NCBI GenBank assembly: GCA_021808525.1
Contig: JAKBBK010000029.1
Location: 1-36,012 of the forward strand
Length of the DNA stretch: 36,012 bases
Direction: 5' to 3'
Source: Pseudomonadota bacterium
Lineage (GTDB): Bacteria > Pseudomonadota > Gammaproteobacteria > Burkholderiales > Burkholderiaceae_C
Under the pieces are notes generated by a model, which saw only the letters and a program-made list of their open reading frames with translations, did no database searches and had not been told where the DNA came from. A program made the translations under genes and the position numbers. Of this stretch, positions 1 to 36,012 are shown piece by piece (positions within the stretch are counted from its first letter, which is position 1; every line of letters starts with the position of its first letter).

Positions 1-80
1 TGCGCGGCCAGCCAGGCGCGCACGAGTTCGCGCAGGCGCGCGTACAGCGCCTCGGCGTCGGGAGGGGGGGAATGGGTCAT
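1..80 (-). CDS. pyrR: PyrR bifunctional pyrimidine regulator / uracil phosphoribosyltransferase, N-terminal fragment
   Basis: Only the first 26 codons are inside the window; the gene runs off the left edge. The visible N-terminus starts MTHSPPPDAEALYARLRE, which resembles the start of betaproteobacterial PyrR proteins. The ATG (positions 80-78) overlaps the ruvX stop codon in an ATGA arrangement, so the two genes are translationally coupled. The order yqgE-ruvX-pyrR, usually followed by pyrB and pyrC, is common in Burkholderiales and supports the call more than the short peptide does. Catalytic residues are outside the window. Confidence 0.7.
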   Translation of the reverse strand, partial: MTHSPPPDAEALYARLRELVRAWLAA

Positions 81-508
81 GGGGCGCGGCTCGCGGCGGG
101 ATCTCGCAGGTATTGTTCCAGAATCAGGCGCGCCGACTCCGCGTCCACGTCCGCGGCGCCCGAGTCTTCCGCGGCGCGGGAGGTGTAGCGTTCGTCCACC
201 ATCGACACCGGCAGGCCGAAGCGGCCCTGCAACTGGTGGGCGAAGCGACGTGCCTGGGCGCTGCGGTCCTGCTCGGCGCCTTCGTCGCGCGACAGCGGCA
301 GGCCCACCACCAGGCGCGAGGGGTTCCACTGTTCGAGCAGGCGGGCGATGGCCTCGAAGCGCTGCTGCCGGCGCTCGGCCGCCACGCTGCACAGGGCGCT
401 GGCCGTCGCGGTGACGGTATTGCCCACGGCCACGCCGATCAGCAGCGTGCCGAAGTCGAAGCCCATCAGCACGGCAGGGTCGCGACGCGCGACGCCGGGT
501 TCAGGCAT
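77..508 (-). CDS. ruvX: RuvX/YqgF family Holliday junction resolvase-like protein
   Basis: This 143-residue protein has the RNase H-like fold signature of the RuvX/YqgF family, with GFDFGT near the N-terminus (catalytic Asp about residue 18), GLPLSRDEG in the middle, and VDERYTS near residue 105. Family members act as nucleases in 16S rRNA 5'-end processing and are annotated as putative Holliday junction resolvases. Length is normal for the family. The start overlaps the end of yqgE by 8 bases, and the stop overlaps the pyrR start by 4 bases, so the three genes form one transcript. A later in-frame ATG (residue 15) exists, but the upstream start keeps the usual short N-terminal extension. Confidence 0.93.
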   Translation of the reverse strand: MPEPGVARRDPAVLMGFDFGTLLIGVAVGNTVTATASALCSVAAERRQQRFEAIARLLEQWNPSRLVVGLPLSRDEGAEQDRSAQARRFAHQLQGRFGLPVSMVDERYTSRAAEDSGAADVDAESARLILEQYLRDPAASRAP

Positions 509-1076
509 GGCCGGCGGTGTTGGACAGGCTCATCGCACTGATGCCCATGAGGGACATGGCGGCGTCGAAACGTTGTTCCACCGCCACGTCGAACACGATG
601 TTCGAGTCGGCTTCCACGGTCAGCCAGCCGTTGCGCGCGATCTCGTCCTCGAGTTGTCCGGCGCTCCAGCCCGAGTAGCCCAGGGCCACGAAAAAGCGCT
701 TGGGCCCGTCGGAGGCGGAGATGTGTTCCAGCACGTCCTTGGAGGTGGTCATCTGCAGTCCGCCGGCCACCTGCAGCGTGGAGGCATAGGCCCGGTCGGT
801 GGGGTCGTGCAGCACGAAACCGCGTTCGGTCTGCACCGGGCCGCCGTAGTACACGGTGCGCGCCGCCAGCTCCGGCTGCTCCAGCGGGAGCTCGATGCGG
901 TCGAACAGATCCTTGAGCACGATATCGGTGGGGCGGTTGATCACCAGCCCCAGCGCTCCGCGCGCGGAGTGCTCGCACACATAGATCACGCTGCCGGCAA
1001 AGGACGAATCGACCATGCCAGGCATCGCGATGAGAAACTGGTTGCTCAGGTTCGAGGCGTCGCTGCGGGGGTTCAT
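501..1076 (-). CDS. yqgE: YqgE/AlgH family protein
   Basis: This 191-residue protein has the conserved YqgE/AlgH opening, LSNQFLIAMPGMVDSSFAGSV, followed by HSARGALGLVINRP and, near the C-terminus, ALGYSGWSAGQLEDEI. It is full length for the family. Its biochemical role is not firmly known; it is almost always found beside ruvX, as here. I chose the ATG at 1076 because family members begin only a few residues before the LxNxFLIAMPGM block. A GTG at 1121 would add 15 residues lacking family resemblance and would extend almost to the divergent photolyase start. No strong Shine-Dalgarno is visible before 1076. Confidence 0.92.
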   Translation of the reverse strand: MNPRSDASNLSNQFLIAMPGMVDSSFAGSVIYVCEHSARGALGLVINRPTDIVLKDLFDRIELPLEQPELAARTVYYGGPVQTERGFVLHDPTDRAYASTLQVAGGLQMTTSKDVLEHISASDGPKRFFVALGYSGWSAGQLEDEIARNGWLTVEADSNIVFDVAVEQRFDAAMSLMGISAMSLSNTAGHA

Positions 1077-1129
1077 GGCGAAACATATTATCGTGCCGCG
1101 CCCCCTGCCGCCCGATCCCACCTTTCGCC
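1077..1129. promoter_or_regulatory. Divergent yqgE / photolyase intergenic region with AT-rich island
   Basis: These 53 bases separate the divergent yqgE and photolyase starts. The only AT-rich stretch is at 1081-1092 (aaacatattatc). It offers TATTAT on the plus strand (1086-1091) as a possible -10 for the photolyase and GATAAT on the minus strand. No good -35 hexamer stands at the right distance on either strand, and a yqgE transcript from GATAAT would have almost no leader. This is a plausible promoter location, not a demonstrated one. Confidence 0.3.
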
Positions 1130-2695
1130 ATGGCTCCCCTTCCCGATTCGCCCGGCCCCGAGCTCGAGCTCGGACTGGTCTGGCTGCGCCGCGACCTGCG
1201 ACTGCAGGACCACGCTGCGCTGCACCATGCGCTGCGTCGCTGCCGGCGCGTGCAACTGGCTTTCGTGTTCGACACCGACATCCTGCGGCCGCTGCTGGAG
1301 CAGGGCCTGCGTGCCGACCGTCGCGTGCATTTCATCCACGCCAGCCTGCTCGAGCTGGACGGCGAGCTGCGCCAGCGCGGTGGTGCCTTGTGGGTCCTGC
1401 ACGGCAGCGCGGCGGCCGAGCTGCCCGCGCTGGCACGACGCCTGGGAGCGCAGGCGGTGTTCGCCAACCGCGACTACGAACCCTACGCGCAGCGCCGCGA
1501 CGCCGCCGTGGCCGGCGAGCTGGCCGGCTCCGGCATCGAGTTCCACGCCTTCGACGACCACGTCATGGTGCCGCCGCCCGCGCTGCGCACCGGGCAGGGG
1601 CGGCCCTACGGCGTGTTCACCCCCTACAGGAATGCCTGGCTGGCGCGCATGCGTGCTTCCGAGGGGGCCGAGCTGGCCGAGCTGGCCTGTCCCCTTTCGG
1701 CCGATCGCCTGCTGGCCCTGCCCGAGGGCCTGGCGCCGCTGCCCGCGCCCGCGCAACTCGGTTTCGACCTTCCGGCGCGGCTGCCCGAGGGGGTGGAGCC
1801 CGCAAGCCGCGGCGCCCGCCGCGCCTGGCACGCCTTCCAGGCCCGCCTGGACGATTACGCCGCCTCGCGCGACTTTCCCGCGCGCGAGGGCACCAGCGGC
1901 CTGTCGGTGCACCTGCGCTTCGGCACCCTCAGCGTGCGCGAGCTCGGGCGTCACGCCTGGCGCGCCATGCTCGAGGGCAGCGAGGGTGCCGCCACCTGGC
2001 TGTCCGAGCTGGTGTGGCGCGATTTCTACGCCCAGGTGCTGTTCCACCACCCCCAGGTCGCGCAGGGCCGTTCCTTCCGGCCCGCCTACGACCGCATCGA
2101 GTGGGAGCAGGAGCCGGGGCTGCTGCGGGCCTGGTGCGAGGGGCGCACCGGCTACCCGCTGGTCGACGCCGCCATGCGCGAGCTGCTGGCCAGCGGGCGC
2201 ATGCACAACCGCCTGCGCATGGTGGTGGCCAGTTTCCTGTGCAAGGACCTGGGCCTGGACTGGCGCCTGGGCGAGGCCCATTTCGCGCGCTGGCTGCTGG
2301 ATTTCGACCTGGCCTCCAACAACGGGGGCTGGCAATGGGCCTCCTCCAGCGGCTGCGACGCGCAGCCCTGGTTCCGCATCTTCAACCCGGTGGAGCAAAG
2401 CCGCAGGTTCGACCCCGACGGGCACTACATCCGTGCCTGGCTGCCGGAGCTGGCCGGGCTGGATGCCGCCTCGCTCCATGCGCCCTGGCTGGCCCAGCCG
2501 GCGCGCCTGCGGGCCGCGGGGGTCGAGCTGGGCGGCAACTACCCCCTGCCGGTGGTCGACCACGCCCAGGCACGCCAGCGCACCCTGCAGCGCTATGCCG
2601 TCGTGCGGGATGACGCGGCGCAAGCCGCGCAGACCCCCTCGGCCCCGGTTTCACGGGGCGGGGGCGGTCCCGGCACGCAGGGCGGGCTGTTCTGA
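1130..2695 (+). CDS. phr: Deoxyribodipyrimidine photolyase (class I cryptochrome/photolyase family)
   Basis: The enzyme uses blue light and FAD to split UV-induced pyrimidine dimers. The 521-residue product has the N-terminal antenna-binding domain (LVWLRRDLRLQDH near residue 12; NRDYEPYAQRRD) and the helical FAD domain, seen in LVWRDFYAQVLFHHP, GRTGYPLVDAAMREL, GRMHNRLRMVVASFL and WLLDFDLASNNGGWQWASS. The last includes the Asn-Asn-Gly and Trp residues typical of CPD photolyases. About 25 residues of Ala/Gly/Pro-rich tail follow the conserved C-terminus, making it slightly longer than the usual 470-490 residues. It stands alone, divergent from yqgE and convergent with chpA. A cryptochrome function cannot be excluded from sequence. 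Confidence 0.95.
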   Translation: MAPLPDSPGPELELGLVWLRRDLRLQDHAALHHALRRCRRVQLAFVFDTDILRPLLEQGLRADRRVHFIHASLLELDGELRQRGGALWVLHGSAAAELPALARRLGAQAVFANRDYEPYAQRRDAAVAGELAGSGIEFHAFDDHVMVPPPALRTGQGRPYGVFTPYRNAWLARMRASEGAELAELACPLSADRLLALPEGLAPLPAPAQLGFDLPARLPEGVEPASRGARRAWHAFQARLDDYAASRDFPAREGTSGLSVHLRFGTLSVRELGRHAWRAMLEGSEGAATWLSELVWRDFYAQVLFHHPQVAQGRSFRPAYDRIEWEQEPGLLRAWCEGRTGYPLVDAAMRELLASGRMHNRLRMVVASFLCKDLGLDWRLGEAHFARWLLDFDLASNNGGWQWASSSGCDAQPWFRIFNPVEQSRRFDPDGHYIRAWLPELAGLDAASLHAPWLAQPARLRAAGVELGGNYPLPVVDHAQARQRTLQRYAVVRDDAAQAAQTPSAPVSRGGGGPGTQGGLF

Positions 2696-2702
2696 GCGCC
2701 GC

Positions 2703-2718
2703 GCGCCCCGCGGGGCGC
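2703..2718. terminator. GC-rich perfect palindrome between convergent phr and chpA
   Basis: A 16-base perfect palindrome (gcgccccgcggggcgc) lies 7 bases after the photolyase stop and 25 bases after the chpA stop on the other strand. It could form a hairpin in both transcripts. No T-run follows on either side, so it is at best a weak or Rho-assisted bidirectional terminator. Confidence 0.35.
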
Positions 2719-2743
2719 CTTCCAGCCGCCTACTGGCAGACGG

Positions 2744-5700
2744 CTAGGGCTCCACGCTGGTCGTCTCCAGCACGTACTCGCGCAGCAGGCCCAGCAGCTC
2801 ATCCTCGGAGTAGGGCTTGCCCAGGTAGTGGTTGACCCCCAGCTCCTGCGCGTAATTGCGGTGCTTGTCGGCGATGCGCGAGGTGATCATGATCACCGGC
2901 AGGTGGCGTGTGCGCTCGTCGGCGCGAATGTTGCGCGTGAGGTCGAAGCCGTCCATGCGAGGCATCTCGATGTCGGTGAGCACGACGTCCGGCAGGGTCT
3001 GCTGCAACTGCTCCAGCGCATCCAGCCCGTCCTTGGCCAGCATCACCGTGTAGCCGTTGCGGGTCAGGAAGCGCTGGGTCACGCGGCGCACGGTGATCGA
3101 GTCGTCCACCACCAGCACGGTGTTGGCGCTGGGCAGCGGCGCCTGCGGCAGCAAATGCGCCGCATCGGCGCGCGGCGCGCCGGCCTGCGAGCGCATGCGC
3201 TCGGCCGCCTTGTCGCCGTACACCGCGGCCAGCGCGACCGGGTTGTAGATCAGCACCACGCCGCCGTCGGGCAGCACCGAGATGCCGGCAAGGCCGGGTA
3301 CGCGCGAGAGCTGCGGCCCCAGGTTCTTGACCACCACTTCCTGGTTGCCCAGCACTTCGTCCACATGCAGCGCCAGGCGCTGGGCCGCGCTGCGCACCAG
3401 CACCACCGGCACCGTGCGTCCCGGGGCTTCGCTGCTGGCACCCGATTCGTCGGTCAGCGCGCCCAGCCAGTACAGAGGCAGCTGCTGCCCGGCATGCTCG
3501 AGCTGGCGCGCGCGCAGCGCAGGCTCCAGCTCCGCCGGACGCAGGCGCAGCACCAGGTCGACCAGGCTGGAAGGCACCGCGTGGATGCGCTCGCCGGCAC
3601 GCAGCAGCACCACCTGGGTGACCGCGGTGGTCAGTGGCAGCACCAGCGTGAAGGTGGTGCCACGCCCGGGCACGGAGTCGAGTTCCACGCGTCCGCCCAG
3701 CGCGCGCGTGTCGGTGCGCACCACGTCCAGGCCCACGCCGCGGCCGGCCATCTCGGTGGTCTCGGCGGCGCTGGAAAAGCCCGGCAAGAAGATGATTTCG
3801 CGCAACTGCGCCTGGCTGGGGTGCTCGCCCTCGGGCAGCAGGCCCTGCGCGCGCGCCTTCGCCGCGATGTCGGCATAGTGAAGCCCGGCCCCATCATCTC
3901 CAATGGACACCACGACTTCACTGCCGTCGTGGCGCAGCGCCAGCGTGATGGTGCCCACCGCGGGCTTGCCCGCGCGTTCGCGCTCTTCGGGGCTTTCCAG
4001 CCCGTGCGCCACGGCATTGCGCAAGAGATGCTCGAAGGCAGGCGCCATGCGGTCCAGCACGCCGCGATCGAGTTCGATGGTGCCGCCCTGGATATCCAGG
4101 CGCACCGCCTTGCCCGCGTCCTTGCTGGCCTGGCGAACGGTTCGGTACAGGCGCTCGGAAATGCTGTCGAACTCGACCATGCGCGTGCGCAGCAGGTCGC
4201 GTTGCAGCTCTCGGGTCAGGCGCGACTGGCGCAGCAGGCTGTCCTCGGTGGACTGCAGCGCGCGACCCAGGGAACCCTGCACCAGGGCCAGGTCGTTGAC
4301 CGACTCGGCCATCATGCGCGTGAGTTCCTGGAAACGCGTGAAACGGTCGAATTCCAGCGGGTCGAAGTCGCGCCCGTCGTCGCGCGTGGCCTGGGTGCGC
4401 GCGGCCATCTGGGCATCGGCCTGCAGCTCGATGTCGCGCACCTGCGCGCGCAGGCGCGACAGGTTGTCGCCGAGGTCGCGCACCCCCGAGCGGATGACGT
4501 CGAATTCGCTGTCCAGGCGCGAGCGCGCGATGCTCACCTCGCCGACCTGGTTGACCAGGCGGTCCAGCAGCGCGGCCTGCACACGCACCGGCTGGGCGCG
4601 ACCGAAGGACTGCGCGGAGTCGCCGGGCGCCGCCGGGGCGGCGCCTTCGGGCGCCAGCCCGGCCGGGCCTTGGGCGAGCGCCCCGGGTTGCACCTGGGCT
4701 TCGAGCAGCGCGCGTTCCGGGTGGATCTCGCCGAGTTCGGTCTCGCCTCGGCCGCTGGCCTCGCGCAGCCGTTCGAACCGTGTGTTGATGGCGTCGAAAC
4801 GGGCGATCAGATCCAGCAACGCCGGCTCGTCCGGGCGCGCGTCCTCGCGCGCGGCCAGGGCCTCGATGTCGGATTCCAGCGCATGGGCCATGTCGCCCAG
4901 CGCCATGGTGCCGGCCATGCGGGCACTGCCCTTGAAGGTATGCAGCAGGCGCATGGCCTGGCGCGCGGCCGACAGGTCGGCCGGCCGGGTTTCCCATTCG
5001 CGCAGCGAGCGCCCGAGTTGCGGCAGCAGCTCGGCCGCCTCGAATTCGAAAATGGGGAACAGCTCGGCATCGATGGCGTCGCGCGAGCCCGTTCCCGGCG
5101 CCGCCGCGGTTTCGACGTCCAGCGCGAGTTCGGGCGCGGGTTGCGGCACTTCCGGAGGGATTTCATGGGCCTGCGGCGCTTCGGCCTGCAGCCCGGAAGT
5201 CGCCTGCGCCTCGATTTCCTCGGGGATGTCGAGGACCTCCTGCAATTCCAGATCGTCGGCGGGCGCCGGAACCTGCGCGGGCGGCTGCGCGGTCGCGTCC
5301 TGCGGGGCGGGTTCGGAAGCGGCCTGCGCAGGGGCCCACGGCCAGGTGGCGGGAGCTTGCGGCGCCTCGCCGGGGGCCTGCTCCGGCTCGGGCGCCGCGA
5401 GCGCGGCCGTATCGAAGCCTTCGCTGGCCGCCAGCGCGGCGGCCGTGCGCAGGTCTTCCAGGTGGCGAACCAGCGCCTGCAACTGTTCCAGCAGATCCGG
5501 CTGGGCCGGGCGCAGGAAGCCGGCCGCGAACTGGTGCAGCACGCGGCGCATGTCCTCCACGGTGCGCGCAGGCAATCCCTGCTGCGCCTCGTCGAGCGCC
5601 TCGGGGTGCTCGGACTGTCCCTGCATGGCCTGCTCGAGCAGCTCGGCGAGCTGCTGCACGCTGTGCAGGCCCACGGTGGCCGAACTGCCGCGCAACTGGT

Positions 5701-8700
5701 GGGCCAGCGCGGTCGCGTGTTCGCCGATGGGCGACAGCGGATGATGGCTCCAGGCGGACACCTCCTGGTCGAGGTGGCGCACCAGCTCGTCGGCCTCGTT
5801 CAGATAGATCGTGTGCAGGGCCTGGGGGATGCGCAGCTCGTCGACGAGCTTGACGCCGTCGTCCGGCGTGGGCGCGAGGCTTTCGGGGGGCTCCAGCAGG
5901 CTGGGCGCGGGCAGGGGGGGCTGCGGCTCCTGCACGGCCGACTCGGCGGACTCGCCCAGGTCGAGCAGCGAGGCGTCGGGCCAGGCCGGGGCAGCGAAGG
6001 CGGGCGGCGGCGGGGTCCAGGATGGCTGCGCGGGCTGCTCATGCCAGGGGGGCGTCGCCTCGGACGCGGACCCGGATTCGGAGGAGGTCTCGGCGTCCTG
6101 CCCGGGGGCAGGCTCGGCCGCGGTCTGCTCCGGCCTCTCCGAGGCCACGGACCCTTGCGGCTCCACGGACAGCTCGGACGCCGCCTGCGGCTCGGGCTGT
6201 GGGAAGGGCTCGGGCTCCGCGAAGCCTTCGGGCTCCGCGAAGCTTTCGGGCTCCGCGAAGCTTTCGGACGCGGCGGGCCATTGCGCCAGCGCATGCGCCT
6301 GCGTCTCCAGGGGCAGCTCGGGCGCCGCTTGCGGCTCGGGCTGCGGGAAGGGCTCGGGCTGCCAGGAGGGCTCGGGCTGCGCGAAGCTCTCGGGCGCGGC
6401 GGGCCATTGCGGCAGCGCATGCGCCGGCGTCTCCAGGGGCAGCTCGGGCGCCGCTTGCGGCTCGGGCTGCGGGAAGGGCTCGGGCTGCCAGGAGGGCTCG
6501 GGTTCCACGAAACCCTCGGACGCGGCAGGCAGCTCCGGTGTCGCGTGCGCCTGCGTCTCCAGGGGCAGCTCGGGAGCCGCCTGTGGCTCGGCCTGCGGGG
6601 AGGGCTCACCGAGTTCCAGCGGCCGGCCCTCCCGCAGCGCGCGCGCGGCCTGCACCAGCGCGTCGCTCGAATGCCCGCCCGCGTCGCCGGCGCGCAGTGC
6701 ATGCGCCCAGTTCTCGAGCCGGTCCAGCGCATGCTCGGCAAGATCGAGCAGATCCGGCCGCGGCGTGGAGCCTTCGGCCAGGATCTGGTTGAAGCATTGC
6801 TCCAGGGCCCACGCCCCTTCGGCGAAATCGCGCATGCCCACCATGCGCGCGCTGCCCTTGAGGGTGTGGAAACAGCGCCGCAGCGCGGTCAGGGAATCGT
6901 CGGCCGGGTCGGTGCCGCGCAGGTCGGCGATGCGCTCGCGCCCCTGCGCCACCACTTCGTCGGCCTCGTCGAGGAAGATCTCCACCAGTTCGGGGTCGAC
7001 CGGCGGCTCCGTCTGTTGCGCCTGTGCCGTCTGCTCCGACGGCTCCGACGGCTCGGTCCCCGGCGCGATGTCCGCCTCGGCCGGCGTTGCCGCGACGGGC
7101 TGCGCGGTGCCTGCCGCCGTGCCCAGCAGCAGGGCGTCCAGCGCGGCGCCGTCCTCCTGCATGGCGGCGGCAGCGGAGGCCGCGGAATCCGGCACGCCGG
7201 CGGCCCCGGATTCCAGCGGCGGCAGCAGGGTGTCGGCCTCCTCCAGATCGAGCAGGGCAGGCGCGGGCGCGGCCGGGGCGACGCCGGGGCCCGCGGCCTC
7301 CGGGCTCGCCGACGGCGGAGCCGCGGTTGCTGGCGCCTGCGTGTCCACGCGGGCCGGGGCTTGCGCCACCTGCGGGCGCGACTGCGGCACCACCGGGCGC
7401 AGATCCCCGTTGTGCGGGTCGAACTGGAAGGAGATCTTCGCCAGCTCGGGCTGGTAGCCCAGCATGTCGACCATGAAGCCCAGGGTGCCGATATTGGCCG
7501 CCAGGTGCTCGAAACTGCCCCCGGGCTGACGCGCGGCGCCTTGCTCGGGCGCCACGGCCATCAGGTTCTCCACGCTGTGGCGGATGTAGCCCAGCGCCTG
7601 CGAGCCCACGTCCATGCCCAGCACCGACAGCACTCCACGCATCTGTCCCAGCAGGCGCGGCACGGGTTCGAGGTCGGGGAGGGTCTGCGGGTCGCGGAAA
7701 TAGGCGTCGAGCAGGCGTTCCACCGTACCCATGTCGTGGCGCAGTTCCTGCACCACGGTGCCCAGGGTCTGGTTCTCCGAGACCTGGCGGTACAGCTGCT
7801 CCATCCAGGGCGCGAAGGCCTCGCTGGCGTAGCCTTGCGCGCTGCGCTGCAGGCGCTGCGCCAGCTCGCGCGCGCGGGGCAGAAAATCCGCGTCGTCGGC
7901 GCGGAAGTGCACCAGCGAGGCTTCCAGGAACAGCAGCGCCGTGGCGACTTCCAGCACCCGCTCCGGGGTCAGCAGCGAGCGCTGCTCGCCGATCACCTGC
8001 ACCATGCGCTCGACCGCGGCGGGCAGCACCTCGGCCCCGGCGCTCAGCTGGCGCAGCACCAGGCCGAGTTGCTGCAAGTGTTCCTGCAGGCGCCCGATCC
8101 GGCTGAAATCCCCGTTGCCGATATGGGCCCAGCCGTCCTTGACCTGCACCATGCGCTTGCGCGCCTGCTGCACCACGGCCGGGTCCACCAATCCGAAATG
8201 CGGCTGTTGCCAGTCCACCACCGCCTGCGCGCGCAGTCCGGCGGCCTGGGCCACGGCGCGCAGGATCGCCGGAGCCTCGCGGCCGCGCTCGCGCGCCCGG
8301 GCGAGCGCCTGGTCGCAGAAGAACAGCAGCTCATGGCCCAGGCGCCGCGAGACCTGGGCCTGGCCGGCCAGCATCTGGCGCAGTTGCAGGTTCAGTCGGT
8401 TGCACAGGCGTTTGGCGTAGATGTCGGCTTCGATCAGATCATCGCCCAGTCCCGCGAAAAAGCCCTCGGCGATCCACCACAGCGCCCGCTCCTCGTCGTG
8501 GCTGGCGGCCTGCGCCTGGCGGGCCACGCCCTGCATGGTGGCACTGGCACCGTGCAGGTCGCCCGCGCGCAGGACCTCCAGCAGCGCGCGCTCGTAATCG
8601 CTGCGTGCCTGCACGCCCAGGCCCTGCGTGGCGGATTCCTGCGAGGGAGTCTGCGGCCACTCCCAGGCGAGATCCCACAGGTCCGCGGGGTGGGCCGGCT

Positions 8701-9139
8701 CGCCGCCTGCCAGGTCGGCCAGGCCGCGGTACTGGCGGAACAGCTTGACCGCCGGCTCGTCGCGCCCGCTCGCCCGCGCCTCCAGGTAGTCGAGTACCGC
8801 GTGCAGGCCCGATTCCAGGGCCTCCACCATCGGCGCGTCCAGGCGCTGGGGTTGCTCCAGGGCGCGCATGATCACCCGCTCGGCGGTCTGCAGCACCCGC
8901 GCGCAGCCCGCCTGGCCCATCAGTTCCAGGGCCCCCGTGGCCTGGTGCACATGGGTGCGGGCCTGCAACAGCGCGCTGGTCGCATCCGCTTCGGCGGCCT
9001 GAAGCTGGCCCAGCTGCGCCTGTCGTCGCACCGCGGCGAGCGCGGCCAGCAGGTTGTCGCGAACCTGCTCCAGGACCCACGCCAGGCCCGCGGTGTCGGG
9101 CGGCGTGGTGGACTGCGTGGTCTGGGCGACGTCGTTCAT
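2744..9139 (-). CDS. chpA: ChpA/PilL: giant CheA-type hybrid histidine kinase of the Pil-Chp system
   Basis: This 2131-residue kinase should receive signals from PilJ and PilI and phosphorylate PilG and PilH to control type IV pili. Domains in order: a FimL/ChpA-like N-terminal region (about 1-560), with a degenerate phosphotransfer-like helix around His65 (HVHQATGALELMG); then three Hpt domains with FHTLKGSARM (His758), HQLRGSSATVGL (His1147) and HTFKGSARMAG (His1400); a dimerisation region; a HATPase domain with the N-box Asn1708, GDDGAGL and GRGVGLDVV; a CheW-like domain (about 1835-1970); and a C-terminal receiver (about 2003-2125) with phospho-acceptor Asp2056 in TDIEMPRMDG. Ala/Pro/Glu-rich linkers separate the Hpt domains, and one is built of 42-residue tandem repeats. 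It is the last gene of the operon. Confidence 0.95.
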   Translation of the reverse strand: MNDVAQTTQSTTPPDTAGLAWVLEQVRDNLLAALAAVRRQAQLGQLQAAEADATSALLQARTHVHQATGALELMGQAGCARVLQTAERVIMRALEQPQRLDAPMVEALESGLHAVLDYLEARASGRDEPAVKLFRQYRGLADLAGGEPAHPADLWDLAWEWPQTPSQESATQGLGVQARSDYERALLEVLRAGDLHGASATMQGVARQAQAASHDEERALWWIAEGFFAGLGDDLIEADIYAKRLCNRLNLQLRQMLAGQAQVSRRLGHELLFFCDQALARARERGREAPAILRAVAQAAGLRAQAVVDWQQPHFGLVDPAVVQQARKRMVQVKDGWAHIGNGDFSRIGRLQEHLQQLGLVLRQLSAGAEVLPAAVERMVQVIGEQRSLLTPERVLEVATALLFLEASLVHFRADDADFLPRARELAQRLQRSAQGYASEAFAPWMEQLYRQVSENQTLGTVVQELRHDMGTVERLLDAYFRDPQTLPDLEPVPRLLGQMRGVLSVLGMDVGSQALGYIRHSVENLMAVAPEQGAARQPGGSFEHLAANIGTLGFMVDMLGYQPELAKISFQFDPHNGDLRPVVPQSRPQVAQAPARVDTQAPATAAPPSASPEAAGPGVAPAAPAPALLDLEEADTLLPPLESGAAGVPDSAASAAAAMQEDGAALDALLLGTAAGTAQPVAATPAEADIAPGTEPSEPSEQTAQAQQTEPPVDPELVEIFLDEADEVVAQGRERIADLRGTDPADDSLTALRRCFHTLKGSARMVGMRDFAEGAWALEQCFNQILAEGSTPRPDLLDLAEHALDRLENWAHALRAGDAGGHSSDALVQAARALREGRPLELGEPSPQAEPQAAPELPLETQAHATPELPAASEGFVEPEPSWQPEPFPQPEPQAAPELPLETPAHALPQWPAAPESFAQPEPSWQPEPFPQPEPQAAPELPLETQAHALAQWPAASESFAEPESFAEPEGFAEPEPFPQPEPQAASELSVEPQGSVASERPEQTAAEPAPGQDAETSSESGSASEATPPWHEQPAQPSWTPPPPAFAAPAWPDASLLDLGESAESAVQEPQPPLPAPSLLEPPESLAPTPDDGVKLVDELRIPQALHTIYLNEADELVRHLDQEVSAWSHHPLSPIGEHATALAHQLRGSSATVGLHSVQQLAELLEQAMQGQSEHPEALDEAQQGLPARTVEDMRRVLHQFAAGFLRPAQPDLLEQLQALVRHLEDLRTAAALAASEGFDTAALAAPEPEQAPGEAPQAPATWPWAPAQAASEPAPQDATAQPPAQVPAPADDLELQEVLDIPEEIEAQATSGLQAEAPQAHEIPPEVPQPAPELALDVETAAAPGTGSRDAIDAELFPIFEFEAAELLPQLGRSLREWETRPADLSAARQAMRLLHTFKGSARMAGTMALGDMAHALESDIEALAAREDARPDEPALLDLIARFDAINTRFERLREASGRGETELGEIHPERALLEAQVQPGALAQGPAGLAPEGAAPAAPGDSAQSFGRAQPVRVQAALLDRLVNQVGEVSIARSRLDSEFDVIRSGVRDLGDNLSRLRAQVRDIELQADAQMAARTQATRDDGRDFDPLEFDRFTRFQELTRMMAESVNDLALVQGSLGRALQSTEDSLLRQSRLTRELQRDLLRTRMVEFDSISERLYRTVRQASKDAGKAVRLDIQGGTIELDRGVLDRMAPAFEHLLRNAVAHGLESPEERERAGKPAVGTITLALRHDGSEVVVSIGDDGAGLHYADIAAKARAQGLLPEGEHPSQAQLREIIFLPGFSSAAETTEMAGRGVGLDVVRTDTRALGGRVELDSVPGRGTTFTLVLPLTTAVTQVVLLRAGERIHAVPSSLVDLVLRLRPAELEPALRARQLEHAGQQLPLYWLGALTDESGASSEAPGRTVPVVLVRSAAQRLALHVDEVLGNQEVVVKNLGPQLSRVPGLAGISVLPDGGVVLIYNPVALAAVYGDKAAERMRSQAGAPRADAAHLLPQAPLPSANTVLVVDDSITVRRVTQRFLTRNGYTVMLAKDGLDALEQLQQTLPDVVLTDIEMPRMDGFDLTRNIRADERTRHLPVIMITSRIADKHRNYAQELGVNHYLGKPYSEDELLGLLREYVLETTSVEP
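6165..6600 (-). repeat. 126-bp in-frame tandem repeat inside chpA (42-residue units)
   Basis: Three head-to-tail copies with a period of exactly 126 bases are visible. The landmark gcatgcgcc or gcgtgcgcc recurs at 6291, 6417 and 6543. Each copy encodes about 42 residues rich in Pro, Glu, Ala, Gln and Trp, with cores such as PSWQPEPFPQPEPQAAPELP. The copy nearest 6200 is 48 residues long because a hexapeptide (ESFAEP-like) is itself repeated there. The repeats sit in the linker between the Hpt domains at His758 and His1147 and look like a flexible spacer. Copies are similar enough at DNA level that length variation by recombination or slippage is likely. Confidence 0.9.
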
Positions 9140-9193
9140 GCCGGCTCGGGATCTGGGTTGCGCGGGGCGTGCGTGAAGGGGGGCGTGCGGGCT

Positions 9194-11380
9194 TCAGCCA
9201 ATCTTGAACCGGGACACCGACTCGCGCAGCACCTCGGCCACGCGCGCCAGTTCCGCCACCAGTTCCGCGGTGGAGCGCGTGCCGTCGCCGGTCTGCTCGG
9301 TCACGGCGAAGATGTGCTGGATGCTCGTGGCCACCTGGTTGGCGGCCTGCGCCTCGGTCAGCGCCTGGTGCGAGATGCGTTCGATCAGCTCGGCCAGCTG
9401 GCGCGAAACGCGGTCGATCTCCGACAGCGCGGCGCCGGCGCTGTCCGAAAGGCGCGCGCCCTCGACCACCCCCTGGGTGCTCTTTTCCATGGCCGCCACC
9501 GCGTCCTGGGTGTCGGTCTGGATGGTGCGCACCAGCGCGGCGATCTGCTTGGTCGCCTCGGCCGAGCGTTCGGCCAGGCGCTGCACCTCCTCGGCCACCA
9601 CCGAGAAGCCGCGGCCCGCGTCGCCCGCGGAGGCGGCCTGGATGGCCGCGTTGAGCGCCAGCACGTTGGTCTGCTCGGTCAGGTCGGAGATCAGCTCGGT
9701 GATCTCGCCGATCTCCTGCGAGGATTCGCCCAGGCGCTTGATGCGCTTGGAGGTGTCCTGGATCTGGCTCCGGATGGCATTCATGCCCTCGATGGAGTTG
9801 CGCACCGCCAGCAGGCCCTGCTCGGCGGCGTCCAGGGACTGGCGCGCCACGGTGGAGGACTGCTGCGCCTGCGCCGACACCGAGTTGATGCGCTCGGCCA
9901 TGTCCAGCACCGAGCGTCCGGTCTCGCGGATCTCGATCAGCTGCTGCTCGGAGGAACGCAGCAGGTCCCCGGCGGTGGTCTGCGCCTGGCCGGAGGAGCG
10001 TCGCACCTGCTCGGCCGAACGTTGCACCTGCGCCACGAGGCTGCGCAGCTCTTCCACCGTGTAGTTCACCGAGTCGGCGATGGCGCCGGTGATGTCCTCG
10101 GTCACCGTGGCCTCCTGGGTCAGGTCGCCCTCGGCCACGTTCTGCAGTTCGTTCATCAGGCGAAGAATGGCCGCCTGGTTCGCCTCGTTGCTGCGCCGGG
10201 CTTCCTGTTCCTGGCTCTCGGCGCGGCGGCGTTCGCGTTCGGACTGCAGCGCGCGCTCACGCGATGCCTGCACGTACAGCCGGCCCAGGCCGAGCAGCGC
10301 CAGCACGGCCAGCAGCGCGGCCGCGACCAGTACCCACAGTTCGACGCTGCCCACGCCGGCCTGCGAGGAGTAGCGCGCCTGGAGGTCCTGCAGCCCGCTC
10401 AGCAGGGAACCCGAGTCGTGCAGCACCGCGGTCTGCGCGAGACGGGCGCTGCTCAGGCTCTGCAGGTTGCCCAGGATGCGCTGGGCGAGACCGGATACGT
10501 CGCCGAAGGCCTTGAGCAGGCCCTCGACCTGCGCGCGCGCCTCGCCGTGCACGGGGCTGAGCTGCAGGTTGGCGTCGCCCTGGTCCAGGCCCTTGGCCAG
10601 TTGCTCGAAGGTCTGCAGGTCGCGTCCCAGCGCGAACACCGCTTCCGGGCTGATGCCTTGATAGGACAGGAATTCGTTGGCCGACTTGCCGATGCGCTGG
10701 GTGAGCATCTCCAGTTGTGCCGCCGCGGCCACGTCGGAGCCGCCGGCGCCCTGCTGCAGCAGCAGCGAGGTCAGGGTCTGCGCGCCCTGCAGCAGCGAGT
10801 CCGACTGCCGGCTGATGGTGCGCAGGGCATCGTTGGTCTGGGTCAGCACCGACTGCATGTTCACCACCACCCGCGCGTTCTTCACGGTGGCGTCGACCAT
10901 CGGCGTCACCGAGTTCAGCTGCGAGCCGCCGGCGTGCAGCGTGTCGTCGGCGTGCAGGCGCCGCAGGTCGCCCTCCAGGGCGTCCGCGCTGGCCTGCAGC
11001 TCTCCGAAGCCTTCCTTGGAACCCAGCAGCGCCGCGCTGACCGACTTGGCCACGCGCTGCGACTGCATCAGCGCGTCGCCCGAGGTGTTGAGCAGGCGCG
11101 CCGACGACGAGGTGATGCGCAGCGTGGCCGCCAGGCCCACCGCCACCAGCAGGACCGCGACGATCAGCAGCGCCACCAGCAGGCGTTGCTGGCGCTGCAG
11201 CGGCAGGTGGCCGATCAGCGGAAGGCGCCGGATGGCCTGGTCGCCGCTGCCTTCCTCGACGTCGCGCTGGTCCTGCATCGCCGCCGACAGCGTGGCGCCG
11301 CCCACGGTGACGTCGCTGGCGGCGAAGGCGGTGGCCTCCGCCGACGGGCGCTTGGAGGAGAACAGGGAAAACAATGCCAT
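9194..11380 (-). CDS. pilJ: PilJ: methyl-accepting chemotaxis protein for twitching motility
   Basis: This 728-residue inner-membrane chemoreceptor is the expected sensor of the Pil-Chp system. It has a cytoplasmic N-terminal segment, TM1 (about 67-87), a large periplasmic region of the PilJ type, TM2 (about 346-369), a HAMP-like linker and a C-terminal signalling domain. That domain carries the hairpin-tip motif [21 protein letters not shown] near residue 566. It is longer than Pseudomonas PilJ, largely because of the N-terminal segment. I chose the ATG at 11380 because GGAG stands a few bases upstream; the longer open frame runs antiparallel into pilI and is not protein-like. It lies 52 bases after pilI and 54 before chpA. 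Confidence 0.95.
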
Positions 11381-11432
11381 GACTGCTCCGAAGGGATCGA
11401 AGGGGGAATGGACGATGGGCGTGCGGGGGCGC

Positions 11433-11954
11433 TCAGGCCACCTGCAGGAATCGCCGATCCTGCGAAAGCAGGGCCAGGTTGAGTTCGCGCCAGACCTGCC
11501 CGCTGCCGTCGCGCAACTGCGCGCCCAGCCAGGGGGGGGCCGGCGGCGCGGTGCCGGTCTCCGGCGTGAACTGCGCGGGCATGCGCAGGCCCGCCAGCTG
11601 GTCGACCAGCAGCGCGCAGTTGATGTCCAGGCGCGGAGAGAACTGCACCAGGCGGCTGTGCGCGCCGGCGCGCGACATCGCATCCGTCTCGGCGTCGCCC
11701 AGGAAGCCGGCCAGGTCCACCACCCCGCACAGCACTCCACGCAGATTGAGCAGCCCGGCGAACCAGGGGTGGGCGTGGGGCAGCGGTGTCGGAGGCTCCC
11801 AGCTGGAGATCTCGCCCGACTGGCCCAGCGGCAGCAGCAGGTGGTGCGAGCCGGCGACCACGGCCAGCCAGCGCGATTCGCTGCGGGTCTGCTGCGCGCC
11901 CTGCAGGCGTGCCGCCAGACGGCCCTGGAATTCGATCAGCGAGCTCTTTGCCAT
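11433..11954 (-). CDS. pilI: PilI: CheW-like adaptor of the Pil-Chp system
   Basis: This 173-residue CheW-fold protein should couple PilJ to ChpA. Recognisable features are the N-terminal block [47 protein letters not shown] (the most conserved CheW stretch), and a C-terminal VDQLAGLR segment. The protein is of normal length with no membrane segment or signal peptide. It sits 13 bases downstream of pilH and upstream of pilJ, the standard order in this operon. Confidence 0.92.
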
Positions 11955-11967
11955 GGGCCGGATGGGG

Positions 11968-12333
11968 TCAGTTCAAGGCCATGATCTTGCTCAGCAGGTC
12001 GTGCGGATCGACCGGCTTGGTGACGTAGTCGCGGGCTCCCTGGCGCATCGCCCACAGCTTGTCGGTTTCCTGGCTCTTGCTGGTGCACACGATGATGGGC
12101 AGTTCCCGGTAGGCCGGGTTGCGGGTGATCTGGCGCGTGAGCTGGAAGCCGTTGAGCCCCGGCATCACGATGTCCATCAGCACCAGGTCCGGCCGTTCCT
12201 GCTCGATCGCGGCCAGCGCCTGCTCGCCATTCTCGGCGGTGCGCACCACGTATCCGTTCTTGTTCAGGAGGTCGGACAGGAAGTACAACTCGGTGCGGGA
12301 GTCGTCGACGATCAGGATCTTGCGGATGCTCAT
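11968..12333 (-). CDS. pilH: PilH: single-domain response regulator
   Basis: This 121-residue stand-alone receiver domain has the acidic pair in ILIVDDSR (Asp10/Asp11), the phospho-acceptor Asp54 in LMDIVMPG, and Lys106 in VTKPVDP. There is no output domain. In characterised Pil-Chp systems PilH acts with PilG on the pilus motors and is linked to retraction or adaptation. Its ATG overlaps the pilG stop codon (ATGA), so the two are translationally coupled. The PilG/PilH assignment rests on gene order and on the DIVMPGLNGF block. Confidence 0.93.
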   Translation of the reverse strand: MSIRKILIVDDSRTELYFLSDLLNKNGYVVRTAENGEQALAAIEQERPDLVLMDIVMPGLNGFQLTRQITRNPAYRELPIIVCTSKSQETDKLWAMRQGARDYVTKPVDPHDLLSKIMALN

Positions 12334-12761
12334 GATTGGGCCGGTTTGACGCTCGGGGCGCCCGAGCCGGGCGCATGCGCGCTCTGGCGGTGCAGATTCA
12401 CCGCCTGCAGCAACTGGTCTTTGGTGAAGGGCTTGGTCAGGTAGGCCTCGGCGCCCACCATGCGCCCGCGCGCCTTGTCGAACACGCCGTCCTTGGAGGA
12501 CAGCATGACCACCGGGATCGAGGCATGCCGCGGGCTGCGCTTGATGATGGCCACCGTCTGGTATCCGTCCAGGCGCGGCATCAACACGTCGCAGAAGATG
12601 AGGTCCGGCATCGTGTCGTTGACCTTGGACAACGCGTCGAATCCGTCCTCGGACAACAATACCTCGAAACCGGCTTGTTTGAGGAAGATCTCCGCGCTGC
12701 GCCGGATCGTGTTGCTGTCGTCGATCACCAGGACCTTGAACGAAGCGGGTGCCGTGCTCAA
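12330..12761 (-). CDS. pilG: PilG: single-domain response regulator, TTG start
   Basis: This 143-residue receiver protein has Asp14/Asp15 in VLVIDDSNTIRRSAE, phospho-acceptor Asp58 in FCDVLMPRLDG, and Lys110 in LTKPFTK, followed by a short Pro/Ala tail. PilG is the response regulator that promotes pilus extension in characterised Pil-Chp systems. No in-frame ATG lies near the N-terminus. The start is TTG at 12761-12759, with GGAG seven to ten bases upstream, and it restores the usual family N-terminus (about seven residues before the first beta strand). The weak start codon on the first regulator of the operon may limit its level relative to PilH. Confidence 0.93.
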   Translation of the reverse strand: MSTAPASFKVLVIDDSNTIRRSAEIFLKQAGFEVLLSEDGFDALSKVNDTMPDLIFCDVLMPRLDGYQTVAIIKRSPRHASIPVVMLSSKDGVFDKARGRMVGAEAYLTKPFTKDQLLQAVNLHRQSAHAPGSGAPSVKPAQS

Positions 12762-12795
12762 GCGCTATCTCCGTGAGGCTAAGGGTGCGGTCGGT

Positions 12796-12975
12796 TCAGA
12801 TCTGCACCATTTCGAAATCGTCCTTGCGGGCGCCGCATTCCGGACAGGTCCAGTTCATGGGTACGTCGGCCCAGCGCGTTCCGGGGGCGAGGCCGCTTTC
12901 CGGATGGCCCAGCTCCTCCTGGTACACGAACCCGCAGATCAGGCACATCCAGGTCTTGAAGTCAGGTTGCGTCAC
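12796..12975 (-). CDS. rubA: Rubredoxin
   Basis: This 59-residue small iron protein carries two CxxC pairs, Cys11/Cys14 in MCLICGFVY and Cys44/Cys47 in TCPECGARK, which coordinate one Fe. Between them lies GLAPGTRWADVP, a typical rubredoxin loop. Rubredoxins transfer single electrons, for example to alkane hydroxylases or peroxide and superoxide reductases; the partner here is unknown. I chose GTG at 12975-12973, nine bases after AGAGGA; an ATG at 13007 would add residues absent from the family. It sits 34 bases upstream of pilG on the same strand, an arrangement common in Burkholderiales although no functional link to pili is established. Confidence 0.95.
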   Translation of the reverse strand: MTQPDFKTWMCLICGFVYQEELGHPESGLAPGTRWADVPMNWTCPECGARKDDFEMVQI

Positions 12976-13006
12976 AGCGTATCGTCCTCTGGCATAAGAT
13001 TCAATC

Positions 13007-13012
13007 ATTCTA
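13007..13012 (-). promoter_or_regulatory. Possible -10 element for the rubredoxin-pil-chp operon
   Basis: On the minus strand TAGAAT stands about 32 bases upstream of the rubredoxin GTG, inside the only AT-rich stretch (12990-13018) of the rubredoxin/thiD divergent spacer. It matches five of six positions of the sigma-70 -10 consensus. I find no convincing -35 at 16-18 bases. Confidence 0.35.
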
Positions 13013-13135
13013 AGAAACGGCGCTGCCGCATCTGTGGCATCGAGCCGACCGGACGGCCGAGGGCTTGACCGTTCCGGCCTGCTTTGCAGCGAATTCGTGC
13101 CGTTTCTCCCGCAGCTCCCTCTCGCGAAGCGCATC

Positions 13136-14002
13136 ATGCCTCCATCCAGCGAAGCCCCGGAATCTCCCCCCGCAGTGATGTTCCTCAACGCGGCCGACCC
13201 CAGCGGCGCGGCGGGTCTCAGTGCCGACCAGGCGGTCTGCGCGGCGGTGGGCTGCCACGCGCTGCCGGTGACCACCTCCATCTGGGTGTGCGACACCGCC
13301 GAGGTGTTCGACATCGTCGAGGTGGACGCCGACGCCGTGGTGGAGCAGGCGCGCGCCGTGCTGCAGGACGTCGAGCTGGCAGCCTGGAAAGTCGGTTTCC
13401 TGGGCAATGTGGAGGTGGTCAGCGCGGTGGCCGAACTGCTGGCCGACTACGCCCAGCTGCCCCTGGTGACCTACGTGGGCAACCTGCAGGCGCTGGAGGA
13501 ATCCCAGGTCGAGGAATACATCAAGGCCATGCAGGAACTGGTGCTGCCGCAGACCCGCGTGCTCTGCGGCAACGTGACGGCGCTGAGTCAGTTCCTGTTT
13601 CCCGAGGTCGAGCGCGAGCAGCCTCCGACCCCCGACGTGCTGATGCAGCAGGCGCAGTCCATGGGGGTGCAGTACCTGCTGGTCAGCGGAGTGCTGGTGC
13701 CCGAGAACCATGTCGAGAACGTGCTGCTGAGCCCGCGGCGCCAGCTGCTGCGCGAGCGCTTCGAGATGTTCGACGCCGGTTTCTCCGGCGCCGGCGACAC
13801 CCTCTCGGCCGCCGTGGCCTCGCTGCTGGGCACCGGCGCCAAGCTCGACCAGGCGGTGCACGAGGCCCTCGAATTCCTCGACCAGAGCCTGGATTTCGCC
13901 TATCGCCCCGGCATGGGCAACCTGGTGCCCGACCGCTTCTTCTGGGCCCAGACCGGCCCGGAAGGCGAGGGCGATTCGATTTCCCCGGTCGGCCTGCAAT
14001 AG
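13136..14002 (+). CDS. thiD: ThiD-like phosphomethylpyrimidine kinase (PfkB/ribokinase fold)
   Basis: This 288-residue protein is most similar to ThiD, which phosphorylates hydroxymethylpyrimidine (phosphate) in thiamine synthesis. The N-terminal block NAADPSGAAGLSAD matches the ThiD nucleotide/substrate signature, and FDAGFSGAGDTLSAAVASLL holds the GAGD anion hole with the catalytic Asp. Between these blocks it is diverged. The region that normally reads VVDPVM is VTYVGN, and the usual PN following the central strand is CGN. Its substrate is therefore less certain than its fold. Start chosen at ATG 13136; an in-frame extension to 13034 has no family character. It precedes hemL in the same direction by 84 bases, the usual Burkholderiales neighbour. 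No other thi gene is in the window. Confidence 0.8.
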   Translation: MPPSSEAPESPPAVMFLNAADPSGAAGLSADQAVCAAVGCHALPVTTSIWVCDTAEVFDIVEVDADAVVEQARAVLQDVELAAWKVGFLGNVEVVSAVAELLADYAQLPLVTYVGNLQALEESQVEEYIKAMQELVLPQTRVLCGNVTALSQFLFPEVEREQPPTPDVLMQQAQSMGVQYLLVSGVLVPENHVENVLLSPRRQLLRERFEMFDAGFSGAGDTLSAAVASLLGTGAKLDQAVHEALEFLDQSLDFAYRPGMGNLVPDRFFWAQTGPEGEGDSISPVGLQ

Positions 14003-14043
14003 CCACCCCAAGGCCTCGGGCCTCCTGAACTTGTTGCGACGCA

Positions 14044-14062
14044 GCACGCCGCGGCGGCGTGC
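14044..14062 (+). terminator. Hairpin between thiD-like gene and hemL
   Basis: A perfect 7-bp stem (GCACGCC / GGCGTGC) with a 5-base loop lies 41 bases after the thiD-like stop and 24 bases before the hemL ATG. It has no T-run. It may attenuate read-through or stabilise an mRNA end; a functional terminator is not shown. Confidence 0.25.
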
Positions 14063-14086
14063 GCGCCGCCCTGCCGCTCCACATCC

Positions 14087-15382
14087 ATGTCCGCTTCCGT
14101 CACCAACCAATCCCTGTTCGAGCGCGCGCAGCGCAGCATCCCCGGCGGCGTGAACTCGCCGGTGCGGGCCTTTCGCCAGGTCGGCGGGGTGCCCTGCTTC
14201 ATCGACCACGCGCAGGGCCCCTACATGTTCGACGCCGAGGGCCGGCGCTACATCGACTACATCGGCTCCTGGGGGCCGATGATCGCCGGACATGCCCATC
14301 CCGAGGTGATCGAGGCCGTGCAGCGCGCGGCCACGCGCTCGCTGTCCTTCGGCGCCCCCACCGCGGACGAGATCGAGATCGCCGAAGTCCTGCGCGAGAT
14401 CATGCCCGCGGTCGAGATGGTGCGCCTGGTGTCCAGCGGCACCGAGGCGGCCATGAGCGCGCTGCGCCTGGCGCGCGGCTTCACCGGGCGCGACGCCATC
14501 GTCAAGTTCGAGGGCTGCTACCACGGCCACGCCGACAGCCTGCTGGTCAAGGCCGGCTCGGGCCTGCTGACCTTCGGCAACCCCAGTTCGGCCGGTGTTC
14601 CGGCGGACGTGGCGGCCCATACGCTGGTGCTGGAATACAACAACATCGAGCAGATCGAGGGGCTTTTCGCCTCCCAAGGCTCGAAGATCGCCTGCGTCAT
14701 CGTCGAGCCGATCGCCGGCAACATGAACTTCGTGCGGGGCAACGCCGAGTGGCACCAGCGCCTGCGCCAGCTGTGCACCGAGCACGGCGCGCTGCTGGTG
14801 TGGGATGAGGTCATGACCGGCCTGCGCGTGGCGCTGGGCGGCGCGCAGCAGCTCTATGGCATCCGCCCCGACCTGGTGGTGCTGGGCAAGGTCATCGGCG
14901 GAGGCATGCCCATGGCTGCCTTCGGCGGTCGCGCCGAGGTCATGCAGCGCCTGTCGCCCCTGGGCGCGGTCTACCAGGCTGGCACGCTGTCGGGCAACCC
15001 GGTGGCCGTGGCAGCGGGCCTGGCGCAGTTGCGCATCGTGCGCCGCCCCGGTTTCTACGAGGCCCTGGGAGCCGCCACGCGGCGCCTGATGCAGGGCCTG
15101 GAGCGTGCCGCCGAGCACCGCGGCCTGAACCTGCGCACCGACTGCGAGGGCGGGATGTTCGGCTTGTATTTCGCCGATTCGGTGCCTGCGAGCTACGCCG
15201 AGGTCGCGCGCGCCGACCTGGAGGCCTTCAAGGTCTTCTTCCACGCGATGCTCGAGCGCGGCGTGTACCTGGCCCCGAGCATGTTCGAGGCCGGTTTTGT
15301 CTCCAGCACCCACGACGACGCGGTGATCGAGGCCACGCTGAACGCCGCCGACGCCGCCCTCGCCGTGCTCGCCAAGGGATAG
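14087..15382 (+). CDS. hemL: Glutamate-1-semialdehyde 2,1-aminomutase
   Basis: This PLP enzyme converts glutamate-1-semialdehyde to 5-aminolevulinate in the C5 route of haem and tetrapyrrole synthesis. The 431-residue protein has the family opening [17 protein letters not shown], substrate-loop residues in [29 protein letters not shown], the [16 protein letters not shown] block, and Lys268 in [12 protein letters not shown] as the Schiff-base lysine. The length is standard. It follows the thiD-like gene and converges with mtgA, leaving only 10 bases between stops. Tetrapyrrole supply is relevant to the B12-dependent reductase further right, although the genes are far apart. Confidence 0.97.
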
Positions 15383-15392
15383 GGCCCGGGTC

Positions 15393-16130
15393 TCAGCGCG
15401 GCACCTGTGCGTCGCGCGCCCTCGCGGCGATGGTGTAGCTGCGCCGGTCGATGTAGGGGCCGTACAGGTGGTGCTGGAAAAAGTGCGGCGCCGGCAGCAT
15501 CACCGCCAGGCGCGCGGCCTGCAGCGGCGACAGGCGCGCGGCAGGAATGTGGAAATACTGCTGCGAGGCGGCCTGCGCGCCGTACACGCCGTCGCCCCAC
15601 TCGACGCTGTTCAGGTACATCTCCAGGATGCGTCGCTTGTCCAGCAGCAGCTCGAGCATGCCGGTGATCACCAGCTCCTGGCCCTTGCGCAGGTAGCTGC
15701 GCTCGGGCGACAGGAACAGGTTCTTGGCCAGTTGCTGGGTGATCGTGGAGCCGCCGACGATGCGGTGGTCACGCTCCACGCGGCGCGAGTGGTCGCGGAT
15801 CCAAGCCTCGCGCAGCGCCTTCCAGTCCACCCCCGGGTTGTGCAGGAAGGTGGCGTCCTCGGAAGCCACCACGGCGCGCTTGATCCAGGGGCTGAGGCGC
15901 TCGTAGGGCACCCACTCGTGGTGCCACTCCACCTTCTCCCTTCCATGCAGCATGCGCAGTTGCGCGGCGCGCATGAAGGCGGTGTCGCGCACCGGCAGCA
16001 CCGCCCACAGCGCGATGCGCAGCGCGAAATACGCCTGCAGGACCAGCAGCGAGCACAGGGCCAGCAGCAGCAGCCGGCCCAGCGGCGGGCGGTTTCGCGG
16101 GGTGCGGCGCGCGGTCTGGTTCGCGGGCAT
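15393..16130 (-). CDS. mtgA: Monofunctional biosynthetic peptidoglycan transglycosylase
   Basis: This family GT51 glycosyltransferase polymerises lipid II into glycan strands at the inner membrane. The 245-residue protein has a basic cytoplasmic N-terminus, one TM anchor (about 18-43), then the GT51 motifs: VVASEDATFLHNPGVD (catalytic Glu91), RIVGGSTITQQLAKNLFLS, RKGQELVITGMLELLLDKRRILEMYLN and EWGDGVYGAQAASQQYF. There is no transpeptidase domain, so it is MtgA and not a class A PBP. I chose the ATG at 16130, preceded by GAGG; the gene follows aroE by 20 bases. The longer open frame to 16232 lies inside aroE. Confidence 0.96.
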   Translation of the reverse strand: MPANQTARRTPRNRPPLGRLLLLALCSLLVLQAYFALRIALWAVLPVRDTAFMRAAQLRMLHGREKVEWHHEWVPYERLSPWIKRAVVASEDATFLHNPGVDWKALREAWIRDHSRRVERDHRIVGGSTITQQLAKNLFLSPERSYLRKGQELVITGMLELLLDKRRILEMYLNSVEWGDGVYGAQAASQQYFHIPAARLSPLQAARLAVMLPAPHFFQHHLYGPYIDRRSYTIAARARDAQVPR

Positions 16131-16150
16131 GGCGGAGGCCTCGGCTCGGT

Positions 16151-17014
16151 TCAGGAAGCGCGTGCCTGCGCATCGAGCTCCGCGCGCAACTGGCGCAGCA
16201 CCGGCTCGGTGCGCACCTGCAGCCCGCGCCACAACGTGAAGCTCTCGGCCGCCTGTTCCACCAGCATGCCCAGGCCGTCGTGGGCATGCGCGCCGGCCTC
16301 GCGCGCCAGCAGCATGAAGGGGGTGGGGCGGGCCCCGTACATCATGTCGTAGGCCAGCGCGCCCGCCTGCAGCACCCCGGGAGGCAACTGCGGCAGCTCA
16401 CCTGCCAGCGAGCCGGCGGTGGCGTGGATCACCAGCGCATGCCCGCGGCCCGGGCACGCACTGGCGCGCAGCGCGCAACCCTGCGCCGAGGCCTTCGCGG
16501 CGTGACGGCGCACCAGTTGCTGCGCGCGCTCCGGGCTGCGGTTCCAGACCTCCACCACGCTCGTGCCGCCGTCCAGCAGCGCGCCCAGCACCCCGCTGGC
16601 GGCACCCCCCGCGCCCAGCAGCAGCACATCGAGTCCGTGCAGTGCCGCCTGCGGCTCGCGCCCGAGCAGGCGCGCCAGATCTCGCACCAGCCCCACGCCG
16701 TCGGTGTTGTCGCCCCACAGCCTGCCGTGGGCATCCCACCCCAGCGTGTTCGCCGCGCCGGCCAGCTCGGCTCGGGGCGACAGGCTGGAGGCGGCGCGCG
16801 CCGCCTCGAACTTGAAGGGGACGGTCACGTTGCAGCCCATGCCGCCCTGGGCCCGCAGGTCGGCCAGCGCGGCCTCGAAGCCGCCCAGGGGGACCAGCCG
16901 ACGCTCGTAGCGCAGAGACTGGCCGCCTTGCGCGGCGAAGAGTTCATGGATGCGCGGCGAGCGGCTGTGCTGCACCGGGTTGCCGAGCACGGCGTACAGG
17001 TCGGGAGCGGACAT
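16151..17014 (-). CDS. aroE: Shikimate dehydrogenase (NADP+)
   Basis: AroE reduces 3-dehydroshikimate to shikimate in aromatic amino acid synthesis. The 287-residue protein has the substrate pocket GNPVQHSRSPRIHELFA, NVTVPFK with catalytic Lys68, GDNTDG with Asp105, and the NADP-binding LLLGAGGAASGV (about 131-142). The C-terminal half contains AYDMMYGARPTPFMLLAREAGA and GLGMLVEQAAESFTLW, both typical of AroE. Its ATG shares one base with the stop of the upstream TonB-like gene (TGATG), and mtgA follows within 20 bases. It is full length. Confidence 0.96.
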   Translation of the reverse strand: MSAPDLYAVLGNPVQHSRSPRIHELFAAQGGQSLRYERRLVPLGGFEAALADLRAQGGMGCNVTVPFKFEAARAASSLSPRAELAGAANTLGWDAHGRLWGDNTDGVGLVRDLARLLGREPQAALHGLDVLLLGAGGAASGVLGALLDGGTSVVEVWNRSPERAQQLVRRHAAKASAQGCALRASACPGRGHALVIHATAGSLAGELPQLPPGVLQAGALAYDMMYGARPTPFMLLAREAGAHAHDGLGMLVEQAAESFTLWRGLQVRTEPVLRQLRAELDAQARAS

Positions 17015-17985
17015 CAGGAGCGCTTGGCGACAGGGTGGGGTGCCGGGGCGGGCGCGACGGCGGGGCGTGGAGCGGTGGTGCCCATGGCGCTGGTGCCCGT
17101 GGCCGCCGCGGGCGCGGCGTCGGCGCGCATCTCGGTGCTCAGCGCGCCTTCGCGGGTGAAGTCGAAGCCGGCGATCACCACGATCTGGTCCGCCTCGCGG
17201 CGCATGGTCGCGTCGAAACCCCCGAAGGGCTGCGCGGCCTGCACGATGGCACGCGCCATGCGGTCCAGCAGCGCATCGCCCGAGCCGCGCACCACCTGGG
17301 CGCGCAGCACGTGTCCGGAGGCGTCCACGGTGATCTCCATGATCAGGCGCCCGTAGAGCTTGTGGCCGTCGCGCTGCGGAAAATCGGCGGTGCCCAGGCG
17401 CTCGATCTTCTCGCGCATGTGGTCGTAGTACAGGGCGTAGGGCACGCTGCGCGTGCTCGGGCCCACGAATCGTCTGCGCGGACTGGCGTTGTTGCGCTCG
17501 ATGCGCCTCTGGATGGCGCCGATCAGGTCCAGCAGCTCGCGGTGCTGGTCTTCCAGGCTGCTGCGCTGCTGCTGCGAGGCCGGGTGATCCTGCAGTGCCT
17601 GCTGCAGGGTCACGATCTGGCTGTGCGCCACGCTCAGGATCTGGCGTTCGCGCTGCTCCAGGCGTTGCAGCATGGTCTGCGCCTCGTGCGCTGCGTTGCC
17701 TGCCTGCAGGCGTGGGGCGGCCGGAAGCGGGGTGGCGGCCAGCCCGGCACGCGCCGTGCCGCCGCCGTCCAGATCGGCCTGCGCCAGCGCCTGCGGCTTG
17801 TCCGGGGCGGTGGGGCTGGCGCTGTTGACCAGCACCACCGTGAGGGGCGGGTTCTCGAAGGCGCGCTGCATCGCCCGCGGCACGCCCAGGCGCAGGCCCA
17901 GCAGCACCAGGTGCGCGGCCAGCGAGATGCCCAGTGCCCATTGCAGGGGGCTCAGGCGCAGTCGCGGACGGGAGGGGGCGGGCAT
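17014..17985 (-). CDS. TonB-like energy transducer family protein
   Basis: This 323-residue protein has a short basic N-terminus, one TM segment (about 15-35, LQWALGISLAAHLVLLGLRLG), a periplasmic stretch with a Gln/Glu/Arg-rich helical section (about 100-170), and a C-terminal TonB-type domain (about 185-270). That domain includes YDHMREKIERLGTADFP, LYGRLIMEITVDASGHV and RMARAIVQAAQPF. After the TonB domain comes an unusual 35-residue Ala/Pro/Thr tail. No exbB or exbD is nearby. It lies between rnb and aroE, a placement seen in other Burkholderiales. A cell-envelope or TolA-like role is possible; a classical iron-uptake role is not supported by the context. Confidence 0.75.
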   Translation of the reverse strand: MPAPSRPRLRLSPLQWALGISLAAHLVLLGLRLGVPRAMQRAFENPPLTVVLVNSASPTAPDKPQALAQADLDGGGTARAGLAATPLPAAPRLQAGNAAHEAQTMLQRLEQRERQILSVAHSQIVTLQQALQDHPASQQQRSSLEDQHRELLDLIGAIQRRIERNNASPRRRFVGPSTRSVPYALYYDHMREKIERLGTADFPQRDGHKLYGRLIMEITVDASGHVLRAQVVRGSGDALLDRMARAIVQAAQPFGGFDATMRREADQIVVIAGFDFTREGALSTEMRADAAPAAATGTSAMGTTAPRPAVAPAPAPHPVAKRS

Positions 17986-18006
17986 GGCAGGGGCGTGGGG
18001 CGGAGC

Positions 18007-20172
18007 TCAGTTGCCGGCCGGCGCCGGCGTGCCGGGGTGCAGATGCGGCGCGGCGTGCTGCGCGGGTTGCGCCTCGGGATCCTCCAGGTCGGCCGACTCG
18101 GCCGCGCCGGCAGGCGCCGTGGCGGCGCCGGCCTGCGTGCCTGGCTCGGCCGACCCGGTGGCCTCGGCGGCGTCGGCGGCATCCACGGCCAGTTGCAGTC
18201 CGCCGGCCAGGCTTTCCTCCTCCTCGGGCTCGGCGGCTTCGGCCGCCTCGGGCTGCGCGGCGTTGTCCTGCAGCAGTTGCAGCACGTGGCAGGGTTGTTC
18301 CAGCGTGAGCAGGTCGGGCTCGCCGAAGCGCAGGCGCACGCGGCTGCCACGCGGCAGATCCTGCGCGCCCAGCGCCGCCAGCACCAAGGGCATGCCGTCC
18401 ACCCGCACCAGGCCCTCGCGCAGCACGCTGCCGTCGGCCTGCTCGATGCCCTGCTGGCGCAGGTAGCGCAGGGTCCAGTAGCGCTCCATGCCACGCTGGA
18501 AGTCCGCGTAGGCCTTGTAGGTTTCCTCGAAGGCTCCCACCACCGCGAACAGCTGCGCGTCCTTCGGGCGGTAGGGCGCGGCCAGCGCGGCCGTGCGGCC
18601 GTGGCGCGCGGCGGCGATCAGCTGGCTCTGGTTGACCAGGTCGGCGTAGCGCCGCAGCGGCGAGGTGCACCAGGCATACTGGGCCACGCCCAGGCCCTGG
18701 TGCGGCGCGGCGCGGGTGCCCATGCGCGTGCGCAGGTTCGCGCCCATGCCGCTCTGGCTGCGGTAGATGGCCGGCAGGCCCAGCTCGGCCAGCCAGCCGC
18801 CCCAGGTGGCATTGGCCAGGATCATCATCTCGGCCACGATCAGGTCCAGCGGCGCTCCGCGGCGGCGCGGCACGATGTCCACGCGGGCATGCTCCTCGCC
18901 CTGTTCCAGCCCCTCCACGCGGAAGGTGTAGTCCACGCCGGCGTTGCGTTCCGGGCGTCCGCGCACCTGTTCGCGCCCCGCCTTGAGCACCTGCGCCAGG
19001 CGCCACAGCTGCGCCAGTTCGGCGGCGCAGGGATAGGACTGGGCGGCGGGATCGCCGCTCAGCGCCTCCTCGGTGACCGCGGCGTCGAGCAGGTCGTGGC
19101 GCAGGTTGGCCACGATGGGCACCCGCTCCACCCGGGTTTCGTGGCCGCGCATGCGCCATTGCGGGTCGAAATCCACGTACAGGCTGAGGGCGGGCGCCTG
19201 GCTGCCCTCGGCCAGGGTGAAGGCCTGCACCAGGGCCTCGGGCAGCATGGTGATCTTGTCGCCCGGCATGTACACGGTGGACATGCGCTGGCGCGCCGCC
19301 AGGTCCCAGGCGCTGTCGCGCTCCAGCGCCAGCGCCGGCGCCGCGATATGGATGCCCACCACCGTGCCGCCGTCGGGCAGGGCGCGCAGCGACAGCGCGT
19401 CGTCGATCTCCGTGGTGGCCGAGTCGTCGATGCTGAAGGCGCGAACCTCGGCCAGCGGCAGGTCGTCGGAGGCCACGCGCGGCAGGGCCTGCTCCGCGAA
19501 GCCGGTGCCGCGCGGGAAATACTCGAGCAGGAAGCGCTGCATGTGGAAACGCCACGGCGAGGCGATGGCCCCGGACTCGCGCAGCAGCTGCAAGGCTCCC
19601 TTGCCGCTGCGCCGCATCGCCAGGGCCAGCGCCTTGTATTCCGGGCCGTTCTTGTCGGGCTTGAACAGCAGCGCGTAGATGCGCTCGGCAATGCCCGGGG
19701 GACAGCGTCCCTGTTCCAGCTCCAGCGCGTGCGCGTCGATGCGCCGCTCCAGCTCCTGGCGCCGCGCGATGCCGGCCAGCGCCGCCTGCAGCACGTCGGG
19801 CGCCGCCTTGCGAAAGCGACCCTTGCCGCGGCGCGAGAAGTAATGCGGCGCCCCGTGCAGGCGCAGCAGCACGGCGGCCTGCTGGCGCGCGTCGGCGCCA
19901 CTGCCGTAGTACTCGGAGGCCAGGTGCTCGAAGCCGAACTCGTCCTCCGGCGCGAACTCCCACAACAGCTCCAGCTCGATGCCCTCCTGCTGCGCCTGCG
20001 CCCAGTCCATCAGCGCCTGCGGTTCGGGGGAATCGAAACGAAGCAGCGCCTGCTGCAGCTTGATCTTCTGGCGCTTGCCGCTGCCCAGCTCGATCTGCAT
20101 CGAGGCGTCGGCCTGGCTCATCACACGGGCGGTCGCCAGCTTGCCGGCTTCTTCGAACAAAACGTAGGTCAC
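18007..20172 (-). CDS. rnb: RNase II/RNase R family 3'-5' exoribonuclease
   Basis: This 721-residue enzyme degrades single-stranded RNA processively from the 3' end. The RNB catalytic core shows SIDDSATTEIDDALSL (the Mg-binding Asp cluster, about 243-258), YMPGDKITMLPEALVQ, and the late block GVAQYAWCTSPLRRYADLVNQ (about 490-510), which holds the conserved Arg-rich motif. An S1-like segment follows, then an 85-residue Ala/Glu/Pro-rich acidic tail that looks disordered. I chose GTG at 20172 (MTYVLFEEAGK), which fits the family N-terminus; no strong Shine-Dalgarno precedes it. It lies 20 bases after the esterase stop. That spacer contains eight consecutive T on the coding strand. Confidence 0.92.
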   Translation of the reverse strand: MTYVLFEEAGKLATARVMSQADASMQIELGSGKRQKIKLQQALLRFDSPEPQALMDWAQAQQEGIELELLWEFAPEDEFGFEHLASEYYGSGADARQQAAVLLRLHGAPHYFSRRGKGRFRKAAPDVLQAALAGIARRQELERRIDAHALELEQGRCPPGIAERIYALLFKPDKNGPEYKALALAMRRSGKGALQLLRESGAIASPWRFHMQRFLLEYFPRGTGFAEQALPRVASDDLPLAEVRAFSIDDSATTEIDDALSLRALPDGGTVVGIHIAAPALALERDSAWDLAARQRMSTVYMPGDKITMLPEALVQAFTLAEGSQAPALSLYVDFDPQWRMRGHETRVERVPIVANLRHDLLDAAVTEEALSGDPAAQSYPCAAELAQLWRLAQVLKAGREQVRGRPERNAGVDYTFRVEGLEQGEEHARVDIVPRRRGAPLDLIVAEMMILANATWGGWLAELGLPAIYRSQSGMGANLRTRMGTRAAPHQGLGVAQYAWCTSPLRRYADLVNQSQLIAAARHGRTAALAAPYRPKDAQLFAVVGAFEETYKAYADFQRGMERYWTLRYLRQQGIEQADGSVLREGLVRVDGMPLVLAALGAQDLPRGSRVRLRFGEPDLLTLEQPCHVLQLLQDNAAQPEAAEAAEPEEEESLAGGLQLAVDAADAAEATGSAEPGTQAGAATAPAGAAESADLEDPEAQPAQHAAPHLHPGTPAPAGN

Positions 20173-20192
20173 GTGGACATCCGGAAAAAAAA

Positions 20193-20831
20193 TCAATTCG
20201 CGCGCACGCCCAGAAAGGCCAGCACCGCGTCGCAATGGGTTTGTGCGTAGTCGTCCAGGGCGTGCCCTCCATGGTCGACCAGGCGCATCTCGGCCCCGCG
20301 GTAGCGCTGGCTCATCTCGCGCCAGTCGAGCACTTCATCGTCGCGCGCGATCACCGCCAGGTAGCGCTCGGGGTGGGGAACCGCGGCCCGCAGGTCGCCG
20401 AGCTCGTAGGCATGCAGTTCGCGTACATGCTCGGCGGTGAACCGAAAGCGCAGCGAGGGGTCGTGCCAGCTTCCCAGTTCGCCGATCTGCGCCCGCAGGT
20501 CGCGCGCCGGGTCCACCGCCGGGTTGAGCAGCGCGGCCCTGCACTCCAGGGTCTCGGCCAGCCAGGTCGCGTAGAAACCCCCGAGGGAGGAGCCGACCAG
20601 CACCAGCCGGGACGGCGCCGCCTCGCGCACCAGCGCCAGGCAGCATTCCATGGCCTCGCGTGGAGAAGGAGGAAGCTGCGGGCACAGCCAACGCACCGGC
20701 GAGGCCTCCCCGCGCTGCAGTTCCTGCAGGCGTTGCAGGGTCAGGCGCGCCTTCGCCGAGGCCGGCGAGGAGCGGAATCCGTGCAGGTACAGCAGGTGGC
20801 TGGGACGCGGGGGCGGGGCGTGGGCGGGCAT
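20193..20831 (-). CDS. YqiA-like esterase (alpha/beta hydrolase, UPF0227 type)
   Basis: This 212-residue soluble hydrolase resembles E. coli YqiA. It opens with HLLYLHGFRSSPASAKA, has the nucleophile elbow VGSSLGGFYATWLAE (Ser82), an acid in IARDDEVLDW (Asp164/165) and the catalytic His190 in DHGGHALDDY. Family members hydrolyse short-chain acyl esters in vitro; the natural substrate is unknown. It heads the esterase-rnb-tonB-like-aroE-mtgA row. No strong ribosome binding site precedes the ATG at 20831. Confidence 0.85.
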   Translation of the reverse strand: MPAHAPPPRPSHLLYLHGFRSSPASAKARLTLQRLQELQRGEASPVRWLCPQLPPSPREAMECCLALVREAAPSRLVLVGSSLGGFYATWLAETLECRAALLNPAVDPARDLRAQIGELGSWHDPSLRFRFTAEHVRELHAYELGDLRAAVPHPERYLAVIARDDEVLDWREMSQRYRGAEMRLVDHGGHALDDYAQTHCDAVLAFLGVRAN

Positions 20832-20862
20832 GCTCGCGGACGACGGCGGAAAGGACCGGGCG

Positions 20863-20880
20863 CCGCGCCCTGGGGCGCGG
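20863..20880 (-). terminator. GC-rich hairpin downstream of the CBS-domain gene
   Basis: A perfect inverted repeat (CCGCGCCC-TG-GGGCGCGG) lies about 75 bases after the CBS gene stop and 32 bases before the esterase start, both on the minus strand. It lacks a T-run. It may mark the boundary between the two transcription units. Confidence 0.3.
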
Positions 20881-20955
20881 CCGCTCGACAGGCCCCATCC
20901 TAGCGGTTGCCGGCGCCCGTCCCCGGCGCAGCCACCCCGGGAGCGCGGAGGGCTT

Positions 20956-21414
20956 TCAGGAGGGCGTGCCCGAGGCCTGCGCGGCCTCCGGCGGCCAGTC
21001 GCGGATGTAGGCCTTGAGCATGCGGTTCTCGAAGTCCTGTTCCTGCACCACCGCTCGCGCCACGTCGCGGAAGGAAATGACCCCCAGCAGCGTGGTGCCG
21101 TCCATGACCGGGATGTAGCGCGTGCCGCTGTCCAGCAGCAGGCGGCGAAGCTCGTCCAGGCTGGTGGACGGGGCGCAGTGCACGGGTTCGCGCTGCATCA
21201 ACGCGCCCACGTCGGACCGCGCGCCGTTCTCGGCGGACATGGCGCCCAGGACCTCGCGGAAGGTGAGCATGCCGGCCAGGCGCCCGTCGTCCATGACCAC
21301 CAGGGAGCCCACGTCATGCAGGGCCATGGTGCGCGCCGCCTCGTGCAGCGGGGTGCTCGGCGACACCGTGAACAGCGCGGTGCCCTTGATGCGCAAAATA
21401 TCACTGACTTGCAT
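20956..21414 (-). CDS. Two-CBS-domain protein
   Basis: This 152-residue soluble protein consists of a tandem CBS pair, which typically binds adenine nucleotides or similar ligands. The first domain is about residues 5-65 (TVSPSTPLHEAARTMALHDVGSLVVMDDGRLAGMLTFREV), the second about 75-135 (ALMQREPVHCAPSTSLDELRRLL and RYIPVMDGTTLLGVISFRDV). A short C-terminal tail follows. There is no attached enzyme or channel domain, so it is probably a regulatory or sensing subunit with an unknown partner. GGAG stands six bases before the ATG. It is divergent from an alpha/beta hydrolase gene. Confidence 0.88.
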   Translation of the reverse strand: MQVSDILRIKGTALFTVSPSTPLHEAARTMALHDVGSLVVMDDGRLAGMLTFREVLGAMSAENGARSDVGALMQREPVHCAPSTSLDELRRLLLDSGTRYIPVMDGTTLLGVISFRDVARAVVQEQDFENRMLKAYIRDWPPEAAQASGTPS

Positions 21415-21448
21415 CGTCGTCTCCGTTCGGTGTCAACCGCATGGAGCC

Positions 21449-21454
21449 AATATA
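21449..21454 (-). promoter_or_regulatory. Possible -10 element for the CBS-domain gene
   Basis: TATATT on the minus strand, about 35 bases upstream of the CBS gene ATG, is the only AT-rich hexamer in the divergent spacer 21415-21527. On the plus strand the overlapping TATAGT (21451-21456) could serve the hydrolase gene instead. No -35 element on either strand is convincing. Confidence 0.25.
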
Positions 21455-21527
21455 GTCCAGCCAGCGGCGGGATTCCACGCGGTTGCGTCAAGTCCGCCCC
21501 GTCTGCCGGCCACCTGGAGGTTTTCCC

Positions 21528-22325
21528 ATGCAATGTCTGGTCGATTCGCGCGAAGTCCATGTGCACTGCCTGCCCGCGGCGCCCGGGGCCGACAAGGGGG
21601 CCATCCTGTTGCTGCACGGCGCCTGCCAGGACCACCGCGCCTGGCTGCCCGTGGCGGGCGCGCTGGCCCGCGCCGGCCATGCCGTGTACATGCCCGACCT
21701 GCCGGGGCACTCGGCCAGCGCCGGGCCGCCCTGCGCCGGTGTGCCGGAACTGGCGGCCTGGCTGCTGGAACTGCTGGACGCGCTGGGCATCGACCGCTGC
21801 GCCCTGGCCGGCCACAGCATGGGTTCGCTGGCATGCCTGCACCTGGCGGCGATGGCGCCGCAGCGCGTCAGCCACCTCGCGCTGGTCGGCACCGCCGTGC
21901 CCATGCCCGTATCCCCGGTGCTGCTGGAGCGCGCGCGCAGCGATCCGGCCGCCGCCATGCAGGACATGGCCCTGTGGTCCCACAAGGGCTCGCGCGCGCA
22001 GCCGCCCGATGCGGCGCTGGTGGAGGCCAGCCTGCGGCTGATGCAGTCGGTGCAGGCGCGCTGGCCTGCCGGCGATCTGCTGGCCACCGATCTGGGCGCC
22101 TGCAACGCCTACGCGCACGGCCTGGAGATGGCACGGCGCCTGCGCATGCCGGTGCAACTGGTGCTGGGCGATTCCGACCGCATGACCCCGGTGCGTGCCA
22201 CCGAGGAGCTGCGCCAGGCGCTGCCCCAGGCGGGCGTGAGCCGGCTGGACGCCGGCCACGCGCTGATGCAGGAGCGCCCGCAGGAGCTGGCACAGGCGCT
22301 GCTGGAGTTGCTCGGGAGGCCTTGA
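21528..22325 (+). CDS. Alpha/beta fold hydrolase
   Basis: This 265-residue cytoplasmic hydrolase has the oxyanion-hole strand ILLLHGACQDHRAW, the nucleophile elbow AGHSMGSLACL (Ser97), the acid in LGDSDRMTPV (Asp215 or Asp217) and His244 in DAGHALMQERP. A cap region lies at about 125-200. The overall layout is like carboxylesterases and MhpC/BioH-type enzymes, but I cannot assign a substrate. The ATG at 21528 follows GGAGG by seven bases and is preferred over the longer frame beginning at 21483. It lies beside the phasin gene, convergent. A link to polyester or acyl metabolism is possible but unproven. Confidence 0.85.
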   Translation: MQCLVDSREVHVHCLPAAPGADKGAILLLHGACQDHRAWLPVAGALARAGHAVYMPDLPGHSASAGPPCAGVPELAAWLLELLDALGIDRCALAGHSMGSLACLHLAAMAPQRVSHLALVGTAVPMPVSPVLLERARSDPAAAMQDMALWSHKGSRAQPPDAALVEASLRLMQSVQARWPAGDLLATDLGACNAYAHGLEMARRLRMPVQLVLGDSDRMTPVRATEELRQALPQAGVSRLDAGHALMQERPQELAQALLELLGRP

Positions 22326-22378
22326 GGGCCGTCGTTCCGAGCGATCGGTGACCCGCGCGAGCCGGGTTCCCGAACCCC

Positions 22379-22410
22379 AAAAAAAGAGGCCGATCGTTGC
22401 CGATCGGCCT
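22379..22410 (-). terminator. Rho-independent terminator of the phasin gene
   Basis: On the minus strand a perfect 10-bp stem (AGGCCGATCG / CGATCGGCCT) with a 4-base loop is followed by C and seven T, about 75 bases after the phasin stop. This is a textbook intrinsic terminator for the phasin mRNA. It lies between the convergent phasin and hydrolase genes; on the plus strand no T-run follows, so it is directional. Confidence 0.9.
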
Positions 22411-22416
22411 GCTGAA

Positions 22417-22434
22417 GGTACTTGAGAAAGTACC
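22417..22434 (-). other. Second hairpin in the phasin 3' untranslated region
   Basis: A perfect 7-bp stem (GGTACTT / AAGTACC) with a 4-base loop lies only 6 bases upstream of the terminator stem in the phasin transcript. It would leave two stacked hairpins at the mRNA 3' end. It may protect the abundant phasin mRNA from exonucleases; that role is inferred. Confidence 0.6.
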
Positions 22435-22485
22435 GAGGAGACAAAGGGTACGGCCGTCTGCGCGGCCTGCTTGCGGGACCTGAGC

Positions 22486-23043
22486 TCAGGCGGCGCGCTT
22501 GGCGCGGCTGCCGCCGTTGCTCTGCGCCGCCTTCATGGCGGTGCTGGTCACGGTGCTGATGTTGGCTTCCACCACTTCGGCGGCCTGCTTGCTGGCCTTG
22601 TGCAGCGAGTCGTAGGCGTTGTTCGCGGCGCTCATCGCGGTCTTGAACATGGCCACGGCGGTCTCGGTGCCGGCCGGCGCGTTCTTGGTGGCGGTCTCGA
22701 CCAGGGCCTGGACCTTCTTGTTCATCTCGCTGGCGTTGGCTTCCACCGCCTTGGCGATCTCGGCCTGGGTGCCGGAGGCGATTTCATACACATGCTGCGC
22801 GTAGGCCAGGGCCTTCTCGGTCAGCGGCTGGGTCAGGTTGGGCTGCAGCGCGGTGAATTCCTGCAGGTCCTTGACCGACAGCGCGGCCAGCGTGGCTTCC
22901 GAGCTCTCGTGCAGCGCGGTCTTCAGGGTCTGCAGGTTCAGTTCGACCATGCGCTCGAAACCGTCCACGGCCTTGCCCGACAGGGCAAACAGGGTTTCCA
23001 GTTGGGCTTTTTGCGCGGCGATCACTTGTTCGGGGGTCATCAT
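22486..23043 (-). CDS. phaP: Phasin (PhaP-type polyhydroxyalkanoate granule protein)
   Basis: Phasins coat intracellular polyhydroxyalkanoate granules. The 185-residue protein matches the betaproteobacterial PhaP family: MTPEQVIAAQKAQLETLFAL at the start, VELNLQTLKTAL, a helical centre with QPLTEKALAYAQHVYEIASGTQAEI, and NAPAGTETAVAMFKTAMSAANNAYDS, ending in a basic Ala/Lys/Arg tail. Three ATG codons stand in a row (23046, 23043, 23040). AGGAG at 23054-23050 gives spacings of 3, 6 and 9 bases, so the second or third is likely used; I chose the second. Codon choice is strongly biased and the gene has a strong promoter and terminator, as expected of an abundant protein. No phaC, phaA or phaB is in the window. 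Confidence 0.93.
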   Translation of the reverse strand: MMTPEQVIAAQKAQLETLFALSGKAVDGFERMVELNLQTLKTALHESSEATLAALSVKDLQEFTALQPNLTQPLTEKALAYAQHVYEIASGTQAEIAKAVEANASEMNKKVQALVETATKNAPAGTETAVAMFKTAMSAANNAYDSLHKASKQAAEVVEANISTVTSTAMKAAQSNGGSRAKRAA

Positions 23044-23201
23044 CATCGGCTCCTGTGGGGTGCTGTGGTGTGCAGTCGTTGTGGATTCAAAGGAGGCCGG
23101 AGACGAGCCCAGCCTTGCTCTCGATCGTGCGCCTTCAAGAAGTCCGTTTCGTGACATGCTTGCCTTGCGAATCCGGATGTTTTGTGCAGCGCACAAGACG
23201 A
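23044..23201 (-). promoter_or_regulatory. Phasin 5' leader
   Basis: About 150 bases separate the predicted transcription start (near 23195) from the first phasin ATG. The leader ends in AGGAG (23054-23050) before three consecutive ATG codons. I see no further gene in it and no long stable hairpin. With the promoter elements and the EAL terminator hairpin, it accounts for the 344-base gap between the phasin and EAL genes. Confidence 0.6.
23182..23196 (-). promoter_or_regulatory. Putative PhaR-type operator O1 at the phasin transcription start
   Basis: A perfect palindrome, TTGTGC-N3-GCACAA, begins 5 bases downstream of the -10 hexamer and covers the expected transcription start. Its core is TGC-N3-GCA, like the TGC-N3/4-GCA sites reported for PhaR, the repressor that leaves phasin promoters when PHA granules form. 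The position suits repression. phaR itself is not in the window. Confidence 0.6.
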
Positions 23202-23229
23202 ATTCTAGACCCGGATCGGCGCATGTCAA
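23202..23229 (-). promoter_or_regulatory. Near-consensus sigma-70 promoter of the phasin gene
   Basis: On the minus strand TTGACA (23229-23224) is followed after 16 bases by TAGAAT (23207-23202). The -35 is perfect and the -10 matches five of six positions. This is the best promoter in the window and directs transcription into phaP. Confidence 0.85.
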
Positions 23230-23237
23230 GAAGTTTT

Positions 23238-23254
23238 TTGGTGCGACGCAACAA
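23238..23254 (-). promoter_or_regulatory. Putative PhaR-type operator O2 upstream of the phasin -35
   Basis: A second TGC-N3-GCA core (TGCGACGCA on plus, 23242-23250 neighbourhood) sits in a 17-base imperfect palindrome with arms TTGGTGC / GCAACAA, about 9 bases upstream of the -35. With O1 it brackets the promoter, about 56 bases centre to centre. Confidence 0.45.
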
Positions 23255-23309
23255 ATTTCTTTAGGCTGGAAAAAAGTCTTTCAGGACAATGGGTTGCGAA
23301 ACACACAGG

Positions 23310-23330
23310 ATCCCGGCAGATGGCCGGGAT
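23310..23330 (-). terminator. Hairpin downstream of the GGDEF-EAL gene
   Basis: A perfect 8-bp stem (ATCCCGGC / GCCGGGAT) with a 5-base loop starts 57 bases after the GGDEF-EAL stop on the same strand. It is followed by CCTGTGTGTTT, only mildly T-rich. It is a likely but imperfect terminator isolating the phasin promoter from upstream transcription. Confidence 0.5.
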
Positions 23331-23387
23331 GGCGCCGCGCCAGGGTCGCGGCGCGTACTCCCGGGCCCAGGGACATGTTGTGCCGCA

Positions 23388-25544
23388 TCAAGAAACCTCG
23401 GGGCCGCGCGGCCCCATGCGCGCGGCCAGCGCCAGCAGTTCGCGCACCCGCTCGCCCAGCTGGCGGTAGCGGCGCATGGGCCGGCGCAGGTCGAGTTCGT
23501 GGTGGCGGGCCATGTCGGCCAGCAGCACGCGCTGCTGCCGGTACAGCTCGCGCGCGGCGGGCACTTCCCGCAGGGCCAGGTCGAGTTCGGCGGGCGCGGG
23601 TTCTCCGGGGTGGAAGGCGCGCAACTGCGCCGGCGCGTTGTGCAGCAGGCCCAGGATATGGGAATCCAGGTTCAGGTGCCGGGTGTAGGCCAGTGCCAGC
23701 GGGCTGTCCACGCGCGGCGGGCGCCATGAGCTCAGGCGTGCCACCAGCTGCGGCAACTCTCGCGCCGGCACCGCGCGCGCGATGCCCCAGCCCTGCACCT
23801 GGCGGATGCCCAGGGCGCGCAGGATTTCGAGGATCTCGGCGTTCTCGGCACCCTCGGCCACCAATTCCACGTGCAAGCCATGCGCCAGCTCGCGCACGCT
23901 GCGCACGAAGGCGATGTCCTGCAGGTTGCGCGCGATGTCGCGCACGAAGGCCTGGTCCAGCTTGATCTCGTCCATCGGCAGGCTGCGCAGGCGCAGCAGG
24001 CTGGAATGTCCCGCCCCCAGGTCGTCGACCGCCAGGCGCACGCCCATGGCGCGCAGCAGCGTGAGCTGGCGCAGCGCCGCCTCCCGGCTGAGCAGTTCGC
24101 CGCGCTCGAGGATCTCCAGCGTGAGGCGGCTGGGGTGCAGGCGGTGGTGCTGCAGCCGTTCGGCCACTCGCTGCGCGAGGTCCGCCTCGCCCAGCGAGTG
24201 CGGCTCGACGTTGACCGACACGCTCAGCCCCCCCAGGCCCTGCAGCTCCCATTGCGACAGCTGGTGCAGGCTGGCGTCGAGCACACCCTGCAGCAGCTGT
24301 CGGTGCTGGCGCCGGTCCAGCTGGCTCAGGAATTCCGCCGGAGCCAGCAACTGGCCGTCGCGGCGCAGGCGGGCCAGGCTCTCCAGACGCAACACGCAGC
24401 GGCGGTCGAGATCGAACACCGGCTGATAGTGCAGTTCCAGCTCGCCCGGCAATTGCGCGCCGCCGTCGGTGGCCAGCGCGGGCGGCGGCAGCGAGAACAC
24501 GCGCCAGGCCGCCTGGCCGGGTCGGTGGCGTCCCTTGGCCAGGTACATGGCGCGGTCGGCGTCGCGCAGCAGCGCTTCCGCGTCCAGCGCGCCGGCTCCC
24601 GCCCAGGCGGCCCCGATGCTCGCCGGACATTCCACGCTGACACCCTCGCGCAGCCGGTAGGGTCGGTTCAGGCGCTCGTCCAGGCGATCCAGCAGGGCGT
24701 GCAGCTCGAGCTCGCCGTGCACCTCGGCGAACACCACGGCGAACTCGTCGCCCCCCAGGCGGGCCACGAAATCGTTCTCGCGCACCGCGCCGCGCAGGCG
24801 TTCGGCGAACATGCCCAGCACCGCGTCGCCCTGTTCGTGGCCGTGCCGGTCGTTCACCGGCTTGAATCCGTCCAGGTCCAGCCAGGCCACCGCCAGCGGG
24901 GCTCCGGGAGCCTGCTGGCGCAGCATGGTCTCGAGCTGGCCCAGCAGGTAGCGCCGGTTCGGCAGCCCGGTCAGCGCATCGTGCCGGGCCTGCTGCTGCA
25001 GGCTTTGCTCCAGGTGCTGTCGGTGCAGCGCCCAGTACATCAGGTCGGCCACCATGGCCACCACCGCCAGTTGCTCGGCGTCGGGCTCGCGCGCGGGTGA
25101 GCGCCCGAACCAGGCCAGCGCGATGACCCCCCGACGGTCCTCGGGCGGCCCCACCGGCACGATCAGGTTGGCGCGGAGACCGCACCGAACGAAATCCGGC
25201 ATGGCATGGTCGCTGGCCGGATAGTCGGCGGTGAACACCGGCTCGCCGCAGCGCAGCGCCAGGCCCGCGGTGCCATCGGCCATCTCGAAGCGGTAGCCGG
25301 CGGCCAGGCGACGATAGTCCTCCGGCAGCCCCTGGAAAAAGCGATAGCGCAAGTGCGCGGGACCGTCGGTCTCGATCATCGCCGCGCCGTCGGCCCGCAG
25401 CACGCGCGCCGCCTCGGCCGCCGCCAGCTCGAAAAACCGTTCCAGGTCGCGTTGCGCGGCCAGGCGCCGGATGACCTCGGTGCCCACCTGCGGCTGCGCG
25501 CCGGCCGGGCCGCTGGGTAGAAGGGTGGAGTCCAGGTGTCGCAT
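23388..25544 (-). CDS. GAF-GGDEF-EAL c-di-GMP signalling protein with unassigned C-terminal region
   Basis: This 718-residue protein has an N-terminal GAF-like sensory domain (about 30-170), a GGDEF domain with an intact active-site motif LGGDEFAVV (about residue 265), an EAL-like domain (about 370-610), and about 110 further residues. The EAL domain is altered: the signature reads ESL (Glu388-Ser-Leu), DDFGTGYSSL reads DDLGAGHSSL, and VAEGVET reads VAEGAEN. The acidic DD pair, the IKLD lysine and LEILE are kept. It can plausibly make c-di-GMP; hydrolysis is uncertain. The C-terminal region is helical, rich in Leu, Arg and His, and I do not recognise it. There are no membrane segments. No Shine-Dalgarno precedes the ATG, and a hairpin lies four bases upstream. 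Confidence 0.9.
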   Translation of the reverse strand: MRHLDSTLLPSGPAGAQPQVGTEVIRRLAAQRDLERFFELAAAEAARVLRADGAAMIETDGPAHLRYRFFQGLPEDYRRLAAGYRFEMADGTAGLALRCGEPVFTADYPASDHAMPDFVRCGLRANLIVPVGPPEDRRGVIALAWFGRSPAREPDAEQLAVVAMVADLMYWALHRQHLEQSLQQQARHDALTGLPNRRYLLGQLETMLRQQAPGAPLAVAWLDLDGFKPVNDRHGHEQGDAVLGMFAERLRGAVRENDFVARLGGDEFAVVFAEVHGELELHALLDRLDERLNRPYRLREGVSVECPASIGAAWAGAGALDAEALLRDADRAMYLAKGRHRPGQAAWRVFSLPPPALATDGGAQLPGELELHYQPVFDLDRRCVLRLESLARLRRDGQLLAPAEFLSQLDRRQHRQLLQGVLDASLHQLSQWELQGLGGLSVSVNVEPHSLGEADLAQRVAERLQHHRLHPSRLTLEILERGELLSREAALRQLTLLRAMGVRLAVDDLGAGHSSLLRLRSLPMDEIKLDQAFVRDIARNLQDIAFVRSVRELAHGLHVELVAEGAENAEILEILRALGIRQVQGWGIARAVPARELPQLVARLSSWRPPRVDSPLALAYTRHLNLDSHILGLLHNAPAQLRAFHPGEPAPAELDLALREVPAARELYRQQRVLLADMARHHELDLRRPMRRYRQLGERVRELLALAARMGPRGPEVS

Positions 25545-25548
25545 CGAA

Positions 25549-25571
25549 GGCCCAGGGTTGACACCCGGGCC
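25549..25571 (-). other. Imperfect hairpin/palindrome directly upstream of the GGDEF-EAL start codon
   Basis: The arms GGCCC(A)GGGT and ACCCGGGCC form nine base pairs with one bulged base around a TGAC loop. In the mRNA it would end four bases before the ATG, where a ribosome binding site should be. It could be a translational control hairpin or a DNA operator. Confidence 0.45.
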
Positions 25572-25684
25572 TCAGCAAGGCGCATGCCAGACACGCCGGG
25601 CCCGGGATGCGCCCGCGCGCACCATGCCGCGGCAGCGCGCACCGCGGGGCGGCGCCCGCGCCTGGCCGGGCCCCGCCATGGTGC

Positions 25685-25708
25685 GCGCCCGCGTCCCGGC
25701 GCGGGCGC
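25685..25708. other. Perfect 9-bp GC hairpin upstream of the nitroreductase gene
   Basis: GCGCCCGCG and CGCGGGCGC flank a 6-base loop, 35 bases before the nitroreductase ATG, in a very GC-rich divergent spacer (25545-25742). No clear promoter hexamers are visible in this spacer. The hairpin may be structural in the leader or incidental to the base composition. Confidence 0.3.
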
Positions 25709-25742
25709 CGCGCGGGTCCTCGCCCTACACTTCGGGTCCATC

Positions 25743-26447
25743 ATGCCCGCAAGTACCGATCCCAGCGTCCAGGCAGTGGACGCCGCCATCCGCTCGCGCC
25801 GTTCGATCCGCCGCTTCCTGTCGCGCCCGGTGCCGCGCGAGGTCCTCGAGCAGATCCTGCGCGTGGCCGCGCGCGCGCCCTCGGGCAGCAACACCCAGCC
25901 CTGGCAGGTGCACGTGCTCACCGGCGAGGCGCTGCGGCGCATGAGCCGGCGCATCGCCGAGGCCTACGACGACCCCGCGCAGGCCGCGTCCCACACCGAG
26001 GAATACGCCTACTACCCGCGCCAGTGGCAAAGCCCCTACCTGGAGCGGCGGCGCAAGGTGGGCTGGGACCTGTACGGCCTGCTGGGCATCGCCAGGAGCG
26101 ACAAGCCGGGCATGCATGCCCAGCACCGGCGCAATTTCCTGTTTTTCGACGCCCCCGTGGGCCTGCTGTTCAGCATCGACCGCGTGATGGAGCAGGGCAG
26201 CTGGCTGGATTACGGCATGTTCCTGCAGAGCATCATGGTCGCGGCGCGCGCGCGCGGGCTGGACACCTGCCCGCAGGCGGCCTTCACCCAGTTCCACCGC
26301 ATCATCGAGGAGGAACTGGGCCTGCGGCCCACGCAGCAGCTGGTGTGCGGCATGTCCCTGGGCTGGGCCGATCCGCAGGCCGTGGAGAACACCCTGCATA
26401 CCGAGCGGGCCGACGTGGCCGAGTTCACCACCTTTGTCGACCGATGA
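25743..26447 (+). CDS. Nitroreductase family FMN oxidoreductase
   Basis: This 234-residue flavoenzyme has the family opening [25 protein letters not shown], where the Arg-rich stretch binds FMN phosphate, then [19 protein letters not shown], and later [29 protein letters not shown]. Such enzymes reduce nitroaromatics, quinones or other substrates with NAD(P)H; the natural substrate here is unknown. Start chosen at ATG 25743 since upstream in-frame sequence is low-complexity Arg/Pro/Ala. The stop overlaps the pncB start in an ATGA. The tight link to pncB suggests shared expression with nicotinamide-nucleotide metabolism. Confidence 0.88.
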
Positions 26448-27637
26448 TCATCGAGTCGCTGCTCGACACCGATCTGTACAAGTTCACCATGATGCAGGTG
26501 GTGCTGCATCATTTCCCGGCGGCGCAAGTCGAGTACCGCTTTCGTTGCCGCACGCCGGGGGTGGAGCTGGCGCCGCTGCTGCCGCGCATCGACGCCGAGC
26601 TCGACGCGCTGTGCACCCTGCGTTTCACCCCGCAGGAGCTGGACTACCTGCGGGGCCTGCGGTTCATCAAAAGCGACTTCGTCGATTTCCTGGAACTGTT
26701 CCGGCTCAACCGCTCGCGCATCCACGCCCGTCCCGCGGAGGACCCGCGGGCCCGCGCGCGCGGCGAGATCGACATCGCCATCCAGGGCTCCTGGCTGCAC
26801 ACCATCCTGTTCGAGGTGCCGGTGCTGGCCATCGTCGGCGAGGTCTGGGCCACCCATGTGCACGCGCGCGCCGACCAGCGCGCGGCGATGGCGCGCCTGG
26901 ACGCCAAGATCGCGCAGTTGCGCCAGCCGGGCCTGGAGGGCTGCCGCATCGCCGACTACGGAACCCGCCGGCGCTATTCGCGGGACTGGCAGCGCCGCGT
27001 GCTGCAGCGCCTGCAGGCGGGCCTGGGCGAGCAGCTCGCCGGCACCAGCAACGTGGCGCTGGCCCGTGAAATGGACCTGGTGCCCCTGGGCACCATGGCC
27101 CACGAGTACCTGCAGGCCTGCCAGGCGCTGGGCCCGCGCCTGCGCGACACCCAGGTGTTCGGCTTCGAGACCTGGGCGCGCGAGTACCGCGGCGACCTGG
27201 GAATCGCGCTGGCCGACGTGTACGGCCTGCAGGCCTTCCTGCGCGATTTCGACCTGTATTTCTGCAAGCTGTTCGACGGTGCGCGCCATGACTCCGGCGA
27301 CCCCTTCGCGTGGACCGAGCAGATGATCGCCCATTACGCGCGCCACCGCGTCGACCCGCGCGGCAAGACCCTGGTGTACAGCGACGCGCTGACCATCGAC
27401 AAGGTGGAGGCCCTGTACCGGCGCTTCCACGAGCGCGTGGGCCTGGCCTTCGGCATCGGCACCAACCTGATGCACGACGTGGGCCACGAGGCCCCGCAGA
27501 TGGTGATCAAGATGGTGCGCTGCAACGGCCAGCCGGTGGCCAAGATCAGCGACGACCCGGGCAAGAACATGTGCGACGACCCGGCCTACCTCGCCTACCT
27601 GCGCGAGGTGTTCCAGATTCCCGCTCCCACCCCCTGA
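26444..27637 (+). CDS. pncB: Nicotinate phosphoribosyltransferase
   Basis: PncB joins nicotinic acid and PRPP, using ATP, to make nicotinate mononucleotide in NAD salvage. The 397-residue protein opens with [21 protein letters not shown], a family hallmark, and has [40 protein letters not shown], and [14 protein letters not shown] with His220 as the likely phosphorylated histidine. [10 protein letters not shown] and [23 protein letters not shown] follow near the C-terminus. Its length equals that of E. coli PncB. It overlaps the nitroreductase gene by four bases and is separated from the next gene by two. Confidence 0.97.
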
Positions 27638-27639
27638 CC

Positions 27640-28632
27640 ATGACGACCGACCCGAGCCGACGTCCCCGCGTGCTGGTGGCACGCAGGCTTTTCGAGGACG
27701 TGCTGCAACCGCTGCGCGAGGCCTGCGAGCTGCAGTACAACGACAGTGACCGCAGCGCCAGCCCCGAGGAGCTGCGCGCCTGGATGCAGGACAAGCAGGG
27801 CGCGCTGATCACCGGCAGCGAGCGCATCGACGCCGCGCTGCTGGATGCCTGCCCGGGGCTGCGCGTGGTGGCCACCATGACCGTGGGCTATGACCATGTC
27901 GACGTGCCGGCCTGCGCCGCGCGCGGCGTGGTGGTCACCCACGCGCCCGACGTGCTGGATGAAACCACCGCCGATTTCGGCATGGCCCTGTTGCTGGGCG
28001 CCGTGCGCCAGATGGGCGTGGCCGAGCGTTACCTGCGCGAGGGCCGCTGGAAGCGCTGGAGCGCCGATCTGTTCGCCGGCGCCGACGTGCACGGCAGCAC
28101 CCTGGGCATCGTCGGCATGGGACGCATCGGGCGCGCGGTGGCGCGCCGCGCGGCACTGGGCTTCGGCGCGCGCATCCTCTACCACAACCGCCGCCGCCTG
28201 GACCCGGCGCTGGAGCGCGAGAGCGGCGCCGAGTACCGCACGCTGGACGAACTGCTGCGCCAGAGCGATCACGTACTGCTGGCGCTGCCCTACAGCCCCG
28301 AGTCGCGGCACCTGATCGGCGCGGCCGAGCTCGCGCGCATGCGCCCGGGTTCCACGCTGGTGAACATCGGCCGTGGCGGCCTGGTGGACGAGCCGGCCCT
28401 GGCCGCGGCGCTGCATTCCGGGCATCTGGGCGCCGCCGGGCTCGACGTGTTCGAGGGCGAGCCCACGCCCAACCCCGTGCTGCTGGACGCTCCGCGCCTG
28501 CTCATCACCCCGCATATCGCCAGCGCCTCGCTGCCCACGCGGCGCGCCATGGTGCGCCTGGCGGTGGACAACCTGCTGGCCGTGCTCGGCGGCGGCGCGC
28601 CGCTCACCCCCGTGCCTTGCGCGGGGGCCTGA
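27640..28632 (+). CDS. D-2-hydroxyacid dehydrogenase (glyoxylate/hydroxypyruvate reductase type)
   Basis: This 330-residue NAD(P)H enzyme has the two-domain D-isomer dehydrogenase fold. The Rossmann motif is LGIVGMGRIGRAVARRA, followed by YHNRRR, which ends in Arg residues and suggests NADPH preference. Catalytic residues are Arg245 (NIGRGGLVDE), Glu274 (DVFEGEP) and His292 (TPHIASAS). The order and spacing resemble GhrB/GyaR-type glyoxylate and hydroxypyruvate reductases, but other 2-oxoacids are possible. The gene begins two bases after the pncB stop, within the same likely operon. Confidence 0.9.
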   Translation: MTTDPSRRPRVLVARRLFEDVLQPLREACELQYNDSDRSASPEELRAWMQDKQGALITGSERIDAALLDACPGLRVVATMTVGYDHVDVPACAARGVVVTHAPDVLDETTADFGMALLLGAVRQMGVAERYLREGRWKRWSADLFAGADVHGSTLGIVGMGRIGRAVARRAALGFGARILYHNRRRLDPALERESGAEYRTLDELLRQSDHVLLALPYSPESRHLIGAAELARMRPGSTLVNIGRGGLVDEPALAAALHSGHLGAAGLDVFEGEPTPNPVLLDAPRLLITPHIASASLPTRRAMVRLAVDNLLAVLGGGAPLTPVPCAGA

Positions 28633-28650
28633 ACCTTGGGGGGCGACGGC

Positions 28651-30084
28651 GTGTCGCTGCTGCCTGCCTTGCTGCTGGCCGTGCTGGCCTTGCTGCTGCT
28701 GGGCGGCGGCGCCCTGTTGCTGGGACAGCTGGCGCGGTCGCGGCGCCTGGCCGAGTCGCGGCACGAGCAGGAACAGGCCCTGGTGCCGGCCCTGGACCGG
28801 CTGGAGCGCGAATTGCGCGCCGCGGTGCAGGACAGCGGGCGGAGCCTGCGCAGCGAGCAGGGCGAACTGTTCGCCCGTTTCCAGCAGACCCTGCTGACCC
28901 AGCAGGCCGAGGCGGCCCGAAGCGCCAACGAGCGGCTCGGCGCCGTGGTGCAGCAGCTGCAGCAGCTGCAAAAGGGCCTCGCCGACACCCTGGTGCAGCA
29001 GGTGGCGGTGCTGAACCAGGGCAACACCCAGGCCCTGCAGGCCTTGCAGCAGCAACTGGGCGAACGCTTCGAGGCGCTGCGCGCGAGCTCGGAGCAGCGC
29101 CAGGCCGAGTTGCGCGCCAGCGTCGAGCAGCGTCTGCGCGAACTGCGCTCGGACAACGAGAACAAGCTCGAGCAGATGCGCCAGACCGTGGACGAGAAGC
29201 TGCACGCCACGCTGGAGCAGCGCCTGGGCGAGAGCTTCCGCCAGGTGGCCGAGCGCCTGGAGCAGGTGCACAGCGGCCTGGGCGAGATGCGCAAGCTGGC
29301 CCAGGGCGTGGGCGACCTGCAGCGCGTGTTCTCCAACGTCAAGTCCCGCGGCATGTTCGGCGAGATCCAGCTTGGCGGGCTGCTCGACCAGGTCTTCACC
29401 CCCGAGCAGTACGGCGCGAACGTGGAGACCGTGCCCGGCAGCGGCGCGCGCGTGGAGTACGCCGTCCGCCTGCCCGGTGACGGCGAGGGCCCGCTGTGGC
29501 TGCCCATCGACGCCAAGTTCCCGCGCGAGGACTACGAGCGCCTGCTGCAGGCGCAGGAGGCCGCCGACAAGCTGGCCGCCGAGGCGGCGGCCAGGGCGCT
29601 GGAGCTGCGCCTGCGCGAGGAGGCCCGCTCCATCCGCTCCAAGTACGTGGCGGCGCCGCACACCACGGACTTCGCGATCCTGTTCCTGCCCACCGAAGGC
29701 CTGTACGCCGAGGCCCTGCGCCGCCCCGGGCTGGTGGAGGCGCTGCAGCGCGAGCAGCGGGTGATGCTGGCCGGGCCGACCACCCTGCTGGCCCTGCTCA
29801 ACAGCCTGCAGATGGGTTTTCGCACCCTGGCGCTGCAGCAGCGTTCCACCGAGGTATGGAAGGTGCTGGGGGCGGTGAAGACCGAATTCGGCAAGTTCGG
29901 CGAGGCCCTGGCCCGGGTGCGCAAGAAGCTGGACGAAGCCGGCAACACCCTGGGAGCGGCCGAGACCCGCACCCGGGCCATGGGTCGCCAGCTCAAGGCG
30001 GTGGAGGCGCTGCCCGTGGAACAGGCGCGCAGCCTGCTGGATTTGCCTCCGGTCAACCCCGAGGACCCTCAAGCCGAGCTATAA
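28651..30084 (+). CDS. rmuC: RmuC family DNA recombination protein
   Basis: RmuC proteins limit rearrangements at inverted repeats and are predicted nucleases of the restriction-endonuclease-like fold. The 477-residue protein has an N-terminal TM segment (about 2-27), a long Gln/Glu/Arg-rich coiled coil (about 35-215) and the RmuC domain. The domain shows GEIQLGGLLDQVFTPEQY, LWLPIDAKFPREDYERLL, TTDFAILFLPTEGLYAEAL and AGPTTLLALLNSLQMGFRTLALQ. I chose GTG at 28651, which follows a GGGGGG stretch by seven bases; a TTG at 28636 is an alternative. It follows the dehydrogenase by 18 bases. Confidence 0.93.
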   Translation: MSLLPALLLAVLALLLLGGGALLLGQLARSRRLAESRHEQEQALVPALDRLERELRAAVQDSGRSLRSEQGELFARFQQTLLTQQAEAARSANERLGAVVQQLQQLQKGLADTLVQQVAVLNQGNTQALQALQQQLGERFEALRASSEQRQAELRASVEQRLRELRSDNENKLEQMRQTVDEKLHATLEQRLGESFRQVAERLEQVHSGLGEMRKLAQGVGDLQRVFSNVKSRGMFGEIQLGGLLDQVFTPEQYGANVETVPGSGARVEYAVRLPGDGEGPLWLPIDAKFPREDYERLLQAQEAADKLAAEAAARALELRLREEARSIRSKYVAAPHTTDFAILFLPTEGLYAEALRRPGLVEALQREQRVMLAGPTTLLALLNSLQMGFRTLALQQRSTEVWKVLGAVKTEFGKFGEALARVRKKLDEAGNTLGAAETRTRAMGRQLKAVEALPVEQARSLLDLPPVNPEDPQAEL

Positions 30085-30149
30085 AGGGGCATGGGGGTGC
30101 CTGCCCGGCCCTCCCAGGGAATGGCCGTTCCCGCAACCCAGGAGCCCCC

Positions 30150-32579
30150 ATGCAGGCACAAGACATCAGCCTCGACGTCCTGGCGGAGAAATACGCCAAG
30201 GACGGCGAGCGCAGCCCCGAGGATATCCAGCAGCGCGTTGCGCGCGCGCTGGCCGCGGTGGAGCCCGACCCCGCCGCCGCCCGGGCGCGTTTCCTGGACG
30301 CCATGCAGCGCGGCTTCGTGCCGGCCGGACGCATCATGTCGGCCGCCGGCAGCGGCATCCAGGCCACGCTGATCAACTGTTTCGTGCAGCCCGTGGGCGA
30401 CTCGGTGTCGGAGGCCGTGGACGGCAAGCCCGGCATCTACCGCGCCCTGGCCGAGGCGGCCGAGACCATGCGCCGCGGCGGGGGCGTGGGCTACGACTTC
30501 AGCCGCATCCGCCCCGCCGGGGCCCTGGTCGGGGCCACCCACAGCCGCGCCAGCGGCCCGCTCTCCTTCATGCGGGTGTTCGACGCTTCCTGCCAGACGG
30601 TGGAGTCGGCCGGGGCCCGACGCGGCGCGCAGATGGGGGTGCTGCGCATCGACCACCCCGACATCGAGGCCTTCATCCACGCCAAGGATGGCGGAGCCTT
30701 TCGCAACTTCAACCTCTCGGTGGGCGTGGGCGACGCCTTCATGCAGGCCGTGCGCGACGATGCCGAGGTGGATCTGGTGCACCGCGCGCGTCCCGGGGAC
30801 GAGCAGATCGCCCACGGCGCGCATCAGCGCGACGACGGGCTGTGGGTGTACCGCCGGGTGCGCGCGCGCGGGCTGTGGGAACAGATCATGCAGTGCACCT
30901 ACGACCACGCCGAGCCGGGCATCCTGTTCCTCGACGCGGCCAACCGCGACAACAACCTGCATGACTGCGAGACCTTCGAGGCCACCAACCCCTGCGCCGA
31001 GGAATTCCTGCCCGATTACGGCTGCTGCTGCCTGGGCTCGCTGGACCTGACCCGCTTCGTCGTCGACCCCTTCGAGCCCGGTGCCCGTTTCGACATGGCC
31101 GGCATGCGCGAGGTGGCGCGCACCGCCGTGCGCATGCTCGACGACGTGCTCGACATCACTTTCTGGCCGCTGCCCCAGCAGGCCGCCGAGGCGCGCGACA
31201 AGCGCCGCGTGGGCCTGGGCTTCCTGGGCCTGGGCGACGCCTGCATCGAGCTCGGCCTGCGCTACGACAGCGCGCAGGCGCGCGCCTTCGCCGCCGAGAT
31301 GGCGCGCAACCTGCGCGACGCCGCCTACGAGGCCTCGGTGGAACTCGCCCGGGAAAAGGGCGCCTTCCCCCGCTTCGACGCCGACAAGTACCTGGCCGGC
31401 GGATTCGCCAGCCGCCTGCCGCAGGAGCTGCGCGAACGCATCCGCGCGCATGGCCTGCGCAACTCCCACCTGCTCGCGGTGGCTCCCACCGGCACCATCA
31501 GCCTGGCCTTCGCCGACAATGCCAGCAATGGCATCGAGCCTGCCTTCTCCTGGGTGTACACGCGCAGGAAGCGCATGCCCGACGACACCACGCGCGAGTA
31601 CGAGGTGGCCGACCACGCCTGGCGTCTTTGGCGCCAGCGCGGGGGCGACACGGCCCGGCTGCCGCCGGCCTTCGTCACCGCGCTGGAAATGCCCGCGCGC
31701 GAGCACATGCAGATGCTGGCCGCCGTGCAGCCCTACGTCGACACCGGGATTTCCAAGACCGTCAACGTCGCCGAGGACTACCCCTTCGAGGATTTCCAGG
31801 ACCTGTACCTGGAGGCCTGGCAGGCCGGCTTGAAGGGCCTGGCCACCTACCGCCCCAACACCGTGCTGGGCGCGGTGCTGCAGGCGGCGCCTGCAGCCGG
31901 GGCGGCCCCGGAGGCGCCGGCGCTGCCCGACGTCGACCCGCTGACCCGGCGCATCGAGGGCCGTCCCGGTGGCGACCTCCAGGCGGTGACCAGCAAGGTC
32001 AGCTACATGACCGCCGAGGGCGGCAAGACGGTGTACCTGTCGATCTCCTTCGCCGAGGTCGAGGGCCTGCTCGACGGCCAGCCCATCCGCATCGAGCGCC
32101 CCATCGAGTTCTTCATGCCGGCGGGCCAGCGCGACGAAGGGCAGCAGTGGATCGCCTCCAACATGCGCCTGCTGTCGCTGGTGGCGCGCTCGGGCGGATC
32201 CATCGCCAAGTCCCTGCTCAACATGCGCGAGGTGGTGTGGGACAAGGGGCCGGTGCGCTGCGGCGAGGTGATCAAGTCCGACGGCAGCCGCGCGCCCCGG
32301 TTCCACCAGTCCGAGGTGGCCGCGATCGCCTTCGCGCTGCAGGAAATGCTCAAGCGCCGCGGCTTCCTGCGCGAGGACGGGCGCGAGCAGGCGCTGCGCC
32401 AGCTCGCGCAGCGCCAGTCGCAGCCCCAGGCCCTGCACATCGATCTGGACAAGGCCGAGGCCCTGCCTCAACTGCTGTCGGGCGGGCGCATCTGCCCCGA
32501 ATGCGGCGGCCCCTACCTGCGCAAGGTCGACGGCTGCGAGCGCTGCGACAACTGCGGGTACATCGGCAGTTGCGGATAG
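30150..32579 (+). CDS. nrdJ: Class II adenosylcobalamin-dependent ribonucleotide reductase
   Basis: NrdJ makes deoxyribonucleotides using a thiyl radical generated by adenosylcobalamin, with or without oxygen. The 809-residue protein has the redox cysteine Cys77 (LINCFVQP), RRGGGVGYDFSRIRP, the active-site NPCAE block (Asn280, Cys282, Glu284), the YGCCCLGSLDL cysteines, and APTGTISLAFADNASNGIEPAFSW. A C-terminal cysteine-rich zinc-ribbon-like tail (CPECGG, then CERCDNCGYIGSCG) probably provides the re-reducing thiols. AGGAG precedes the ATG by five bases. I see no cobalamin riboswitch in the 65 bases after rmuC. It converges with tlpA. Confidence 0.95.
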   Translation: MQAQDISLDVLAEKYAKDGERSPEDIQQRVARALAAVEPDPAAARARFLDAMQRGFVPAGRIMSAAGSGIQATLINCFVQPVGDSVSEAVDGKPGIYRALAEAAETMRRGGGVGYDFSRIRPAGALVGATHSRASGPLSFMRVFDASCQTVESAGARRGAQMGVLRIDHPDIEAFIHAKDGGAFRNFNLSVGVGDAFMQAVRDDAEVDLVHRARPGDEQIAHGAHQRDDGLWVYRRVRARGLWEQIMQCTYDHAEPGILFLDAANRDNNLHDCETFEATNPCAEEFLPDYGCCCLGSLDLTRFVVDPFEPGARFDMAGMREVARTAVRMLDDVLDITFWPLPQQAAEARDKRRVGLGFLGLGDACIELGLRYDSAQARAFAAEMARNLRDAAYEASVELAREKGAFPRFDADKYLAGGFASRLPQELRERIRAHGLRNSHLLAVAPTGTISLAFADNASNGIEPAFSWVYTRRKRMPDDTTREYEVADHAWRLWRQRGGDTARLPPAFVTALEMPAREHMQMLAAVQPYVDTGISKTVNVAEDYPFEDFQDLYLEAWQAGLKGLATYRPNTVLGAVLQAAPAAGAAPEAPALPDVDPLTRRIEGRPGGDLQAVTSKVSYMTAEGGKTVYLSISFAEVEGLLDGQPIRIERPIEFFMPAGQRDEGQQWIASNMRLLSLVARSGGSIAKSLLNMREVVWDKGPVRCGEVIKSDGSRAPRFHQSEVAAIAFALQEMLKRRGFLREDGREQALRQLAQRQSQPQALHIDLDKAEALPQLLSGGRICPECGGPYLRKVDGCERCDNCGYIGSCG

Positions 32580-32630
32580 GCCGGGGCCGGGAGGGAGCCG
32601 TGCGGAGGCTGCACGCCGAAGCCCGCATCC

Positions 32631-33173
32631 TCAGTCGGACAGCAACGGCACCACCACGCGCTGCAGTCTCCGGGATGTCCAGGCCGGGTGGGCGTCGTTC
32701 CAGCCGTCGACCGCCAGCCTGCCCTGGCGGTCGATGGTGAAACTCACCGGGATGCGCCAGATGCGTCCATAGGCTCCCGCGTAGGCACTGCCGAGCAGCC
32801 CGACCGGGAAAGCGAGCCTTGCCGCGACCGCGCGTACCGAGGGCAGGGAGTCCGGCGTATCCAGGCTGAAGCCCAGGACTTCGAGGCCCTGTGCGCGATG
32901 GCGCTCCCGAAAGGCCGAGAGCAAGGGGAGCTCCTCGCGGCAGGGCCCGCACCAGGTGGCCCAGAAGGTCGCGATCACCACCTTTCCGAGCAGATCGCGG
33001 GTGGCGATGCTGCGGCCGTCGAGGGTATGCAGCACCAGCGGCGGGGCCGGCGACCCCACGCGCAGCGCGTCGTCCGCGAAGGCGCTCGACGCGGCCGCGC
33101 CGAGCAGGGTGAAGGCCGCGGCATGCCGCAGCAGGTCGCGACGCGTCGCCAGGGGGGAGTTGCTTGGTGGCAT
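32631..33173 (-). CDS. TlpA-like periplasmic thiol-disulfide oxidoreductase
   Basis: This 180-residue protein has an export signal with a twin-arginine-like start (TRRDLLRHAAAFTLLGAAASSAFA), then a thioredoxin-fold domain with ATFWATWCGPCREELPLL (Cys75, Cys78). The rest is typical of TlpA/ResA: LEVLGFSLDT, and RIWRIPVSFTIDRQGRLAV with the cis-Pro loop. These proteins reduce disulfides in the periplasm, for example during cytochrome c or Cu-site assembly. The true start is taken at 33173; the long upstream open frame overlaps the divergent gene and is not protein-like. The neighbour with a CxxCxC motif is a possible substrate. Confidence 0.9.
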   Translation of the reverse strand: MPPSNSPLATRRDLLRHAAAFTLLGAAASSAFADDALRVGSPAPPLVLHTLDGRSIATRDLLGKVVIATFWATWCGPCREELPLLSAFRERHRAQGLEVLGFSLDTPDSLPSVRAVAARLAFPVGLLGSAYAGAYGRIWRIPVSFTIDRQGRLAVDGWNDAHPAWTSRRLQRVVVPLLSD

Positions 33174-33236
33174 CGGGGGCTTGCCGGCATGTGGTGCGGC
33201 GCCCGCTATGATGCTCTTTGTGCCCTGGTCGAGTCC

Positions 33237-33614
33237 ATGAACGTTTTCGCGCGCCTGCGCAGGTCGAGCCGCGGCATCCTCGTGTGGATGCTGCTGGCCG
33301 CCTACGCCTGCTCGCCCCTCGCGGCCTGGGCACAGCCCAGGGCGCAGGCGCTGCTCGTTCCCTACTGCACCGGCCGGCTCTCGACAAAGGCGGGATCGCA
33401 ACTGCCGCGGCGCATCGTTCTGCGTTTCAGCAGCCACCCGCAAGTCGCGGCGAACGTCATCGCGTTCGCGCTCCCGGCCTCGGCGACCCAGGCATTCGGC
33501 AGGCCGAGGACGGCTCGCTTCGACCCGACCGTTGGTCGGGAAGTCGTCGCGCCGGCTCCGATGGCCTGGCGACCCCCGCCTCGCGCTCCTCCCATCCCGT
33601 CGGTTCGCATCTGA
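33237..33614 (+). CDS. Small secreted protein of unknown function
   Basis: I do not recognise this 125-residue protein. It has a clear signal peptide: a basic start (MNVFARLRRSSR), a hydrophobic core (GILVWMLLAAYACSPLAA) and a probable cleavage site after AWA at residue 32. The mature part has one cysteine (PYCTG, about residue 44), a basic centre, and a Pro/Arg-rich C-terminus. It is divergent from tlpA by 63 bases and 112 bases upstream of the barrel protein. Codon use is a little less biased than its neighbours, so the reading frame is plausible but not certain. Confidence 0.5.
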   Translation: MNVFARLRRSSRGILVWMLLAAYACSPLAAWAQPRAQALLVPYCTGRLSTKAGSQLPRRIVLRFSSHPQVAANVIAFALPASATQAFGRPRTARFDPTVGREVVAPAPMAWRPPPRAPPIPSVRI

Positions 33615-33726
33615 ACCCGGTTCCTCGTCGCGCCTGAGGCTTGCGGGCCCGCGCGCGATCCGGGCCACGACACGCACCGTCGACGCTCCCCGCGCGGGAC
33701 GCGGCCGTGCCACGGGAGTCTCCACC

Positions 33727-34788
33727 ATGCTTTTCCGAAAACGTGCCCCGGCACGTGCGTTGGCGCTGTGCTGCGCCGCCCTCGCCCCCGCCAGCGCCTT
33801 CGCGTGCGCCACCTGCGGATGCTCGCTGTCGTCGGACGCGGCCATGGGCTACGGCACCAGCGCGGGCTGGCGCATCCGTCTGCAATACGACGACATCGAC
33901 CAGAGCCAGTTGCGCTCGGGCAGCTCCGCCGTCTCCCCGGCCCGGGTCGCGGCCATCAACGATGCGGGAGGCCACCAGGAGGTCGAGCGCCGGACCGTCA
34001 ATCGTTCCTGGACGCTGGGCCTGGGCTACAGTCCGAACGCCGACTGGAGCTTCAACCTGCTGGTACCGTATGTCGATCGCAGCCACACCACCTACGGTAC
34101 GGCGGGCAACCCGCTGTCCTCCGCGGACATCAGCGGCGCCACGGTCAGGGGAATCGGCGACCTCAAGCTGCTCGCCGCCTGGCAGGGCTTGCTGCCCACC
34201 CACGCGCTGGGCCTGCAACTGGGCGTGAAGCTGCCCACGGGCGCCTATGGCGGGCCGAACGCCGCGGGCACCGCAGCCGTGGGGCGCGACCCCGCGGCCT
34301 TCTCCACCGGTCCCAATGCACGCCTGGCATCGCCGGGCAACCTGCTCGACACCAGCCTGCAGGCCGGCAACGGCAGCACCGACCTGATCCTGGGGGCCTA
34401 CTACTACCAGGCGGTGAGCCAGAACTTCGATGCCTTCTCCAGCGCTCAGTTCCAGGCATCGGTGATGCACCGGCTGGACCAGCCCGGGCAGGATTACCGC
34501 CCCGGCAACCAGGAAAACCTCAGCGTCGGGCTGCGCTACGAGAAGAACCCCGACTGGGTGCCGCAATTGCAGGTCAACCTGACCCACAAGAGCGCCGACC
34601 AGGGAGCCCTGGCCGACACCGCCGACACGGCCGGAACCGTGGCCTATCTGAGCCCCGGGCTGAGCGTGGCGCTGGCGCGCGGCGTCGTCGCCTACGGCTT
34701 CGTGCAACTCCCGGCCTACAGCCGGCTGCAGGGCTATCAGTTGTTTCCGCGCTGGACCGCCTCCGCCGGTCTGAGCTATGCCTTCTGA
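33727..34788 (+). CDS. Outer-membrane beta-barrel protein with N-terminal CxxCxC motif
   Basis: This 353-residue protein has a signal peptide (about 1-26, ending ASAFA), followed at once by CATCGCSLSSDAAMGYG (Cys27, Cys30, Cys32). The rest shows alternating polar/hydrophobic strands with many Gly, Tyr and Asn residues, such as WRIRLQYDDIDQ, WTLGLGYSPNADWSFNLLVPYVDRS and LGLQLGVKLPTGAYGG, ending in the aromatic C-terminus GLSYAF typical of outer-membrane barrels. It resembles the broad phenol-degradation MetA-like or transporter-type barrel family; the substrate is unknown. The cysteine cluster could bind a metal or be a target of the adjacent TlpA-like reductase. GGGAG stands eight bases before the ATG. 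Confidence 0.75.
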   Translation: MLFRKRAPARALALCCAALAPASAFACATCGCSLSSDAAMGYGTSAGWRIRLQYDDIDQSQLRSGSSAVSPARVAAINDAGGHQEVERRTVNRSWTLGLGYSPNADWSFNLLVPYVDRSHTTYGTAGNPLSSADISGATVRGIGDLKLLAAWQGLLPTHALGLQLGVKLPTGAYGGPNAAGTAAVGRDPAAFSTGPNARLASPGNLLDTSLQAGNGSTDLILGAYYYQAVSQNFDAFSSAQFQASVMHRLDQPGQDYRPGNQENLSVGLRYEKNPDWVPQLQVNLTHKSADQGALADTADTAGTVAYLSPGLSVALARGVVAYGFVQLPAYSRLQGYQLFPRWTASAGLSYAF

Positions 34789-34828
34789 GCGCCCCCCAGG
34801 CATCGCGCCGCACGGCCTAGGCGCCAGA

Positions 34829-34855
34829 CGCCTGGAAGGCCTCGCCATCCAGGCG
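34829..34855. terminator. Inverted repeat between convergent barrel gene and nrdG
   Basis: CGCCTGGA (34829-34836) and TCCAGGCG (34848-34855) form an 8-bp stem with an 11-base loop, located between the two convergent stop codons. There is no T-run. It may act as a weak bidirectional terminator. Confidence 0.4.
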
Positions 34856-34858
34856 CCG

Positions 34859-35581
34859 TCATCCCGCGCGAAGCGTGAAGCTCTCGAACAGGCCCTGCAG
34901 GCGCGCAAGGGTCGAGGGCGCCGGGTAATCGGGCCCGATCGGGCCCAGGGGGCCCAGGGGGCCCACGGGCCGCGCCAGCTGCAGCGCATAGTGGCGCGCT
35001 CCCCGCGCCGCGACGCCGTCGGCCAGGCGCAGCAAGGCCGCGTCGTCCAGCTGGGCAGGGTGCGCGGTGGTGCGCAGCTCGTGGGGGACGCCGGAGTCGA
35101 GCAGCGCAAGCAGGCTCTGGCGTACCGATGCGGCGCTGCCGGCCACGCCGGTGATGCGCTGGTGCAGCGCATCGTCGTCCAGCGGAGCCTTGACGTCCAG
35201 GCCCACCCAGTCCGCGCGCGACAGCACGGCGCGCAGCCGGCGCGGATACATGCCGGCGCTGTGCAGCCCCACGGCGAAGCCCATGGCGCGGACCTCGTCC
35301 ATGGCCTGGGGCAGGGACCCATCGAGCGTGGGCTCGCCACCGCTGAACACCACGGCGTCGAGCAGGCCGCGGCGGCCTTGCAGCCAGGTTCCCAGCGCGG
35401 ACCAGTCCGGCCCCGCGGGCGCGTCGCGCGCCTGCAGGTGCTGGTTGTGGCAGTAGGCGCAGCGCCAGGGACAGCCCTGCAGGTAGACCACGGCGCTGAG
35501 CTTGCCGGGGTAATCGATGCTCGTGAAGGGTGTCAGGCCGCCGATGCGCGGCCCGGCAGGCGCCGGGGCCGTGGCGGGCAT
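34859..35581 (-). CDS. nrdG: Anaerobic ribonucleotide reductase activating protein (radical SAM)
   Basis: NrdG uses a 4Fe-4S cluster and S-adenosylmethionine to create the glycyl radical on NrdD. The 240-residue protein has GLTPFTSIDYPGKLSAVVY, the radical SAM motif GCPWRCAYCHNQHL (Cys37, Cys41, Cys44), and VFSGGEPTLDGSLPQAM, which contacts SAM. It belongs to the longer NrdG/PflA-like group; E. coli NrdG has about 154 residues. Near the C-terminus it has a collagen-like GPLGPLGPIGP run. The ATG at 35581 shares one base with the stop of the small glycyl-radical gene (TGATG). The longer frame to 35689 lies inside that gene. Confidence 0.94.
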   Translation of the reverse strand: MPATAPAPAGPRIGGLTPFTSIDYPGKLSAVVYLQGCPWRCAYCHNQHLQARDAPAGPDWSALGTWLQGRRGLLDAVVFSGGEPTLDGSLPQAMDEVRAMGFAVGLHSAGMYPRRLRAVLSRADWVGLDVKAPLDDDALHQRITGVAGSAASVRQSLLALLDSGVPHELRTTAHPAQLDDAALLRLADGVAARGARHYALQLARPVGPLGPLGPIGPDYPAPSTLARLQGLFESFTLRAG

Positions 35582-35769
35582 CAGGGGCGGCAAGGGCCTT
35601 CCTCGAAGCAGATGCGCTCCTGGAACTCGCCGCGCTTGCCGATGTTGAACGAGGCCACCGGGCGGTGGTAGCCCATCACGCGGGTCCACACCTCGCAGCG
35701 CTGGCGTTCCTCGTCGCGCAGCGTGATGGCGGGGGTCCGGGCGGCTTCGGTCTGGGCGGTGTCGTGCAT
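35581..35769 (-). CDS. Separate glycyl-radical domain of class III ribonucleotide reductase (62 residues)
   Basis: This 62-residue protein matches the extreme C-terminus of fused NrdD enzymes: CEVWTRVMGYHRPVASFNIG, then KRGEFQERICFEE. The Gly in RVMGYH (Gly33) aligns with the radical-bearing glycine of NrdD (RVCGY in E. coli). A ribosome binding site (GGAGA) stands eight bases before the ATG at 35769. The first 20 residues are unlike NrdD. It lies between the large nrdD chain (46 bases upstream, in a different frame) and nrdG (one-base overlap). I infer that it docks with the large chain and is activated by NrdG. Confidence 0.85.
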   Translation of the reverse strand: MHDTAQTEAARTPAITLRDEERQRCEVWTRVMGYHRPVASFNIGKRGEFQERICFEEGPCRP

Positions 35770-35815
35770 GGTGGCGTTCTCCGGTGTGGGTCTGGTGTAC
35801 GGGCGGGCGATGAAC

Positions 35816-36012
35816 TCAGGCCGCCTCGCGCTGCTTGCGGGCCAGGATCTCGGCATCGCATCGCGGGCAGAATTCGTGGTGGCCCGGCAGGTAGCCGTGG
35901 CTGGGGCAGATCGAGAAGGTCGGGGTGACGGTGATGTAGGGCAGGCGAAAGCGGGTCAGCGCGCGCCGCACCAGATCGCGGCAGGCCTCGGCGCTGGACA
36001 GGCGCTCGCGCA
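35816..36012 (-). CDS. nrdD: Class III anaerobic ribonucleoside-triphosphate reductase, C-terminal end of large chain
   Basis: Only the last 65 codons are in the window; the gene enters from the right edge. The visible end reads RFRLPYITVTPTFSICPSHG, then a second block HHEFCPRCDAE, matching the NrdD region with the substrate-domain end and zinc ribbon (CxxH and CxxC). The chain stops at 35816, fifteen residues after the last Cys. In most NrdD proteins the zinc ribbon is followed without a break by the glycyl-radical loop; here that loop is in the next gene. The stop is a clean TGA, and the downstream gene has its own ribosome binding site, so this is not obviously a frameshift. Confidence 0.9.
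   Translation of the reverse strand, partial: RERLSSAEACRDLVRRALTRFRLPYITVTPTFSICPSHGYLPGHHEFCPRCDAEILARKQREAA

Follow-up and report, generated by a model that had tools for sequence, protein, structure and literature searches.

A contig of a Burkholderiales draft genome, analyzed here over its whole length of 36,012 nucleotides (the window), carries at its right end the genes of what is, with a probability of about 0.88, a class III ribonucleotide reductase (RNR) made of two chains; its radical loop is predicted from sequence to sit on a small, separate subunit. The earlier note had proposed such an enzyme, and the proposal gains strong support because the split is conserved, some genomes have the two genes at separate places, relatives with a fused chain are nested among split ones, and Gly33 of the small chain aligns with a known radical glycine. 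The split form is widespread and very likely a two-chain enzyme, with an ordinary chemistry and an unusual architecture.

The locus in the window

The genes concerned are read from the minus strand in the order nrdD 3' end, 62-codon gene, nrdG2. The end of nrdD (35816 to 36012) encodes the zinc ribbon and a short tail and closes with a TGA at 35818 to 35816. The remainder of the gene was found on a second contig (G000:C137) of this draft genome, identical to the window end over a 127-bp overlap. That contig encodes an ATP-cone, an MCCR finger loop, and the first part of the zinc ribbon. The Pfam NRDD match is continuous over the pieces, covering model positions 2 to 516 on C137, 480 to 529 in the window part of the large chain and 531 to 561 in the small chain, together 2 to 561. 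The large chain scores 1,097 bits against PRK08270 (cut-off 548), and its matches to PF13597 and PF03477 correspond to the NRDD catalytic domain and the ATP-cone. A class II identity for this chain was rejected, as the best model is the class III PRK08270 and class II models match the first 134 residues only (the ATP-cone region), far under cut-off. The chain ends in ...CPSHGYLPGHHEFCPRCDAEILARKQREAA, 13 residues past the last ribbon cysteine. Its ending after the zinc ribbon, as read in the earlier note, is borne out: no RVxGY loop follows the ribbon, the motif is absent from the large NrdD of this genome with the C137 part included, and the possibility that a complete loop lay upstream is thereby answered. 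At the window locus, the polypeptide that forms the barrel does not hold the radical loop.

The small gene (35581 to 35769, minus strand) starts with the ATG at 35769, runs for 62 codons, and ends with a TGA at 35583 to 35581. It lies 46 bp from the nrdD stop and in a different frame, and a Shine-Dalgarno-like GGAGA read from the sequence at 35778 to 35782 (minus strand) stands 8 nt 5' of its ATG; a control with internal ATGs is described below. A separate 62-residue radical-loop gene with a 46-base gap, another frame, and its own GGAGA had been claimed, and each of these points was found as described. The neighboring nrdG2 (34859 to 35581, minus strand) likely begins at an ATG overlapping the small-gene stop (TGATG), and its product scores 184 bits against TIGR02495 (NrdG2; cut-off 131), so that a cognate activase adjoins the pair. 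Two other features of the window were observed in passing. A class II (adenosylcobalamin) RNR is encoded at 29496 to 32579 on the plus strand, with a match to NrdJ_Z above cut-off that starts at residue 229; the distance from its end to the class III genes is about 2.3 kb, and its orientation is opposite to theirs. At 2744 to 9139 on the minus strand, a 2,131-residue CheA-like protein carries a response-regulator domain at its C terminus.

The small chain, MHDTAQTEAARTPAITLRDEERQRCEVWTRVMGYHRPVASFNIGKRGEFQERICFEEGPCRP, matches NRDD (PF13597) above cut-off with an E value of 2.8e-7, and no NCBIfam model matches it at cut-off. Chance can be excluded because of this match and because the same two-gene layout recurs in 77 of 79 distinct genome-record loci. 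The end-to-end comparison with fused NrdD that had been suggested agrees: in a profile of 17 small proteins aligned to residues 616 to 645 of Thermotoga maritima NrdD (PDB 4coi), Gly33 falls on Gly621 with R-V-x-G-Y in register, at an E value of 0.66. Gly621 is given as the radical residue of the T. maritima enzyme in the available part of a published study (PMC4493059), and Gly33 is the predicted radical residue here. Membership of the GrcA/YfiD family was ruled out for the small chain, since no match to the pyruvate formate-lyase (PFL)-type glycyl-radical family was found and PF13597 was the sole match at E values up to 0.1.

The two genes of a relative (L051), modeled with AlphaFold2 as one linked chain, gave a pLDDT of 85 and a pTM of 0.83. 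The radical-loop blocks scored 79 to 82 and the junction 62 to 64; residues 386 to 401, next to the MCCR motif at 380 to 383, were under 50, which makes this stretch unreliable. The 36 best PDB matches of the model in Foldseek were all class III RNRs. With fused homologues in its alignment, the linked model indicates compatibility and is not independent proof of assembly.

Conservation of the split and separate translation

A survey of Burkholderiales, as delimited by GTDB, for the same split, as the earlier note had advised, covered 399 genomes, of which 106 carried the small domain at 114 places, every one of which was read. Separate open reading frames adjoin the large nrdD at 95 of the 114 places, and at 90 the genes are split with nrdG next. 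Fusion was seen at six places, which belong to a single genus (f38 g47). Two apparent fusions, with open frames of 778 (G396) and 583 (G152) amino acids, proved to be split when the loci were read. The other 13 places have no adjacent large gene: four show nrdG without a neighboring large gene in view (G008, G057, G065, and G153), two are cut by a contig end (G156 with nrdG, G362 without), and seven lack both a large nrdD and nrdG in their vicinity, among them G173, whose copy is beside decayed remnants. The large nrdD of G156 is on another contig. In the G153 draft genome (92% complete, 7% contamination), the small gene and nrdG were present (L207, G153:C351) and a large nrdD was not found. 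In G173, the radical-domain gene (L173, G173:C25) lies by a partial nrdG and what is left of a decayed large nrdD, and an intact set is present elsewhere in the genome.

The split extends to Alpha- and Gammaproteobacteria and Campylobacterota, wider than the earlier note supposed. Genome records contained at least 581 relatives; the best 80 of these by similarity to split-type queries gave 79 distinct loci, with 77 split, one with only nrdG nearby, and one with neither. The 13 plasmid regions read, from 28 matching plasmid records in all, comprised ten split, two fused (Acidiphilium and Actinomyces), and one stand-alone case. Of 398 sampled Pseudomonadota genomes, 16 exceeded the PRK08270 cut-off, 13 of them split (including the window genome and G008) and three fused. 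The bait of the scans consisted of loop peptides, by which copies lacking the glycine would be missed. Neisseria bacilliformis NrdD is a well-studied relative according to the available text of PMC4493059, and no named Neisseria locus was among those recovered.

The form of the large chain is equally consistent. A zinc ribbon and no RVxGY were found in 185 of 187 split large chains, the two exceptions being L041, whose end is frame-broken, and L202, whose end is masked. The tail past the ribbon is 8 to 35 residues long in split chains; in fused chains, 8 to 16 residues separate ribbon and loop in ten of eleven, where measurable. A tree built from 76 rows by a quick method nests the fused chains among the split ones and requires five changes, at least three of them forced by well-supported branches; fused rows L141, L144, and L145 sit on long branches or are unsure in placement. 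Because sampling went mainly through the small domain, split chains are overrepresented. The tree is compatible with an old split and later re-fusions, or with repeated fission. Re-fusion, if that is what occurred, would suggest that the two chains work together.

Whether the pair might be translated into one fused chain, by programmed frameshift or stop read-through, can be judged from 179 distinct junctions. The three relative frames occur 54, 56, and 69 times, so that 54 junctions are in frame as such a mechanism might have it, and the near-random distribution speaks against it. So do the gaps, which range from -41 to 376 nt (median, 34) and include some overlaps, and the varied stop codons (125 TGA, 35 TAA, and 19 TAG). 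Nearly every small gene has a start site of its own: the starts are ATG in 177 cases and GTG in two, and a Shine-Dalgarno match of at least 5 nt precedes 88% of the 179, an upper figure because the start picker favors such sites, compared to 2% of 4,783 ATGs inside large genes. In some genomes, moreover, the genes lie apart. The large gene of G008 is 9 kb from the small-nrdG pair on one contig, with hemN and fnr-like genes on the opposite strand between them; the large and small genes occupy different contigs in G057, which belongs to the genus of G008, and in a MAG of the Holosporaceae; and in G065 a gene of about 2 kb, radical-SAM-like by eye, separates the two. A fused product from frameshift or read-through is accordingly very improbable. 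A sequencing or assembly error, or a decayed pseudogene, has still less to commend it. The window does come from a draft assembly (144 contigs, 90% complete), and nrdD is interrupted there by a contig boundary. That boundary lies upstream of the split, though, and the same split occurs in complete isolate replicons (Cupriavidus necator H16 pHG1) and at 95 of the 114 census places. The 179 junctions exclude the possibility, raised beforehand, that resequencing would fuse the frames, and with the genes lying apart they rule out error, frameshift, and read-through alike. As far as sequence can tell, the small gene is a separate gene with its own translation start, conserved across genomes, and its glycine is homologous to that of fused NrdD.

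Radical-domain copies apart from nrdD

Besides a large nrdD and the small gene that belongs to it, six census genomes contain one or two extra small genes away from any nrdD or nrdG (G258 with two copies, G362, G247, G335, G106, and G078; in G078, the nrdD-small pair was also seen without nrdG beside it). The co-occurrence in all six has a P value of 0.0002 against 100 carriers in 399 genomes, and of 0.0002 to 0.0003 for 95 to 105 carriers, which is not a strict probability, as the genomes are related and three belong to one family. The G362 copy is 225 bp from a contig end and has the same downstream neighbor as three others; in the family of G362, 38 of 67 genomes have the domain. Stand-alone copies were also seen in two further members of that family, G1035 and G1043, by genes that look, by eye, lysozyme- and spanin-like.

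In one genus (g152, Parasutterella and kin, including Parasutterella secunda and Candidatus Aphodousia), seven of nine genomes have exactly two copies and two have none. In all seven, one copy is in nrdD-small-nrdG order and the other is without nrdD or nrdG. The stand-alone frame starts 141 to 204 bp from a divergent gene in five of the seven, and the one such neighbor tested matched adenine phosphoribosyltransferase; a divergent phosphoribosyltransferase-like gene adjoins the stand-alone gene in loci L389, L391, L396, L397, and L399 of the Parasutterella/Aphodousia genus. Magnetospirillum fulvum has a stand-alone copy directly upstream of class I nrdA and nrdB (L115, 3647 to 7257) and a full class III set besides. 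Among 199 genomes of its order, ten have the domain and M. fulvum is the only one with two copies. A stand-alone copy of Allochromatium vinosum is on plasmid pALVIN01, the replicon that was searched. A large nrdD accompanied by a small gene of its own was present in every one of the 15 cellular genomes counted that carry a stand-alone copy. Left out of this count were the A. vinosum plasmid, genomes with nrdG beside the copy, G173 (decayed remnants), and G1036, whose second copy adjoins a broken large gene.

Viral copies are numerous. IMG/VR yielded 135 relatives, and in none of the best 80 (L266 to L345) did the fetched flanks, of up to 5 kb, contain a large nrdD or nrdG; at least 900 bp of upstream sequence was available in 68, the other 12 being nearer a contig end, and the 80 represent 68 distinct places. 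In all 30 whole viral records searched, of the 80, NRDD matched the radical domain only, once each. NrdG2 was absent from 26 of 26 viral records, in a search for the NrdG2 type only and in records that may be fragments. The 26 viral loci of at least 10 kb gave 23 PHROG matches for their longest open reading frames, 12 of the 26 being head, tail, connector, or packaging proteins and the remainder integrase, helicase, DNA polymerase, methyltransferase, reverse transcriptase, or unknown. A single terminase family, a narrow test, was matched in 7 of the 26 records, and an initial check of neighbor genes used ten chosen by eye and was thus biased. The G335 copy, near an endolysin gene, is identical to one in an IMG/VR record (L168, L313). 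Reverse transcriptase genes (phrog_1423) were noted in two of the viral loci, at 1707 to 2807 in L283 and 1958 to 3052 in L328.

RVxGYxRP is kept in all 80 viral loci, and the cysteine preceding it in 76, with the reservation that a loop-peptide bait favors the motif. The dN/dS ratio is about 0.17 for phage copies (110 of 225 pairs, the rest saturated) and 0.19 for operon copies, with synonymous sites near saturation. All seven proteins scanned, that of the window and six from phages or prophages, match phrog_4132, at E values of 3e-5 to 7e-11; this family has no assigned function, and its profile is longer (179 positions). An annotated phage collection held one weak match for the window protein and two for a phage protein, so the domain is rare among the phages deposited there. 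In the accessible part of a phage RNR survey, split nrdD genes are treated as cases of introns, inteins, or fragments (PMC3653736).

A probable two-chain reductase and candidate spare subunits

We infer that the two chains assemble and that the radical forms on the small one. The large chain would supply the ATP-cone, the catalytic barrel with its cysteine finger loop, and the zinc ribbon, and the 62-residue chain would put its RVMGYHRP loop into the barrel. NrdG2 with S-adenosylmethionine would then form a glycyl radical on Gly33, from which the catalytic thiyl radical would follow. Oxygen cleaves glycyl-radical enzymes at the radical, and for this reason the small chain alone would need replacing after exposure to air. 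The stand-alone copies of Parasutterella and kin, of M. fulvum, and of phages would in that case be spare radical subunits for a host large chain and NrdG. The balance of evidence tips modestly toward a replaceable, GrcA-like role of this kind, with exchange and repair of the subunit. It is an even bet whether the domain also acts as a mobile cofactor, phage copies of about 45 to 95 codons joining the host large chain, being charged by host NrdG, and sustaining or restoring the anaerobic supply of deoxynucleoside triphosphates (dNTPs) during infection, and some bacteria keeping a second copy for recovery from oxygen. The stand-alone copies in bacteria and phages are new evidence for exchange and not proof of it.

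Two other accounts of these copies deserve weighing. Neutral gene fission could have left a stable two-chain enzyme whose small chain is never exchanged, the stand-alone copies serving other roles. That the sole copy lies between nrdD and nrdG in most census genomes (90 of 114 places) is what such a history would leave behind, and fused relatives exist, so the split is not required for function; it accounts less readily for stand-alone copies that are kept in all seven domain-bearing genomes of one genus and on many phage contigs, or for the split nrdD present in 15 of 15 counted cellular carriers, and we consider it rather unlikely. Less probable again is that the phage copies are inhibitors or decoys, occupying the host large chain or NrdG and so redirecting or blocking host dNTP synthesis. 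The radical domain standing alone, with no large nrdD (30 of 30 records searched, of 80) and no NrdG2 (0 of 26), would suit a decoy, yet a decoy would not need the glycine, while RVxGYxRP is retained in all 80 viral loci (the bait favoring the motif) at a dN/dS like that of operon copies.

The proposed replaceable radical subunit has partial parallels among known systems. Single-chain NrdD (T. maritima 4coi; PRK08270/NF006126) shares the barrel, ATP-cone, finger loop, zinc ribbon, glycyl-radical loop, and NrdG, and differs in that the loop is here on its own gene and, as we infer, its own protein. To our knowledge, the radical glycine lies within the catalytic chain in the solved class III RNRs (T4, T. 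maritima, Prevotella copri, and Streptococcus thermophilus). Known structures place this glycine about 5 Å from the finger-loop cysteine. GrcA/YfiD and phage T4 Y06I, which act on PFL, resemble the present case as small free-standing glycyl-radical domains that complete a large enzyme, with a phage example known, in what is available of PMC8683613. The same portion of that source names PFL as the only enzyme with validated spare parts and allows that other glycyl-radical enzymes might have them (PMC8683613). The sequence family is a different one, however, and the enzyme here is an RNR whose large chain has no radical loop of its own, a lack that would make the small chain a constant requirement and not just a means of repair. 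A free-standing gene apart from the enzyme, as with GrcA/YfiD, is seen for the stand-alone copies and not for the window copy. Class II NrdJa/NrdJb likewise has an RNR catalytic chain divided over two genes toward the C terminus, as described in the accessible text of PMC9669993, but it uses adenosylcobalamin. No description of a class III RNR with its radical loop on a separate gene, or of a phage-encoded one, was met in the accessible portions of the literature searched, and an earlier description is possible.

If the two-chain reading is correct, a phage family of unknown function would gain one, and labels or variants could be placed in the radical loop by mixing chains. The small genes are already on record in public annotation: NCBI names them nrdD, as the earlier note had guessed. 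C. necator H16 has a 676-residue large chain (76.2 kDa) and a 66-residue gene annotated nrdD (H16_RS32675), and Gly650 of its large chain sits in the HGY of the zinc ribbon. The H16 strain free of pHG1 is described as growing poorly under anaerobic conditions on nitrate, a defect relieved by cobalamin (PMC2864759). A 1999 paper on Alcaligenes eutrophus H16 reportedly gave an NrdD of 76.2 kDa and perhaps discussed Gly650. Work in which the 676-residue H16 chain was taken for the complete NrdD would have been done without the radical loop, a possible blind spot. In Cupriavidus metallidurans, the published gene pair is Rmet_5137 and Rmet_5139, one locus number being skipped in the available part of that source (PMC2864759); we located the small gene between the two, and it is probably Rmet_5138.
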